Below are positions 1 to 64,000 of a DNA stretch of 64,000 nucleotides, in pieces. Where the stretch lies: assembly GCF_004683965.1 (NCBI RefSeq), contig NZ_CP038436.1, positions 930,001-994,000 on the forward strand, written 5' to 3'. Each line of letters starts with the position of its first letter. The first letter of the stretch is position 1. The notes under the pieces were generated by a model. The model saw nothing but the letters and a program-made list of their open reading frames with translations. It was not told the origin of the DNA and did not search any database. The position numbers were made by a program, and so were the translations under genes. Source of the stretch: Nocardioides seonyuensis. GTDB lineage: Bacteria; Actinomycetota; Actinomycetes; Propionibacteriales; Nocardioidaceae.

Positions 1-78
1 CGACGCGGGTGCCGCGGCTGCCATGACCGACGCGGCGAGCGCTCCGCTCGTGAGAATCGCGGTGAGGGGTCTCTTCAT
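1..78 (-). CDS. Secreted protein, N-terminal fragment cut by window edge
   Basis: Only the first 26 codons are inside the window. They read as a classical Sec signal peptide: a Lys-Arg pair after the initiator Met, a hydrophobic Ala/Leu-rich core, and an Ala-rich stretch that could hold a signal peptidase site. The ATG is preceded by an AAGGGA-type ribosome binding site about seven bases upstream. The mature part lies outside the window, so no function can be given. Confidence 0.6.
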   Translation of the reverse strand, partial: MKRPLTAILTSGALAASVMAAAAPAS

Positions 79-157
79 GTCCGGTCCCTTTCGACGCATC
101 ATCCAAAGGCCGGGGAGCCACCGCTGTCAACGACCTGGCGGTGGCCGTTCCCGCGGA

Positions 158-1678
158 TCACTCCAGCACGAGCGGCAGGTAGTCGCTGACGACGAACCGC
201 CCGTCGGTGCGCAGGCGCACCCACTGGATACCGGCCGGTCGGTCGTCGCGGTAGGTGACCAACGAGATCGAGGCGTCGCGGCGGGGCTTGCTGCCGACGG
301 CGATGGCGTACGCCGCACCGCCGGTGGTGCCGTTGATGAAGGTGTAACCCACCTCGCCGTCGGGGCCGACGACCGGGTCGGGCCCTGACTGCACGTGGGT
401 GTGGCCGCCGACCACGAGGTCCACGCAACCACGGTCCAGCGCCTCGCTCGCGATGTTGGTGTCATGGACGAGCAGGGTCGAGATCCGGTCCTCGGCGTCA
501 CATGCCTGGTCCGCAAGCCGTTGCTCCACCTCGGCGAAGGTCAGGCCCGTCTGGTCGCGCCAGTCCCCCAGCCCGCTGCTGCGTGGGTCGTGGACGCCCA
601 GCACCGGACCCAGTCCGTCGACGTCGGCGGTCTCTCCGTCCAGCATCGTCCAGCCGAGGTCGGCGAGGTAGTCGACGACGAACGGACCGTGGTCGTGGTT
701 GCCCGCGACACCGATGCGTTCGTAGTCGTCGAAGCTGCGGTTCAGCGAGTCGAGGCTGAAGGCCTCCCAAGGCTCTCCGGTCGAGGTGTCGTCACCCGCG
801 TCCAGGACGACGCTCGCGCCGCCGGCGTCGCCGATCGCGCGAGCGACCCGGTCCATGCCGATGTTGTCGTGCCGATCGCTCACGAGGAGCGCGACCGTCT
901 CGTCCTCCTCCGGCTGGCGAAGGTCGAGGTCAGCTGCGTCCGCCTCGGCCTCGTCGTAGAAGTCCTTGCTCTTCTCGTAGGTGTCCAAGGCGCTCTGGAG
1001 CAGCCGCTTGGTACCGAGCGTGGTCGGGCTGTTGCGGATCTCGACCGCGTCGGCCCCGTCCGGAAGGGAGAAGCCCGACAGGAACGCGTCGAGCGGCACC
1101 CAGCCGCGTTGCTGCTCCTGGGTGTCCTCACCTCTCTCCCAGGGCTGCCACAGCAGCATCGGCAGGAGTGCGAGCATCGTGAAGCCGATCAGGCCGCGCC
1201 GGGTGCGCAGCCCGCGGAAGAGCTCGCCGCGACGGTGCGGCCCGAGCAGGAGCCACACCGCGACGGGTACGAGCGCGAGCGCAGTGGCGCGGATCCCGGC
1301 GGTGAGCGCCATGTCGCGCACCACGGCCTCGATCTTCGCGAGCTGGGCCGTCGGGTCGCTGGCGATGAAGGCGTACCGCTGGATGAGCTCCTCGGGAGAG
1401 TTGGCCTCGGTCTTCCCGAGCGTGATGTCGACCCCGACGGCGTTGCCGGTCGAGAGCCTGAAGTCCGGGAGGAGCGGTCCGGTGTGGACGACCGCCGCTC
1501 CCCCGAGGGTCGGGCGGACCTCGGCGTCGTGGCTGGCGAGGACCACGGTGCGGCTCCCACCCAGGAACAGCCACAGGAAAGCAGCCAGGAACACTGCGAG
1601 CGCGACGACGACCAGCGCGGTGCTGGTCAGCACGCGCCAGGAGCGGCTCGTGTCAGGCGCGGGCTTGCGCGATCGCAT
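158..1678 (-). CDS. Membrane-anchored metallophosphoesterase
   Basis: A 506-residue protein with a membrane segment near residues 16-40, about 90 extracytoplasmic residues, two more hydrophobic segments (about 132-148 and 165-182), and a C-terminal calcineurin-like phosphoesterase domain from about residue 260. The metal-site motifs are in order: SDRHDN (about 268), GDD (about 294), GNHD (about 326), VHD, and GGHTH (about 424). Such enzymes use two metal ions to hydrolyse phosphodiesters or phosphomonoesters; the substrate is unknown. The ATG chosen overlaps the end of rlmB by 26 bases, so the two are probably co-transcribed. A GTG 15 codons further in would also keep the first membrane segment. 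Confidence 0.8.
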   Translation of the reverse strand: MRSRKPAPDTSRSWRVLTSTALVVVALAVFLAAFLWLFLGGSRTVVLASHDAEVRPTLGGAAVVHTGPLLPDFRLSTGNAVGVDITLGKTEANSPEELIQRYAFIASDPTAQLAKIEAVVRDMALTAGIRATALALVPVAVWLLLGPHRRGELFRGLRTRRGLIGFTMLALLPMLLWQPWERGEDTQEQQRGWVPLDAFLSGFSLPDGADAVEIRNSPTTLGTKRLLQSALDTYEKSKDFYDEAEADAADLDLRQPEEDETVALLVSDRHDNIGMDRVARAIGDAGGASVVLDAGDDTSTGEPWEAFSLDSLNRSFDDYERIGVAGNHDHGPFVVDYLADLGWTMLDGETADVDGLGPVLGVHDPRSSGLGDWRDQTGLTFAEVEQRLADQACDAEDRISTLLVHDTNIASEALDRGCVDLVVGGHTHVQSGPDPVVGPDGEVGYTFINGTTGGAAYAIAVGSKPRRDASISLVTYRDDRPAGIQWVRLRTDGRFVVSDYLPLVLE

Positions 1679-2603
1679 AGAGCGCCACCGACGCCGCCAC
1701 ACCGGCGTTGAGCGACTCGAGCTGGTTGCCCATGGGGATCGAGACGAGCTGGTCGCAGGTCTCGGACACGAGCCTGCCCAGCCCCTTGCCCTCGGACCCG
1801 ACGACCACCACGAGCGGCCCGTCGGCCAGGTCGAGGTCGGGCAGGCTCACCTCGCCGTCGGCAGCCAGGCCGACCACCATGCAGCCCGCCTCCTGGTAGG
1901 CCTTGAGCTGGCGGGTGAGGTTGACCGCCTGCGCGATGGGGATCCGGGCCGCGGCGCCGGCGCTGGTCTTCCACGCGGCCGCCGTCATGCCGGCGGCACG
2001 ACGCTCCGGGATGAGGACGCCGTGGGCGCCGAACCCGGACGCCGAGCGGATGACCGCACCGAGGTTGCGCGGGTCGGTCACCGAGTCGAGCGCGACGATC
2101 AGGGCCGGCTCGCCCAGCTCGGCAGCCCGGTCGAGCAGGTCGTCGGGGTGGGCGTAGTCGAAGGACGGCAGCCGGGCGGCGAGCCCCTGGTGCACCGCGC
2201 CCCCGGTCATCCGGTCGAGCTCGTTGCGGGTGACCTCGAGCAGGGAGTGCCCCTGCTCGGCGGCCAGCTTGAACGCCTCACGCAGCCGGCCGTCGCGCTC
2301 CGCGCCCTCCGCGACGTAGACGCCGGTGATGGGGATGCCGGCCCTCAGCGCCTCGACGACGGAGTTGCGGCCGGCGACCCACTCGGCCTCGGTCGACTTC
2401 GTGACCCGCCGCTTGGGCCGGGTCTCCGCAGAACGCTCGGCGCGCTTGGCGGCCTTGTGGGCCTGGTGGTAGGGCCGGTCCTTGGCCTTGGGTGTCGGGC
2501 CGCGGCCCTCGAGCCCTCGGCGTACGCGACCGCCGGACCCGGCGGTGGGGTTGCCCTTGCCGGACTTCTTGATCGCGCCCTTGCGCTGCGAATTACCAGC
2601 CAT
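1653..2603 (-). CDS. rlmB: 23S rRNA (guanosine-2'-O-)-methyltransferase, SpoU/TrmH family
   Basis: A 316-residue SpoU-family (knotted) methyltransferase. Residues 1-75 are a Lys/Arg-rich extension common in actinobacterial members. Next come the L30e-like substrate-binding domain (GRNSVVEAL at the start) and the catalytic domain with the three SpoU motifs: NLGAVIRSA, VVVGSEGKGLGR and IPMGNQLESLNAG. The family 2'-O-methylates a ribose in 23S rRNA using S-adenosylmethionine. Its ATG overlaps the cysS stop as TGATG, so translation is coupled; cysS-rlmB is a common actinobacterial pair. The exact target nucleotide is inferred from family and synteny. Confidence 0.92.
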   Translation of the reverse strand: MAGNSQRKGAIKKSGKGNPTAGSGGRVRRGLEGRGPTPKAKDRPYHQAHKAAKRAERSAETRPKRRVTKSTEAEWVAGRNSVVEALRAGIPITGVYVAEGAERDGRLREAFKLAAEQGHSLLEVTRNELDRMTGGAVHQGLAARLPSFDYAHPDDLLDRAAELGEPALIVALDSVTDPRNLGAVIRSASGFGAHGVLIPERRAAGMTAAAWKTSAGAAARIPIAQAVNLTRQLKAYQEAGCMVVGLAADGEVSLPDLDLADGPLVVVVGSEGKGLGRLVSETCDQLVSIPMGNQLESLNAGVAASVALYAIAQARA

Positions 2604-4012
2604 CACACACTCCCCTGCTCGATCGACCACCGCGGACCAGCCGGGGTGTCCTCGATCTCGATGCCGGCCGCCTTGATGCGGTCGCGGATGGCGTCTGCCC
2701 GTGCCCAGTCCTTGGTCTCGCGGGCCGCCTGGCGGTCCTCCAGGAGGCCGGCGACCAGGGCGTCGACGACGGCGGTGAGCTCGTCGCTGCCCGACCCGGC
2801 GTCGCCCCACGCGGGGTCGGCGGGGTTGAGCCCGAGGACGTCGAGCATGGCCACGACCTGTCCGAACTGGGCCGCCACGTCCGTCCCGTCGGCGAGGAGC
2901 CGGTTGCCCTCGCGGACGACGTCGTGGATCACCGCCACGGCGGCAGCCGTGCCGAGGTCGTCATCCATCGCCTGGACGAAGGCGTCCGGGAGGGAGGCGA
3001 ACCACTCGGCGACGTGTCCGGCAGCGCGGTCGAGGAACGACTCGATGCGCTGGAAGGCCTTCGCCGCCTCGTCGAGCGCCTCGAAGGAGAACTCCACGTG
3101 GGACCGGTAGTGGGCGCTGACCATGTAGTAGCGCAGCTCGATGCCGCGGACGCGCTCCAGCACCGAGGGGACGAGGAGGGAGTTGCCGAGCGACTTGCTC
3201 ATCTTCTCGCCGGCCGTGGTGATCCACGCGTTGTGGAGCCAGTAGGACGCGAAGGGCCGTCCGGCCGCGCGCGACTGGGCCTGCTCGTTCTCGTGGTGCG
3301 GGAAGCGCAGGTCGACGCCTCCGCCGTGGATGTCGAAGGCCGCGCCGAGGTACTTGCCGGCCATGGCGGAGCACTCGATGTGCCAGCCGGGACGACCACG
3401 ACCCCATGGCGAGGGCCACGACGCGGTGGCCGGCTCGGTCGCCTTGTGCCCCTTCCACAGGGCGAAGTCTCGGGGATCGCGCTTGCCGCGCGGGTCAGCG
3501 TCGCCGGCGGGCTCCATGTCCTCGACGCGCTGCCTGGTCAGCTCGCCGTAGGACGACCACGAGCGGACGTCGAAGTAGACGTCGCCGCTGCCGTCCTCGG
3601 CGGCGTAGGCGTGGCCGCGCGAGATCAGCTCCTCGATGAGCTCGACGATCTCCGGGACGTGCCCGGTGGCGCCCGGCTCGTAGGTCGGGGGCAGGACGTT
3701 GATCGCCGCAAGGGACTTGTCGAGCTCGCGGTGCATGCGTTGGGCCAGGGCGTACCAGTGGACTCCCTGGTCTGCAGCCTTGGTCAGGATCTTGTCGTCG
3801 ATGTCGGTGACGTTGCGGATGAGGTCGACGTCGTAGCCGCTGGCCTCGAGCCAGCGACGCAGCACGTCGAAGTTGACGGCCGAGCGCACGTGCCCGACGT
3901 GCGGCTCCGACTGGACCGTCAGCCCGCAGACGTAGATGCCGGCCTTCCCCTCCTCGAGGGGCACGAAGTCACGGACTTCGCGGGTCGCGGTGTCGTGGAG
4001 GCGCAGGGTCAC
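2603..4012 (-). CDS. cysS: Cysteinyl-tRNA synthetase
   Basis: A 469-residue class I aminoacyl-tRNA synthetase that charges tRNA-Cys. Visible are the HIGH-type motif as PHVGH near residue 38, the Cys of YVCGLTV plus HIECS and HHENE as the zinc/cysteine-binding residues, the KMSKS motif (EKMSKSLGN, about residue 270), and the helical C-terminal anticodon-binding part. The length fits CysS rather than the shorter mycothiol ligase MshC. It is the first gene of a cysS-rlmB-phosphoesterase run. Confidence 0.96.
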
Positions 4013-4111
4013 CCGGCAAGTCTAGGGGCGCGGGGACGGCGCACCCGATTCCCCGCTGCACGGCACCGACCCCGATTGTGTGACTACTGTGACGGATGGG
4101 ACTTTGCGGGT

Positions 4112-4117
4112 TATCGT
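4112..4117 (+). promoter_or_regulatory. -10 box (TATCGT) for a leaderless start
   Basis: TATCGT lies six bases before the GTG of the C39 protease gene. With so little room the transcript should begin at or next to the start codon. No Shine-Dalgarno sequence is present. Confidence 0.5.
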
Positions 4118-4123
4118 CCTTCG

Positions 4124-5329
4124 GTGGTACGACGACTTCTCCCCGCCCTGGTCCTGGCCCTCACCGCCGCGCCCCTCGTGCAGGTCGCCCCGACGGCGGC
4201 GGCCACGCAGGCGACGGACGGACGCCGTGCCGCTTCGCAGGTGCAGCTGGCCTCGTGGTCGACCTACGGCGACTTCAAGGCAGGCAAGCGCCGAGGCGCC
4301 AAGGCCTCCCAGGGCGCGCTGTGGATCAAGACGCCTCGACCCGCCCAGGTCGCAGGACGCACGTGGGACTCGGCGCGCTGGACCTCGCCCTGGGCCGAGA
4401 CCGGCTTCCCCGCCACCTCGGTGATCCCCAGCTGGGAGGCCACCACCCCCGGACGGAGCATGGTCCGGATCGAGGTGCGCGGACGCGCCGCCGACGGCGC
4501 GATCGGCAGCTGGGACACGGTCGCCGACTGGTCCACCCGCAACAGCCCGACGATGCGCACCACCCACTCCGGCCAGGCCGACGACCTCGGCCGCGTCAGC
4601 GTCGACACCTGGATGGCCACGACCCCGGTCACCGCCTGGCAGGTCCGGGCGACACTCCTGCGCAAGCCGGGCAAGGCCCACGCAGTCAGCATCCAGCGGA
4701 TCGGTGGCGTGGCCAGCACGACCGGTCCCGCGGGCGCCACCTCGCTCCCGGGCCCGGGGGTCGGCACGGTCCTGGACGTGCCGTCGTACTCCCAGATGGC
4801 GCACGAGGGGCACTACCCGCAGTGGGGCGGCGGCGGTGAGGCGTGGTGCTCGGCGGCGTCGACCGCGATGGTCCTGGGCTACTACGGCCTGCTGCCCGAG
4901 CCCCGCGGGATCACCGCCGGGCACGTCGACGCCGTCGTCGACCACACCGCGAAGAAGGTCTTCGACCACGGCTACGACGGCACCGGCAACTGGGCCTTCA
5001 ACACCGCCTACGCGGCCACGCTCGTCGCCGGCGACTCCTACGTCACCCGGCTGCGCGACCTGCGCGAGGCCGAGGACCACATCGCAGCCGGCGTCCCGCT
5101 GGTCGTGTCGGTCGCGTTCGGCCGCAACCAGCTCAGCGGCGCGCCCATCTCGGCCAGCAACGGCCACCTCCTCGTGGTCGTCGGCTTCGAGGCCGACGGC
5201 GACGTGGTCGTCAACGACCCGGCCGGTGCGACGAACGGCGAGGTCAGGCGGGTCTACGACCGCGCCCAGTTCGAGCGCCTGTGGCTCACCGCCTCCGGCG
5301 GCACTGCCTACGTGATCCGCAACAGCTGA
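4124..5329 (+). CDS. Secreted C39-like cysteine peptidase
   Basis: A 401-residue protein starting at GTG with a Sec signal peptide (Arg-Arg, then a Leu/Ala core, ending near residue 27). The middle is a carbohydrate/lectin-like or structural part rich in Trp and Ser. The C-terminal 170 residues look like the peptidase_C39_2 fold: Cys about 242 in EAWCSAAS, His about 348 in NGHLLVVVGF, and an Asp/Asn about 365 in VNDPAG. Such proteins are exported papain-like proteases or amidases. It stands alone between divergent cysS and the downstream hydrolase; the substrate is unknown. Confidence 0.85.
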   Translation: MVRRLLPALVLALTAAPLVQVAPTAAATQATDGRRAASQVQLASWSTYGDFKAGKRRGAKASQGALWIKTPRPAQVAGRTWDSARWTSPWAETGFPATSVIPSWEATTPGRSMVRIEVRGRAADGAIGSWDTVADWSTRNSPTMRTTHSGQADDLGRVSVDTWMATTPVTAWQVRATLLRKPGKAHAVSIQRIGGVASTTGPAGATSLPGPGVGTVLDVPSYSQMAHEGHYPQWGGGGEAWCSAASTAMVLGYYGLLPEPRGITAGHVDAVVDHTAKKVFDHGYDGTGNWAFNTAYAATLVAGDSYVTRLRDLREAEDHIAAGVPLVVSVAFGRNQLSGAPISASNGHLLVVVGFEADGDVVVNDPAGATNGEVRRVYDRAQFERLWLTASGGTAYVIRNS

Positions 5330-5381
5330 GGTCTCCACACGGCCTGCCCGACTGATGGGCGGCACGAGAGCCCCCGGTCGC

Positions 5382-5406
5382 TTGACAGTAGCGTGCGATG
5401 TGTCAA
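5382..5406. promoter_or_regulatory. Palindromic operator candidate over a promoter
   Basis: Perfect 6-base arms TTGACA and TGTCAA with a 13-base spacer lie 62 bases upstream of the hydrolase ATG. A possible -10 box, TAGCGT, sits inside the spacer (5389-5394), so a repressor bound to both arms would cover the promoter. The binding protein is unknown. Confidence 0.4.
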
Positions 5407-5467
5407 ACAGTTCGACACCTCACCGATGCCCGCACGTCACGACAGACCGATTCCCGGAGGTTCGGCC

Positions 5468-6283
5468 ATGCCGCTCTCACAGCTCGTCCTCGACCGGAAG
5501 GGCGCCGGCGAGACCGTGGTCCTGATCCACGGGATCGGGCATCGCCGCCAGGCGTGGTACCCGATCTTCGACCGGCTCAGCGAGCGCTACGACGTCATCG
5601 CCGTCGACCTCGCAGGCTTCGGCGACTCCCCTCCCTACGCCCCCGGGATCCCCTATGACATGGAGAACGCCTGCCGCGACCTCACCGCGAACTTCGCCGA
5701 GTGGGGCATCGAGCGCCCGCACGTCGTGGGCAACTCGCTCGGCGGCGCGATCGCTCTCGAGCTTGCCTCACGCGGCCTGGTCTCCTCGGTCACTGCCCTG
5801 AGCCCGGCAGGCTTCTTCCGGCGCTTCGACTTCCTCCGCGCCCTCGCGATCCTGGGCTTCCTGCGGCTCACCAGCCAGGCTCCCGACGCCGTCCTCCGCG
5901 CGGTGGCGAGGTCGTCGTGGGGCCGCCGGCTCATCGGCTTCACGCTCTTCGCCCACCCCGAGCGTCACGACTTCGACGCGGTCTACGGCGACGCACAGGC
6001 CCTCAAGCACTGCCGCGCGTTCGCCGGTGTCGCGCGCGCCGGCGCCCGCTACGAGTTCGACCGGACGGTCGAGGTGCCCACCACGATCGCCTGGGGGACG
6101 GCCGACCGGATCCTGCCCTACGTCCAGTCCGGGATCGCGGCGTCACGCCTCCCCGGTGCCGTGCACGTGCCGCTCGTGGGCGCCGGGCACGTGCCGATGG
6201 TGGACGCCCCGGACCGCATCATCGAGCTGATCGACCAGACCGTCGCTCGGGCTCAGGAGGGCGAGCTGACGACCTCGGCCTGA
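5468..6283 (+). CDS. Alpha/beta hydrolase
   Basis: A 271-residue alpha/beta-fold hydrolase. The oxyanion-hole HGIG motif is near residue 20, the nucleophile elbow GNSLGG puts Ser at about 90, the acid is Asp about 213 (GTADRILP), and the catalytic His is about 241 (GAGHVPM). A lid region lies between residues 120 and 190. The ATG is chosen because CCGGAGG precedes it by seven bases; an upstream in-frame ATG has no such site. The family includes esterases, C-C hydrolases and epoxide hydrolases, and nothing here fixes the substrate. Confidence 0.88.
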   Translation: MPLSQLVLDRKGAGETVVLIHGIGHRRQAWYPIFDRLSERYDVIAVDLAGFGDSPPYAPGIPYDMENACRDLTANFAEWGIERPHVVGNSLGGAIALELASRGLVSSVTALSPAGFFRRFDFLRALAILGFLRLTSQAPDAVLRAVARSSWGRRLIGFTLFAHPERHDFDAVYGDAQALKHCRAFAGVARAGARYEFDRTVEVPTTIAWGTADRILPYVQSGIAASRLPGAVHVPLVGAGHVPMVDAPDRIIELIDQTVARAQEGELTTSA

Positions 6284-6307
6284 CTGCCGCGCCGCCGTCC
6301 GTCGCCG

Positions 6308-7825
6308 TCACGTGGCTGTGAACTCGACCGTGTGCCACCCGGTGGCGCCGTCGGGTACGACGTCCTGGCGCACGCCGGTCTGCGTCTCACCGTCCGCACC
6401 GATCGCCCGGACACGCACGCCGTGGTCCCCGGCCGGCACGTCCAGGGTGAGCGCCCACTGGACCCAGGTGTCGACCGACGGCACCTCCGCCAGCTCCGCG
6501 CGCTCCCAGGACCGACCGTCGAGGGAGACCTCCACGCCGTCGATCCCGGTGTGCTGGTGCCACGCCACACCGCCGAACGTCACCTGCCCCGCCGGCACGT
6601 CCGCTCCCGACCGGGGCACGTCGATGCGGGAGGCGATCTTGGCCGGTCCCTGCTCGGCCCACCCCTTGACGGTCCAGAAGGTGTCCACGTCGGCGAAGCG
6701 CGTCACCTCGAAGTCGACGACCCACTTGGTCGCGGAGACGTAGCCGTAGAGACCGGGCACGATCGAGCGCACCGGGAAGCCGTGCTCGATCGGCAGCGGT
6801 CGGCCGTTCATCGCCACCGCCAGCATCGCGTCGCGGTCGTCGGTCAGTGCGGCCAGCGGCGTCGCGCAGTCCCAGCCGTCGTGGGACGTCTGCCGGACGC
6901 AGTCCGCCCCTTCTCGCACACCCGCCTCGGCCAGCAGGTCGGCGATGCGGACCCCGCTCCAGCGGGCGTTGCCGACGAGGTCCCCACCCACCGGGTTGCT
7001 CACGCAGCTCAGCGTCACCCACGACTCGGTCAGCTTGCGTGAGACGAGCTCGTCGAAGCCGATGACGAGCTCCCGGTCGACGAGCCCGTGGATGCGCAGC
7101 GACCACTCGGCAGGCTCGATCGTGGGCACCGAGATCGCGGTGTCGATGCGGTAGAAGTCGTCGTTGGGGGTCTGCCACGGACTGACCCCGCGCACACCGA
7201 TCGTCGCGGAAGCGGGGCTGGGACGACGCGTCACGCCGTCGATGCGGAGCAGTCGACGACTGGTCTCGACGTGCCGTCGGGCCGAGCCGACCACGCGGCC
7301 GCCGATGGCGATGCCGGTGCCGGCGACCGCGACCGCACCCGCCACCAGGAGGAACACGCGGCGCTCACGCGACTCCAGGTCGGGCCGCCGGACGGCACGT
7401 CGCAACGGGTCAGTCAGCGCCGACTGGAGCGTGATCCACGTGATGAGCCCGGCCGCCACGGGCAGCACCTCGGCGGGCCCGGCACCTCGCTGGAGCAGGA
7501 CCGCGACGAGCCCCACGCCGGCCAGGACGAACCAGAGGATCACCGGCTTCCACCAGGAGCCGCGCGCGAGCAGTCCCGCCCACGCGAAGGCACCGAGCAG
7601 GAGGGCGAGCATCCCGATGACCAGCACCGGCTTGTCGGCGCTGCCCAGCAGGTCGATCGCCCGCTCGGTCACGGACCCGGGGGCGTGGCGGACCACCAGG
7701 TCGGCGACGGCGACGAAGGGCGACGCACGGATGGTGAGCACCATCGCCGCGGCGTAGCTGGTCGCCAGGCCCGCGAGGCCGGCCACGATGCCCGCGGCGA
7801 CCCAGGGCATTCGGCTGGTGCTCAC
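6308..7825 (-). CDS. Membrane sulfite oxidase-like molybdopterin oxidoreductase
   Basis: A 505-residue protein with about five N-terminal membrane helices (to residue 190), then a sulfite-oxidase-type molybdopterin domain (about 215-400) and a C-terminal Mo-cofactor dimerisation domain with an Ig-like fold. Cys about 275 in LSCVSN is placed as the molybdenum ligand, and [15 protein letters not shown] is a family signature. It is probably an extracytoplasmic oxidoreductase anchored in the membrane; the electron acceptor is not evident. The GTG at 7825 is preferred over the adjacent GTG because a CACAAT box is six bases upstream of it. Confidence 0.88.
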
Positions 7826-7831
7826 CACGCC

Positions 7832-7837
7832 ATTGTG
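7832..7837 (-). promoter_or_regulatory. -10-like box (CACAAT) for the sulfite oxidase-like gene
   Basis: CACAAT ends six bases before the GTG at 7825. It is a weaker match than the other leaderless boxes of this window. The gap to divergent ispF is only 23 bases, so upstream elements must lie inside ispF. Confidence 0.3.
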
Positions 7838-7848
7838 GCCGACCCGGC

Positions 7849-8346
7849 ATGATGCCGGATGTGACCACCCCGCGCATCGGCATCGGCACCGACGTCCACC
7901 GGCTCGTGGCGGGCGTGCCGCTGCACCTCGCCGGCCTCGCCTGGCCCGACGCGCCTCGCGGCCTGGAGGGGCATTCCGACGCCGACGTCGCGGCGCACGC
8001 CGCCTGTGACGCCCTTCTCTCCGCTGCCGGGCTCGGCGACCTGGGCAGCAACTTCGGCACCTCCGAGCCGGAGTGGGCCGGGGCCTCGGGCGCCACCTTG
8101 CTGGCCGAGACCACGCGCAGGGTTCGCGAGGCTGGGTTCGACATCGGCAACGTCGCCATCCAGGTGATCGGGAACGAGCCCCGGCTCGGCCCACGGCGCG
8201 CGGAGGCCGAGGCCGCCCTGTCGCAGGCTGCGGGGGCGCCGGTCACGGTGTCGGCCACGACGACCGACGGTCTCGGTCTCACCGGTCGCGGCGAAGGGGT
8301 GGCCGCGGTCGCCACCGCCCTGCTGACAACCTCCTCCGCCGGCTGA
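7849..8346 (+). CDS. ispF: 2-C-methyl-D-erythritol 2,4-cyclodiphosphate synthase
   Basis: A 165-residue enzyme of the MEP isoprenoid pathway. It converts CDP-methylerythritol 2-phosphate to the cyclic diphosphate with release of CMP. Typical motifs are RIGIGTDVH at the start (zinc-binding Asp and His), [17 protein letters not shown], and the C-terminal [13 protein letters not shown]. Two consecutive ATGs and a GTG four codons on are possible starts; the first is used. ispD follows after 26 bases, although ispD seems to have its own promoter. Confidence 0.95.
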
Positions 8347-8359
8347 GCCGTCTGCCTCC

Positions 8360-8365
8360 TACGCT
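8360..8365 (+). promoter_or_regulatory. -10 box (TACGCT) for leaderless ispD
   Basis: TACGCT sits seven bases before the ispD ATG, with no ribosome binding site between. It suggests ispD is transcribed separately from ispF as a leaderless mRNA. Confidence 0.5.
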
Positions 8366-8372
8366 CTCGCCC

Positions 8373-9068
8373 ATGTCCACAGCCGTCGTCATCGTCGCCG
8401 CCGGGTCGGGCACGCGCGTGGGCGCAGGAGTCAACAAGGTGCTCCTCCCCCTGCTCGACCGGGCTGTCCTCGCCTGGTCGGTGCGTGACGCGCTCGCGGT
8501 CGCCGACCTGCACGCCGTCGTGGTCGTCGTACGCCCCCAGGACCGGCCCGCGGTCGCCGAGGCGCTGACTCCGCACCTCGGCGAGGCAGAGGTCCTGCTC
8601 GTCGACGGAGGAGCCACCCGTCACCAGTCGGAGTGGGCCGCCCTGCGGCTCCTGGCACCGGCGATCGAGGCAGGAGACGTCGACCTGGTGGCGATCCACG
8701 ACGGCGCCAGGCCACTGGCTGGGGTGGCGCTCTTCGAGTCCGCGCTGGCTGCTGCCCGTGACCACGGTGGTGCCATCCCCGTCCTTCCGGTCCGCGACGT
8801 CGTCACGACCGGGTCGGCAGCCGTCGAGGGTGAGCTCGGCGCCGTGCAGACACCGCAGGCCTTCCGTGCCGCCGACGTCCTCGCCGCCCATCGCGAGGCG
8901 GCCGCGACCGGGTTCGAGGGCACCGACACCGCAGCGGTGCTCGAGCACTGGGCAGCGCGCACCGGCACCGACGTCTCCGTGGTGGCGGTGCATGGCAGCG
9001 CGACCAACCTGAAGATCACCTTCGCCGAGGACGTGGCCGTGGCCGAGCGACTGCTCAGCCAGCGGTGA
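8373..9068 (+). CDS. ispD: 2-C-methyl-D-erythritol 4-phosphate cytidylyltransferase, short-armed
   Basis: A 231-residue cytidylyltransferase of the MEP pathway, making CDP-methylerythritol from MEP and CTP. The CTP site is intact: AAGSGTR and the Lys of NKVLLPL near the start, HDGARP, TPQAF, and the C-terminal NLKIT Lys. The segment that forms the dimer arm in known IspD (PxxDT(I/M)K ... R-G/A-x-L ... TPQ) is changed: it reads PVRDVV and is about nine residues shorter, so the arm Thr and Arg that normally reach into the partner's MEP site are not visible. The stop overlaps the convergent IspD-like gene by 14 bases. The call is firm; unaided activity is uncertain. Confidence 0.88.
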
Positions 9069-9645
9069 GGGCAGCCAGCAGCGTGATGTCGTCGGCGGAA
9101 CCGACACGGCGGGCAGTCGCGGGGGCCTCCACCTGGACCACGAGGTGCGAGCGCGCCAGGTCGATGACCGCTGCGACGAGATCGGGGCCCGGGGCGGTAG
9201 GCAGGGCTGCGACCACGGAGGGCGGCAGCACCACCGGTGAGGCGACCGAGCGCAGCCGGTCGCGGTCGACGGTCTCGCCGACCAGTCCGTGACTGACGAC
9301 CTTGACGGTGTCGGTCACCGGCCGCGTCGCGACCACGACGGCGTCCTCGGCCAGCGACCGTTGCACGCACGCGACGATGAAGTCGGGCGGCGTCATGGGG
9401 CAGAGGGAGTCGTGGAGCACGACGGGGTCACCCGTTTCGGCGGCCGTCCCGGCCAGGGCTTCCCACTCGACGGAGGCGTCGAGCAGCGTCGCACCCGCCT
9501 CGCCCAGGGCCCAGGCAGCACACGCCACCAGCGCCTCCCCGTGGATGAGCGCGTAGGGCAAGGACCCGCGCCCGGCATCCAGAACGAGACCGAGGCCCCT
9601 GGGAGCTTCTTCCCAAGGGCCTCGGTCTGCGTGGTTCTCGGTCAA
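9055..9645 (-). CDS. Diverged IspD-like protein next to carD
   Basis: A 196-residue protein resembling IspD end to end but with the catalytic core eroded. The loop LVLDAGRG remains but lacks the following Lys. HDAARP has become HDSLCP, TPQ is gone, and the C-terminal Lys motif reads RRVGSADDI. The dimer-arm segment is well kept: PVTDTVK followed by VDRDRL. About 35 residues are missing after the first helix. It occupies the slot directly behind carD where ispD lies in mycobacteria. A strong hairpin falls inside the first 20 codons, so the TTG start is uncertain and translation may begin further in. It could be a decaying paralogue or a partner of the ispD protein. Confidence 0.7.
9587..9628 (-). 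terminator. Strong hairpin behind carD
   Basis: Eighteen-base arms (9587-9604 and 9611-9628) differ at one position and enclose a 6-base loop. It begins 25 bases past the carD stop and has no long T-run. It probably ends or attenuates carD transcription, although it lies within the predicted start of the IspD-like gene. Confidence 0.65.
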
Positions 9646-9653
9646 GCCGTCGC

Positions 9654-10139
9654 TCAGGACGCCAGGACCTCGTCGAGGATGGCCTCGGCCTTGTCCTCGT
9701 TGGTCTTCTCGGCCAGCGCGAGCTCGGAGACCAGGATCTGGCGCGCCTTGGCCAGCATCCGCTTCTCGCCCGCGGACAGGCCTCGGTCGCGCTCACGGCG
9801 CCACAGGTCGCGCACGACCTCGGCCACCTTGTTGACGTCGCCGGAGTGGAGCTTCTCGAGGTTGGCCTTGTAGCGACGCGACCAGTTGGTGGGCTCCTCC
9901 ACCTGCGCGGCACGAAGGATGTCGAAGACCTTGTCGAGTCCGTCCTTGTCGACGACGTCGCGGACGCCGACCAGGTCGAGGTTGCAGGCCGGGACGCGCA
10001 CGACCAGGTCCTGCTGGGCGACGATCCTCAGAACGAGGTACTGACGGTCCTCCCCCTTGATCTTCCGCATCTCGATGTCCTCGATGACTGCGGCCCCGTG
10101 ATTGGGATAGACAACCGTTTCGCCGACGGTGAAAGTCAT
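9654..10139 (-). CDS. carD: CarD/CdnL-type RNA polymerase-binding regulator
   Basis: A 161-residue global transcription regulator that binds the RNA polymerase beta subunit and stabilises open complexes, notably at rRNA promoters. The N-terminal Tudor-like RNAP-interaction domain opens with [14 protein letters not shown]; the C-terminal helical DNA-binding domain contains [15 protein letters not shown]. Length and sequence match mycobacterial CarD closely. It has a typical start with a purine-rich leader and a possible -10 box. Confidence 0.95.
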
Positions 10140-10166
10140 GTGTTCAGTTCCCTTTCCTAGGTGACC

Positions 10167-10172
10167 ATTCTA
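10167..10172 (-). promoter_or_regulatory. -10 box (TAGAAT) upstream of carD
   Basis: TAGAAT lies 27 bases before the carD ATG, followed by a purine-rich AGGAAAGGGAA leader. No good -35 match is seen at 17 bases. The rest of 10173-10318 shows no gene. Confidence 0.45.
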
Positions 10173-10318
10173 ACACGGGTTCGAAAGCACTCCATCCGCG
10201 TTTGTGCAGGTCAGGAGGCACATGCTGGCTTGACAGGAGGGTCGTCCATGTGGTGGCGAGGGGGACGACACCAGCGGCCGCACGTGTCGAAGAGCCGCTC
10301 GACGGGCGCCGGTGTGGC

Positions 10319-10324
10319 GATACT
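10319..10324 (+). promoter_or_regulatory. -10-like box (GATACT) for a leaderless start
   Basis: GATACT ends six bases before the ATG of the UbiA-like gene. No ribosome binding site follows. Confidence 0.4.
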
Positions 10325-10330
10325 GCTCGC

Positions 10331-11068
10331 ATGGCGAGGACCCTGGAGCACGGCGAGCGACCCCGGGTCCGCACGTGGACGCCACTCGCCTGGTTGGGTA
10401 CGACGCACCCGCGACAGGCGGTGTCCACCGCGCTCGGCCTGGCGCTCGCCGCCGCCCTCTCCGGACGACCACTGCGCGAGGTGGGCCTGGTGGCCCTGAC
10501 GGTGCTCGTCGGCCAGGTCATGCTGGGATGGGCCGACGACCTGGCGGACCGTTCGCGTGACGCGCGTAGGTCGCCCGACACCAAGCCGGTGGCCACGGGA
10601 CGGATCGAGCCGGGATCGGTCTGGTTCGCCTTCACCGTGGCGCTGCTGGTCGTCGTACCCCTCTCCGTGGCGCACGGACCCCGGGCCGCAGGGGCCTACC
10701 TGGCCTCGCTCGTGCTGGCACTCGTGGGAGACCGGTTTCTCCACGCGACGGCGCTCTCGCCGCTGCCGTGGATGGCGAGCTTCGCGCTCTATCCCGCGTT
10801 CCTCGCCTACGGCGGGTGGGGCGGCGTGGGCGAGACCAGCGCACCGACCCTCGCGATGACCGTGCTGGCCGCCCTGCTCGGGCTGGGGGTGCACGTGCTT
10901 CGGGCGCTGCCGGGCCTGGTCGACGACCACGCGGAGGGCGAGCGCTCCCTGCCGCTGCGGCTGGCGCTGCGCTGGGGCACGCCACGCCTCCTCCTCGTGG
11001 CGGGCCTCTTCACCGCCCTCGTCGTGGCCGGAATGCTGATCGTGGGCCGCACGCTCGGGCTGACCTGA
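10331..11068 (+). CDS. UbiA-family prenyltransferase-like membrane protein
   Basis: A 245-residue membrane protein with about seven hydrophobic segments. The cytoplasmic loop WADDLADRSRD (about residues 66-77) followed by KPVATGRI resembles the first Asp-rich diphosphate-binding motif and following helix of UbiA enzymes. A second acidic motif, DDHAEGERSLPLR, is near residue 200. UbiA members move isoprenoid chains onto aromatic or sugar acceptors. The acceptor here is not indicated. In-frame codons upstream of this ATG look non-coding, and a -10-like box just before it supports the start. Confidence 0.78.
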   Translation: MARTLEHGERPRVRTWTPLAWLGTTHPRQAVSTALGLALAAALSGRPLREVGLVALTVLVGQVMLGWADDLADRSRDARRSPDTKPVATGRIEPGSVWFAFTVALLVVVPLSVAHGPRAAGAYLASLVLALVGDRFLHATALSPLPWMASFALYPAFLAYGGWGGVGETSAPTLAMTVLAALLGLGVHVLRALPGLVDDHAEGERSLPLRLALRWGTPRLLLVAGLFTALVVAGMLIVGRTLGLT

Positions 11069-11076
11069 GCCGACGC

Positions 11077-11082
11077 TAGGCT
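11077..11082 (+). promoter_or_regulatory. -10 box (TAGGCT) of the lipoprotein-gpmA unit
   Basis: TAGGCT lies 65 bases before the lipoprotein ATG, which has its own AGGA ribosome binding site. This is a leadered promoter, unlike many others in the window. Confidence 0.4.
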
Positions 11083-11147
11083 GTGTGCCGCACGGGACCG
11101 GTGGAGTCGCGTGCGCCGACTCACCCGACCTGCGAAGGCCAGGAAAC

Positions 11148-11639
11148 ATGCAGCTCCGACGCACCCTTGCGACCATCACCGCGGTCCTCGCGCTGGCCGC
11201 ACCCCTCACCTCGTGCGGCTTCGACTACGCCACGGCGCGTGAGTACACCCCCGCCGCAGGCGCCAACAACCGCGACGGCGACGTCGACGTCCTCTCCGCG
11301 GTCATCGTCTCGGGCCAGGAGGGATCGGGCACGTTCGTCGCCTCGCTGTCCAACAACCTGCTCGAGGACGACGAGACCAGGACCCTCACCTCGATCACCG
11401 GCGAGACCGATGACGTCACGGTCGCCGAGTTCGAGCCCGTCCGGATAGAGCCGGGCGCCCTCGTCAACCTGGCCGACCCCGCCGCCGGCATCACCGTCGA
11501 GGGCGACTTCGAGTCCGGTGACTTCGTCACGCTCACCCTGGCCTTCGACTCCGGCGAGCGTGCCGAGCTCAACGTGCCCACGGTTCCCAACGACACCGGG
11601 GTCTGGGAGGGCCTCGACGTCAGCGGAGGCTCCGCATGA
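11148..11639 (+). CDS. Small lipoprotein of unknown function
   Basis: A 163-residue exported protein with a type II signal peptide and lipobox ending at Cys 23 (PLTSC). The mature part is a mostly beta-strand domain with acidic patches and resembles a small secreted domain of the DUF4352/Ig type only loosely. ATG is preceded by CCAGGAAAC. Its stop overlaps the gpmA start as ATGA, so gpmA depends on this transcript. The pairing with a glycolytic enzyme may be accidental. Confidence 0.75.
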
Positions 11640-12379
11640 GCCGCACCCTGGTCCTCCTGCGTCACGGCGAGAGCGAGTGGAACGCCAAGAACCTCTTCAC
11701 CGGCTGGGTCGACGTGGCGCTGACCGAGAAGGGTCGCGCCGAGGCCGTGCGCGGTGGCGAGCTGCTCCGCGAGGCCGGGCTCCTGCCCGACGTCGTCCAC
11801 ACCTCCCTGCAGCGCAGGGCCATCAACACCGCCTGCCTCGCCCTCGACGCCGCTGACCGGCACTGGATCCCGGTGAAGCGCTCCTGGCGCCTCAACGAGC
11901 GCCACTACGGCGCACTCCAGGGCAAGGACAAGGCGCAGGTGCGCGACGAGTACGGCGAGGAGCAGTTCATGCTCTGGCGCCGCTCCTTCGACACCCCGCC
12001 CCCGCCGCTGGCCGACGACTCCGAGTGGTCGCAGACCGAGGACCCGCGCTACGCGGACCTGGGCGACGACCTGCCGCGCACCGAGTGCCTCAAGGACGTC
12101 ATCGCCCGGTTCCTCCCCTACTGGGACAGCGAGATCGTGCCCGACCTGGAGGCCGGACACACCGTCCTCGTGGCCGCCCACGGCAACAGCCTGCGCGCCC
12201 TGGTCAAGCACCTCGACCAGATCAGCGACGACGACATCGCGGGGCTCAACATCCCCACCGGGATGCCGCTGCTCTACGAGCTCGACGAGTCGATGCGACC
12301 CACCGTCAAGGGCGGTCGCTACCTCGACCCCGAGGCTGCCGCAGCGGCCGCGGCAGCCGTCGCCAACCAGGGGCGCTGA
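11636..12379 (+). CDS. gpmA: 2,3-bisphosphoglycerate-dependent phosphoglycerate mutase
   Basis: A 247-residue glycolytic mutase interconverting 3- and 2-phosphoglycerate. [10 protein letters not shown] carries the phosphorylated His at residue 10. [13 protein letters not shown], the ERHYGALQG loop and [14 protein letters not shown] with the second His are all present. The C-terminus ends in a short Ala-rich tail. It overlaps the lipoprotein by four bases and ends six bases from convergent phoU. Confidence 0.95.
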
Positions 12380-12385
12380 CGCACC

Positions 12386-13036
12386 TCACCCCCGCTGGGG
12401 CTGCTCCCCGGTGACGACGAACACGACCCGGTTGGCGACCGACACCGCGTGGTCGGCGATGCGCTCGTAGTAGCGACCCAGCAGGGCGATGTCCACGGCC
12501 GCCTCCACCCCGTGGTTCCAGTCGTCACTGAGGAGCTCGGCAAAGCTGCGGCGGCGCAGCTGGTCCATGACCTCGTCGTCACGGCCCAGCTCGATGGCAG
12601 CCTCGACGTCGCGCCGGGAGATGATCGACTTCACGCGGCGCACCATGTCCTCGGCCACCTCTGCCATCTTGACGATGGTGCCGAGGACGGAGTCGGGCAC
12701 TGCGATGTTGGGCACCCGGAGGCGGGCGATCTTGGCGACGTGCACCGACAGGTCGCCCATCCGCTCCAGCTCGCTCACCATGCGCAGTGCGGAGACCACG
12801 GTCCGGAGGTCGCCCGCAACGGGCTGCTGGAGCGAGAGCAGCGCGAAGGCGTTGTCCTCGACACGCTCGCGGTTGGCGTCGATCACGGCGTCGGCACTGA
12901 TCACCGCCTCGGCGATCGACGCGTCGCCGGTGAGCAGCGACTCCGTCGCCTGGTGGACGGCGACCTCCACCTGGCCGCAGATCTCGGCAAGGTCGGTGAA
13001 GATCGCATCGAGCTGGTCGTGGAATGCCTCGCGCAT
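12386..13036 (-). CDS. phoU: Phosphate transport regulator PhoU
   Basis: A 216-residue all-helical protein with two PhoU repeats; each carries an acidic metal-binding motif (for example the EDNAF region and the IADHAVSVANR end). PhoU damps the phosphate-starvation response by linking the Pst transporter to the sensor kinase. It is divergent from senX3-regX3, the usual actinobacterial order. A -10 box six bases before its ATG and PHO-box-like repeats just upstream suggest control by RegX3. Confidence 0.94.
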   Translation of the reverse strand: MREAFHDQLDAIFTDLAEICGQVEVAVHQATESLLTGDASIAEAVISADAVIDANRERVEDNAFALLSLQQPVAGDLRTVVSALRMVSELERMGDLSVHVAKIARLRVPNIAVPDSVLGTIVKMAEVAEDMVRRVKSIISRRDVEAAIELGRDDEVMDQLRRRSFAELLSDDWNHGVEAAVDIALLGRYYERIADHAVSVANRVVFVVTGEQPQRG

Positions 13037-13042
13037 GCAGCG

Positions 13043-13048
13043 ACCCTA
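13043..13048 (-). promoter_or_regulatory. -10 box (TAGGGT) for leaderless phoU
   Basis: TAGGGT ends six bases before the phoU ATG. No ribosome binding site is present. Confidence 0.5.
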
Positions 13049-13053
13049 CGGTC

Positions 13054-13096
13054 GCCAGGTGACCAGATCGCCGTCCTGGGTGAACGCCACGTGAAC
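13054..13096 (-). promoter_or_regulatory. PHO-box-like direct repeats between phoU and senX3
   Basis: Read on the minus strand, two adjoining 11-base units, GTTCACGTGGC and GTTCACCCAGG (13096-13075), are followed after ten bases by GGTCACCTGGC (13064-13054). PhoP/RegX3-type regulators bind 11-base direct repeats of the GTTCACC type. The last unit is five bases from the phoU -10 box, a usual position for activation. Confidence 0.65.
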
Positions 13097-13144
13097 AGTG
13101 GGCGAGGACGCTCCTCGCGGGGACGACCCGACGGTTCCGCTGCG

Positions 13145-13150
13145 TACGAT
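13145..13150 (+). promoter_or_regulatory. -10 box (TACGAT) for leaderless senX3
   Basis: TACGAT ends six bases before the GTG start of the sensor kinase gene. Confidence 0.5.
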
Positions 13151-13156
13151 TGCCGC

Positions 13157-14332
13157 GTGGACCTGATGACCCAGAGCGCTCTCGCCGCGCTCGTGGGGGC
13201 GGTCGTCGCCGGCGCCGCGTTGCTGGCCTGGTGGATCAGCGAGCGGCAGCGCAGCCGGATCCCCCAGTCGGTCGAGCCTCCGGTGCCCCCCGGTGTCGCC
13301 GCGGTCCTGAGCGTGCTGCGCTCGAGCGCGGTCGTGGTCGACGAGCACGAGCGCGTCCTCAAGGCCTCGGCTCCCGCCTACGCCCTCGGCCTGGTCCGCG
13401 GCCAGGAGCTGCTCGTCCAGGAGCTCCGCACGCTCGTGAGCGACGTACGCCGTGACGGCCAGATCCGCGAGTGCGAGCTCGAGCTGCGGGGCAACGACCC
13501 GGCGGCGGCACGAACGGTCAGCGCCCGGGTGGCGCCCCTCGGATCGCGCCTGGTCCTGTGCCTGGTCGAGGACCGGACCCGGGAGAAGCGCGTGGAGGCC
13601 GTGCGACGCGACTTCGTCGCCAACGTCAGCCACGAGCTCAAGACCCCCGTCGGCGCGATCCGCCTGCTGGCGGAGGCCGTCGACGACGCGTCCGACGATC
13701 CCGAGGCCGTCCAGCGGTTCGCCTCCAGGATGCTCACCGAGAGTGACCGGCTGACCCACCTGGTGCAGCAGATCATCGAGCTGTCGCGGCTCCAGGCCCA
13801 CGACCCCCTCGAGACCCCGGTCATGGTCGAGCTCGATGCGGTCGTCGCCACTGCCGTCGACACGAGCGCCATGGAGGCAGCAGCGAAGTCGATCGAGGTC
13901 GTGACCAACGGCGAAGCCGGCCTGCAGGTCTTCGGCTCCTCCGAGCAGATCGGTGCCGCAGTGAGCAACCTGGTCGCCAACGCCGTGGCCTACTCCTCCG
14001 AGGGCTCCAGGGTCGTGGTCACGACCAAGGCTGTGGGCGAGCAGGTGCAGGTCTCGGTCCTCGACCAGGGCATCGGGATCCCGGCGGTCGAGATCGACCG
14101 GATCTTCGAGCGGTTCTACCGGGTCGATCCCGCTCGCCACCGCTCGACAGGAGGCACCGGGCTCGGGCTCTCCATCGTCAAGCACGTCGCCGCGACGCAC
14201 GGCGGAGACGTCAGCGTCTGGTCCGTCGAGGGCCAGGGCTCCACGTTCACCCTCACCCTTCCCCGAGGCGGCCACGCCTCCTCCCGGATCGCAGGGCCGC
14301 AGCCGACCCACAAGCAGGAGGTAGACAAGTGA
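13157..14332 (+). CDS. senX3: Phosphate-sensing histidine kinase
   Basis: A 391-residue sensor kinase with one N-terminal membrane helix (about residues 9-27), a PAS-like domain (about 50-140), a HisKA domain with His 159 in VSHELKTPVGAI, and a HATPase domain (N box SNLVANAVAY, G1 DQGIGIP, G2 GTGLGLSIVKH). It phosphorylates the adjacent response regulator when phosphate is low. The GTG start follows a -10 box by six bases. The gene overlaps regX3 as GTGA. The name rests on family architecture plus the phoU neighbour. Confidence 0.9.
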   Translation: MDLMTQSALAALVGAVVAGAALLAWWISERQRSRIPQSVEPPVPPGVAAVLSVLRSSAVVVDEHERVLKASAPAYALGLVRGQELLVQELRTLVSDVRRDGQIRECELELRGNDPAAARTVSARVAPLGSRLVLCLVEDRTREKRVEAVRRDFVANVSHELKTPVGAIRLLAEAVDDASDDPEAVQRFASRMLTESDRLTHLVQQIIELSRLQAHDPLETPVMVELDAVVATAVDTSAMEAAAKSIEVVTNGEAGLQVFGSSEQIGAAVSNLVANAVAYSSEGSRVVVTTKAVGEQVQVSVLDQGIGIPAVEIDRIFERFYRVDPARHRSTGGTGLGLSIVKHVAATHGGDVSVWSVEGQGSTFTLTLPRGGHASSRIAGPQPTHKQEVDK

Positions 14333-15009
14333 CCCGGGTTCTCGTCGTCGAGGATGAGGAGAGCTACAGCGACGCCCTCGCCTACATGCTCCGCAAGGAG
14401 GGCTACGAGGTGGCCATCGCGGCCGACGGCCACGCCGCGCTCGCCGAGTTCGAGCGCCACGGCGCCGACATCGTGCTGCTCGACCTGATGCTGCCCGGGT
14501 TGCCCGGCACGGAGGTCTGCCGCGCCATCCGCCAGACCTCCAGCGTCCCGGTGATCATGGTCAGCGCCAAGGACGACGAGGTCGACAAGGTGGTCGGGCT
14601 CGAGCTCGGCGCCGACGACTACGTCACCAAGCCCTACTCGCCGCGAGAGCTCGTCGCCCGCATCCGTGCCGTGCTCCGTCGCGGCGCCGCGGAGGCATCC
14701 CTGGACGATGACGTCCTCGAGGCAGGGCCGGTCCGCATGGATGTCGAGCGCCACGTCGTGACGGTCTCGGGAGTCGAGCAGCGGCTGCCCCTGAAGGAGT
14801 TCGAGCTGCTCGAGATGTTCCTGCGCAACCCGGGGCGCGTGCTGACACGCGGCCAGCTGATCGACCGGGTGTGGGGGTCCGACTACGTGGGCGACACCAA
14901 GACCCTCGACGTGCACGTGAAGCGCCTGCGGGCCAAGCTCGAGCCCGAGCCGAGCACTCCGGTCCACCTGGTGACCGTGCGGGGCCTGGGCTACAAGCTC
15001 GACCTCTGA
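14329..15009 (+). CDS. regX3: OmpR/PhoB-family response regulator
   Basis: A 226-residue two-component regulator. The receiver domain has the acidic pair in VVEDEES, the phospho-acceptor Asp 52 in LLDLMLPG, and Lys about 101 in SAKDDEVDK. The C-terminal winged helix ends in the usual VRGLGYKL. It probably binds the PHO-box-like repeats upstream of phoU. GTG start overlapping the senX3 stop. Confidence 0.93.
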   Translation: MTRVLVVEDEESYSDALAYMLRKEGYEVAIAADGHAALAEFERHGADIVLLDLMLPGLPGTEVCRAIRQTSSVPVIMVSAKDDEVDKVVGLELGADDYVTKPYSPRELVARIRAVLRRGAAEASLDDDVLEAGPVRMDVERHVVTVSGVEQRLPLKEFELLEMFLRNPGRVLTRGQLIDRVWGSDYVGDTKTLDVHVKRLRAKLEPEPSTPVHLVTVRGLGYKLDL

Positions 15010-15025
15010 GTCCGGGGCTCAGGGC

Positions 15026-15238
15026 TCAGGCCGACCTCGGCAGCGTGACCCGGCACTCCTGGTCCTGGGTCTGCGCGTCGTAGCGCACCCGGCAGCTGCC
15101 GCAGTAGACCTCGAGGACCTTGATCTTCGTCGAGGCGGGCAGCACGTGCCGTCCTGTCCGCGCCGCGTGCTCCGCGCGCCGGGTCTGTCCGACGCCCATG
15201 CCGACCAGCGCGGCCCCCACCCACTGATGTCCTGACAT
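15026..15238 (-). CDS. Small CxxC protein, unknown function
   Basis: A possible 70-residue protein. The last 35 residues look most gene-like, with KVLEVYCGSCRVRYD and a third Cys near the end, suggesting a metal or thiol site. The ATG at 15238 has GGGGAG upstream, and a strikingly AT-rich promoter-like stretch follows. The neighbouring frames carry longer but compositionally shadow-like reading frames. I do not recognise the family. Confidence 0.5.
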   Translation of the reverse strand: MSGHQWVGAALVGMGVGQTRRAEHAARTGRHVLPASTKIKVLEVYCGSCRVRYDAQTQDQECRVTLPRSA

Positions 15239-15254
15239 GACCTTGCTCCCCACG

Positions 15255-15320
15255 CTCGAGATTATTTACACGGACTATCTTGTTGTTTATTGATGGTCGA
15301 CGGCAATAGTCCTTTCGACC
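15255..15320 (-). promoter_or_regulatory. AT-rich control region with spaced inverted repeat
   Basis: This is the most AT-rich stretch of the window. GGACTAT (15272-15278) and ATAGTCC (15306-15312) form a perfect 7-base inverted repeat around 27 bases. A TAAATAAT-like -10 on the minus strand would serve the small CxxC gene. Beyond it, 15321-15395 shows nothing definite. Confidence 0.4.
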
Positions 15321-15395
15321 CATCCCGGGCCACCACTCGGCGGGATGTCGGCCTTGGGTGTCCGAAATCCGCTCGCCGTCTGTCATCGCCGTCCC

Positions 15396-15401
15396 TACGC
15401 T
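15396..15401 (+). promoter_or_regulatory. -10 box (TACGCT) for a leaderless start
   Basis: TACGCT ends six bases before the GTG of the EamA transporter gene. Confidence 0.5.
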
Positions 15402-15407
15402 TGGGTC

Positions 15408-16361
15408 GTGACGACGACTGACACCCCCACCGGCGCCGGGCCCGCGCCCGAGCCGGCGGCCACGCCTTCAAGGACGATCGCCCCTCCGTCGCGCACCTGG
15501 CTCCCCCTCGCTGCGGTGGCCCTCACGCTGGTGCTGTGGGCGAGCGCGTTCGTCGGCATCAGGCACCTCGGCGAGACCGTCCCGCCCGGCACCCTCTCCC
15601 TGGCGCGCCTGCTGGTGATGGCCGCTGCCCTGCTCGCGCTGCTCAAGGGGCGACTCCCCCGCGTGCCGAGCCGCCGGGAGTGGCCCCTCGTGCTGGCCGG
15701 CGGGGCGAGCTGGTTCGGGGTCTACAACCTGGCGCTCAACGAGTCCGAGCGCCGGATCGACGCCGGCACCGCGGCACTGATCATCCAGATCGGACCGATC
15801 CTGGTCGGGCTCCTGGCCACCATCCTGCTGGGCGAGCGCATGACCCGCTGGCTGCTGATCGGCATGGCGGTCGGGTTCGCCGGCGTCGCCGTCATCGGGA
15901 CCGGTTCGTCACAGGGCGAGAACGGCGACCTCGTCGGGGTGCTGCTCTCGGTCGTCGCGGCACTGACCTTCGCGATCGGGGTGCTCACCCAGAAGAAGCT
16001 GCTCGCCACGATGCGGCCGTTGGAGCTGACGTTCTGGTACGCCGTCGTGGGCACGGTCGTCTGCCTGCCCTGGGCCGGTGAGGCCTACGACGTCCTCGGC
16101 GAGGCGTCGTACGACACTCTCGGCTGGATCCTCTACCTCGGCGTGCTGCCGTCGGCCGTGGCGTTCGTGGCGTGGGCCTATGCCCTCTCCCACGCCGACG
16201 CGGGCAAGTTCGCGCAGTCGACGTTCCTCGTGCCATTCATCGCCTCGTTGATGGCGTGGCTGCTCCTGGACGAGGTGCCGCCGCCGCTGGCCTTCGTCGG
16301 CGGGGTCATGTGCATCGCAGGAGTGCTGCTGGCCCGCCGCACGCCGCGGCCGGTCAGCTAG
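15408..16361 (+). CDS. EamA-family (DMT) transporter
   Basis: A 317-residue membrane protein with a Pro/Thr-rich cytoplasmic N-terminus and ten predicted helices made of two EamA repeats (about residues 45-170 and 185-310). WASAFVGIRHLG in helix 1 and FLVPFIASLMAWLLLDE near the end are typical. The family exports metabolites or amino acids; the substrate cannot be read off. It ends with an 8-base convergent overlap with the YbjN gene. Confidence 0.88.
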   Translation: MTTTDTPTGAGPAPEPAATPSRTIAPPSRTWLPLAAVALTLVLWASAFVGIRHLGETVPPGTLSLARLLVMAAALLALLKGRLPRVPSRREWPLVLAGGASWFGVYNLALNESERRIDAGTAALIIQIGPILVGLLATILLGERMTRWLLIGMAVGFAGVAVIGTGSSQGENGDLVGVLLSVVAALTFAIGVLTQKKLLATMRPLELTFWYAVVGTVVCLPWAGEAYDVLGEASYDTLGWILYLGVLPSAVAFVAWAYALSHADAGKFAQSTFLVPFIASLMAWLLLDEVPPPLAFVGGVMCIAGVLLARRTPRPVS

Positions 16362-16872
16362 GGGGATCGGGGTCCACGCCCGCCTCGAGCCAGCCCCGGA
16401 AGGCCTCGAGGTTGCGCGTGGACTCACCTCGGGAGACCCGCCACTCCCACTCCTTGCGGATGGAGGTGGCGAAGCCCAGCTCGAGGATGGCGTTGAAGGA
16501 CTCGTCGGCGTTGGCGAGGACCGAGCCGAGGATCCGGTCGAGCTCATCGGGGGTGACCGAGGCGAGCGGCAGACGGGCCTCCAGGTAGATGTCGCCGGTG
16601 CGGTCGACGGCGAAGGAGACGGCGTACATCCGCAGGTTCCGCTCGAGCAGCCAGCGGTAGACCCGGTGGTGGTTCTCGTCGGGGTTGCGGCACACGAAGG
16701 CGTGCACGCCCAGGGCGTGCGCCCCCACGTCGAGCCGGACGGGGGTCTGCAGCTTCTTCTCGCCCGGCAGCGCCAGCGAGAAGCTCACGTCGCCGCCTGC
16801 TCCGGCCTGTGTCTCCTCGAACTCGATCTCGTTGTCGGTGAGGTAGCCGCGCACCGTCTCCACCGTCGTCAT
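16354..16872 (-). CDS. YbjN-domain protein
   Basis: A 172-residue protein of the YbjN/type III chaperone-like fold, an alpha-beta domain common in actinobacteria. Features include an N-terminal helix ([18 protein letters not shown]) and the segments [12 protein letters not shown] and [11 protein letters not shown]. It is often found behind mshA, and here its ATG overlaps the mshA stop (ATGA), so it is translationally coupled. Its biochemical role is not known to me. Confidence 0.85.
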
Positions 16873-18125
16873 GAGGCCATCTCAGCACGCATCAGGTGGT
16901 GGGCCGCCTCGTAGGCCGCGAGGGTCCGGGTGGCGGTGCGCTCCCACGAGAACTCCGCCGCCTGCACCCGCGCCCCCCGCTGCAGGCGGGCGAGCAGGTC
17001 GGGCTCGTCGACGAGCCGTCGCAGCGCCGCCGCCCAGTCACGGGGGTCGTGGCCCTCGACGAGGAGCCCGCTCTCACCGTCGGACACGACCGTCGTCAGG
17101 CCGCCGACGGCCGCGGCGACCACCGGGGTGCCGGTGGCCTGCGCCTCGACGGCCACCAGGCCGAACGACTCGTTGTAGGACGGAACGGCGACCGCGGTGG
17201 CTGCGGCACACCACGTCGCCAGATCGGGCTGGGTGACCGGAGGGATGAAGCGCACGACGTCGCTGATGCCCAGCTCGGCGGCGAGCTCGGCCAGCGAGTC
17301 GGGGTGCTCCAGGCCGGTGCCCGAAGGTCCGCCCACCACGGGTACGACGATCCGCTGGCGCAACGACGGGTCGTCGTCGAGCAGCACCGCCACGGCCCGG
17401 AGCAGCACGTCAGGCGCCTTCAACGGCTGGATGCGGCCGGCGAAGAGGAGGACCACCGCGTCCTCGGGCAGGCCCAGCTCGCGCCGGGTCTCTGACCGGT
17501 CCCGCGGCCGGAACACCGACAGGTCGACCCCCGGGTGCACGACGGCCACGCGGGCCGGGTCGGCGTCGTAGAGGTCGACGAGCTGCTGGCGCTCGAGCGC
17601 GGTGTTGGCGACCAGGAGGTCGGCCGCCTCGACGACCTGCTCCTCGCCGATCAGCCGTGCGGCCGGCTCCGGGGTGTCACCCTCGGCGAGCGCGGCGTTC
17701 TTGACCTTGGCCATGGTGTGCATCGAGTGCACGAGCGGGACCTGCCAGCGGTCACGCGCCAGCGCGCCGACCTGGCCGGAGAGCCAGTAGTGCGAGTGGA
17801 CGACGTCGTAGTGGCCCACCGGGTGGGACACCTCGGCACGCAGCACCTCCCGCGCGAACGTGCACAGCTGACCGGGGAGCTCGCCCTTGGTGAGTCCTTC
17901 GAAGGGGCCTGCGGCCACGTGACGCACGAGCACGCCCTCGGCGGCCTCGACCACTGGGGGCAGCCTCGACGAGGTCGCCCGGGTGAAGACGTCGACGCTG
18001 ATGCCACGCTGGGCGAGCCTGCGTGAGAGCTCGACGACGTAGACGTTCATCCCGCCCGCATCACCGGTGCCGGGCTGGTCCAGTGGCGAGGTGTGCAGGC
18101 TGATCATGGCAACCCTGTCACCCAC
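16869..18125 (-). CDS. mshA: D-inositol-3-phosphate glycosyltransferase (mycothiol step 1)
   Basis: A 418-residue GT-B glycosyltransferase that transfers GlcNAc from UDP-GlcNAc to inositol 3-phosphate, the first step of mycothiol synthesis. The signature [20 protein letters not shown] is at the N-terminus. The GT4 C-terminal half has [30 protein letters not shown] and a final helix. GTG start with GAGGAG six bases upstream. It marks the organism as a mycothiol producer. Confidence 0.95.
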
Positions 18126-18189
18126 GTGGACTCCTCGCTGTCGACGGCACCGCAGGGCTCAACGTCCTGCAGCATCGAAGTCATTCCCG

Positions 18190-20685
18190 TCAGCGGCGCA
18201 GCACCAGGCGCTCGAGCCGCGTGGCCGCTCCGGAGAGCACCACGCCCACGAGGAGCGAGAGGGCCAGGGCCAGCCACGGCCACGAACCCTCCAGGTGGGG
18301 GTAGACCTGCCAGTGGGTGAGGTAGATCCACAGGGAGGCCGCAGCGAGGACCCCCGCGACTCCCGCGACCGCCCGCGGGACCCGCACGCGCGGCACCCAC
18401 ACCAGCGCCAGCATCCCCAGCGCCACGTAGGCGTCGCGCTCCCACTGGGGGAAGGCACCGACCATGGTGACGACGGTGACCACGCTGACCAGCAGGCGTT
18501 GGCGGGTGGAGCCCGCCCGCGCGGCCGCCCACCCGAGCGCGAAGAGCCAGAAGATCACGTGGGCGCGGTGCTCGGCGTCCCCGGGGACGTTGATCACGTC
18601 GTAGCGGGTCAGCATCGCCACCGCCACGAGTCCCATCGGGAAGGCGAACGGGCGGGCCCGTTCCAGCGCGTCCACCCGGGGGATCGAGAGGAACAGCGCG
18701 AGGAGCACGAGCGTGTGCACGAGCGCCTCGATGAACCAGAAGTACCAGCCGGGCTCGCTCCAGCTGGCCGACGTGAGGCCGTTGACCAGCAGCACCTGCC
18801 GCCAGGTCAGCCCCTCGGCCCAGAGGCCGACGAGCGAGAAGACGCCGATCACGAGGGCGGAGGGTACGGCGACCCGCGCGGCCGAGGTGAGGATCCGTCG
18901 CGTCCGCTGTGGGCGCGAGGCGCCGGTGAGCTGGAACCGGGCCAGGTTGAAGCCGGCGATGGCGATCAGGAGGTGGGCGCCACCGAGCAGGCCGAACGCG
19001 TTGGCGTGGGTCGCCACGATGGTGAGGATCGCCAGGGCCCGCATGACGACGTTGGTCTCGACGAGGGTCCCGCGCCGGCGCCGCGCGAGCGGCGCGTCGG
19101 CCAGCGCTGCGGCCGGCGTGTGGGGCCATCCTGCCGGCAGGTCGCCGAGGAGCGCCTCGAGGCGCAGCGACACCTCGACGTAGGACAACGAGTCGCCCCC
19201 GAGGGAGACGAACGAGTCGGTCGGCCGGGCGTCGGGGCGCCGCAGGAGCCGGGCGTAGAGCCCCACGATGTCGGCGGCGGTGGCGGGCGACATCCTCGGT
19301 TTCGAGGATCGCTGCGCGGGCACCGCGACGGCGGCCAGCACCCCGCGGTAGTCGACCTTGTCGTTGGCCAGTCGCGGCAGGTCCGGCACGGTGACGACGC
19401 AGACCCCGGTCGGCGCCAGACCGCACACGCGGGTCGCCGCAGCCTCGACGGCCGCTACGTCGACCGCGCGTGCTTCGCAGGCGACGCCCAGGACGACCCG
19501 GTCGCCCCCGTCGGCGGCGGCCGTCACGAAACCCTCCGCAGCGAGGCTCCGCTCGACGTGGTCGAGGTCGATCCGCAACCCGCACACCTTGGCGAAGCGG
19601 CTGCGACGTCCGACGATCTCCCACAGCCCGTCGTCACGACGGCGGGCGAGGTCGCCGGTGTGGAGGGCGTGCGTCGTCCGGCCCAGGGCCAGGTCGGCGG
19701 GGGACTCCGCGTAGCCGAGCATGACGCCCGGTCCGCGCGCCACGAGCTCGCCGACGTCGGCGTCGGGGTGGTCGGCCGGGGCGAGGGTGAAGGTCACCTC
19801 GTCGATGGGGAGCCCGATGCTGGTGGGGGCGTCGAGGACCCGGTCGGGAGGCAGGACGGAGAGGCGTGAGGTGGCCTCGGTCTGGCCGTACATCACCACG
19901 AAGTCCCACCCCCGCTCGCGTCCGAGTTCGGCCCACGCCCGCACGCGCTCCGGGGCGAGGCGGCCACCTGCCTGGGTGAGGTAGCGCAGTCGCGGGAGGT
20001 CCCGCTCCGCGAAGCCGCCACGCTCGAGGAGGTCGAAGGTGTGGGGCACGCCGGCCAGGGTGGTGACGTCGCGCGCCTGTTGCCAGAAGTCCTCGTCGGT
20101 CACCGACGCCTCGCTGAGCAGGAGCGCGGCGCCCCGGAGCAGGTGGCTGTGGAGCACCGACAGGCCGTAGCAGTAGTGGAGCGGCAGGTTGAGCGCCGCG
20201 AGGTCGTCCTCGCGCACGTGCAGGCTCGCGGCGATGGCACGCGCGTTGGCCACCAGCCCGTCACGGGAGAGCCGGACGAGCTTGGGCGATCCCGTGGAAC
20301 CGCTCGTGGACAGCAGGAGAGCAAGGTCGGGGTGCAGGTCGTGGACACTGCCCTCGCGGCGCCACTCGCGCGCAACGCCACTGGCGACCACGTCGGGGTC
20401 GTACGCCGCCACGAGGGCGTCGCGGGACGCCGGGGCGCACATGAGGACGACCTGCCCCGCAGCCATCGCCCCGAGGTACTCCACGACCGAGGCGACGTCG
20501 TTGCGCGGGGTCAGGAGCACCAGTCGGCGCCCGCCGGCATAGGCCTCGGCCACGTCGGAGACACGGTCGGCCAGGTCGGCGTACGTCACCGACTCCTTCC
20601 CCTGGCGCAGGGCCGGGTGAGCACCTTGGCGCGTCAGGTGCTCGACCAGCGCATGGCCGCGCAGCAGGTCGGGGAGAGTGGTCAC
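18190..20685 (-). CDS. Adenylation-carrier-membrane acyltransferase fusion, iron-box regulated
   Basis: An 831-residue three-part protein. Residues 1-465 are an AMP-forming adenylation domain: LSTSGSTGSPKLV (about 130), YGQTEATSRL (about 267), TGDLARR (about 345), the GRRSRFAKVCGLRID hinge (about 360), and catalytic Lys in NDKVDY (about 445). Residues 475-545 are an acyl/peptidyl carrier with phosphopantetheine Ser about 499 in LGGDSLSYVEV. Residues 560-831 form about ten membrane helices resembling acyltransferase-3 proteins, with VATH and GGAHLLIAIAGF. The likely job is to activate a carboxylic acid, load it on its own carrier and hand it to an acceptor at the membrane. An IdeR/DmdR-type iron box overlaps the promoter, so a siderophore or low-iron surface modification is plausible. 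Substrate and acceptor are unknown. Confidence 0.85.
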   Translation of the reverse strand: MTTLPDLLRGHALVEHLTRQGAHPALRQGKESVTYADLADRVSDVAEAYAGGRRLVLLTPRNDVASVVEYLGAMAAGQVVLMCAPASRDALVAAYDPDVVASGVAREWRREGSVHDLHPDLALLLSTSGSTGSPKLVRLSRDGLVANARAIAASLHVREDDLAALNLPLHYCYGLSVLHSHLLRGAALLLSEASVTDEDFWQQARDVTTLAGVPHTFDLLERGGFAERDLPRLRYLTQAGGRLAPERVRAWAELGRERGWDFVVMYGQTEATSRLSVLPPDRVLDAPTSIGLPIDEVTFTLAPADHPDADVGELVARGPGVMLGYAESPADLALGRTTHALHTGDLARRRDDGLWEIVGRRSRFAKVCGLRIDLDHVERSLAAEGFVTAAADGGDRVVLGVACEARAVDVAAVEAAATRVCGLAPTGVCVVTVPDLPRLANDKVDYRGVLAAVAVPAQRSSKPRMSPATAADIVGLYARLLRRPDARPTDSFVSLGGDSLSYVEVSLRLEALLGDLPAGWPHTPAAALADAPLARRRRGTLVETNVVMRALAILTIVATHANAFGLLGGAHLLIAIAGFNLARFQLTGASRPQRTRRILTSAARVAVPSALVIGVFSLVGLWAEGLTWRQVLLVNGLTSASWSEPGWYFWFIEALVHTLVLLALFLSIPRVDALERARPFAFPMGLVAVAMLTRYDVINVPGDAEHRAHVIFWLFALGWAAARAGSTRQRLLVSVVTVVTMVGAFPQWERDAYVALGMLALVWVPRVRVPRAVAGVAGVLAAASLWIYLTHWQVYPHLEGSWPWLALALSLLVGVVLSGAATRLERLVLRR

Positions 20686-20691
20686 CGACCG

Positions 20692-20697
20692 ATCTTA
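20692..20697 (-). promoter_or_regulatory. -10 box (TAAGAT) of the iron-regulated fusion gene
   Basis: TAAGAT ends six bases before the GTG start at 20685, predicting a leaderless mRNA. The iron box begins one base further upstream. Confidence 0.55.
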
Positions 20698-20698
20698 G

Positions 20699-20717
20699 AA
20701 GGTTAGCCTTACCTGAG
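20699..20717. promoter_or_regulatory. IdeR/DmdR-type iron box
   Basis: The plus-strand core AAGGTTAGCCTTACCTGA matches TTAGGTTAGCCTAACCTAA-type iron boxes at 15 of 18 aligned positions. Its arms AGGTTAG and CTTACCT pair at 6 of 7. It abuts the -10 box of the downstream (minus strand) gene, so iron-loaded repressor would block RNA polymerase. No gene starts on the other side, so the site serves only the fusion gene. Confidence 0.75.
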
Positions 20718-20734
20718 CCAACGTGACGCGGAAC

Positions 20735-21625
20735 TCAGGCCTCGTGCGTGCCCTGGTGGAAGAGCTGCTGCCACCCCCCGCGGCCGCGGGTCCACAGCGA
20801 GCTGCGCAGCGTGGTGCGCTCGTCGGTGGAGGCCCGCCACACGAGCAGCACAAGGTCCGGTGCGGGCTTGGAGACGGTGAGGACGTCGAGGGTGACCGGC
20901 GAGGGCAACGGCCCGATCCGCTCGAGGAGCGCCTCGCGCTCCCAGAGCACGCCGGAGGCCCCCACCTCCTGCCACTGGGGGTGCAGCAGTGCGGCCACGC
21001 TGGCCCGGTCCGAACGCACCTCGTCGGTGAGCAGCGCGCGTTCGAGCGCGATCACCTGCTCCTCGTCGCTCGGGACCTGTTCCTCGTCGAGGTCGCTGAA
21101 GAGGTCGGGCTCGGTGACGACCTGCCCGACCGCAGCCGCCGGGTGGGACGTCGTGCTGCCGGCGAAGCCGGGGCCGGCCTCGGGCTCTCGCCCCTCCTTG
21201 AACGCCAGCGCCGCGGCGTTGGCGAGCCGGTCGGCTGCCTCATTGAGCTCATGGCCGGCGTGGCCCTTGACCCACTCGAAGCGGACCCTGTCCCGCCGGC
21301 CCTGCATAGCCTCGTCGAGCGCCTTCATGAGCTCGACGTTGAGCACCGGCTTGCGGTCCTTCTTCACCCAGCCGTTGCGCTTCCAGCCCGGCATCCACTT
21401 GGTGATCGCGTCGATGACGTAGCGGCTGTCGCAGAACACGAGGAGGTCGTCGTCGAGGTGGGCGCTCTGCTGGAGCAGGTCGAGGACCGCCATCAGCTCG
21501 CCCATGTTGTTGGTGCCGTGGGCCCATCCGCCCGACGCCCAGCGGGCGTCGTCGACGTACCAGCCCCAACCGGCAGGGCCGGGGTTGCCCAGGGCGGATC
21601 CGTCCGCGGCGGCGATGATCGTCAC
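20735..21625 (-). CDS. rnhA: Ribonuclease HI with C-terminal NTF2-like domain
   Basis: A 296-residue protein. Residues 1-150 are RNase HI, which cuts the RNA of RNA-DNA hybrids: Asp in AADGSALGNPGPAGWGW, Glu in NNMGELMAV, Asp in FCDSRYVI, and the KGHAGHELNEAAD motif. After an Ala/Pro-rich linker (150-190), residues 195-296 resemble a SnoaL/DUF4440-type NTF2-like fold (EEQVIALERALL ... LLHPQWQEVGASG). The tail's role is unknown. GTG start; the gap to divergent SDR is 27 bases. The fusion gene follows 49 bases after the stop. Confidence 0.88.
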   Translation of the reverse strand: MTIIAAADGSALGNPGPAGWGWYVDDARWASGGWAHGTNNMGELMAVLDLLQQSAHLDDDLLVFCDSRYVIDAITKWMPGWKRNGWVKKDRKPVLNVELMKALDEAMQGRRDRVRFEWVKGHAGHELNEAADRLANAAALAFKEGREPEAGPGFAGSTTSHPAAAVGQVVTEPDLFSDLDEEQVPSDEEQVIALERALLTDEVRSDRASVAALLHPQWQEVGASGVLWEREALLERIGPLPSPVTLDVLTVSKPAPDLVLLVWRASTDERTTLRSSLWTRGRGGWQQLFHQGTHEA

Positions 21626-21652
21626 GGTCGGGGATCCTGCCACGATGTCCCC

Positions 21653-22402
21653 ATGACCACTCAGCAGCCTCGTCGTACTGCCGTCGTCACCGGCGCCTCG
21701 AGCGGCATCGGCGCCGCCACCGCCCGCGCCCTCGCCGGGCAGGGCTTCCACGTCGTGTGCGCGGCACGCCGCACCGACCGGATCGAGGCGCTCGCCGCCG
21801 AGATCGACGGCACCGCCGTCACCTGCGACGTCACCGACCCGCGTTCCCTGTCCGCCCTGGCCGCGGCGGTCGAGACGTGCCACGTGCTGGTCAACAACGC
21901 CGGCGGCGCGTTCGGGAGCGAGACGGTGGAGGAGTCGGACCCGCAGGCGTGGCGGCGCATGTACGACGTCAACGTCATCGGAGTCGTCCAGGTCACCCAG
22001 GCGCTGCTCCCCGCGCTGCGCGCCAGCGGCGATGGGCTGGTCGTCAACCTCGGCTCGACCGCCGGGCGCTGGGCCTACGAGGGCGGTGGCGGCTACACCG
22101 CCGCCAAGCACGCCCTGCGGGTCCTCACCGAGACCCTGCGCCTCGAGCTCAACGGCGAGCCCATCCGGGTCTCGGAGGTGGCGCCCGGGATGGTGCACAC
22201 CGAGGAGTTCTCGCTGGTGCGCTTCGAGGGCGACCGGGAGAGGGCCGAAGCGGTCTACGCCGGGGTCGACCAGCCACTGCTCGCCGAGGACGTGGCCGAC
22301 GCCATCGCCTGGATCGCCACCCGCCCCTCCCACGTCGACATCGACGAGCTGGTCATCAAGCCTCGCGCCCAGGCCGCGGCCCACAAGGTCCACCGCACCT
22401 GA
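21653..22402 (+). CDS. Short-chain dehydrogenase/reductase
   Basis: A 249-residue classical SDR. TGASSGIGAAT is the NAD(P)-binding Gly motif, NNAGG follows, and Ser in NLGSTAGRW with YTAAKHAL give the Ser-Tyr-Lys catalytic set. An Arg pair in CAARRTDRIE suggests NADP preference. The sequence is near YdfG/serine dehydrogenase-like SDRs, but the substrate is not fixed. CACGAT six bases before the ATG is a weak -10 candidate. Confidence 0.9.
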   Translation: MTTQQPRRTAVVTGASSGIGAATARALAGQGFHVVCAARRTDRIEALAAEIDGTAVTCDVTDPRSLSALAAAVETCHVLVNNAGGAFGSETVEESDPQAWRRMYDVNVIGVVQVTQALLPALRASGDGLVVNLGSTAGRWAYEGGGGYTAAKHALRVLTETLRLELNGEPIRVSEVAPGMVHTEEFSLVRFEGDRERAEAVYAGVDQPLLAEDVADAIAWIATRPSHVDIDELVIKPRAQAAAHKVHRT

Positions 22403-22437
22403 GGCTGCCGCCTGCCGGGCTGTGCGAGGATTCCGAC

Positions 22438-23127
22438 GTGAAGACGATCGGCCTCATCGGCGGCATGAGCTGGGAGAGCAGCGCGGTCTACTACCGCGAC
22501 CTCAACATCGGCGTGCAGGAGCGGCTCGGGGGCCTCTCCTCCCCCAAGCTCGCTCTCACCACCGTCGACTTCGCCGAGCTGACCGACCTCGAGGACGACG
22601 AGAGGTGGGACCAGATCGGCGTGCTGCTGGCCGAGGCCGGCAGGAGCGTGGAGCGCGCGGGTGCCGACTTCCTGCTGCTGTGCACCACGACGTTCCACAA
22701 GGTCGCCGACCAGGTCGCGGCCGCGGTGGACATCCCGCTGCTGCACCTGGCCGACGTCGTCGCAGACGCGTGCCGCGAGCAGGGCATGAGCAAGGTCGGC
22801 CTCATCGGCACCAAGGTGGCGATGTCGGAGTCCTTCTTCATCGACCGGCTCGCCACCCACGAGCTCGAGGTCATCGTTCCCGACGAGCGACACCACGACT
22901 TCCTCAACGACGCGATCTACGAGGAGCTCGTCCACGGCCTGGTCCTCCCCCGCACCCGCAGCCGCGTCGTCTCGATCATCGAGGAGCTGTGGGACGCCGG
23001 CGCCGGCGGCGTGCTGCTGGGCTGCACCGAGCTGGAGCTGCTGGTCAAGCAGGCCGACGTGGAGCTGCCAGTCTTCCCGTGCACCACACTGCACGTGCAG
23101 GCTGCGCTCGACCGCGCCCTCGACTGA
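22438..23127 (+). CDS. Aspartate/glutamate racemase family protein
   Basis: A 229-residue protein of the two-Cys racemase family. It opens with IGLIGGMSWESSAVYYR, typical of aspartate racemases of the YgeA type, and the C-terminal GCTELELL carries the second catalytic Cys. The first is in LLCTTTFHKVAD, where many members have CNT, so the usual Asn is Thr here. The reaction would be cofactor-independent racemisation of Asp, Glu or a related amino acid. GTG start 35 bases after the SDR gene. Confidence 0.85.
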   Translation: MKTIGLIGGMSWESSAVYYRDLNIGVQERLGGLSSPKLALTTVDFAELTDLEDDERWDQIGVLLAEAGRSVERAGADFLLLCTTTFHKVADQVAAAVDIPLLHLADVVADACREQGMSKVGLIGTKVAMSESFFIDRLATHELEVIVPDERHHDFLNDAIYEELVHGLVLPRTRSRVVSIIEELWDAGAGGVLLGCTELELLVKQADVELPVFPCTTLHVQAALDRALD

Positions 23128-23130
23128 GCC

Positions 23131-24000
23131 TCAACCAGCGAGGGCTGGGACGGCGATCCGCACCACTCGCCACACCGCCCAGAAGGGGCTTCCCGCCACG
23201 TCGGCGGCCAGCGCTGCGGCGGGCAACGGCACCCGGAGGACGTCGGAGCGCAGGCCCTCGCTCGAGATCAGCAGGTCAGCGCCGTCGACGGCGAGGCCCT
23301 CGCCCTGGTCCTGGTCGGGGAGGTCCCACCCCTCGACCACCTGCCAGGACGGGTAGGCCAGCACCACAGCACGCGAGTAGGTCCGCACGACGACGGCTCC
23401 CCCACCCGGGAGGAAGGCTGCGTCGGTCACGATCCCCGGGGTCCGGCCCACTTCCGTGAGGTCGTTGACGCCGTCCTCGTCCAGCTCGAGCGGCGCCTTC
23501 AGCACCATCCCGGCGAACGTCCCCTTGGTCACCACGAACAGCTGTCCGGTGACCGGATGGGTGAGCAGCGCCTCGGCGTCGTACGGGTGCTCGGGATGGC
23601 GCAGCTCGTAGGACGTCGCACCACCACCTCCGGTCACGTCCAGACGGGTCACGCTGACGGAGGGCCGGGCATCGCGGTTGTCGCCGATGTCGCCCACCCA
23701 GACGCTGCCGCGGCCCGCGGGCGCCAGGGCCTCGACGTCGGATGGGTCCGCGTCCCACGTGACCTGTGCCGTCGTCCGACCGGTGGCGGGATCGACCACG
23801 AAGACACGGGCGGAGTCGCCTGAGTCATTGGTCGTTACGACCGAGTCGCCCAGGACCGCCAGCCCGCTCGACTCCACGATGGCGGGGTCGGTGAACGTGA
23901 ATGCCACCTCGGACGTCGGTGACTCCGCGCCCGTGGCGGCCCCAGCCACGAAGGGCGCTGCCAGCACGGCCGTCGCGAGGGCCGCCCTCAGGTCAACCAT
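23131..24000 (-). CDS. Secreted beta-propeller-like protein
   Basis: A 289-residue exported protein with a signal peptide of about 24 residues. The rest is beta-rich with repeated blade-like segments (SSGLAVLGDSVVTTNDSGDS, WVGDIGDNRD, YDAEALLTHPVTGQLFVVTK). These resemble esterase/strictosidine-synthase-like or NHL propellers that bind sugars or ligands. The start overlaps the upstream methyltransferase by eight bases, so the two are co-transcribed. The last codons run into a CTCAACCAGC sequence that looks like half of the dispersed repeat described elsewhere. Confidence 0.75.
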   Translation of the reverse strand: MVDLRAALATAVLAAPFVAGAATGAESPTSEVAFTFTDPAIVESSGLAVLGDSVVTTNDSGDSARVFVVDPATGRTTAQVTWDADPSDVEALAPAGRGSVWVGDIGDNRDARPSVSVTRLDVTGGGGATSYELRHPEHPYDAEALLTHPVTGQLFVVTKGTFAGMVLKAPLELDEDGVNDLTEVGRTPGIVTDAAFLPGGGAVVVRTYSRAVVLAYPSWQVVEGWDLPDQDQGEGLAVDGADLLISSEGLRSDVLRVPLPAAALAADVAGSPFWAVWRVVRIAVPALAG

Positions 24001-25249
24001 CGCCGAGCAGCTGCCCCAGGCGTGGCCGCACGGCCCAGGCGGCCACCAGGTCGTCGTACTCCTCGTCGGCGCCCGCGCCAGCCGGGCCGCGGCCCACGCG
24101 GGTGGCGCGCAGCAGCGTGTTGCGCGGGGTGTGCGCGCTCTCGACGAACTCCACCACGTCGACGCGGTAGCCACGGCGTCGCAGCAACGCCGCCCGCAGC
24201 GCATCGGTGAGGGTGTCGGCGAACCGCTCGCGCAGGATGCCGTCACGGGTGAGCATCGAGTAGGGAGCCGGCGGTGGGGACCCGCGCAGCTGGGCGGCGA
24301 TGTCGTGGTGGCAGCAGGGTGCCGCCAGGACGAGCGAGGCATTCCACCCGACTGCACGCGCCAGAGCGTCGTCGGTGGCGGTGTCGCAGGCATGGAGGGC
24401 GAGCACGACGTCCGGGTCGCGGTCGAGCGAGGCCTCACCGATGGTGCCGACGACGAAGTCGGCCTCGATGCCGAGCTCGCGGGCCACGTCGGCGTTGTGG
24501 TCTGCCGACTGCTGCTTCACGTCGACACCGGACATGCGCACCGGCAGCCCGAGGCCGCCCTCGGCGGGGTCACCGGTGAGGTGGGCATGCGCTGCGAAGG
24601 TGAGGTAGGCGTTGCCGCAGCCGAGGTCCACGATGCGGAGCGGGTCGTCGGCCGTCGGCGTGCGGAGGTGTCCCTTCGCGAGCGCGTCGCCGAGCGCCGC
24701 GTCGAGCAGCCGGAGGAACTCCTCGACCTGTCGGAGCTTCGCCTGCCGCGTGGGCTTGATCCGCCCCTGGCCGTCGCTGATGCCGAGGGCGCGCAGGACG
24801 GGATGGCCCGCGGGCAGCAGTCGCTCCTTCTCCCGGTCGTGGGTGCGATCGACCTCTGCGGTCGAGGCCCGAGCCCGGCTCGAGACCAGGGCCCGCCCCT
24901 TCTTCGTGACGCGCACCTGGTGGACGTGGGTGGTCGTCTCCACGTGCCAGCTTGCGAAGGGCTCGGCGAGCAGCGCATCGACGAGCGTCGCGGCAGCCGG
25001 GCCGAGGAGATGGTTGGCGGTGTGGGCCTGGGTGTCGTCGAAGGACTCGACCTGCAGGTGCCGACCGGCCTTCAGGTCGACGACCCGCAGCTCGATGCCG
25101 CGCACCTCGCGACCGGCGACGATCGGCACCTCCGCGCCCCGGCGACGGCCGGAGGCTCGGGCCCGGACGAGGCGGTCGCCGTCGAGCAACGCCGCCCGCA
25201 CGGGCTCCAGCGGGTCGACTGACGCCTCGTCGTCGGCTCCCGTGGTCAC
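23993..25249 (-). CDS. SAM-dependent methyltransferase (methyltransferase_32-like)
   Basis: A 418-residue protein. The N-terminal 150 residues hold a Lys/Arg-rich domain (TKKGRALVSSRARAS) that may contact RNA. The C-terminal half is a Rossmann methyltransferase with VDLGCGNAYLTFA as the SAM motif, LALHACDTATDDAL, and APCCHHD. That combination is seen in the METTL25/RRNAD1-like family. The substrate is not known; an RNA or protein target is an inference. GTG start overlaps the preceding 27-residue gene as GTGA. Confidence 0.82.
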   Translation of the reverse strand: MTTGADDEASVDPLEPVRAALLDGDRLVRARASGRRRGAEVPIVAGREVRGIELRVVDLKAGRHLQVESFDDTQAHTANHLLGPAAATLVDALLAEPFASWHVETTTHVHQVRVTKKGRALVSSRARASTAEVDRTHDREKERLLPAGHPVLRALGISDGQGRIKPTRQAKLRQVEEFLRLLDAALGDALAKGHLRTPTADDPLRIVDLGCGNAYLTFAAHAHLTGDPAEGGLGLPVRMSGVDVKQQSADHNADVARELGIEADFVVGTIGEASLDRDPDVVLALHACDTATDDALARAVGWNASLVLAAPCCHHDIAAQLRGSPPPAPYSMLTRDGILRERFADTLTDALRAALLRRRGYRVDVVEFVESAHTPRNTLLRATRVGRGPAGAGADEEYDDLVAAWAVRPRLGQLLGDG

Positions 25250-25329
25250 AGGACTGCGGCCAGGACGACGATGAGGATCAGCGCCCCCAGTGCCACCGGG
25301 ATGACGAGTCTGCGGTGGCGGGGATTCAT
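25246..25329 (-). CDS. 27-residue single-pass membrane protein
   Basis: A very short reading frame: a basic start (MNPRHRRLVIP) followed by an uninterrupted hydrophobic helix of about 17 residues to the stop. The TGA overlaps the GTG start of the methyltransferase (GTGA), which argues that it is translated. It resembles small actinobacterial membrane proteins with the same basic-then-hydrophobic layout. It may help tether or couple the methyltransferase operon, but no function is known. Confidence 0.55.
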   Translation of the reverse strand: MNPRHRRLVIPVALGALILIVVLAAVL

Positions 25330-25333
25330 GCCC

Positions 25334-25996
25334 CTATCGTCCCACGACCCGGAAGGGACCACCGGCTCCGGTCTTCCAGCGCCGACCGTACTGGCCCTCG
25401 AACCACGGTCCCGGCTCCCTCAACACGAATGCCGACGCGAGCCGCGTGTAGGGCTGCCGCGAACTTGCCTGATCGCGTCGGGCCCTCGAGATCGCCATCC
25501 CCTCGGCCTCCAGCTCCCTGTCCATTCCGACGATCTCCGCGCCGAGCACCACGATTCCTCCGCAGTTCACCACGAACGGCATTCCCTTGGCGCTCGCCAG
25601 TGCCCGGACGAGCGCGTAGAGCCTGTCGCCCAGGTGCCACCACGCCCGGGCTGCGTCGACCTGCTCGTTGCGCGGGGCGAGGACGTCGGCACCTCTCCAC
25701 GTCCGCCACGAGCTCTCCGGGTCGGCTTCACGCGGCGCCATCCGTGCGACAAAGACCGGACGGTCCACCCTCGCTGCGATCTCGCAGGGGTGAGCCGTTC
25801 GGTCGAGCGCTGCGCGGACCTCGTCGGCCCGGTAGAGAAGCGCGTTGCGCACCCTGATCGGCGCACCCGCCACGCCCGCCTTGAGCGCGGCGCGCGTCGC
25901 GTCCCGTCCGGTCCACCGCAGCCTGAGGTACTCGGTGGCTTGACGCTCGGTCCACAGCTCGGGTCCGTGGTGCCGCTCAGGATTGTCGTCGCTCAC
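25334..25996 (-). CDS. Hypothetical protein with excisionase-like HTH
   Basis: A 220-residue protein starting at GTG. The N-terminal 60 residues (LWTERQATEYLRLRW ... LLYRADEVRAALD) resemble a MerR/excisionase-type DNA-binding fold in which a conserved Tyr-Arg-Asp-Glu-Val segment ends the domain. The remainder is unrecognised, with GMPFVVNCGGIVVLGAEI in the middle. A TAGCGT box seven bases upstream supports the start. It ends four bases before the 27-residue gene, so it may head a four-gene unit. Confidence 0.6.
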   Translation of the reverse strand: MSDDNPERHHGPELWTERQATEYLRLRWTGRDATRAALKAGVAGAPIRVRNALLYRADEVRAALDRTAHPCEIAARVDRPVFVARMAPREADPESSWRTWRGADVLAPRNEQVDAARAWWHLGDRLYALVRALASAKGMPFVVNCGGIVVLGAEIVGMDRELEAEGMAISRARRDQASSRQPYTRLASAFVLREPGPWFEGQYGRRWKTGAGGPFRVVGR

Positions 25997-26003
25997 CGTG
26001 ACG

Positions 26004-26009
26004 ACGCTA
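26004..26009 (-). promoter_or_regulatory. -10 box (TAGCGT) for a leaderless start
   Basis: TAGCGT ends seven bases before the GTG of the excisionase-like gene. Confidence 0.45.
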
Positions 26010-26223
26010 GGAGCACGGCGAGCCGCGAGGGTGGTTCTCCACAGGTGGATGTCAACGAGCGAGCGCTTTTCAGGACCCCGGGTGAACAGTACTTGTTCGA
26101 CTCCACCTGTACTGGAGTGTCGGCCAGGACCTCCGTACACGTGGCGGGGAACACGAAGCGCGCGAACTGGCGCCGCTGTGTCGTGCCCTCCGGTGAAGCT
26201 GACCCTGGCGGCCATGGACCTCC
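26010..26223. other. Intergenic stretch with several small inverted repeats
   Basis: No convincing gene is seen. GAACA/TGTTC arms around GTACT (26084-26098) and CTCCA/TGGAG arms (26101-26117) are adjacent. They could be an operator or worn remains of a mobile sequence. No clear terminator follows the alcohol dehydrogenase gene. Confidence 0.35.
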
Positions 26224-27465
26224 TCACCAGTGCTCGAGCGACCCCCGGAACACTCCAGCGAGGTCTTCGGCCTGCACGAGGAGGGGTGCGGTGGCCAGGA
26301 GCCGCTGCTGCTTCAGGGCTCCCTCGACGAGGTCGTCGACGTCGCCCTCGCCGTAGCCCAGCTCCGCCAGCCCGCTGGGCAGCCCGACGTCGCGCATCAG
26401 CTCGCGCAGCACCGATGGCAGGTCGTCCCCACCCAGCAGCTCGGCCGCCCGCCGGTGGCGCTCCGGCGAGGCCTCGAAGGTCAGGGCGAAGGCCGCCGGC
26501 GCCGTCATGACCACGGCCATGCCGTGGGGCACCATCGCCTCGTCCTGCGGGTAGCCGGCCGGGCGGTAGTCGCGCACCCTCCCGGCGATCGGGTAGGCGC
26601 ACGCGTGAGGAATGTGCACACCGGCGTTGCCGAAGCCGAGGCCGGCGAAGGTGGCTGCCAGGGCCATCTGCTCCCGGGCGTCGGGGTCCTCCCCGTCGCG
26701 CACGGCCGTGCGGAAGGAGCCGGCGAGCAGGGACAACGACTTCTCCGACCACATGTCGGCGATGGGGTTCGCTCCGCAGTAGGGCACCCGCTGGCCGGGC
26801 TGCTTCGCATCGAAGTCGGCGTACCAGCGAGCGGTGTAGCTCTCGAGCGCGTGGCAGAGGATGTCCATGCCGCATGACGCGGTCACCATCGCGGGTTGGG
26901 ACGTGGTGAGGTCGGGGTCGACGACCGCGAGGGTGGGCCGCAGCCGCGCGTGCGAGATGCCGGTCTTCACCTTCAGGGCCAGCACGTCGAGCACGCAGAT
27001 GGTCGTCGACTCGGAGCCCGTGCCGGTCGTGGTCGGGACAGCGATCAGCGGAAGCAAGGGCTGTGCCGGGGCACGGCCGCCTCCCACCGGCGCGTTCACG
27101 TAGTCCATGAGCTCGCCGTCGTTGGTGAGCAACAGGTTGACCGCCTTGGCCGTGTCGATCACCGAGCCACCACCGACTGCCACCACGGCGTCGAAGGGGC
27201 CCTCGGCGCGACCGAAGTCGATCGCGTCCTCCATCGACGCGTCGGTCGGCTCCACGTGGGTCCGCTCGTAGGTCACCACGTCGATGCCGCTGGCACGCAC
27301 CTGCTCGGCGATCCGGGCCGGGTGGCCCGTGGCTGCCACGCCGGGATCGGTCACCAGCAGGATCCGCCGGGCTCCGAGGTTGGCGACGTCCCAGCCGATC
27401 TCGCTGCTCGCCCCCCGTCCGAACTTCAACCCCGGTGCGGCATAGGTGAAGACCTGCTCACTCAC
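26224..27465 (-). CDS. Iron-containing alcohol dehydrogenase, hydroxyacid-oxoacid transhydrogenase-like
   Basis: A 413-residue group III alcohol dehydrogenase. NAD-binding GGGSVIDTAK, the PTTTGTGSESTT loop, KTGISHARLRPTLAVVDP and the metal-binding His residues (ILCHALESY, HIPHACAYP) are all visible. The 'KTGI...LRPTLAVVDP' arrangement is closest to hydroxyacid-oxoacid transhydrogenases (ADHFE1/HOT), which oxidise 4-hydroxybutyrate while reducing 2-oxoglutarate. Simple alcohol dehydrogenase activity is the alternative. The GTG start overlaps the Nudix gene by eight bases. Confidence 0.83.
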   Translation of the reverse strand: MSEQVFTYAAPGLKFGRGASSEIGWDVANLGARRILLVTDPGVAATGHPARIAEQVRASGIDVVTYERTHVEPTDASMEDAIDFGRAEGPFDAVVAVGGGSVIDTAKAVNLLLTNDGELMDYVNAPVGGGRAPAQPLLPLIAVPTTTGTGSESTTICVLDVLALKVKTGISHARLRPTLAVVDPDLTTSQPAMVTASCGMDILCHALESYTARWYADFDAKQPGQRVPYCGANPIADMWSEKSLSLLAGSFRTAVRDGEDPDAREQMALAATFAGLGFGNAGVHIPHACAYPIAGRVRDYRPAGYPQDEAMVPHGMAVVMTAPAAFALTFEASPERHRRAAELLGGDDLPSVLRELMRDVGLPSGLAELGYGEGDVDDLVEGALKQQRLLATAPLLVQAEDLAGVFRGSLEHW

Positions 27466-28387
27466 TGACAACCTCCAAAGCATGCGTGACGACGTCGAGC
27501 ACCTCGACCCTGCCAGACGCGACGTCAGCGAGGGGGACCCAGGCAACCGCGTCAGTCGTGCCGTCGACCTCGGTGACGCGCGGCTCGCCGTCGCCCACGG
27601 TCGCCGCGAACAGCAGGTGCACTCCGTGGTAGTCCTCCAGCCGGCCAGAAGGAGCGGTGCCGGAGAAGTGGGTGTCGTGCACGTCGAGCAGTGCGCCCAC
27701 CTCGCAGGAGAGCCCGCACTCCTCCTCGACCTCCCGGGCCAAGGCGTCCGCGGGTCGCTCGCCGTGGTCCACCCCGCCGCCCGGCAACGTCCACCGGCCC
27801 GGGTGGGCGGCGCTCGCCGAGAGTCGCGTGAGGAGGATGTCCCCGCCACCGCTGGTCGAGGAAGGGCGGAGTCCTGTCTCGAGACCCCGCCTGACGACGG
27901 CGTAGGCGGCCACCCGCTGCTGCCGGAACGGCCCGTGGTCGCGCAGTGCCTCGCTGACCATCGCGACGACGGGCACCTTGCCCCACAGCACGTCGGCCAG
28001 GGGGTGCCAGGCGGCCTCGACCGTCGACCCGTTGACCTCGACCACGCGCGGCGGGGGGGCATCCGCAGGGACCCAGGCGTCGTAGACGATGCGCAGCGCG
28101 TGGAAGTCGACCAGCTGGCCGTCGCGGGACGAGCGGGGCAGGTGCGCGCTGTAGACGCGCGCCGTCTCACCGACGGTGGCGTGGAGCCCGGCCTCCTCGT
28201 GGACCTCGCGCACGAGGGCGGCCCGTGGGTCCTCGCCGTGGTCCAGGCCGCCGCCGGGCAGCGTCCAGAGCTCGTGACGGCTGATCCGGGGCGCGAGGCG
28301 GCTCAACAGCAGCTCGGTGCGACCCTCGTGCTCCCGCAGGACCACTGCATAGGCCGCCACGCGCTGGCGCCTCGGCAGGGATCCCAT
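27458..28387 (-). CDS. Tandem Nudix hydrolase
   Basis: A 309-residue protein made of two Nudix domains (about 1-150 and 155-309). Both begin with RQRVAAYAVV and carry a complete Nudix box: DHGEDPRAALVREVHEEAGL and DHGERPADALAREVEEECGL. Nudix enzymes hydrolyse nucleoside diphosphates linked to another group. Both boxes keep the REXXEE core, so both domains may be active. The second domain has about ten extra residues in the loop before its box, where a dispersed repeat (27852-27886) is inserted in frame. TAGGTT six bases before the ATG predicts a leaderless mRNA. It probably forms an operon with the dehydrogenase. Confidence 0.9.
   Translation of the reverse strand: MGSLPRRQRVAAYAVVLREHEGRTELLLSRLAPRISRHELWTLPGGGLDHGEDPRAALVREVHEEAGLHATVGETARVYSAHLPRSSRDGQLVDFHALRIVYDAWVPADAPPPRVVEVNGSTVEAAWHPLADVLWGKVPVVAMVSEALRDHGPFRQQRVAAYAVVRRGLETGLRPSSTSGGGDILLTRLSASAAHPGRWTLPGGGVDHGERPADALAREVEEECGLSCEVGALLDVHDTHFSGTAPSGRLEDYHGVHLLFAATVGDGEPRVTEVDGTTDAVAWVPLADVASGRVEVLDVVTHALEVVSE
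27852..27886. repeat. Dispersed repeat copy inside the Nudix gene
   Basis: Begins CTGGTCGAGGAAG and ends TCTCGAGACC, the two ends of a Nocardioidaceae-type interspersed palindromic repeat. It adds about eleven residues to the second Nudix domain compared with the first without breaking the frame. Confidence 0.6.
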
Positions 28388-28393
28388 GCCACC

Positions 28394-28399
28394 AACCTA
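28394..28399 (-). promoter_or_regulatory. -10 box (TAGGTT) for the tandem Nudix gene
   Basis: Ends six bases before the ATG at 28387. It is back to back with the box of the divergent gene, only six bases away. Confidence 0.5.
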
Positions 28400-28405
28400 G
28401 TGAAG

Positions 28406-28411
28406 TACGGT
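28406..28411 (+). promoter_or_regulatory. -10 box (TACGGT) for the acyltransferase gene
   Basis: Ends seven bases before the GTG at 28419. Its -35 region would fall on the start codon of the Nudix gene. Confidence 0.5.
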
Positions 28412-28418
28412 GACCGCC

Positions 28419-29429
28419 GTGTCGCAGACCTCCCGAGATCCTTGGCTGGACAACGTGAAGACCGTGCTCATCACGACGGTCGTCGTCGGCCACTCGTGGG
28501 GACTGCTCGAGGGCACCGACGGCACCCACTGGGCCTACGACTTCCTCTACCTGTGGCACATCCCGGCGTTCGTCTTCGTCAGCGGCTACCTGTCCAAGTC
28601 CTTCGAGTGGGACCGGCGCCGCTTCAAGAGCCTGGTCAGCGTGCTGCTGATCCCCTACCTCCTCTTCGAGCCTGCGCTCTACTACTACCGCGTCCACGTG
28701 GTCGACGAGACCGAGCCCGGCCTGCTGTGGCTCAACCCGCACTGGACGATGTGGTACCTCGTGGTGCTCCTGATGTGGCGGCTGGCCACCCCGATCCTCA
28801 AGCTCCACTGGCTGTTCCTCCCGGCGTCGGTCGTCGTCAGCCTGGTGGGCGGGTTGTGGAACACCGACCTGCTGATGATCCCGAGGTTCCTGGGCCTGCT
28901 TCCGTTCTTCGTCCTGGGCCTGCACCTCAAGCCACGCCACCTCGCACGACTCGACGACGTGTGGGTGCGTGCTGCGGCCATCCCGGCGCTCCTCGGGATC
29001 GGAGCGATGGCGCGCTACACCGACACCTGGGCCAAGACCGCCCTCCTCTGGTACGACGCCGGCTACGACGAGATCCCGATCGACAACGAGATCGTCTTCC
29101 AGACCCGGCTGACCGTGATGATGTTCGGGCTCATCGGCGCCTTCTCGGTGCTGGCCCTGGTCCCGCGCCGCTCCCTCGGCTGGTTCACCGCGATGGGCAC
29201 CGGCACGATGGTCGTCTACCTCTTCCACGGCTTCGCCGTGAAGACCGCCAAGGCCCTGGGATGGACCGAGTGGACCGCCGACCACATCGGGATCGGCTTC
29301 GTCCTGACGACGCTCGGAGCGATCGCCCTCACGCTGGTCCTTGCCTCTCCCCCGGTGCGCTGGCTCCTCGAGCCGCTCACCAACCCGCTGGGCAGCCGCT
29401 GGTCGCGACGCAGGAGTGCCCTCAGCTGA
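28419..29429 (+). CDS. Membrane acyltransferase (acyltransferase-3/fucose 4-O-acetylase type)
   Basis: A 336-residue protein with about ten membrane helices. WLDNVKTVLITTVVVGHSW and YLWHIPAFVFVSGYLSKSF are the conserved first and second helices of fucose-4-O-acetylase-like acyltransferases; the His in VVGHSW is the probable catalytic residue. Such enzymes add acyl groups to sugars on the outer face of the membrane. The acceptor is unknown. The end overlaps the convergent flavoprotein gene by eight bases. Confidence 0.87.
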   Translation: MSQTSRDPWLDNVKTVLITTVVVGHSWGLLEGTDGTHWAYDFLYLWHIPAFVFVSGYLSKSFEWDRRRFKSLVSVLLIPYLLFEPALYYYRVHVVDETEPGLLWLNPHWTMWYLVVLLMWRLATPILKLHWLFLPASVVVSLVGGLWNTDLLMIPRFLGLLPFFVLGLHLKPRHLARLDDVWVRAAAIPALLGIGAMARYTDTWAKTALLWYDAGYDEIPIDNEIVFQTRLTVMMFGLIGAFSVLALVPRRSLGWFTAMGTGTMVVYLFHGFAVKTAKALGWTEWTADHIGIGFVLTTLGAIALTLVLASPPVRWLLEPLTNPLGSRWSRRRSALS

Positions 29430-30702
29430 AGGGCGGCCGCGCGTCGCGGGCCATCGACCGGCGACCTGCCCAGCGCCACACCCGGGCGGCGCGGTCGCGG
29501 TCCGCCTCGTCGACGAGGTTGCCCATCCAGCGCAAGGCCAGGGTCATCAGCCAGTCCGAGCGCATGCCAGCCGGGCCGAGCGCGCTCACCACACGCGGCA
29601 CCGTGGCGATCCCGGCGAGGCGACGCGCGATCGAGAAGGCCTCGCCATAGTGCTCGACGAGGGTCGAGCGCCAGGCCTCGCCCAGGTGCTCCTGGGAGGC
29701 CAGCATCTCGGCCACCAACCGTCCGGTCTCGAGCCCGTAGTCGATGCCCTCGCCGTTGAGCGGGTTGACGCAGGCTGCCGCGTCCCCGACCAGCGCCCAG
29801 TTGGGCCCTGCGACACCTGACACCGCCCCGCCCATGGGCAGCAGCGCCGAGGTGGGCATGCGGAGCTCGCCGGAGAGCCCGAAGTCGTCACCGATGGTGT
29901 CGGCATAGGTCTGCATGAGCGGCTTGATGGCCACCTCGGCCGGACGCCGGCTGGTGGCCAGGGTGCCGGCTCCGAGGTTGACCGTGCCGTTGCCCAGCGG
30001 GAAGACCCAGCCGTAGCCGGAGACCATGTCTCCGTGCTCGTCGCGCAGCTCCAGGTGGGAGCTGATCCAGGGGTCGTCGGACATCGTGGAGTCGACGTAG
30101 GACCGTCCTGCCACCGCGTAGACGGTGTCGCGGTGCCACTCGCGCCCCAGCATCTTGCCCAGCGGGGACCTCACGCCGTCGGCGACGACCAGCCGCCGGC
30201 AGGCGATCTCGAACGTGTCGGAGTCCGGGCCCCTGCCCTCGCTGGTTGAGGTGCGAGCTTGCGAGCCTCGAAACTCCACCGCCGCGACCCGCTCGCCCTC
30301 CATGCGTACGCCGACGGCGCGCGCACCGTCGATGGCCTGCGCGCCGCTCTTGATGGCCGTGGTGCGCAGGTGGTCGTCGAGCTCGGTGCGGGCCACCGCG
30401 GACCCCCAGTCGGGCAGCGAGCTGCCGGGCACGGCCCAGGGCAGGTGGAGCGTCTGACCGAAGCCGTGGGCCCGCAGGCCCTTGCTGACCGTGTGTGCAC
30501 GCAGCCAGTCCTCGAGGCCCAGTCGCTGCAGCTCGCCGATCGCACGCGGGGTCAGGCCGTCGCCGCAGGTCTTGTCGCGCGGGAACACGGCCGCGTCCAC
30601 CAGCACCACGTCGAGGCCGGCTCGGGCCGCCCAGGCGGCCGCGGCCGATCCGGCTGGGCCGGCGCCGACGACGAGGACGTCGGTGGAGGAGGGGAGGCTC
30701 AC
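29422..30702 (-). CDS. Geranylgeranyl reductase-family flavoprotein (menaquinone reductase-like)
   Basis: A 426-residue FAD enzyme. The Rossmann motif VLVVGAGPAGSAAAAW opens the protein, CGDGLTPRA is the family Cys-Gly-Asp motif, and GDAAACVNPLNGEGIDYGLE binds FAD near the C-terminus. Relatives such as mycobacterial MenJ saturate one isoprene double bond of menaquinone; other members reduce archaeal-type prenyl chains. A dispersed repeat is inserted in frame near residue 145-155. GTG start with GACAAT six bases upstream. Confidence 0.88.
   Translation of the reverse strand: MSLPSSTDVLVVGAGPAGSAAAAWAARAGLDVVLVDAAVFPRDKTCGDGLTPRAIGELQRLGLEDWLRAHTVSKGLRAHGFGQTLHLPWAVPGSSLPDWGSAVARTELDDHLRTTAIKSGAQAIDGARAVGVRMEGERVAAVEFRGSQARTSTSEGRGPDSDTFEIACRRLVVADGVRSPLGKMLGREWHRDTVYAVAGRSYVDSTMSDDPWISSHLELRDEHGDMVSGYGWVFPLGNGTVNLGAGTLATSRRPAEVAIKPLMQTYADTIGDDFGLSGELRMPTSALLPMGGAVSGVAGPNWALVGDAAACVNPLNGEGIDYGLETGRLVAEMLASQEHLGEAWRSTLVEHYGEAFSIARRLAGIATVPRVVSALGPAGMRSDWLMTLALRWMGNLVDEADRDRAARVWRWAGRRSMARDARPPFS
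30242..30273. repeat. Dispersed repeat copy inside the flavoprotein gene
   Basis: CTGGTTGAGGTGCGAGC followed by TTGCGAGCCTCGAAAC: the same two ends as the Nudix copy with a GCGAGC-rich middle. It encodes an extra loop (about GSQARTSTSEG) and leaves the frame open. Confidence 0.65.
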
Positions 30703-30771
30703 CCCTCGATTGTCCCCTCCGAACCGGCGACCCACGAAACCGGCGCCGTCCCCGACGTCCTCGAGGGCACG

Positions 30772-31134
30772 TCAGTAGCTGAAGGTGGTCGCGCCCTCGT
30801 CGCCGATCCACTCCCACATCGGCACGGTGCCGCCCTTCTGCGCACCCTCGATCCAGGTGGCCTCGGTCAGCTTCTTGGCGTCCACGCAGACCCCGCACAC
30901 CATGTAAGCGCCTCCGGCAGCGACGTAGCGCTCCATCAGGCTCTCCAGCGAGGGACAGCCCTGACAGGCGACTGCCGTCGCCACGCCCTCGACGGCGAGG
31001 CGGACCGCCTCCTTGGTGAGGAACATCAGTGTCGGGCGCCCGGACTCGGCGGCGCCGACGGCGACCAGGAAGGCCACCGTGACCTTCTCCGCGTCCTCCA
31101 GACCCGTGGTGAGTGAGATGACTGCCTTGCCCAT
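30772..31134 (-). CDS. DsrE-family sulfur-relay-like protein
   Basis: A 120-residue DsrE/DsrF-like protein (AVISLTTGLEDAEKVTVAFLVA). It has two Cys pairs, ACQGCPSL and VCGVCVDAKKL; the latter matches the reactive Cys site of DsrE-like sulfur carriers. It may carry persulfide or act as a thiol switch. It is divergent from a HxlR regulator, so the two may form a redox-sensing pair. ATG is preceded by GGAGGGG. Confidence 0.8.
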   Translation of the reverse strand: MGKAVISLTTGLEDAEKVTVAFLVAVGAAESGRPTLMFLTKEAVRLAVEGVATAVACQGCPSLESLMERYVAAGGAYMVCGVCVDAKKLTEATWIEGAQKGGTVPMWEWIGDEGATTFSY

Positions 31135-31156
31135 CGTTCTACCCCTCCGTCATGGA

Positions 31157-31173
31157 CCTTCGACCCTCGAAGG
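31157..31173. promoter_or_regulatory. Palindromic operator candidate between dsrE-like and HxlR genes
   Basis: CCTTCGACCCTCGAAGG has perfect 7-base arms around CCC. It lies 22 bases upstream of the DsrE-like start in the divergent promoter region. The HxlR regulator is the obvious candidate ligand. Confidence 0.45.
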
Positions 31174-31248
31174 CATGCCCCATGCCACCGCGCCTGACTG
31201 GTCCAGCGCACTTCACGTTCTGTAGTGACGCGGAGGACTCGGTCGGCG

Positions 31249-31254
31249 TACGTT
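31249..31254 (+). promoter_or_regulatory. -10 box (TACGTT) for the leaderless HxlR gene
   Basis: TACGTT ends six bases before the ATG, separated by a run of C only. Confidence 0.5.
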
Positions 31255-31260
31255 CCCCCC

Positions 31261-31944
31261 ATGCCCGGCTACGGCCAGTTCTGTCCGGTGGCGAAGACGT
31301 CCGAGCTCCTCTGCGAGCGCTGGATGCCACTGGTCCTGCGCGAGCTCATGTGCGGCAGCAGCCGCTTCTCCGAGATCCAGCGGGGCGTCCCCACCATCTC
31401 GCCGGCGCTCCTCTCGAAGCGACTCCGCCAGCTGGTCGCCGCAGGGGTCGTGGAGCGTACGACGTCGACTCCGGGCGGCGCCTATGCCCTGACCGAGGCA
31501 GGGTGGGAGCTCTACCCGCTCATCGAGGCGATGGGCACCTGGGGGCAGCGGTGGGTGCGCAGCGAGTACGGGCCCGACGAGCTCGACCCCAGCCTCCTCA
31601 TGTGGGACATGCACCGGATGCTGCAGCCCTCGGGGCTGGCGGACCGCAGGACGGTCGTCGAGTTCTGGATCCGCGACGCGCCGCCGCGCAGGACGACGTA
31701 CTGGCTGGTCGTGGACGATGACGTGGACCTGTGCCTGGCCGATCCCGGCCAGGACGTGGACCTGAGGGTCAACGCGGAGCTCCGGGCCCTCACGCAGGTG
31801 TGGATGGGCGACCTCACCATGCGCGAGTGCCTGACGCAGGGCCGGATCGAGCTGCTCGGGGCGCCGGCTCTCGTCGACCGCTTCCCCGCCTGGCTCGGCC
31901 GCCACCCCGTGCTCGGCGGTGTCGAGCGCGCAGGCAGTCCCTGA
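31261..31944 (+). CDS. HxlR-family transcriptional regulator
   Basis: A 227-residue regulator. The first 110 residues are a HxlR winged helix: CPVAKTSELLCERWMPLVLREL with an N-terminal Cys, FSEIQRGVPTISPALLSKRL, and the wing YALTEAGWEL. The C-terminal half is an SCP2-like or sensing domain. HxlR proteins often sense thiol-reactive compounds through the N-terminal Cys. It probably controls the divergent DsrE-like gene. Confidence 0.9.
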   Translation: MPGYGQFCPVAKTSELLCERWMPLVLRELMCGSSRFSEIQRGVPTISPALLSKRLRQLVAAGVVERTTSTPGGAYALTEAGWELYPLIEAMGTWGQRWVRSEYGPDELDPSLLMWDMHRMLQPSGLADRRTVVEFWIRDAPPRRTTYWLVVDDDVDLCLADPGQDVDLRVNAELRALTQVWMGDLTMRECLTQGRIELLGAPALVDRFPAWLGRHPVLGGVERAGSP

Positions 31945-31968
31945 GACGCACCCCCGGAGACGCACGAA

Positions 31969-31996
31969 GCCCCGGTCTCCGCGAGGAGACCGGGGC
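31969..31996. terminator. Terminator hairpin between HxlR gene and rpoC
   Basis: Perfect 12-base arms (GCCCCGGTCTCC and its complement) around a GCGA tetraloop, between two convergent genes. It can serve both strands. Confidence 0.75.
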
Positions 31997-32010
31997 CACG
32001 TGTGCTCGAC

Positions 32011-35886
<3,876 letters not shown>

Positions 35887-35941
35887 GATGGCTGCAACCC
35901 TTCAGTTGTTTCTTGAGTCAGTGAGGCTTGGGGAGTGATCG

Positions 35942-35971
35942 GGTACGGCGGCCGCTGCCGGCCGCCGTACC
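35942..35971 (-). other. Strong hairpin between rpoB and rpoC
   Basis: Perfect 12-base arms (35942-35953 and 35960-35971, GGTACGGCGGCC type) enclose a 6-base loop in the 92-base gap. There is no T-run, so a processing or pausing element is more likely than a full terminator. Confidence 0.6.
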
Positions 35972-35978
35972 GCGTCGA

Positions 35979-39563
<3,585 letters not shown>

Positions 39564-39664
39564 GAGGTGTCCTCACGAATGATCAGGCGATCCCATGCGC
39601 CAGCCGACCACCGTGACGGCCTTCCGGGCAGGCGTCGGGCATCTGAGGGCAGGCGCAACGACTG

Positions 39665-39693
39665 AGCCTAACGCATCGGGACGTGCGTCTCAA
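39665..39693 (-). promoter_or_regulatory. rpoB promoter
   Basis: On the minus strand TTGAGA (39693-39688) and TAGGCT (39670-39665) are separated by 17 bases, a good housekeeping-sigma match. It leaves a leader of about 95 bases before the rpoB start. Confidence 0.7.
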
Positions 39694-39794
39694 CACGAGC
39701 CGGCCCCGAAGTGGGGAAACGCACGCGTGTGGCGTGAAGATGATGACTTGGCGGACGCCCCGGGTCAAGCGACTGGGCCGAACCGAGACCGTTT

Positions 39795-39821
39795 CCGCAC
39801 GCCCGGCCGCCGCGCGTGCGG
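39795..39821 (-). terminator. Hairpin behind the mce operon
   Basis: Eight-base arms CCGCACGC and GCGTGCGG around an 11-base loop begin 16 bases after the stop of the last mce-operon gene. No T-run follows. Confidence 0.5.
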
Positions 39822-39836
39822 CTCAGCGGAGGGAGG

Positions 39837-40631
39837 TCACTGCGGCACGGGCGAGGTGACCATGCCGTCGACGAGCCACTCGCCGTCGACGCGCTGCATC
39901 GTGAGCGTGACCTGGTCCTTGTAGACGACCGGCTCGCGCTGCTCCTTGTTGGTGGTGGGCCGGTCCACGAACACCAGCACCTGCACCCGGTCCTCGCTGG
40001 CGCGCACGATCCCGGAGGCGACGACGGAGACGTCCACCTTCGTCCGCAACCGGGGGGCGTTCTCCTCGATGACCGCGAAGATCTTGTCGTAGTCCTCCCG
40101 GTAGCCGCCGGTCATCAACGCCTGGGCCCGCTCCTGGTCCTGCTCCAGCCGGCGATGGTCGTAGGACAGGACGGGTACGACGGCCTCCTCGGCCGCCTGC
40201 TGCGCCTCACGCGCCGCTGACTCGTCGGCTCCCGCGTCACCGGCCCCGAGCCAGGCCCACGTCGTGGCGGCGACCAGCACCAGGGCCAGCACCGCCAGGG
40301 CGGCAAGCAGCCTGGCCGGCACCTCCCGACCCGCCCCGCTGGTCGCGGAGGATGCCCCCGCATCGCTGGTTGAGGAGGGCGCCCCCGCATCGCTGGTCGA
40401 GGAGGGCGCCTCCTCGACCACTGCCGGCTCTGACTCCTGCTCGGGGGCGAGGGAGGCGTCGTACTCCGCCCGGGCGGCAGGGTCGAGGAGAACCTTGGCT
40501 GCGCGGTTGAGCGTCTCGAAGCGTCTGTCACCGGGCTCGAGGTCGGCGATGCCGGCCTTCCAGGCCGCACGGATCGCGGCGGGGTCGGCGGCACGGTCGA
40601 CGCCCAGCAGGTCGTACCACGTCGGGGTCAT
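39837..40631 (-). CDS. Mce-associated protein with degenerate J-like domain
   Basis: A 264-residue protein, last in the mce operon. Residues 1-60 read like a DnaJ J-domain (WYDLLGVDRAADPAAIRAAWK ... AAKVLLDPAARAEYD) but the HPD motif is missing. A low-complexity linker with 9-residue repeats, a membrane helix (about 110-130) and an NTF2-like Mce-associated domain follow (YDKIFAVIEENAPRL ... VDGEWLVDGM). Mce-associated proteins are thought to stabilise the Mce transporter. The J-like part would sit in the cytoplasm. ATG overlaps the previous gene by four bases. Confidence 0.78.
   Translation of the reverse strand: MTPTWYDLLGVDRAADPAAIRAAWKAGIADLEPGDRRFETLNRAAKVLLDPAARAEYDASLAPEQESEPAVVEEAPSSTSDAGAPSSTSDAGASSATSGAGREVPARLLAALAVLALVLVAATTWAWLGAGDAGADESAAREAQQAAEEAVVPVLSYDHRRLEQDQERAQALMTGGYREDYDKIFAVIEENAPRLRTKVDVSVVASGIVRASEDRVQVLVFVDRPTTNKEQREPVVYKDQVTLTMQRVDGEWLVDGMVTSPVPQ
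40337..40417. repeat. Three tandem 27-base repeats
   Basis: Three units of the CGCTGGT(C/T)GAGGAGG type (40337-40363, 40364-40390, 40391-40417) encode a 9-residue Ser/Thr/Asp/Ala/Pro repeat in the linker of the J-like protein. Their start matches the end of the dispersed repeat found in two other genes. The last unit extends into a palindrome, GGTCGAGGAGG-GCG-CCTCCTCGACC. Confidence 0.75.
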
Positions 40632-41212
40632 GGCGTGTCTCCCTCCAGCGGGTCGGTGCCACCCACCGGGGCGAAGTCGTCGACCAGCCACTCCCCGTCG
40701 ACGCTGACCAGCTCCACGGTGAAACGGAAGGGCAGCGGCTCCTGGGCGACCGTGCGCTCCTCGTCCGGGCCCTTGGCCGGCGCGGCGGTGTAGGTGTCGT
40801 TGAACGCACCGGCGACGAGCACCTGGGCGGCGTCGTCGTCGATCCTCGACACGGCTGTGGCGAAGACCTCGGTGGATCGCTCGACGCCTGCCTGCGCGAC
40901 GAGCTGCTCGACAGCGGAGACCTGGCTGTCGAAGCCCGACCTGAACTTCGGCGTGATCACCTCGTGCATCCGCTCGCGGTAGTCGGGCATCTGGCCGGAG
41001 TCGTCGAGGAGGTCGGGGCCGTAGGTGCCCAGGCGGCGGACGAACTGGTCGCCCAGGCTCATCACTCGCTCCCGGGCCTCGGGCTCCTCGAGCGCTCCGG
41101 ACGCCCGGTCCGGGCCGCCGTCGAAGGCGAGCACCCACACCAGGATCCCCGCGCACACGAGGGAGACCAGGGCCAGGCCCGTCGCCAGCGCGGGGCGGAG
41201 CCGGGACGTCAC
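40628..41212 (-). CDS. Mce-associated membrane protein
   Basis: A 194-residue protein with one N-terminal membrane helix (about residues 9-30) and an extracytoplasmic NTF2-like domain ending in SVDGEWLVDDF, the same closing motif as the following gene. Such proteins are encoded behind mceF in actinobacterial mce operons and are needed for stable transporter assembly in some species. GTG start overlaps the mceF stop as GTGA. Confidence 0.82.
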   Translation of the reverse strand: MTSRLRPALATGLALVSLVCAGILVWVLAFDGGPDRASGALEEPEARERVMSLGDQFVRRLGTYGPDLLDDSGQMPDYRERMHEVITPKFRSGFDSQVSAVEQLVAQAGVERSTEVFATAVSRIDDDAAQVLVAGAFNDTYTAAPAKGPDEERTVAQEPLPFRFTVELVSVDGEWLVDDFAPVGGTDPLEGDTP

Positions 41213-42498
41213 CGCCCGGCCGTCATCGGCTGGAGGTAGAGCCACTTCCAGGTCTCCTGTCCGAGGGTTCGGGGGGCTGAGCGGTCCCGGCCGACCAGTT
41301 CGGCCACGCGGGCGGGCCCCGAGGTCACCTTGCCGGTCTCGGGATCGTAGGCGAAGTCGGGGGTGCCCCAGCCGGTCGCCGCGCGCGGAGCGGGGACGTT
41401 CTGCGAGCCGCGGGCGTTGCTCTTCGAGGGCGGCTCCGTGCACTGTGCTGCCTCGTTCATCGCGCGGTTGCTGCCGTCCAGCGGCGAGCGTCGGTCGGTG
41501 CCCTCGTAGCCGCCGCTGCAGATGTGCGGGTCCTGCGTGAGCACCATGCCGAAGTGGGCGTCGTAGAGCCCCGTCGAGGGCGACTTGGACACGACGGTGA
41601 AGCCGCCCTCGACGACGTAGGGATAGAGCACCAGGAGCTGCTCGATGCCGTCGAGGTGCTTGACCACGACCTCGCCGGTGGTGACGAGGTTGTTGATGAG
41701 CTCGCCGAGCTCGACCTCGTTCTGCTCCAGGAAGGTGCGCAGCTCGTTGGCACCGGCGGAGCCGTCGTCGATGAGGGTGCGCAGGTCCTTGTCGTGGGCG
41801 GCCACCGTGCTCGAGAACTTCGACATGTCGCGCGCGAAGCGGCGGAAGGCGCTCTCGGAGGCGATCTGGCCGCGCAGCACGGTGTTGCTGTCGCGGATCA
41901 GGTCGACGGTGACCTCGAAGTTCTCGTCGGCCAGGCCGATGAACTGGTTGGTCCCGTCGATGATCGACTGGAGGTCCTCGGCCGAGCCGGCGAACGCCGC
42001 ACCCAGCTCGCTGTTGACGGTGCGGAGGTCGTCCTCGTCGACGCTCCGCACGGTCTCGGAGAGGTGGGTGAGGAAGACCTCGGTGGCGATCGGCGTCTCG
42101 GTGAGGTCCTGGGCGATCTCGGAGTCCTCCCGGAGGAAGGGCTCGCCCTTCGACTGCGGCTGGAGCTCGACGTACTGCTCCCCGACCGCCGACCTGTTGC
42201 CCACCACTGCCCGCGCGTCGGCGGGGATGTCGTCGAACTCGTTGTCGATGGCCAGGTGGAGGTCGACGCCGTCGTCGACGAGCACGAGCTCGTCGACCAC
42301 ACCGACCCGGACGCCGCGGTAGGTCACCTCGGAACCCGCGAAGGAGCCGCCGGACTCTGCGAAGTGGGCGACCACGGTGTAGCTCTGGTCCACGAACGCA
42401 CGATCGAGGCGGGCGTACCTCGCCCCGACGTAGCTCACGCCGACGAGCGTGATGATCGCGAACACCAGCAGCTGGAGACGCGTGCGGCGCGTGATCAT
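41209..42498 (-). CDS. mceF: MCE-family protein, MceF position
   Basis: A 429-residue MlaD/MCE protein: an N-terminal membrane helix (about 9-28), the MCE beta-barrel domain (about 38-115, with EVTYRGVRVGVVDEL), a long helical region that would form the needle-like tunnel, and a Pro/Ala-rich tail. It is sixth of six mce genes and overlaps both neighbours by four bases. The substrate of the transporter (sterol, fatty acid or other lipid) is not indicated. Confidence 0.88.
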   Translation of the reverse strand: MITRRTRLQLLVFAIITLVGVSYVGARYARLDRAFVDQSYTVVAHFAESGGSFAGSEVTYRGVRVGVVDELVLVDDGVDLHLAIDNEFDDIPADARAVVGNRSAVGEQYVELQPQSKGEPFLREDSEIAQDLTETPIATEVFLTHLSETVRSVDEDDLRTVNSELGAAFAGSAEDLQSIIDGTNQFIGLADENFEVTVDLIRDSNTVLRGQIASESAFRRFARDMSKFSSTVAAHDKDLRTLIDDGSAGANELRTFLEQNEVELGELINNLVTTGEVVVKHLDGIEQLLVLYPYVVEGGFTVVSKSPSTGLYDAHFGMVLTQDPHICSGGYEGTDRRSPLDGSNRAMNEAAQCTEPPSKSNARGSQNVPAPRAATGWGTPDFAYDPETGKVTSGPARVAELVGRDRSAPRTLGQETWKWLYLQPMTAGR

Positions 42499-43925
42499 CG
42501 GATCACCATCCCGGGCAGGAGGAGCGCGACCAGGTCGGGGTCGTAGTGCTCCATGAGGTCGGCGACCCGCGGTCCTCCGGGCGTACGACGACGGTCACCC
42601 GCGGCGGCCCTGGGGAGCCCGAGGGTCGGGAGGCCGGTCGTGGGCACGGGCAACGTGGGCAGCGTGCTCGGCAGCGGCGAGGGCGGCGAGAGGGTCGGCA
42701 GGCCCGGGAGCGGCAGGGCGTTGAGCTCCTTGCAGACGTCCTTGGTGCGGTTCTCCTCCTTCTGGCACTCCTCGCGCAGCCTCAGCAGCTCGGCCGGCGT
42801 GGCCAGCACGCGCTTGCACGCCTCGCTGGTCAGCGAGCCACTGCGCAGGCAGGCGAGGACGTTGTCGACGATCACCGTCGGGTTGATGACCGAGGGGAGG
42901 TTGGTGGGGAGCGTCGGCAGGGTGGTCGGCAGCTTCGGCAGCTCCAGGTCGAGGGTGATCGACAGGTTGGTGAAGTCGCCCATGTGGAGGTTGCGCGCGA
43001 CCTGCGGGTCGCGACCGACCGTCTCGTCGACGAAGGGGTAGGTCAAGAAGACGTGGAAGGCGTTGGTGAAGTCGTCGCCTGCAGCGGCCAGCTGGGTGAG
43101 CACCGGGTCGAGGCGCTCGAGCGAGGCGATGGTGGCGCCCTTGGACCGGGCGATGACGTCGACCGCGACCGAGCTGAGGCGGTCGAGTGCGGCAAGCATC
43201 TCCACGAGGTCGTCGCGCTGGCGGTCGATGGACTCCAAGGCGCTGGGAAGCTCGTCGAGCGCCGCGTCGATGGTGGGCAGCTGCTTCTCGGCCGAGATCG
43301 CGAGACGGTTGAGGGCCTCGATCGCGTCGATGATCTCGCCCTTGTTGTCGTCGAGCTCGCCCATGAAGACGCGCAGCTGGCGCAGCACCGAGCGCGCGGA
43401 GTCCTCGCGTCCCTCGAGCGCACGGTTGAGCTCCTTGGTGATCGTGTTGAGCTGGGCGACGCCACCGCCGTTGAGGATCAGGCTCAGCGCCCCGAGCACC
43501 TCCTCGACCTCGGGGTTGCGCCCCGAGCGAGCCAGCGGGATGCGGTCGCCGTCACCCAGCCGGCCCGTGGCTGCCCCTTCGGCAGGAGCCTCCAGGGACA
43601 CGAACTTCTCGCCGAGGAGGCTGGTCTGGCGCAGCTCGGCGACGGCGTTGGCCGGCAGCTCGACGTCGCGGCGCAGCTCCAGGCCGACCACTGCGTGGTA
43701 GTCGTCGAGGGTGATGTCGGTGACCTTGCCGACCGTGACGTCGTTGACCTTGACCGTCGAGTGGGGCACGAGGTCGAGGACGTCGGCGAACTCCACCTTG
43801 ACCCGGATGGGGTCGTCGCCGGTGTCCGCACCCCCGGGCAGGGGCAGCTCGTAGACGTCGAAGTCGCAGCCCGACACGACCAGCGCGAGGACCACGGCCA
43901 GGAAGCCGGACAGGAGGCGCTTCAC
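42495..43925 (-). CDS. mceE: MCE-family lipoprotein, MceE position
   Basis: A 476-residue MCE protein with a lipobox (VVSGC, Cys 20) instead of a membrane helix, as is typical of the fifth gene. The MCE domain (about 40-115) contains STVKVNDVTVGKVTDI. A long helical part follows. The C-terminal 80 residues are Pro/Leu/Thr-rich and probably unstructured, with four Cys in the segment before it. GTG start overlaps mceD as GTGA. Confidence 0.88.
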   Translation of the reverse strand: MKRLLSGFLAVVLALVVSGCDFDVYELPLPGGADTGDDPIRVKVEFADVLDLVPHSTVKVNDVTVGKVTDITLDDYHAVVGLELRRDVELPANAVAELRQTSLLGEKFVSLEAPAEGAATGRLGDGDRIPLARSGRNPEVEEVLGALSLILNGGGVAQLNTITKELNRALEGREDSARSVLRQLRVFMGELDDNKGEIIDAIEALNRLAISAEKQLPTIDAALDELPSALESIDRQRDDLVEMLAALDRLSSVAVDVIARSKGATIASLERLDPVLTQLAAAGDDFTNAFHVFLTYPFVDETVGRDPQVARNLHMGDFTNLSITLDLELPKLPTTLPTLPTNLPSVINPTVIVDNVLACLRSGSLTSEACKRVLATPAELLRLREECQKEENRTKDVCKELNALPLPGLPTLSPPSPLPSTLPTLPVPTTGLPTLGLPRAAAGDRRRTPGGPRVADLMEHYDPDLVALLLPGMVIR

Positions 43926-45064
43926 CGCTCCACCTCCACGAGGCCGCCGAGGGTGGGGTCGAACTGCTCGCGCGCCGGGATCGTGGCCGTCTCGTCCAGC
44001 GCGCCCGGGCGCGGCCTGTCCAGCACCTTGGTGATCTGCTGGCAGATCTTGTCGGAGCGGTCGACCTGGCCGACGAACCCGCACAGCAGGGCGGCAGGAC
44101 TCGCCTCGAGCTGGTTGATCGACTCGCCGAGGTTGGCGCGGGTGTCGAGGGTCCCGGCCTGCGGGTTGTAGGTGAGGGCCAGGTTGTTGAGCGCGCCGGG
44201 CGCGACCCGGAGGATCTCGTCCAGGGCACCACGCTGTCGTACGAGCACCTTGGCGACCCGGTTGAGGCCGGTGATGTTGCGGCCCAGGGAGTCGCGGTTC
44301 TCGGCCACGAACTCCTTCACCTCGGTGAGGGCCACGGCAAGGTTCTTCGTCGCGCTGACGAGCTCCTGGCGCTCCCCCGCGAGCATCGTCGACACGTCGG
44401 CCAGGGACTGGTTGAACCGGCGCACCGTCTGGTCGTTCTCGGCCAGGGTCCTCATGAACTTCCCCAGTGCCTCGGTCGACCCGAAGAGCTCCTCGGAGTT
44501 GGCTGACAGCGTGTCGCTGAGACGGGCGACGTCCTTGACGGTCTGCCGGAAGGTGGTGCCCTGCCCGCCGAAGTTGTCGGCCGTGACTGCCAGCAGGTCC
44601 GAGAGGGCACCGGAGCGGTTGGCCCCCCGCGGGCCGAGGGCGACGTTGAGGTCGTCGAGGCTCTGGTAGATGTCGTCGAGCTCGAGCGGCTCCGACGTCT
44701 GGTCGACGGAGAGCTCGGCGCCGTCGGGCAGCGTGTCTCCGCCGGAGTAGGCAGGCGTCAGCTGGACGAACCGGTCGCCGACGACCGACGGCGCCACGAT
44801 GACCGCTCGCGCGTCCGCCGGGACCTTGACCGAGTCGTCGTACGTCATGGTGACCTCGACGTCGGTGCCGGTCGGCTCGACCGAGGTGACCTCGCCGACG
44901 GGCACTCCGAGGACGCGCACCTCGCTGCCCTCGTAGACCGAGATCGAACGGGGGAAGTGCGCCACGACCGTGCGGCCGGTGTCCCCCTGCAGGAAGGTGA
45001 CGGCGGCGGCGACCACGAGCGCCACGAGCACGAGGGGTACGAGGAGTCGCTTGAGAAGGTCCAT
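43922..45064 (-). CDS. mceD: MCE-family protein, MceD position
   Basis: A 380-residue MCE protein: membrane helix (about 7-24), MCE domain (about 35-110 with SEVRVLGVPVGEVTSVE), then helices rich in Asn, Ser and Gln. Two Cys near residues 320 and 335 could form a disulfide. The ATG begins two bases after the mceC stop. It forms one ring subunit of the lipid channel. Confidence 0.87.
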   Translation of the reverse strand: MDLLKRLLVPLVLVALVVAAAVTFLQGDTGRTVVAHFPRSISVYEGSEVRVLGVPVGEVTSVEPTGTDVEVTMTYDDSVKVPADARAVIVAPSVVGDRFVQLTPAYSGGDTLPDGAELSVDQTSEPLELDDIYQSLDDLNVALGPRGANRSGALSDLLAVTADNFGGQGTTFRQTVKDVARLSDTLSANSEELFGSTEALGKFMRTLAENDQTVRRFNQSLADVSTMLAGERQELVSATKNLAVALTEVKEFVAENRDSLGRNITGLNRVAKVLVRQRGALDEILRVAPGALNNLALTYNPQAGTLDTRANLGESINQLEASPAALLCGFVGQVDRSDKICQQITKVLDRPRPGALDETATIPAREQFDPTLGGLVEVER

Positions 45065-45066
45065 GG

Positions 45067-46029
45067 TCAGCCCACCTGCGGAACTGGGGGGAAGTTGGAG
45101 ATCCACGTGTCGAACCACGGCCCGGTGCCCAGCGTGTTGGCGAAGACGCGGTAGAACGGCGCCATCAGCCGGAGGCTGCTGTCGAGGTTGTCCTCGTTCT
45201 TGTTGAGAACGGCCACGACGTTCTCTAGGTGGGCGAGGGCCGGCTTGAGGTCGGCACGCGACTGACGCACGAGCTTCGTCAGCTCCTTGGACAGGGTGGT
45301 GCTGGAGACCAGCAGGTCGTGCACGGCCTGGCGTCGCGCGACGAGCGCTCGGAACAGGACGTCGCTGTCGCGCATGAGCGCGACGATGTCCTCGTCGCGC
45401 TCGTCGAGCACCCGCGAGACACGCTCGAGGTTGGTCAGCAGGAGGTTGATCTCCTCGTCCTTCTCGGCCACGTTGGCCGAGAGCCTGCTGAGACCCTGCA
45501 GCGCACCGCGGAACTCCTCGGGAGTGTTGCGCGACAGGTCGGCCAGGGTCGTCAGGGACGTGGCGAGCTGGTCGGTGTCGATGTCCTCGGAGGTGGAGGC
45601 CAGCCCCTCGAAGGCCTCCACGACGTCGTAGGGCGAGGAGGTGCGGTCGGCTGGGATAGTCCCGCCCTCCTCGAGCTGGCCGGCACCGGCCGGGTCGATC
45701 GCGAGGAACATCGACCCGAGGATCGTCTTGACGCGGATCGCCGCCCGCGAGTCTGGCCCGAACGCCGCCTCGTCCTCCACCTTGAACGAGACCTTGACCT
45801 GGTCGCCCTCGAGCGCGATCTCGTCGACCTTGCCCACGCGGACCCCGGCGATGCGCACCTCGTCGTTGGCCTTGAGGCCACCTGCCTCGGAGAACATCGC
45901 GTGGTAGGTGTCGCCCCCTCCGATCACGGGCAGGTCGTCGGCGCGCAGCGCCATCATCACGACCATGGCCAGGGTGACCAGGCTGATGGCACCCACGACC
46001 ACGGGATTGCGCTCACGGAACGGCTTCAT
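45067..46029 (-). CDS. mceC: MCE-family protein, MceC position
   Basis: A 320-residue MCE protein, the shortest of the set. Membrane helix at residues 9-28, MCE domain about 40-115 (DEVRIAGVRVGKVDEIAL), then helices. Its ATG overlaps the mceB stop as ATGA. The C-terminal extension seen in the other Mce proteins is missing, which is usual for this position. Confidence 0.87.
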   Translation of the reverse strand: MKPFRERNPVVVGAISLVTLAMVVMMALRADDLPVIGGGDTYHAMFSEAGGLKANDEVRIAGVRVGKVDEIALEGDQVKVSFKVEDEAAFGPDSRAAIRVKTILGSMFLAIDPAGAGQLEEGGTIPADRTSSPYDVVEAFEGLASTSEDIDTDQLATSLTTLADLSRNTPEEFRGALQGLSRLSANVAEKDEEINLLLTNLERVSRVLDERDEDIVALMRDSDVLFRALVARRQAVHDLLVSSTTLSKELTKLVRQSRADLKPALAHLENVVAVLNKNEDNLDSSLRLMAPFYRVFANTLGTGPWFDTWISNFPPVPQVG

Positions 46030-47060
46030 CCGAGATCACACCTGTCGGATCCGGTCTGGTAGCTGACGGGGATGGCACGACCGCCGGGGAGGGTGACCCG
46101 TCCCTGGAACTCGCAGAGGTAGAAGTTGAAGAACGAGCCGTAGATCGCGGTGCGGCCGATCTTGTTCAGCTTGATCGGCAGGACCTGCAGGGCCCGGTCG
46201 AGCTCTGCCTTGTTGGCATCGACCGAGCCCGCGACCTTGCGAAGCTCGGCGATGTCCTTGACGAAGGGCTCGCGGATGCCGTCGATCAGCGAGGCCGTCT
46301 CCACCGACAGCGCGGAGACGTCCTCGAGGGAGCCCAGGATCGCGTTGCGGTCCTTCTTCAGGCCCGAGACGAGTGTGCGGAAGGACGTGATCAGCCGGGT
46401 GAGCTGCTCGTCCCGGTCGGCCACGTGGTCCAGGACGAGGGACAGGTTGTCGATGAGCTCGCCCAGGACCTGGTCGCGGTCGGCCAGGGTGTTGGTCACC
46501 GAGGCGGTGTGGCCGAGGAGCCCCTCGAGCGTGCCGCTCTCACCCTGGAACACCTGGATCAGCTCGTAGGAGAGCTGGTTGATGTCGTCGGGCGAGAGTG
46601 CCTGGAACAACGGCTTGAAGCCGTTGAACAGCACCGTGAGGTCGAGCGCCGGCTGGGTGCGCGCGAGCGGAATGGTGCCGTCCTCGGGCAGCCTCTCGAG
46701 GTCACCGACCTGCTGGGTGAGGGAGATGTAGCGCTGTCCGATGAGGTTGCGGTAGCGGATGGAGGCGAAGGTGCCGCCGTTGACCTGGACGTCCTTGTCG
46801 ACGCTGAACGTCACCAGGGCGCGTGTGCGGTCGACGATCTCGATGTCGTCGACGACGCCCACCTTGACCCCGGCGACCCGGATGTCGTCGCCGTCGACCA
46901 CGCCCGTGGCGTCGGAGAACTCGGCGCGGTAGCTGCGCGTCTCGCCGAAGCCGAGGTTGCCGATCGTGACCACGAGGACGCCTGTGGCCAGGGTGGTCAC
47001 CAGGATGAACACCAGGAGCTTGACCAGGTCAGCGGTCGTGCGCTTGTCGAGCACGCTCAT
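46026..47060 (-). CDS. mceB: MCE-family protein, MceB position
   Basis: A 344-residue MCE protein: membrane helix about 13-34, MCE domain about 42-120 (DDIRVAGVKVGVVDDIEI, RYRNLIGQRYISL), helical region, and a C-terminal Cys-containing end. Overlaps mceA and mceC by four bases each. Confidence 0.87.
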   Translation of the reverse strand: MSVLDKRTTADLVKLLVFILVTTLATGVLVVTIGNLGFGETRSYRAEFSDATGVVDGDDIRVAGVKVGVVDDIEIVDRTRALVTFSVDKDVQVNGGTFASIRYRNLIGQRYISLTQQVGDLERLPEDGTIPLARTQPALDLTVLFNGFKPLFQALSPDDINQLSYELIQVFQGESGTLEGLLGHTASVTNTLADRDQVLGELIDNLSLVLDHVADRDEQLTRLITSFRTLVSGLKKDRNAILGSLEDVSALSVETASLIDGIREPFVKDIAELRKVAGSVDANKAELDRALQVLPIKLNKIGRTAIYGSFFNFYLCEFQGRVTLPGGRAIPVSYQTGSDRCDLG

Positions 47061-48352
47061 CGCAGCGACACCTCCGCGCCCCGGGCCATCGGGCCGACCA
47101 GGAGGACCCCGAGGTCGGGCACCTCGGAGCGCGTGAGGCCGAGGCCGGGTGCGAGCAGCGACTTGAGGAGGGCGGCCTCCTCGGACCCGCCGGCGTAGCC
47201 GGCTCCCGAACCCGACCAGCTCCGCGCCGACCAGCTGGGCGCGACGCGCTGGGTCCCCTTGCCCGTGGGGGTCTCGACCCCGTCGGCGAAGTCCGGGACG
47301 GGGGCGGGGTTGCTCTGGCTGTAGGAGGGGGCAGGCAGCTGGCCGCAGTAGGGGCCCCGCTTGTCGCCGTAGACCGGGGTGTCTGCCGGCCCGTAGCCGC
47401 GCGGCTGGTTGGGCAACATCTCCAGGACGATGTGCAGGGTGAACCCGCGGAAGACCTCGGCCTGCAGCTTGCCGGCCTGCACGATGCCCTCGAGGAGGCA
47501 GGGGTACTCCGGGGAGTACTTGGCGAAGACCTCGAGCTGGGCTGCTCCCAGCTCGCCGAGGCGCACGATGTTGTCGCCGTTGGCCCGGGTGAACCCCTCG
47601 GCGACGTCGGCGAACCTCGTCACGTCGTTGAACAGCGCCTTGAGGCGCTCCTCGCGACCTTCCAGGGTCGTGGTCGTCCGGATCGTGTCGCGCAGGATCG
47701 AGGCCACCTCGGGGAGGACGTCGGAGTAGGTGTCGGACACACGCGACGCCAGGCGCAGGTCCTCGACCAGCGCGGGCAGCTCGGGGTTGAACTTGCGGAG
47801 GTAGCCGTCGAGCGTCTCGAGGCTGGCTCCCAGCTGCTCGCCCCTCCCCTCCAGTGCGGTGGCGATGGCGTTGAGGGTCATGTTGAGGTCTGCGGGCTGG
47901 ACCGCCCGGAGCAGGGGGTAGAGGTCGCTGAGCACCTGCTCGACCTCGATGGACAGCTCGGTCCGCTCGATGGTGTCCCCGGCCCGGATCGTCCGCGCGG
48001 AGCCGCCCTCGGGCACGACCAGGGCGACGTACTTCTCGCCGAACAACGTCTTGGGGACGATGGAGGCGGTCACCTCGGCCGGGATCGCGGTCGTCCGGTC
48101 CTCGTAGAGCCCGAGGGTCAGCTCGGCGCCGTCAGCGGTGGGCTCGACCTCGATGACCTCGCCGACGATGACTCCCCGGATCTTCACGTCGGCCCGGGCA
48201 GGGAGCTGCAGGCCGATCTTCGAGGCGCGCAGCGTGACCTCGTCGTAGGTGCTGAACTGGTGGGTGAAGACGCCGTAGGACAGTCCGGCCCCCGCGACGA
48301 TCAGGGCGAGGAAGAGGGTTCCGAGCAGCTTGTTGGTCACCGACTTGGGCAC
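47057..48352 (-). CDS. mceA: MCE-family protein, MceA position
   Basis: A 431-residue MCE protein: membrane helix about 8-28, MCE domain about 38-115 (ADVKIRGVIVGEVIEVEP, FGEKYVAL), long helical part to about 310, then a Pro/Ser-rich tail. GTG start four bases after the YrbE-type permease gene. First of six consecutive mce genes. Confidence 0.88.
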   Translation of the reverse strand: MPKSVTNKLLGTLFLALIVAGAGLSYGVFTHQFSTYDEVTLRASKIGLQLPARADVKIRGVIVGEVIEVEPTADGAELTLGLYEDRTTAIPAEVTASIVPKTLFGEKYVALVVPEGGSARTIRAGDTIERTELSIEVEQVLSDLYPLLRAVQPADLNMTLNAIATALEGRGEQLGASLETLDGYLRKFNPELPALVEDLRLASRVSDTYSDVLPEVASILRDTIRTTTTLEGREERLKALFNDVTRFADVAEGFTRANGDNIVRLGELGAAQLEVFAKYSPEYPCLLEGIVQAGKLQAEVFRGFTLHIVLEMLPNQPRGYGPADTPVYGDKRGPYCGQLPAPSYSQSNPAPVPDFADGVETPTGKGTQRVAPSWSARSWSGSGAGYAGGSEEAALLKSLLAPGLGLTRSEVPDLGVLLVGPMARGAEVSLR

Positions 48353-48356
48353 GCGC

Positions 48357-49175
48357 TCACCCCGCCAGCCGCACGGTCGTCGCCGCGCCCCAGATCGCCA
48401 TGGACAGGAAGAGGTCGATCACGTTGATCGCCACGATGCTCGTGCGGACCGCCCGACCCACCGCGAGACCCACGCCCGCAGGACCGCCGCTCGCGGTGTA
48501 GCCGTGGTAGCAGTGGATGAGGATCACGGTGACGGCGAAGACCAGCACCTTGCCGAAGGACCACAGCACGTCCTCGGCGGGCAGGAACGCATTGAAGTAG
48601 TGGTCGTAGGTCCCGGTGGACTGGCCGTAGATCTGGGTGACCACCAGCCTGCTCGCGAAGTACGACGACAGCAGGCCGACGACGTACAGCGGGATGATCG
48701 CGATGAGCCCGCCGATGACCCGGGTCGCGACGAGGAAGGGCATCGAGGGGATCGCCATCACCTCGAGGGCGTCGACCTCCTCGGAGATCCGCATCGCGCC
48801 GAGCTGCGCGGTGAAGCCGCAACCGACCGTCGCGGCGAGGGCGATGCCCGCGACGAGCGGCGCGATCTCGCGGGTGTTGAAGTAGGCCGAGACGAAGCCC
48901 GAGAACGCGGCAGTGCCCAGCTGGTTGAGGGCGGCATAGCCCGAGAGCCCCACCTGGGCACCGGTGAAGAAGGTCATCCCGATGATCACGCCGACCGTCC
49001 CGCCGATGACCGCGAGCGCGCCCGAGCCGAGCGTCACCTCGGCCAGGATCCGCATGATCTCGCGCGGGTAGCGGGAGATGGAGCGCGGAGCGGCCTTCAG
49101 CACGCCCAGGTGGAAGGCGAGCTGCTCCCCCAGTGTGTCGAGGGAGGCGAGCGGCTTCTCGTAGATGCTCTTCAT
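48357..49175 (-). CDS. yrbEB: MlaE/YrbE-type ABC permease (YrbEB)
   Basis: A 272-residue membrane permease with about six helices and the MlaE signature (EEVDALEVMAIPSMPFLVATR). It pairs with the preceding permease to form the membrane core of the Mce transporter and passes lipid between the ATPase and the Mce ring. An ATG start is chosen; a GTG two codons upstream is also possible. Confidence 0.9.
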   Translation of the reverse strand: MKSIYEKPLASLDTLGEQLAFHLGVLKAAPRSISRYPREIMRILAEVTLGSGALAVIGGTVGVIIGMTFFTGAQVGLSGYAALNQLGTAAFSGFVSAYFNTREIAPLVAGIALAATVGCGFTAQLGAMRISEEVDALEVMAIPSMPFLVATRVIGGLIAIIPLYVVGLLSSYFASRLVVTQIYGQSTGTYDHYFNAFLPAEDVLWSFGKVLVFAVTVILIHCYHGYTASGGPAGVGLAVGRAVRTSIVAINVIDLFLSMAIWGAATTVRLAG

Positions 49176-49185
49176 GGACACCGGC

Positions 49186-49971
49186 TCACCCCGTCTTCGG
49201 CGGCACGACTTGGAGGTAGATCATGCTGAGGACGAAGTTGGCCACGAACAGGAGCAGGAACGTGATGACGACGGACTCGTTGACGGCGTCCCCCACGCCC
49301 TTGGGCCCGCCTGCGGCGTTCATCCCCTTGTAGGACGCCACGATCGCGGCGATGAGCCCGAAGACCAGCGCCTTGATGAGTCCCACCCACAGGTCGGGAA
49401 GCTGCGCGAGGGCGGTGAAGCTCGCCAGGTAGGCGCCCGGCGTGCCGTCCTGGAGCACCACGTTGAACACGTAGCCACCGACCACGCCGACCACGCTGAC
49501 CAGCCCGTTGAGGAAGAACGCGACGAGCATGCAGGCCAGCACCCGCGGCACCACCAGGCGCTGGATGGGGTCGATCCCCAGCACCATCATGGCGTCGAGC
49601 TCCTCGCGGATCTTGCGAGCACCGAGGTCGGCGGCGATCGCGGACCCCCCGGCACCTGCGATGAGCAGCGCCGTTCCGATCGGTGCAGCCTGCTGGATCA
49701 CGGCCAGCACCGACGCCGAGCCGGTGAACGACTGCGCACCGAACTGCTTGATGAGCCCGCCGACCTGCAGCGCGATCACGGCCCCGAAGGGGATGGCCAC
49801 CAACGCCGTGGGGATGATCGTCACCGAGGCGATGAACCACGACTGCTGCAGGAACTCCCGGAGCTGGAAGGGGCGCCTGAACAGTCCCCGGGCGACGTCG
49901 AGGGCGAAGGCGAAGAGATTGCCTGCGACCCCGATCGGCGCGAGGGCTCGGGAGGTGACGGTGGTGGCCAC
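49186..49971 (-). CDS. yrbEA: MlaE/YrbE-type ABC permease (YrbEA)
   Basis: A 261-residue permease with the MlaE signature REELDAMMVLGIDPIQRLVVPR and five to six membrane helices (GTALLIAGAGGSAIAADLG in the middle). GTG start six bases after the ATPase stop. It is the first of the two permeases. Confidence 0.9.
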   Translation of the reverse strand: MATTVTSRALAPIGVAGNLFAFALDVARGLFRRPFQLREFLQQSWFIASVTIIPTALVAIPFGAVIALQVGGLIKQFGAQSFTGSASVLAVIQQAAPIGTALLIAGAGGSAIAADLGARKIREELDAMMVLGIDPIQRLVVPRVLACMLVAFFLNGLVSVVGVVGGYVFNVVLQDGTPGAYLASFTALAQLPDLWVGLIKALVFGLIAAIVASYKGMNAAGGPKGVGDAVNESVVITFLLLFVANFVLSMIYLQVVPPKTG

Positions 49972-49977
49972 GGCCAG

Positions 49978-50934
49978 CTAGACCCCCGGTGCCAGACCGG
50001 CGTTGGCGGACTCGAACGAGCCCGGGGGCGGCGTCACGCCGTGCTCACGGCACCACTCGCCGGCGGGGCGCTGCCCGCGGCGCGGGATGCCGTTGGACGG
50101 GTCGAGCTGCAGCGGGATCGGGGGCAGCGGGGGCAGCTCCTGGTCCTTCTCGGCCTCGAGCTCGTCGGCGTCCTTCTCCTCGGACATGCCGATGGGCCCG
50201 ACGCGCTGGGCGTTGAGGAACTGGCGCACCACCGGCTCCTCGGAGCTGAGCAGCTGCTCGCGGGGCCCGAACATGGCCAGGTGCTTGTGGTAGAGCAGGC
50301 CGATGTTGTCGGGCACCGTGCGCGCGGTGTTGATGTCGTGGGTGACGATCAGGAACGTCGCCTCGATCTGGGCGTTGAGGTCGACGATCAGCTGGTTCAG
50401 GAAGGCGGTGCGGACCGGGTCGAGACCCGAGTCGGGCTCGTCGAAGAGGACGATCTCCGGATCGAGCACCAGCGCCCGCGCCAGGCCGGCCCGCTTGCGC
50501 ATGCCGCCCGAGATCTCTCCCGGCAGCTTGTCCTCGGCTCCGATGAGACCGACGAGGTCCATCTTCTCCATGACGATGTCGCGAACCTGCGACTCGGTCT
50601 TCTTGGTGTGCTCGCGCAGCGGGAAGGCGACGTTGTCGTAGAGGTTCATCGACCCGAACATCGCGCCGTCCTGGAAGAGGACACCGAACAGCTTGCGGAT
50701 CTCGTAGAGGTCCTTCTCCGAACAGCTGGCGATGTCGGTGCCCTCGATGATGATCGAGCCCTGGTCGGGCTTGAGCAGGCCGATGAGGGTCTTCAGGAAG
50801 ACCGACTTGCCCGTCCCCGACGGGCCCAGCATCACGCAGATCTCACCTGCCGGCACCGTCAGGCTGACGTCACCCCAGATCAGCTGCTTGCCGAATGACT
50901 TGGTGAGGTTGTTGACCTCGATCTCGACGCCCAT
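49978..50934 (-). CDS. mkl: Mce transporter ATPase (MlaF/Mkl type)
   Basis: A 318-residue ABC ATPase. Walker A GPSGTGKS, Q-loop in VLFQDGAMF, signature SGGMRKRAGLARAL, Walker B EIVLFDEPDSGLDP, and the switch His in VTHD. After residue 255 comes an acidic Glu/Asp segment and a Pro-rich C-terminus with GEWCREHGV. It powers the lipid transport by the downstream permeases and Mce proteins. It is first in the eleven-gene unit, with AAGGGGC upstream of the ATG. The 198 bases upstream show no clear promoter boxes. Confidence 0.92.
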   Translation of the reverse strand: MGVEIEVNNLTKSFGKQLIWGDVSLTVPAGEICVMLGPSGTGKSVFLKTLIGLLKPDQGSIIIEGTDIASCSEKDLYEIRKLFGVLFQDGAMFGSMNLYDNVAFPLREHTKKTESQVRDIVMEKMDLVGLIGAEDKLPGEISGGMRKRAGLARALVLDPEIVLFDEPDSGLDPVRTAFLNQLIVDLNAQIEATFLIVTHDINTARTVPDNIGLLYHKHLAMFGPREQLLSSEEPVVRQFLNAQRVGPIGMSEEKDADELEAEKDQELPPLPPIPLQLDPSNGIPRRGQRPAGEWCREHGVTPPPGSFESANAGLAPGV

Positions 50935-51132
50935 GGCGTTCTTGCCCCTTCCCTACCCGACCGCGTGGACATCGGTCCGGTTCTCCCTGTTCAGCGCACG
51001 ACCCGGTTGGTTCAACGCGCGGACTGCGGTGAGGTTACGCGGTGGGGAGGATCGACGTCAGCGCACTGTCCACGGGATGGGGCAGCGGTGGGGCGGGGCA
51101 GGGACGAGGCAGGCCCGTGCGGGCCGAGGCAC

Positions 51133-51173
51133 GCCAAAGGGCGGCCACTCCGAGTGGAGTGACCGCCCTTGGC
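51133..51173 (-). terminator. rplJL terminator
   Basis: A long hairpin of about 18 pairs (GCCAAGGGCGG(T/C)CACTCC arms, one bulge) starts seven bases past the rplL stop. It separates rplJL from the mce operon. Confidence 0.75.
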
Positions 51174-51179
51174 GTCAGA

Positions 51180-51572
51180 TCACTTGACCGAGACGGTGGC
51201 GCCGGCGCCCTCGAGGGCTTCCTTCGCCTTGTCGGCCGCAGCCTTGTCGACCTTCTCGAGGATGGCCTTGGGAGCGGCCTCGACCAGGTCCTTGGCCTCC
51301 TTCAGGCCGAGGGAGGTCAGGGCGCGCACCTCCTTGATGACGTTGATCTTCTTGTCACCAGCGGCCTCGAGGACGACGTCGAACTCGTCCTGGGCAGCAG
51401 CCTCGTCGCCCGCGGCGGGAGCGCCACCGGCGGCAGCAGGGGCCGCAGCGGCGACCGGCGCGGCGGCGGTGACGCCGAAGGTGTCCTCGAACTGCTTCAC
51501 GAACTCGGAGAGCTCGATCAGGGTCATCTCCTTGAAGGCCTCAAGGAGCTCGTCGGTGCTGAGCTTCGCCAT
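51180..51572 (-). CDS. rplL: 50S ribosomal protein L7/L12
   Basis: A 130-residue stalk protein. The N-terminal dimerisation helices ([21 protein letters not shown]), the Ala/Gly/Pro hinge (about 50-65) and the C-terminal factor-binding domain ([20 protein letters not shown]) are all present. L7/L12 recruits translation GTPases. The upstream in-frame ATG is not used, since MAKLS is the family start. Confidence 0.97.
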
Positions 51573-51651
51573 GGTTGGCGTTTCCTTCCGTGTGTGGCGC
51601 ACCCGCGAGGTGCAGGGCGCCGGGTTTCAGGTGGTGTACGTCGGCCTGGGC

Positions 51652-52326
51652 TCAGGCGTCGGTGGACTCGGTCGTCTCCTCGGACGCCTCGGCGGCGGGT
51701 GCCTCGGGGGCCTCCTCCGCTGCAGGCGCCTCGTCGACGACCTTCGTCTCCTCGGCAGCGGCCGGCCCAGTGCTGTCTTCCTGGGAAGCACCACCTGCGA
51801 GGATCGAGGGGTCCTGCTGCGCCTTGGCCTCCAGGGCGCCGGCGAGCCGGGCAGCCTGGGAGAGGGGGGCGTTGAGCAGGTAGACGGCCTGGGAGAGCGA
51901 GGCCAGCATTGCGCCGGCCAGCTTGCCCATGAGCACCTCGCGCGACTCGAGGTCGGCCAGCTTGGCCACCTCGGACGCGTCGAGGGTGTTGCCGTCCAGG
52001 ACGCCGCCCTTGATGACGAGGGCGGGGTTTGCCTTGGCAAAGTCACGCAGACCCTTGGCGGCTTCCACGACGTCACCGCTGATGAAAGCGATGGCGGTGG
52101 GGCCGGTCAGCAGGTCGTCGAAGCCGTCGATGCCGACCTCGTTGGCCGCAAGCTTGGCCAGCGTGTTCTTGACCACGGCGTAGGTTGCGTTCTCGCCGAG
52201 GGAGCGGCGCAGGTCCTGCAGCTCCTTGACGGTGAGCCCGCGGTACTCGGTCAGCACAGCGCCGGCGGACTCGTTGAAGGACTCAACGATCTCCGCTACG
52301 GCGGCAGTCTTCTCTGGCCGCGCCAT
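51652..52326 (-). CDS. rplJ: 50S ribosomal protein L10 with acidic tail
   Basis: A 224-residue L10. The rRNA-binding N-terminal domain ([13 protein letters not shown] ... [16 protein letters not shown]) and the C-terminal helix that carries L7/L12 dimers are normal. About 50 extra residues at the end are rich in Ala and Glu ([19 protein letters not shown]), longer than most L10 proteins. It anchors the stalk and represses its own mRNA by binding the leader. The spacing to rplL is 79 bases. Confidence 0.95.
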
Positions 52327-52521
52327 GGGTCTCCTTCCGGGGTCGACCACCGGCTGGCCCCCACAACGGCGAAAGCCCTGAACTTCTGGCTCAGGAGCAC
52401 AGGGTTCAGGGCTTTGGTGCGGCGAAGCCGCTAGCTCTTCCCACCTGCGCTGGCCGTCCTGCTGGAGGAACCTTCGGTCGTGGGCAATGAGCCCGTGACC
52501 ACCGGCGGTCTCTGGTTTCAG
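52327..52521 (-). promoter_or_regulatory. rplJ leader (L10 autoregulation region)
   Basis: The 200-base untranslated leader contains GCGGC/GCCGC arms (52419-52431) and a 12-base perfect hairpin AAAGCCCTGAAC/GTTCAGGGCTTT (52372-52415, 20-base loop). Leaders at this position bind L10(L7/L12)4 and attenuate synthesis. I assign it by position and structure only. Confidence 0.6.
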
Positions 52522-52527
52522 GAGAGG

Positions 52528-52556
52528 ACTCTACGCGGGGGGCACCTCGGCCACAA
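52528..52556 (-). promoter_or_regulatory. rplJ promoter
   Basis: On the minus strand TTGTGG (52556-52551), 17 bases, then TAGAGT (52533-52528). The divergent gene begins 55 bases away. Confidence 0.65.
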
Positions 52557-52610
52557 ATCGGCAATCAGGGAAACGCTCCTGAATCGGTCGTCAACTGGTT
52601 CGATAGGGCC

Positions 52611-53603
52611 GTGGACCAACAACTCACGACCGTCGGCGCCGCCATCGCGCGCAGTGACGAACGCATGATCTCAGGACGCAATGCAGCCGGCCGAGTGTGG
52701 AAGACCGGGTTCGGCGGCCTCGACCCCGCCATCGGTGGAGGCATGCGAGGTGGCTCGCTGATCCTGCTCGCCGGCCCTCAGGGCCTCGGCAAGTCCACCT
52801 TCGCGCTCCAGATCGCGCGCAACGTCGCCGCCTCGGGCCGCCCCGTCGTCTACTTCTCCTACGAGCACGACCCCGAGGACCTCACCCAGAAGCTGCTGGC
52901 CATGGAGTCCGGCGAGCTGGACGAGTCCGACCAGGTCAGGCTGACCGCCATCCGCTCGGCGTTCGACGACCTGTGGGTGAGCTCCCTGGAGCGCCGCCTC
53001 GAGTCGGTGCCCTCCGGCGTCGCCGCCCTCCAGCGCATCGCCCAGTACTCCGAGCTGCTCTTCCTGCACCGCTCCACCGGCACGCGCACCGACCTCGGCG
53101 CCATCCAGGCCGCCATCCAGGCTGTGCGGGAGCTCACCGGCGCCACGCCCTTCGTCGTCGTGGACTACCTCCAGAAGGTCAGGGTCCCCGCCGGCGGCGA
53201 CGAGGACGAGCGCACGACCCACGTGGTGGAAGGCCTCAAGGACCTCGCCATCGACCTCAACGCGCCGATCCTGGCGATCGCAGCCGCCGACAAGGCAGCG
53301 CTGCAGACGGGCAAGCGCATGCGCACCAACCACCTGCGAGGCTCGAGCTCGCTGGCCTACGAGGCCGACATCGTGCTGGTGCTCAACAACAAGTTCGACA
53401 TCGTCGCCCGCCACCACCTGACCTACGACCTCGGCAACAGCGAGCGCTTCCGCGAGTGGGCCGTCCTCAGCGTGGAGAAGAACCGCTTCGGCAAGGACAG
53501 CGTGGTGCTGCAGTTCAGGACCCGCTTCGACCAAGGGCGCTTCCTGCCCGAGGGCGAGCCCGTCAAGGAGCAGCTCCTCGACGAGCGGGTCTTCCGCGAG
53601 TGA
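52611..53603 (+). CDS. Stand-alone DnaB-like RecA-fold ATPase
   Basis: A 330-residue protein similar to the C-terminal motor domain of DnaB helicases but without the N-terminal domain. Walker A is GPQGLGKST (about residue 55), the H1a-like YFSYEHDPEDL follows, Walker B is VVVDYLQKV (about 185), and RGSSSLAYEADIVLVLNN matches the DnaB glutamine/arginine-finger region. It may hydrolyse ATP on single-stranded DNA or act as a KaiC/RadA-like regulator. GTG start. It is divergent from rplJ, an unusual place for such a gene. Confidence 0.8.
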   Translation: MDQQLTTVGAAIARSDERMISGRNAAGRVWKTGFGGLDPAIGGGMRGGSLILLAGPQGLGKSTFALQIARNVAASGRPVVYFSYEHDPEDLTQKLLAMESGELDESDQVRLTAIRSAFDDLWVSSLERRLESVPSGVAALQRIAQYSELLFLHRSTGTRTDLGAIQAAIQAVRELTGATPFVVVDYLQKVRVPAGGDEDERTTHVVEGLKDLAIDLNAPILAIAAADKAALQTGKRMRTNHLRGSSSLAYEADIVLVLNNKFDIVARHHLTYDLGNSERFREWAVLSVEKNRFGKDSVVLQFRTRFDQGRFLPEGEPVKEQLLDERVFRE

Positions 53604-53617
53604 CCCCGTGATGCACG

Positions 53618-53652
53618 CGACGGGCCGCTCCCCCTCGGGGAGCGGCCCGTCG
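53618..53652. terminator. Bidirectional terminator hairpin
   Basis: A perfect 16-base stem (CGACGGGCCGCTCCCC type) with a CTC loop lies between convergent genes. A short T-rich stretch follows on the plus strand. Confidence 0.8.
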
Positions 53653-53684
53653 TTCGTCCACGGTGAGGAGCGGCGTACGACGAC

Positions 53685-54533
53685 TCAGGCGGCGCCCGGC
53701 ATGCCGGGGATCTGGTCGGTGACCTCGCTGGCCGGCGGGGCCTCGATCTCGACGTCGGTGCCGAAGTCGGTGTAGAAGCCCTCGGTGCTCGACTTCGAGG
53801 CAGGCTGTCCGCCGGCGGCGGGAGTCGAGACGTCCTGGGCGTACTTGCGCGGCAGGTTGTCGCCGTCGACCCACATGTCCGTCACGAGCTCCTTGGGCAT
53901 GTAGGTGGCCATCTCGGCGGGGAAGCCCATGGCCTCCATGTAGTTCGTGGGGTCGATCGTGACCCGGTAGTGGTTGGTCTCGACTCCGTCGATCTCCTCC
54001 TGGCCGAGGAGCTCGACCTTCTTCGGAGCCTCCATGGCCTTGAACATCGCCTCGGGGTCGGTGGCCTTGGCGAGCATTCCGAAGAGCGAGTCACCGGCGG
54101 TCTTGAGGTCGATCTTGAGCCACTTGTCGCCCATGCCCATGTCGGGGCTCTTCATGTAGACGACCTGGTCGAGCATGACCATCTCCATCGCCTGGGCGCC
54201 GTCGCTGGTGGCCCGCATCTCGACGCCGGAGTCGGTGTATCGGGCCTCGCCCGTCATCGTCGACTCGGCCCCGGCCGCGGTGCTGGTCGCGGTGTACTTG
54301 AACGTCTCCGCGTCCTTGAGCGCAGCGGTCACCGCCGGGTAGAAGTCTGCTGCGGCCAGCTCGGAGAGCTCCTCGCCCTCGGCCTCCTCGCCGGTGTCGG
54401 TCTGGCTCGTCTCGTCCGAGCCGTCCGGGGTGTTGTCGTCGGATCCGTCGGAGCCGCAGGCGGCCACGCTCAGTCCCAACGCGATGACGAGGGCCGTCGA
54501 GCCGAGCCGACGGGACAGGGTCCTCACGCGCAT
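53685..54533 (-). CDS. LppX/LprAFG-like lipoprotein
   Basis: A 282-residue lipoprotein. The signal peptide ends in a lipobox SVAAC (Cys 26), followed by a Ser/Asp/Thr/Glu-rich linker to about residue 60. The body has the layout of the LppX_LprAFG family (half-barrel with a lipid-binding cavity): AETFKYTATSTA, MVMLDQVVYMKSPD, HYRVTIDPTNY, MWVDGDNLPRKY. Such proteins carry lipids through the cell envelope. ATG chosen for its GAAGGAG site and signal peptide; an earlier in-frame codon lacks both. Confidence 0.83.
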   Translation of the reverse strand: MRVRTLSRRLGSTALVIALGLSVAACGSDGSDDNTPDGSDETSQTDTGEEAEGEELSELAAADFYPAVTAALKDAETFKYTATSTAAGAESTMTGEARYTDSGVEMRATSDGAQAMEMVMLDQVVYMKSPDMGMGDKWLKIDLKTAGDSLFGMLAKATDPEAMFKAMEAPKKVELLGQEEIDGVETNHYRVTIDPTNYMEAMGFPAEMATYMPKELVTDMWVDGDNLPRKYAQDVSTPAAGGQPASKSSTEGFYTDFGTDVEIEAPPASEVTDQIPGMPGAA

Positions 54534-54639
54534 GTGTTGTGCTCCTTCACGAGTGGTGTGTGCCCCGGCGTTCCTCCCCGACGCAGGCCACACGAAACCA
54601 CACTCGGCCAAGCGCAACCTGAGAAGTCCACCAGATGCG

Positions 54640-54680
54640 CAGGATCCGGCCGCCCCGCCGAGCGGGGGGACCGGATCCTG
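54640..54680 (-). terminator. Terminator behind rplA
   Basis: Perfect 10-base outer arms CAGGATCCGG and CCGGATCCTG enclose an inner GC hairpin. It begins 20 bases after the rplA stop. Confidence 0.7.
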
Positions 54681-54699
54681 GTTGCCGGGGAGGCGGGGG

Positions 54700-55422
54700 T
54701 CAGTCCTGCTGGCCCTCGTCCTCGGAGGTGACGTTCTTGGTGCGGTTGGGGTCGACCTGGACCCCCGGGCCCATCGTCGTGGAGACGGTGACCTTCTTGA
54801 TGTAGCGACCCTTGGAGCTGGCCGGCTTGAGCCGGAGCACCTCCTCGAGCGCCGCGGCGTAGTTCTCCGCGAGCGCAGCCTCGGAGAAGGAGGCCTTGCC
54901 GATGATGAAGTGCAGGTTGGAGTGGCGGTCGACGCGGAACTCGATCTTCCCGCCCTTGATGTCGGTGACCGCCTTCGCGACGTCAGGGGTGACGGTGCCG
55001 GTCTTGGGGTTCGGCATCAGGGACCGCGGACCCAGGACGCGACCCAGGCGACCGACCTTGCCCATCATGTCGGGGGTCGCGACGACGGCGTCGAAGTCGA
55101 GCCAGCCACCGTTGACCTTCTCGATCAGCTCGTCGCCACCGACGAAGTCGGCGCCGGCCTCACGGGCGGCCTCGGCCTTCTCGGCGTTGGCGAACACGAG
55201 CACGCGGGCGGTCTTGCCGGTGCCGTGGGGCAGGTTGACGGTGCCGCGCACCATCTGGTCGGCCTTGCGGGGGTCGACGCCGAGACGCATGACGACGTCC
55301 ACGGTCTCGTCGAACTTCTTCTTGCTGCTGGACTTGGCGATCTTGATCGCCGTGAGCGGGGCGTGGAGCTCGTTCTGGTCGAACGTCTCCGCCGCCGCGC
55401 GGTAGGTCTTGCTGCGCTGCAT
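54700..55422 (-). CDS. rplA: 50S ribosomal protein L1
   Basis: A 240-residue L1. Hallmarks: [17 protein letters not shown] and [18 protein letters not shown] near the centre and the C-terminal [17 protein letters not shown]. It binds 23S rRNA at the E-site stalk and can repress its own operon. It lies 62 bases behind rplK. Confidence 0.97.
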
Positions 55423-55484
55423 GAGCTTTCTCTTCTCTGCTGGAAAGGACGTGGTCAGCGGGCCAGCGCGGCCCTCCCACGGGT

Positions 55485-55913
55485 TCAGTCGGTCGTGACG
55501 CCCATCGAGCGGGCGGTGCCCTCGACGATCTTCATGGCGGCCTCGACGCTGTTGGCGTTGAGGTCGGGGAGCTTGGTCTGCGCGATCTCGCGCACCTGGT
55601 CCTTGGTCAGCTTGCCGACCTTGTCCTTGTGCGGGACGCCGGAGCCCTTCTGCAGGCCTGCGGCCTTCTTGATCAGCTCGGCAGCCGGAGGCGTCTTCGT
55701 GATGAAGTCGAAGGACCGGTCCTCGTAGATGGTGATCTCGACCGGGATCACGTTGCCGCGCATCGACTCGGTCTGCGCGTTGTAGGCCTTGCAGAAGTCC
55801 ATGATGTTCACACCGTGGGGACCCAGGGCGGTACCCACCGGAGGAGCCGGAGTTGCTGCGCCAGCCTGCAGCTGCACCTTGACCAGGGCAGCAATCTTCT
55901 TCTTGGGAGGCAT
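55485..55913 (-). CDS. rplK: 50S ribosomal protein L11
   Basis: A 142-residue L11 with [20 protein letters not shown] at the start, [18 protein letters not shown], and the RNA-binding C-terminal domain ending in [10 protein letters not shown]. It forms the GTPase-associated centre with 23S rRNA. The 125 bases upstream (to nusG) show purine-rich AGGAAGAGG before the ATG but no clear promoter boxes. Confidence 0.97.
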
Positions 55914-56038
55914 GTTCCTCTTCCTGTTCTCATGTGGTCATGACGAGGGCGGTCGCCCCCTGCCACGGGTGTTGCTCAGGCAATTGTGGGCCGAGGGCCC
56001 GTGCGGCGCCAATTCGCTGGGCCGCGGACGCGCTGGGG

Positions 56039-56932
56039 TCAGACGCGCTGGATCTGGGAGAACGAGAGCTCGACCGGGGTCTCGCGGCCGAAGATCTCGA
56101 CCAGGGCCTTGACCCGCTGGGACTCGGCGTTGATCTCGGTGATCGTCGCGTGGAGCGTGGCGAACGGGCCGTCCACGACCATCACGGAGTCGGAGACCTC
56201 GAAGTCGGCGACCTCGACCTGCTTGCGCGGGGTCGTGCTCGACCCCTTCTCGCTGGACGCGGCCGCTGCCTCGGACTCGGCCACGACGGCCGGGGCGAGC
56301 ATGTCCTCGACCTCGCGCATGCTCAGCGGCACCGGCTGGTGGCTGTGACCGACGAAGCCGGTGACAGAGGGCGTGTGACGCACGGTCGACCAGGACTCGT
56401 CGGTCAGGTCCATGCGCACCAGGACGTAGCCCGGCAGGACGGTGCGCGTGACCATCTTGCGCTGGCCGTTCTTGATCTCGGCGACTTCCTCGGTCGGGAC
56501 CACGATCTCGTGGATGTAGTCCTCCATGTTGAGGGAGACGATGCGGTTCTCGAGGTTGTGCTTGACCCGCTTCTCCATGCCGGAGTAGGTGTGCACGACG
56601 AACCAGTCGCCCGGCTTGGCGTAGAGCTCGCGCCGGAACTGCTCGAGCGGGTCGTCCTCGACGGGCTCGTCCTCGACGGACTCCTCGGTCGGGGCCTGGT
56701 CGGCGTCGCCGGCAGCTCCTGCCTCGTCGCTCTCCGCCGCCTCGGGCGCGCCAGCCTCGGGCGCCTCAGGCGCGTCGGCCTCCGACTCGGGCGCCTCCGT
56801 GGAGACCTCGACCTGGTCGGGCTGGTCGGGGTCAAAGCTCTCGGGCACGTCTTGCTCCGTCACGTCGTGGGCTGCCGCCGCGTCAGCGGTCTCGGCTGCT
56901 GCGGGCTGGGTCTCTGCGGGCTGGTCGGTCAC
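56039..56932 (-). CDS. nusG: Transcription termination/antitermination protein NusG, acidic extension
   Basis: A 297-residue NusG. The first 100 residues are an Asp/Glu/Ala/Pro-rich extension; the NGN domain follows ([41 protein letters not shown]). After an Ala/Ser-rich linker comes the KOW domain ([17 protein letters not shown] ... [16 protein letters not shown]). It binds RNA polymerase and links it to ribosomes or Rho. GTG start overlaps secE by four bases. Confidence 0.96.
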
Positions 56933-57186
56933 TGCTGGCTGCCACCTGTGAACGTCCAGTAGACGAGGCGGAAGAACGCCAGGTCGAGCGCCGCGACGAA
57001 GCTCATCACCACGATCACGAAGACCAGGACCACGAAGAAGTAGGTCACCAGCTGCTGCTGGGTGGGCCAGACGACCTTCCGCAGCTCGGCGATGACCTGG
57101 CGCAGGAACGTGGCCGGGCTGGCCCGCTTGCGTCCCTCGTCTCGCGAGTCACGCTGCGGGTCGCGCACTGCGCTGCCGTCCGACAC
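56929..57186 (-). CDS. secE: Preprotein translocase subunit SecE
   Basis: An 85-residue SecE with a charged N-terminus, the amphipathic segment [20 protein letters not shown] and one membrane helix at the C-terminus. This single-helix form is typical of Gram-positives and stabilises SecY. GTG start; it overlaps nusG as ATGA and follows tRNA-Trp. Confidence 0.95.
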
Positions 57187-57235
57187 GGTCTGTCACCTCT
57201 CCTGGAACAGGAATTCTTGATCTGGTGCTGTCTTG

Positions 57236-57308
57236 CAGGGCACGAGGGACTTGAACCCCCAACCTTCGGTTTTGGAGACCGATGCTCTGCCAGTTGAGCT
57301 AGTGCCCT
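57236..57308 (-). tRNA. trpT: tRNA-Trp (CCA anticodon)
   Basis: A 73-base cloverleaf with acceptor arms AGGGCAC/GTGCCCT, the D-loop GCTCAACTGGCAGAGC, anticodon loop CTCCAAA giving CCA, and TTCAAGT in the T-loop. CCA is not encoded. It lies just upstream of secE, the same order as in mycobacteria. Confidence 0.95.
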
Positions 57309-57451
57309 TCGGTGGGCGACACACACTGAGGATCCCCGATGCCGGGGCAGGCCGAAGCATGTGGCTGGACCACCAGACGAAGAGCATACGTGGCCCACCG
57401 AGACCGCGTCGAACCGAGGTCACCCACGCGAGCCGACCCGCTGCTGCCCCT

Positions 57452-57457
57452 TACAGT
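57452..57457 (+). promoter_or_regulatory. -10 box (TACAGT) for a leaderless start
   Basis: TACAGT ends seven bases before the adenosine deaminase ATG. Confidence 0.5.
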
Positions 57458-57464
57458 GACCGAC

Positions 57465-58490
57465 ATGGGTCACCGGGAGATCGTCGGGCTCCCCAAGGCC
57501 CACCTGCACCTGCACTTCACCGGCTCCATGCGCCACGGCACGCTCCTCGACCTGGCGGCTCGTGACGGGATCTCCCTGCCGGACTCCCTCGTCACCGACT
57601 GGCCCCCCGAGCTGAGCGCCGCCGACGAGAAGGGCTGGTTCCGCTTCCAGCGCCTCTACGACGTAGCGCGCTCGGTGCTGCGCACCCCTGACGACGTACG
57701 ACGCCTGGTGCTCGAGGCAGCCGAGGACGACGTGGCCGACGGCGGCAGGTGGATGGAGATCCAGGTGGACCCCAGCGGCTACGCCGCGCGCTTCGGCGGC
57801 ATCACCGCCTTCACCGACCTGGTGCTCGACTGCGTCCGCGACGCCACCCGGCGGACCGGCCTCGGCATCGCCGTGGTGATCGCGGCCAACCGCACCCGCC
57901 ACCCCCTCGACGCCCGCACCCTGGCCCGGCTCGCCTCGCAGTACGCCGGGCGTGGCGTGGTGGGGTTCGGGCTCTCCAACGACGAGAGGCGGGGCAGCAC
58001 CGACGACTTCGCGGGAGCCTTCCGCATCGCCGAGCGCGCCGGGCTGCTCCTCGCACCCCACGCCGGTGAGCTGCGTGGGCCGGACCACATCCGCCAGGTC
58101 CTCGACGCCCTCGGCCCCCAACGGCTCGGCCATGGGGTGCGCTGCGCCGAGGACCCCGACCTGCTCGACCGCGTCGTGCAGGCCGGCATCGCGCTCGAGG
58201 TGTGTCCGGTCTCCAACGTGGCTCTCGGCGTCTACTCCGACCTGACGTCGGTGCCGCTGCCCGAGCTGCTCACGGCCGGCGCCACGGTCGCCCTGGGTGC
58301 GGACGACCCGCTGCTGTTCGGGTCGCGGCTGGCCGGGCAGTACGCCACGATGCGGGCCGCCCACGACCTGACGGACAGCGACCTCGCTCGGCTGGCCCGG
58401 ATGTCCTTCGAGGCGTCACGCGCCCCTGCGGGCGTCAAGGCGGCCGCGCTCGCCGACATCGACGCCTGGCTGGCCGCTCCCGTCGCCTGA
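57465..58490 (+). CDS. add: Adenosine deaminase family protein
   Basis: A 341-residue metal-dependent deaminase. HLHLHFTG supplies the first His pair, APHAGE a catalytic His and Glu, LEVCPVSN the family signature, and GADDPLLFG the metal-binding Asp pair. It would convert adenosine to inosine in purine salvage; relatives acting on adenine or other aminopurines cannot be excluded. Confidence 0.9.
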   Translation: MGHREIVGLPKAHLHLHFTGSMRHGTLLDLAARDGISLPDSLVTDWPPELSAADEKGWFRFQRLYDVARSVLRTPDDVRRLVLEAAEDDVADGGRWMEIQVDPSGYAARFGGITAFTDLVLDCVRDATRRTGLGIAVVIAANRTRHPLDARTLARLASQYAGRGVVGFGLSNDERRGSTDDFAGAFRIAERAGLLLAPHAGELRGPDHIRQVLDALGPQRLGHGVRCAEDPDLLDRVVQAGIALEVCPVSNVALGVYSDLTSVPLPELLTAGATVALGADDPLLFGSRLAGQYATMRAAHDLTDSDLARLARMSFEASRAPAGVKAAALADIDAWLAAPVA

Positions 58491-58492
58491 CA

Positions 58493-58547
58493 TCTGAGGA
58501 CACCCTGGACGGAAAGGGGCCGTGGATCCGTCCACCACGTCCTCAGA
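58493..58547. terminator. Two-stem terminator between add and murB
   Basis: Outer arms TCTGAGGAC/GTCCTCAGA and inner arms GGACGGA/TCCGTCC pair within 55 bases between two convergent genes. Confidence 0.6.
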
Positions 58548-58549
58548 CG

Positions 58550-59611
58550 TCAGAGCGAGCAGCCGACCGTCACCGGCTCGTTGACGAGCCGCACCCCGAA
58601 CGCGTCCTCCACGCCGTCGCGCACCTCGCGCGCCAGGGTGAGCAGCTCAGCCGTGGTCGCGCCGCCCCGGTTGGTCAGGGCGAGCGTGTGCTTGGTCGAG
58701 AGCGAGACACGAGGGCCGGCCGACGGGCTGGTGTGGCCCTTGGTGAAGCCGGCCCGCTCGATGAGCCAGGCGGCGCTGGTCTTCACCCGGCCGTCGCCCT
58801 GCTCCCACCGTGGGGCCTCCGCGGGCAGGGCGGTCGACTGGCCCGGCTCGAGGATCGGGTTGGTGAAGAAGGACCCGGCGCTCCAGGTGTCGTGGTCGGC
58901 GTCGTCGAGCACCATCCCCTTGCGCGAGCGCAGCTGCAGCACGCTCTCGCGCACCGCCGCCAGCGGCGCACGCTCACCGGGACCGACCTCGAGGGCGCGC
59001 GCGAGCTCGGCATAGGCCACCGGCTCCGACATGGTGCCCTGGCGGAGCTGGAAGGTGACCTCGAGGACGACGTACCTTGCCGGGTCGGCCTTGAAGCGCG
59101 AGCCGCGGTAGGAGAACCCGCACTCGGCCGCCGCGAAGGTGCGCTGAGCTCCTGCCACACGGTCCCAGGTGCGGACGCGGGCGATCGTCTGGGCGACCTC
59201 CTGGCCGTAGGCACCGACGTTCTGGATGGGAGTGGACCCCACTGCGCCCGGGATGCCCGAGAGCGCCTCGACACCGGCCCACCCCGAGGCCACCGCCCGG
59301 TCGACGAGGGCGTCCCAGCCCTCGCCGGCCGCCACCGTGAGGACGACGCCGCCACAGGCGGCCAGGGTGTCGGCCTCGCACGCATCGGTGTCGACGTGCA
59401 CCCCGCTGGTCGCCACCTCGACGACCCGCCCGTCGAAGCCCTCGTCCGCGACGACGAGGTTGGACCCCCCGCTGAGGAGCAGCACGGGCGTGCCGGCGGC
59501 GTCCGCCTCGCGCACCGCCTCGACCAGCCCTGCCTCCGTGGTCGCGCGGACCCACTCGCGCGCCGGTCCACCGAGCCGCAGGCTGGTGTGGTCGCGCAAC
59601 AGCTCAGGCAC
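58550..59611 (-). CDS. murB: UDP-N-acetylenolpyruvoylglucosamine reductase
   Basis: A 353-residue FAD enzyme of peptidoglycan synthesis that reduces UDP-GlcNAc-enolpyruvate with NADPH. GGSNLVVADEGFDG and IQNVGAYGQEV bind FAD; SAGSFFTNP carries the catalytic Ser and a Glu is found in the C-terminal VNEPVTVG. GTG start overlapping hadB by eight bases. Confidence 0.95.
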   Translation of the reverse strand: MPELLRDHTSLRLGGPAREWVRATTEAGLVEAVREADAAGTPVLLLSGGSNLVVADEGFDGRVVEVATSGVHVDTDACEADTLAACGGVVLTVAAGEGWDALVDRAVASGWAGVEALSGIPGAVGSTPIQNVGAYGQEVAQTIARVRTWDRVAGAQRTFAAAECGFSYRGSRFKADPARYVVLEVTFQLRQGTMSEPVAYAELARALEVGPGERAPLAAVRESVLQLRSRKGMVLDDADHDTWSAGSFFTNPILEPGQSTALPAEAPRWEQGDGRVKTSAAWLIERAGFTKGHTSPSAGPRVSLSTKHTLALTNRGGATTAELLTLAREVRDGVEDAFGVRLVNEPVTVGCSL

Positions 59612-59993
59612 GCACGACCGCCTTGGGCATGCCGAGCACCTTCGCGTCGCCGCAGCGCACCTCGAGCGCCAGCGTCACGAGGCTCTCGCCGGCCGACTTG
59701 ACGGTCCCCGACACCACCACCTCGGCCGCACCCTCGGCCGGCACCACGACCGGGGCGATGAACTTGGCGCCGAGCTCGACCACCTCCGCCCCGCCGGTCC
59801 ACCCGGCGACGGCACGGCCGACCAGCGCCAACGTGTACATGCCGTGGGCGATCACGCCGGGCAGGCCGACGCTTCGAGCGACGTCGTCGTCCTGGTGGAT
59901 GGGGTTGTGGTCGCCGCTGGCCTCTGCGTAACGGACGAGGTCGGCACGGGTGACGGCGAACACCTGGGGCGCCAGGACGTCTCCGGGCGTCAT
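59604..59993 (-). CDS. hadB: (3R)-hydroxyacyl dehydratase subunit HadB-like (MaoC)
   Basis: A 129-residue hot-dog protein with the hydratase motif YAEASGDHNPIHQD carrying the catalytic Asp and His. With HadA it would dehydrate 3-hydroxyacyl-ACP in fatty acid elongation. Its ATG overlaps the hadA stop as TGATG. No hadC-like gene is present. Confidence 0.88.
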   Translation of the reverse strand: MTPGDVLAPQVFAVTRADLVRYAEASGDHNPIHQDDDVARSVGLPGVIAHGMYTLALVGRAVAGWTGGAEVVELGAKFIAPVVVPAEGAAEVVVSGTVKSAGESLVTLALEVRCGDAKVLGMPKAVVRA

Positions 59994-60388
59994 CAGGCTC
60001 CTCCCCCGTGGACCAGGGTCGCGCGCCCCAGGCACACCAGCTCGTCGTCTGCGTCGCGGATCTCCGAGGTGGTCCCGATGATGTCGGCGCCGCCGATCTG
60101 CCGCAGCCCCACGACGCGCAGGCGCGCGGTCAGCACGTCTCCGACGACGATCGGCCGCTCGTAGGTGAACCGCTGCTCCCCGTGGACGATGCGGTGCAGG
60201 TCGATCTGCTCGTCCTCGAGGAAGGCCATCATCGCGTCGAAGGCGAGCGTGATCGGCCAGGTGGGCGGCACGGTGCCGTCGTACGACGACCCGATCGCCG
60301 CGGCGAACGCCCGGACCCCCTCCTCGGTCACCGTCGTGGGCGCGGTGGCCGGACGGTCGCGCTCCAGCAGCGAGGGGTCGACAGGCAT
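59993..60388 (-). CDS. hadA: (3R)-hydroxyacyl dehydratase subunit HadA-like
   Basis: A 131-residue hot-dog protein without the Asp/His motif of HadB; the FERPIVVGDVLTAR-like strand (TYERPIVVGDVLTARL) and ITLAFDAMMAFL match HadA-type subunits that hold the acyl chain. It is first in hadA-hadB-murB. TAGTCT seven bases before the ATG suggests its own leaderless promoter. Confidence 0.86.
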   Translation of the reverse strand: MPVDPSLLERDRPATAPTTVTEEGVRAFAAAIGSSYDGTVPPTWPITLAFDAMMAFLEDEQIDLHRIVHGEQRFTYERPIVVGDVLTARLRVVGLRQIGGADIIGTTSEIRDADDELVCLGRATLVHGGGA

Positions 60389-60395
60389 GCCGACG

Positions 60396-60401
60396 AGACT
60401 A
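60396..60401 (-). promoter_or_regulatory. -10 box (TAGTCT) for leaderless hadA
   Basis: TAGTCT ends seven bases before the hadA ATG. Confidence 0.45.
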
Positions 60402-60456
60402 AATCACCGCGACCCGCCAGGAGTCCTGGCGGGTCGCAACGGTCGGTGAAGAAGCG

Positions 60457-60627
60457 TCAGCGGGTTTCCTTGTGCGCCGTGTGCTTGCGGCAGCGCGGGC
60501 AGAACTTCGCCAGCTCGATGCGGTCGGGGTCGTTGCGACGGTTCTTCTTGGTGATGTAGTTGCGCTCCTTGCAGTCCACGCACGCAAGCGTGATCTTGGG
60601 GCGAACGTCAGAGCTCTTGCTGGCCAC
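60457..60627 (-). CDS. rpmG: 50S ribosomal protein L33
   Basis: A 56-residue zinc-ribbon L33: Cys pairs in [11 protein letters not shown] and [10 protein letters not shown], so it is the Zn-binding (C+) form. GTG start. It lies between tRNA-Met and hadA, matching the rpmG-hadA-hadB order in mycobacteria. Confidence 0.96.
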
Positions 60628-60676
60628 GGGAAGTCCTTCGTCGAGTTGCTGAGGTTGTGGTGATCTGGAGCAGCGG

Positions 60677-60750
60677 TAGCGGGGGCGGGACTCGAACCCG
60701 CGACACCACGATTATGAGCCGTGTGCTCTAACCACCTGAGCTACCCCGCC
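60677..60750 (-). tRNA. tRNA-Met (CAT anticodon, elongator type)
   Basis: A 74-base cloverleaf with GGCGGGG/CCCCGCT acceptor arms (one G-U), anticodon loop CTCATAA, and TTCGAGT in the T-loop. The anticodon stem lacks the three G-C pairs of initiator tRNA. A lysidine-modified Ile2 tRNA has the same anticodon and is a less likely alternative. Confidence 0.9.
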
Positions 60751-60793
60751 GCCGGGAACAGGCCACCCCAGCATACGGAGTGATCGAACCCAG

Positions 60794-60866
60794 AGCCCCT
60801 TTACGGAATCGAACCGTAGACCTTCTCCTTACCATGGAGACGCTCTGCCGACTGAGCTAAAGGGGC
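60794..60866 (-). tRNA. tRNA-Thr (GGT anticodon)
   Basis: A 73-base cloverleaf with GCCCCTT/AAGGGGC acceptor arms, anticodon stem TCTCC/GGAGA with GGT in the loop, and TTCGATT in the T-loop. CCA is not encoded. Confidence 0.93.
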
Positions 60867-60935
60867 AACGCCGCGCAACCATACACGCGCGGTCGCTCCG
60901 GTGAGAAATCGGACTGCGCAAGGGCTTCGCAGGCC

Positions 60936-62336
60936 TCAGTCCACGTGGATCTGCTGCCAGGGAACGGCCTGCTCCAGCTCGTAGGCGAGCTCGAGCAGCC
61001 GAGCCTCGCGACCGCGCCCGGCGTTGAGCATCATGCCTTGGGGAAGGCCCTGTGCGGTGGTCGCCAGCGGCAGCGAGATCGCGGGCTCACCGGTGGCGTT
61101 GGCGAGCGGCGTGAAGGCCACCCAGTCCATCAGCCGGTCCATGATCTGGTCGTAGTCCTGGTCGGGCCTGAGGTGTCCGACGAGGGGCGTCTCGGTGGCC
61201 AGGGTCGGCGTCAGGGTGACGTCGTACTGCTGGTGGTGGCGGGCCGCGAGATGCTTGCTGCTCGCCAGCGTGGCCATCGCCAGCGGGAGCTTGTGGAGGT
61301 TGCGACGGCAGTGGCGGGACAGCCCGACGGTGAGGTTGTCGAGCTTGCCGGGATCCCAGGTGGGTCCGAAGTCCTTGCGGCCGCGCGCGGTGATCGCGAG
61401 GGCGAGCATCGACCAGTAGAGGACGAAGTGGTCGGCGAAGAACCCGGGGACCGGGTTGTCGATCTCCTCGACCCTGTGCCCGAGCGACTCCAGCAGCGCG
61501 CCGGTCTTGAGGGTGAGCTCCCGCACCTCCGGGGTCGAGTCACGCCCCACGCCCTGGGTGACCAGCGCGATCCTGAGCCGGGCCCGGCCGGGCCGGGTGA
61601 TGTCGCCGACCGGGGCCAGGCGCGGGTTCCGCCAGACCTTCTCGGCCTCGCGGTAGAACGCCGCCGTGTCTCGCACGCTCCTGCTGACCACGCCGTCGCT
61701 CACGATCCGCACCGGCATCTCGCGCATCATGGCGTCCTGGGCCAGCCGCCCTCGGGTGGGCTTGAGGCCGACGAGCCCGTTGACGGAGGCCGGGATGCGG
61801 ATGGAGCCGCCCCCGTCGTTGGCGTGGGCGAGAGGTACGACACCGGCCGCGACGAGGGCGGCGGAGCCGGCCGACGAGGCGCCGGCGTAGTGGTCGAGGT
61901 GCCAGGGCGAGCGCACCGGCCCCTGACGCAGGTGGTCCACAGCGCCACTGAAGCCGAACTCGCTCAGCCGCGTCTTGCCCAGCGGCAGCAGACCGGTGGC
62001 GAGGTACATGCGGGCGAAGTCGCCGTCGGCACTCGCCGGTCGGGCGACGAAGGCGTCGGTGCCGTGCTGGGTGGGCATGCCGGCCACGTCGACGTTGTCC
62101 TTGAGGAACGTCGGGACCCCGGAGAAGAACCCGCCGCGTGGGTGGGCGGCCTCCTCGCGGGCCCGGTCGAAGGCGCGGTGGGCGATGGCGCCGAGCTTCT
62201 CGTCGACCGCGTCGGCACGCGCGATCGCCGCCTCGACGACGTCGGCCACCGAGAGCCCGTCGCGGTAGGCATCGTGGAGGCCGACGGCGTCGAGCTCGGC
62301 GAGGGCGTCTTCGGCGAATGCGTGCACACGGGTCAT
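60936..62336 (-). CDS. Amidase (amidase signature family)
   Basis: A 466-residue amidase. The catalytic Lys is in TFLKDNVDVAG, the amidase signature HYAGASSAGSAALVAAG contains the cis-Ser, and GGSIRIPASVNGLVGLKPTRG contains the nucleophile Ser. The family hydrolyses amides such as acetamide, aryl amides or 6-aminohexanoate oligomers; the substrate is not visible. TAGATT seven bases upstream fits the chosen ATG. Confidence 0.9.
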   Translation of the reverse strand: MTRVHAFAEDALAELDAVGLHDAYRDGLSVADVVEAAIARADAVDEKLGAIAHRAFDRAREEAAHPRGGFFSGVPTFLKDNVDVAGMPTQHGTDAFVARPASADGDFARMYLATGLLPLGKTRLSEFGFSGAVDHLRQGPVRSPWHLDHYAGASSAGSAALVAAGVVPLAHANDGGGSIRIPASVNGLVGLKPTRGRLAQDAMMREMPVRIVSDGVVSRSVRDTAAFYREAEKVWRNPRLAPVGDITRPGRARLRIALVTQGVGRDSTPEVRELTLKTGALLESLGHRVEEIDNPVPGFFADHFVLYWSMLALAITARGRKDFGPTWDPGKLDNLTVGLSRHCRRNLHKLPLAMATLASSKHLAARHHQQYDVTLTPTLATETPLVGHLRPDQDYDQIMDRLMDWVAFTPLANATGEPAISLPLATTAQGLPQGMMLNAGRGREARLLELAYELEQAVPWQQIHVD

Positions 62337-62343
62337 GGGCGTG

Positions 62344-62349
62344 AATCTA
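62344..62349 (-). promoter_or_regulatory. -10 box (TAGATT) for the leaderless amidase gene
   Basis: TAGATT ends seven bases before the amidase ATG. Confidence 0.5.
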
Positions 62350-62414
62350 GGGCCCGGGATCGGCAGCGACCTCGCGGCACGCAGAGGGGTCGAACAACGA
62401 CTCGCTCCGTGGCC

Positions 62415-62420
62415 TACGAT
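62415..62420 (+). promoter_or_regulatory. -10 box (TACGAT) of the small membrane protein gene
   Basis: TACGAT lies 38 bases before the ATG, with CTGGGAGA as a ribosome binding site in between: a leadered promoter. Confidence 0.4.
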
Positions 62421-62458
62421 CCCTTCGCCCGCTACCCGAAACCTCTGGGAGACACTGG

Positions 62459-62830
62459 ATGGACGAGCCACAGGGCCGCCTGCTGCTCGCCGCGACGTTG
62501 GGGGCGGCGCTCACCGCACTGTTCCTCGTCGGCGCCCTGCTCGTCGCCGAGATCGGCGGGGACGACGTCCAGGTCGCCGGCGCCTTCGTGCTTGCGATGT
62601 TCGCGCTGCTGCTCGCGATGGCGACCCTGATCGGATTCGTTCGCTACCTCGACGGAGACGGACCCGAAGGACGGCCGGTCGTGCGCGCCGGCATGGGTGT
62701 CCTCGCAGTGGTCGGCCTGGTTCTCACGGCGTGGCTCGTCTGGCAGATCGGCTGGCCGCACAGCGCGGCCGCCGTCATCACGCTGGTGCCCGTCGTGGTG
62801 ATGGTCCGCGACGTCCTCTCGACCACCTGA
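62459..62830 (+). CDS. Small four-helix membrane protein
   Basis: A 123-residue protein with four predicted membrane helices (about 9-30, 39-61, 76-95, 101-117) and short loops, one containing RYLDGDGPEGRP. The family is unknown to me. GGGAGA precedes the ATG. Confidence 0.75.
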   Translation: MDEPQGRLLLAATLGAALTALFLVGALLVAEIGGDDVQVAGAFVLAMFALLLAMATLIGFVRYLDGDGPEGRPVVRAGMGVLAVVGLVLTAWLVWQIGWPHSAAAVITLVPVVVMVRDVLSTT

Positions 62831-62856
62831 GCTCCCTGCTCCGGGCGGGACGGCGC

Positions 62857-63447
62857 TCAGCGCGGTAGGGAGGCGCAGCCACGACGGTGGCAACCCACCA
62901 GGTGGTCGTCGATGATCCCGACCGCCTGCATCAGCGCATGCATCGTGGTCGGTCCGACGTGTGCGAAGCCGGCCTCCTTCAGCGCCTTGCTCAGCGCCGT
63001 GCTCTCGACGGTGGAGGCGACCTGCTCGCTGGTGCCCCGCGGTGCCGGAGACTCGGCGGGGCGGAACGACCAGAGCAGGTCGACCAGGCCGCCGCGCTCG
63101 CGCAGCGCGACCGTGGCGCGCGCGTTGGCCACGGCCGCCTCGATCTTGCGGCGGTTGCGCACGATGCGCGTCTCCGCCATCAGGCGCTCGATGTCGTGGA
63201 CGTCGTACGACGCCACGGTGTCGGCGTCGAAGCCCGCGAAGACCTCGCGGAACGCGGGACGCTTGTTGAGGATCGTCAACCACGACAGCCCGGACTGGAA
63301 CGCCTCGAGCGTCAGGCGCTCGAGATGGGCCGCCTCTCCCTCGACCGGCATCCCCCACTCCTCGTCGTGGTAGGCCATGTTGACGGGGTCGCCGGCCGCC
63401 CACGGGCAGCGTGCGAGGCCGTCCTCGCCGATCACTGGCTGGGTCAT
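62857..63447 (-). CDS. tag: DNA-3-methyladenine glycosylase I
   Basis: A 196-residue base-excision repair enzyme removing 3-methyladenine. RCPWAAGDPVNMAYHDEEWG at the start includes the zinc-binding Cys; FQSGLSWLTILNKRPAFR and the C-terminal HLVGCHRRGC with the remaining zinc ligands are typical. A second ATG three codons upstream is possible; the inner one has GAGG at a better distance. Confidence 0.93.
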   Translation of the reverse strand: MTQPVIGEDGLARCPWAAGDPVNMAYHDEEWGMPVEGEAAHLERLTLEAFQSGLSWLTILNKRPAFREVFAGFDADTVASYDVHDIERLMAETRIVRNRRKIEAAVANARATVALRERGGLVDLLWSFRPAESPAPRGTSEQVASTVESTALSKALKEAGFAHVGPTTMHALMQAVGIIDDHLVGCHRRGCASLPR

Positions 63448-63491
63448 GCGCGTCATCCTCGCGCACGACGGTGACACTCGACGGTCCTGCC

Positions 63492-64000
63492 TCAGCGCCT
63501 GAGCTTGAGCCTGACGTTGGGGAGGGCCGGAGCCGGGATGGGGGGCAGCGGCTGGTCGGCCACGACGCCGAACCTGCCGTCGGACACCTCGCGGCTGTCG
63601 GACACGATCTCGCCGTCGCGGGTGATCTGGTCCTGCCACTCGGCGCGGTAGCCGACGATCTCCTCGTGGCTGCGGCCGACGAAGTTCCACCACATGACGA
63701 TCTCCTCGCCGAAGGGCGGGCCGCCCACCAGGACCAGCCGGGCCTCCTCGCCGGCCGCCACCTCGATCACGGAGCGTCCGGGCGCGAGGTAGGCGAGCTC
63801 GCCCGGCTTGAGCTCCTCGCCGTCGACGCTGATGAGGCCGACGTCGAGCAGGACGCCGTGCTCGAAGGAGTCGTCGACATCGACCGTCAGGGACCCGCCC
63901 GTGGCGAGCATGATCTCCGCGCCCAGGAGCGGCGAGTGGGTCGGCACCGGGGACGTCGACCCCAGGGCCGAACCGAGGAACACCCGTGCCTCCCAGCGGG
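63492..64000 (-). CDS. Pirin-family protein, C-terminal part cut by window edge
   Basis: About 169 residues of a bicupin pirin protein are inside the window. The open frame continues to the edge (WEARVFLGS upstream of an in-frame GTG), so the N-terminal cupin with the metal-binding His residues is missing. The C-terminal cupin contains GGPPFGEEIVMWWNFVGRS, the pirin_C signature. Pirins are metal-binding proteins, some with quercetinase activity. Confidence 0.85.
   Translation of the reverse strand, partial: RWEARVFLGSALGSTSPVPTHSPLLGAEIMLATGGSLTVDVDDSFEHGVLLDVGLISVDGEELKPGELAYLAPGRSVIEVAAGEEARLVLVGGPPFGEEIVMWWNFVGRSHEEIVGYRAEWQDQITRDGEIVSDSREVSDGRFGVVADQPLPPIPAPALPNVRLKLRR

Follow-up and report, generated by a model that had tools for sequence, protein, structure and literature searches.

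Two convergent genes of Nocardioides seonyuensis raise the question of how a bacterium obtains its MEP cytidylyltransferase, IspD, when one of its IspD-like proteins has lost the beta-arm and the other has lost the catalytic core. The genes lie within a stretch of 64,000 nucleotides (NZ_CP038436.1, positions 930,001 to 994,000), termed the window, whose own numbering is used below. IspD is a homodimer in which the beta-arm of each subunit folds across the other and makes its MEP site complete, the Thr and Arg of the arm reaching into that subunit's active site. An initial sequence-only reading had suggested that the two proteins might form an obligate heterodimer. The accessible portions of two papers describe the arm as joining the monomers, with the active site at their interface, and as carrying the MEP site (PMC11796317, PMC11770629); MEP is thought to bond with Arg157 and Lys213 (PMC11770629). 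In the sections available of a third, Thr140 bonds the hydroxyls of the erythritol part, and the corresponding Thr141 of the Francisella enzyme lies at the substrate, a T141D variant losing 75% of the activity and T141E all of it (PMC3111433). Residue numbers are those of E. coli IspD unless a protein's own numbering is given, and the strictly conserved residues are those listed in the available part of PMC11770629.

Two IspD-like proteins with complementary losses

The first protein, D (8373..9068, + strand; 231 residues plus a stop), is a core-only IspD and the putative catalytic subunit. It matches the Pfam IspD model at 150 bits over its whole length (4-229), and lies under the cut-off of the NCBIfam IspD equivalog TIGR00453 (152.1 versus 181.3 bits). 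The CTP/Mg core of IspD (EC 2.7.7.60) is present, D holding the P-loop AAGSGTR, NK(22), HDGARP, TPQAF, and NLKIT; 8394..8438 (+) encodes the P-loop, which binds CTP, together with Lys22 (Lys27 in E. coli). The beta-arm is missing. Its remnant (residues 136-158; 8778..8846, +) has Val at the Thr140 position and no equivalent of Arg157, and the hairpin is absent from a single-chain AlphaFold2 model (mean pLDDT 94.1) for which Foldseek returned IspD as the top PDB folds.

The same pattern was found at other loci of the family. We counted 149 D rows (71 plus 78) and 158 X rows from family loci in two sets, one of genomes and one of named-species contigs, which have species in common, so that not all rows are independent. 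The contigs of L096 and of G082:C24, for instance, are equally long. Thr140 or Arg157 was present in none of the 149 D rows, while Lys27, Arg85, Ser88, Asp106, Arg109, Thr165, and Gly18 were present in all of them, Arg20 in 148, and Lys213 in 147. Thr or Ser at 140 and Arg157 were found in 41 of 41 canonical IspD rows. The arm of D had a median length of 18 residues, compared with 24 in canonical rows, and when 35 D proteins were aligned the invariant columns included the CTP core but none fell between Pro136 and Gln159, the arm region. Because the segment varies in both length and sequence (14-31 residues), it holds no conserved substitute MEP site. Misalignment was considered as the cause of the missing arm residues, and rejected after the columns had been checked against canonical rows in two alignments. 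In one genome (G318), the D match is restricted to model positions 71-224. Before counting, the two X frames of locus L067 and the D of L076, which is cut by the locus edge, were removed; the first X copies of L155, L164, L168, and L172, which score below a 120-bit limit, were left out of the counts and read separately.

The second protein, X (9055..9645, - strand; 196 residues plus a stop, with a putative TTG start), is the reverse of D: an arm-only, IspD-like pseudoenzyme that would be its partner. X matches the Pfam IspD model solely at 70-143, a stretch of 74 residues that surrounds the arm (34.9 bits; cut-off 27), and over the same stretch the proteins of solved structure most similar to it in sequence are mycobacterial IspD. 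The arm, RPVTDTVK...TVDRDRL, is complete; the intact segment PVTDTVK...VDRDRL (residues 109-131; 9253..9321, -) includes Thr113 and Arg128. In the core, the P-loop Arg is replaced by Leu, the segment that would hold Lys27 is missing, HDxLCP stands where HDxxRP is expected, and Lys213 is exchanged for Arg, so the CTP/Mg core of EC 2.7.7.60 is lacking and the beta-arm is present. A single-chain AlphaFold2 model (mean pLDDT 93.6) contains the arm hairpin, with strands at 115-118 and 121-125, and Foldseek again gave IspD as the top PDB folds.

Both arm residues were found in 155 of the 158 X rows, the three others being armless first copies in loci with two X genes (discussed later). Lys27 and Arg85 were deleted and Arg109 replaced by Cys in all 158, and Lys213 was replaced by Arg in 157; Asp106, the sole tested core residue that the window's X retains, was kept in 157. 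The losses that the sequence-only reading had seen in two proteins are thus complementary column by column across the family, the one exception, among D proteins outside it, being a single Arg157 in 22. An alignment of 40 X proteins contained 14 invariant columns, including Asp112, Thr113, and Arg128 of the arm and a new D-x-L-C-P motif, and the arm residues were invariant in 20 X sequences only 31-63% identical to that of the window. The motif, which stands in place of HDxxRP (residues 79-83 of the window's X), is strictly conserved in the X proteins of the family, with an invariant Cys. Judged by DxLCP and the Arg at 213, the pseudo-active site appears to be remodelled, not freely decaying, and these conserved novelties exceed what arm donation alone explains.

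D and X are convergent, and their 3' ends overlap by 14 bp. Each gene has a neighbour immediately upstream on its own strand, ispF (7849..8346, +) in the case of D and carD (9654..10139, -) in that of X; X occupies the position behind carD that relatives give to canonical ispD. Among the PF01128 matches in the genome of the window, a single contig of 3.97 Mb, we found no IspD besides D and X; a third match (29 bits over 125 positions) was taken for GlmU from its match pattern. An 18-bp hairpin (9587-9628, -) lies directly 3' of carD and, if the TTG start is correct, within the first codons of X; over 61 nt the predicted energy was -43 kcal/mol, with a z of -6.5, and none of 200 shuffled sequences was as good. 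It may be the terminator of carD or an attenuator, or may point to a later start for X.

We consider it about 80% probable that D and X would be two subunits of one MEP cytidylyltransferase, an obligate heterodimer in which the arm acts in trans. D would supply the CTP/Mg site and the catalytic Lys, Arg, and Asp, having lost its own arm; X, having lost the CTP site, would survive as an arm donor, with Thr113 and Arg128, its counterparts of E. coli Thr140 and Arg157, placed in the active site of D. Because D has only the core and X only the arm, a D:X dimer would be obligate and would contain one complete site, formed by the D core and the X arm; D:D would comprise two cores without arms, and X:X arms without cores. 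We infer that the two proteins bind each other as a dimer, that X is required for activity, and that the stoichiometry is 1:1. The basis of this reading is (i) the complementary losses, (ii) co-occurrence and joint absence, (iii) selection on X, (iv) the predicted folds, and (v) the lack of an ordinary IspD in the 23 pair-bearing genomes checked singly, namely that of the window and 22 from outside the family.

Inheritance of D and X in the family and order

A match to X at E <= 0.001 was obtained in 84 of 149 same-family genomes, the weakest of these matches being cross-hits to canonical IspD. The neighbourhoods of these matches mostly read carD, X, D, ispF, and some other genera have carD, canonical IspD, ispF. 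A motif scan of contigs from 84,980 named species, which used the Nocardioidaceae type of X and is blind to the X of other families, yielded 87 relatives, of which the 80 listed bear the labels Nocardioides, Marmoricola, or Pimelobacter, or are metagenome-assembled genomes labelled Nocardioidaceae, Propionibacteriales, or Actinomycetota. D lay opposite X in 78 of these 80, and the other two stop at a contig edge. D and X were convergent in 148 of the 149 family loci having both, with a median stop-to-stop distance of -14 bp in each set; in the sole exception (L034, G127), D is on the strand of X. Being convergent, the two genes are not co-transcribed, unlike those of many heterodimers.

Across the 293 genomes of the order, which was the range of the survey for X without D, D and X were found in the identical 91 genomes, with no exception in either direction. 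The classes are well separated: strong D matches scored at least 226 bits (next best 147), and strong X matches, counting the top match in each genome, at least 165 bits (next 71.5). The sequence-only reading would have been refuted by a short-armed D occurring widely without its partner, or by stops in X or its absence from close relatives. No such D was seen, either in the 91 genomes of the order or in the 22 outside the family (described below), and the five same-genus genomes (of 85) that lack X also lack D; X is under purifying selection, one genome, G046, having it in two frames. The five, which retain carD, are G340 (L184), G099 (L185), G274 (L186), G261 (L187), and G265 (L191).

The sole full-length IspD homologue in each of those five genomes is complete, a single chain comprising both core and arm, and they therefore do possess a complete enzyme. 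Four of the five homologues pass the NCBIfam ispD cut-off, and three carry a short-chain dehydrogenase domain; they are of another branch, that of the CDP-alditol enzymes (TarI-type, a label of our own), and are probably another replacement of IspD. At least 17 pair-bearing genomes of the family, counted by eye, also hold a second, complete IspD homologue, and in these the pair need not be the sole source of activity. A complete IspD elsewhere in the genome was also considered; none was found in the genome of the window or in the 22 outside the family, but at least 17 pair-bearing genomes within it have one.

In a rival reading, D and X would make some other CDP-alditol, and MEP would be left to a separate, complete cytidylyltransferase, for instance the IspD homologues fused to a short-chain dehydrogenase. 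This would accord with the presence of complete core-plus-arm proteins in part of the family, including the 17 or more pair-bearing genomes, and with their being the only full-length homologue in the five genomes without the pair. We nonetheless hold it to be very improbable, as no such homologue occurs in the genome of the window or in the 22 outside pair-bearing genomes, D adjoins ispF in the window, and in g59 genomes the pair is present where ispD is missing. ispF was found in 148 of 149 family genomes, indicating that the MEP pathway is general in the family.

The pair outside the family and the native ispD

The sequence-only reading had placed the split in the Nocardioidaceae; it does occur there but is not confined to that family, being found in five others as well. 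A D profile run against 393 genomes of the class identified 22 outside the family at 240 bits or more, the next score being 157. Ten of them belong to f7, nine to f25, and one each to f27, f41, and f43; f7 is probably the Mycobacteriaceae, since one canonical f7 IspD was nearest to mycobacterial structures (273 bits, with the next group at 125). All 22 contain an X-like partner, with Thr (12) or Ser (10) at position 140, Arg157 in every case, and a broken core. None of their D proteins has Thr or Ser at 140, and one has Arg157: the D of G616 (L229, f7), in which position 140 is Leu, retains Asp-Arg at position 157, perhaps as a remnant of the lost arm. In f27, f41, and f43, the D arm is of near-normal length (28, 25, and 23 residues, respectively) but still without Thr140 or Arg157.

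In 21 of the 22 genomes the partner converges on D, either adjoining it or at most about 2 kb away. The remaining genome, G672 (f43, L281), has X between carD and ispF, at the site of ispD, and D on another contig; this locus may record an early stage in the division. X follows carD in G429 and G558. The position of X at the site of ispD in G672, or after carD in the other two, fits X as a degenerate native IspD.

No canonical IspD was found in any of the 22 genomes. Their remaining matches are a few fragments, together with short matches, at the N-terminus of frames about 500 long, that look like GlmU, to judge from the pattern. In genus g59 of f7, 10 of 27 genomes, counted by eye, contain the pair. 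Each of the ten has ispF immediately behind carD, with no ispD between the two, and D and X lie elsewhere; carD-ispD-ispF is intact in the three genomes without the pair that were examined. Both f25 pair-bearing genomes examined likewise read carD-ispF. In the g59 and f25 genomes examined, therefore, absence of the ordinary enzyme goes with possession of the pair.

Phylogenetic trees placed the D and X clades within canonical actinobacterial IspD. All D proteins fell in one clade (100/100), apart from the complete CDP-alditol-branch homologues. All X proteins formed one clade as well, with support of 95 in a quick tree of 122 rows and 97/86 in a careful tree thinned from it to 83 rows, from which three long-branched X rows were left out and in which long branches are still in play. 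In an approximately unbiased (AU) test, placement of X with the canonical IspD of its own family was rejected for f1 (p 0.011) but not for f7 (p 0.156) or f25 (p 0.32), so that X may have had separate origins in these two. We lean towards the view that D and X constitute a two-gene module, sufficient by itself, which took the place of the native, essential IspD in six or more actinomycete families; that the two genes are always inherited, transferred, or lost together, the division being irreversible unless another complete cytidylyltransferase is relied on; and that X may have arisen repeatedly from the native, carD-linked IspD after the arrival of D. Carriage on plasmids was also considered and set aside: a tblastn search with two D proteins gave, among the matches listed, only places below 60% identity, and those listed with a gene name were ordinary ispD.

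Selection, duplicated X genes, and related systems

The close pairs from which dN/dS was taken (values across all pairs being unreliable) gave medians of 0.21 for X (14 independent pairs above 80% identity) and 0.19 for D (13 pairs), and the X frames that were read are open. X is thus under purifying selection. Were X instead a functionless, decaying relic of the native IspD, the loss of its catalytic core would be expected, as would cases like G046 (L067, 2412-3038), in which X is split over two frames by a frameshift or a sequencing error. This explanation is scarcely credible given the dN/dS of X, the arm that stays invariant among 20 sequences so divergent from that of the window, and the presence of X in 91 of 91 genomes with D; vestigiality was ruled out on the first and last of these grounds. 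Some genome matches to D or X contain one stop codon, and the genes of G102, G139, G090, and G044 (X) and of G076 (D) are open at their loci.

Evolutionary distances of D and X were correlated across 56 loci after those of ispF and carD had been removed (partial r 0.63); the corresponding values were 0.05 for D and ispF, 0.39 for X and ispF, 0.32 for D and carD, and 0.04 for X and carD. As locus pairs are not independent, this correlation is supporting evidence only.

Seven family loci (L063, L064, L069, L155, L164, L168, and L172), whose species may overlap, contain two X genes in tandem. In all seven, the carD-side copy is armless, with a few residues in place of the arm, and the second copy has the arm Thr and Arg. 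The same two-part pattern of X matches was seen, from genome matches alone, in G294, G298, and G328. Selection for arm donation predicts one arm per genome, and the two-X loci agree with it. That an armless X is retained beside an armed one also shows that proteins of the X type can serve some other purpose.

In one alternative, a homodimer of D would be active alone, its MEP site rebuilt without an arm, and X would be a regulatory pseudoenzyme that binds D. D has kept every strictly conserved core residue, and X has both a conserved DxLCP motif of its own and armless copies. We think this alternative unlikely, however, in view of the lack of a conserved substitute MEP site in the arm of D, the invariance of the arm Thr and Arg in 40 X sequences, the retention of one arm where X is duplicated, and the failure to see D without X in 91 plus 22 genomes. 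Against the obligate D:X heterodimer itself stand the convergence of the genes, the Arg157 of G616, the 17 or more genomes with a complete homologue, the armless X copies, the conserved novelties of X that arm donation leaves unexplained, the two-frame X of G046, the partial D match of G318, and the single stop codons in some matches.

The fold of D and X is that of the IspD homodimers of M. tuberculosis (2xwn, 3q80), B. subtilis (5hs2), and E. coli (1ini), and the two proteins jointly hold the active-site residues tested. In known IspD, core and arm belong to one polypeptide that forms a homodimer; here they are on two proteins, and the complete form is absent from the 23 pair-bearing genomes checked. 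If the heterodimer is real, it would be a clear natural case of the passage from homodimer to heterodimer, with one active site held by two obligate subunits, and it comes with built-in comparators: relatives with the undivided enzyme, a locus with X at the ispD site, and genomes where one of two X copies has shed its arm. Both drugs and herbicides are aimed at IspD, and inhibitors of the arm site would then face a different target. Annotation of X as a weak IspD, or of D as a complete one, may mislead metabolic models.

The proposed relationship is of a kind already known, since activation by a dead paralogue has been described for trypanosomatid AdoMetDC (PMC5201418) and deoxyhypusine synthase (PMC3663545). 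As presented in the accessible parts of the reports on AdoMetDC/prozyme (PMC5201418) and DHSc/DHSp (PMC3663545), an impaired catalytic subunit is activated by its dead paralogue, and by analogy D and X may act alike; both DHSc and DHSp are essential (PMC3663545). As in prozyme-type systems, the dead paralogue X is conserved and co-inherited (91 genomes of the order; 22 of 22 outside). The trypanosomatid enzymes differ from D and X in fold, kingdom, and pathway, and, so far as those parts describe them, they work by relief of autoinhibition and allosteric activation, whereas X would instead give substrate-binding residues to the active site.

In the open-licence PMC literature, outside which subscription papers mostly lie, we found no report of a divided IspD, or of a substrate site shared between two co-inherited genes that replace an undivided one. 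The genes of the MEP pathway have been surveyed across 4,400 species, and the available portion of that study describes IspD as evolutionarily rigid (PMC10663253). Two other variations on the enzyme can be compared with the pair. The complete CDP-alditol-branch homologues found in some relatives, some of them fused to a dehydrogenase, belong to the same superfamily and have core and arm in one chain; of five tested, four reached the NCBIfam ispD cut-off and none that of the ribitol-5-phosphate model. IspDF fusions (1w55, 8xkf) vary the architecture in another manner, in that two enzymes are fused, and not one active site divided, and a canonical IspD-IspF fusion is present in one f25 relative.
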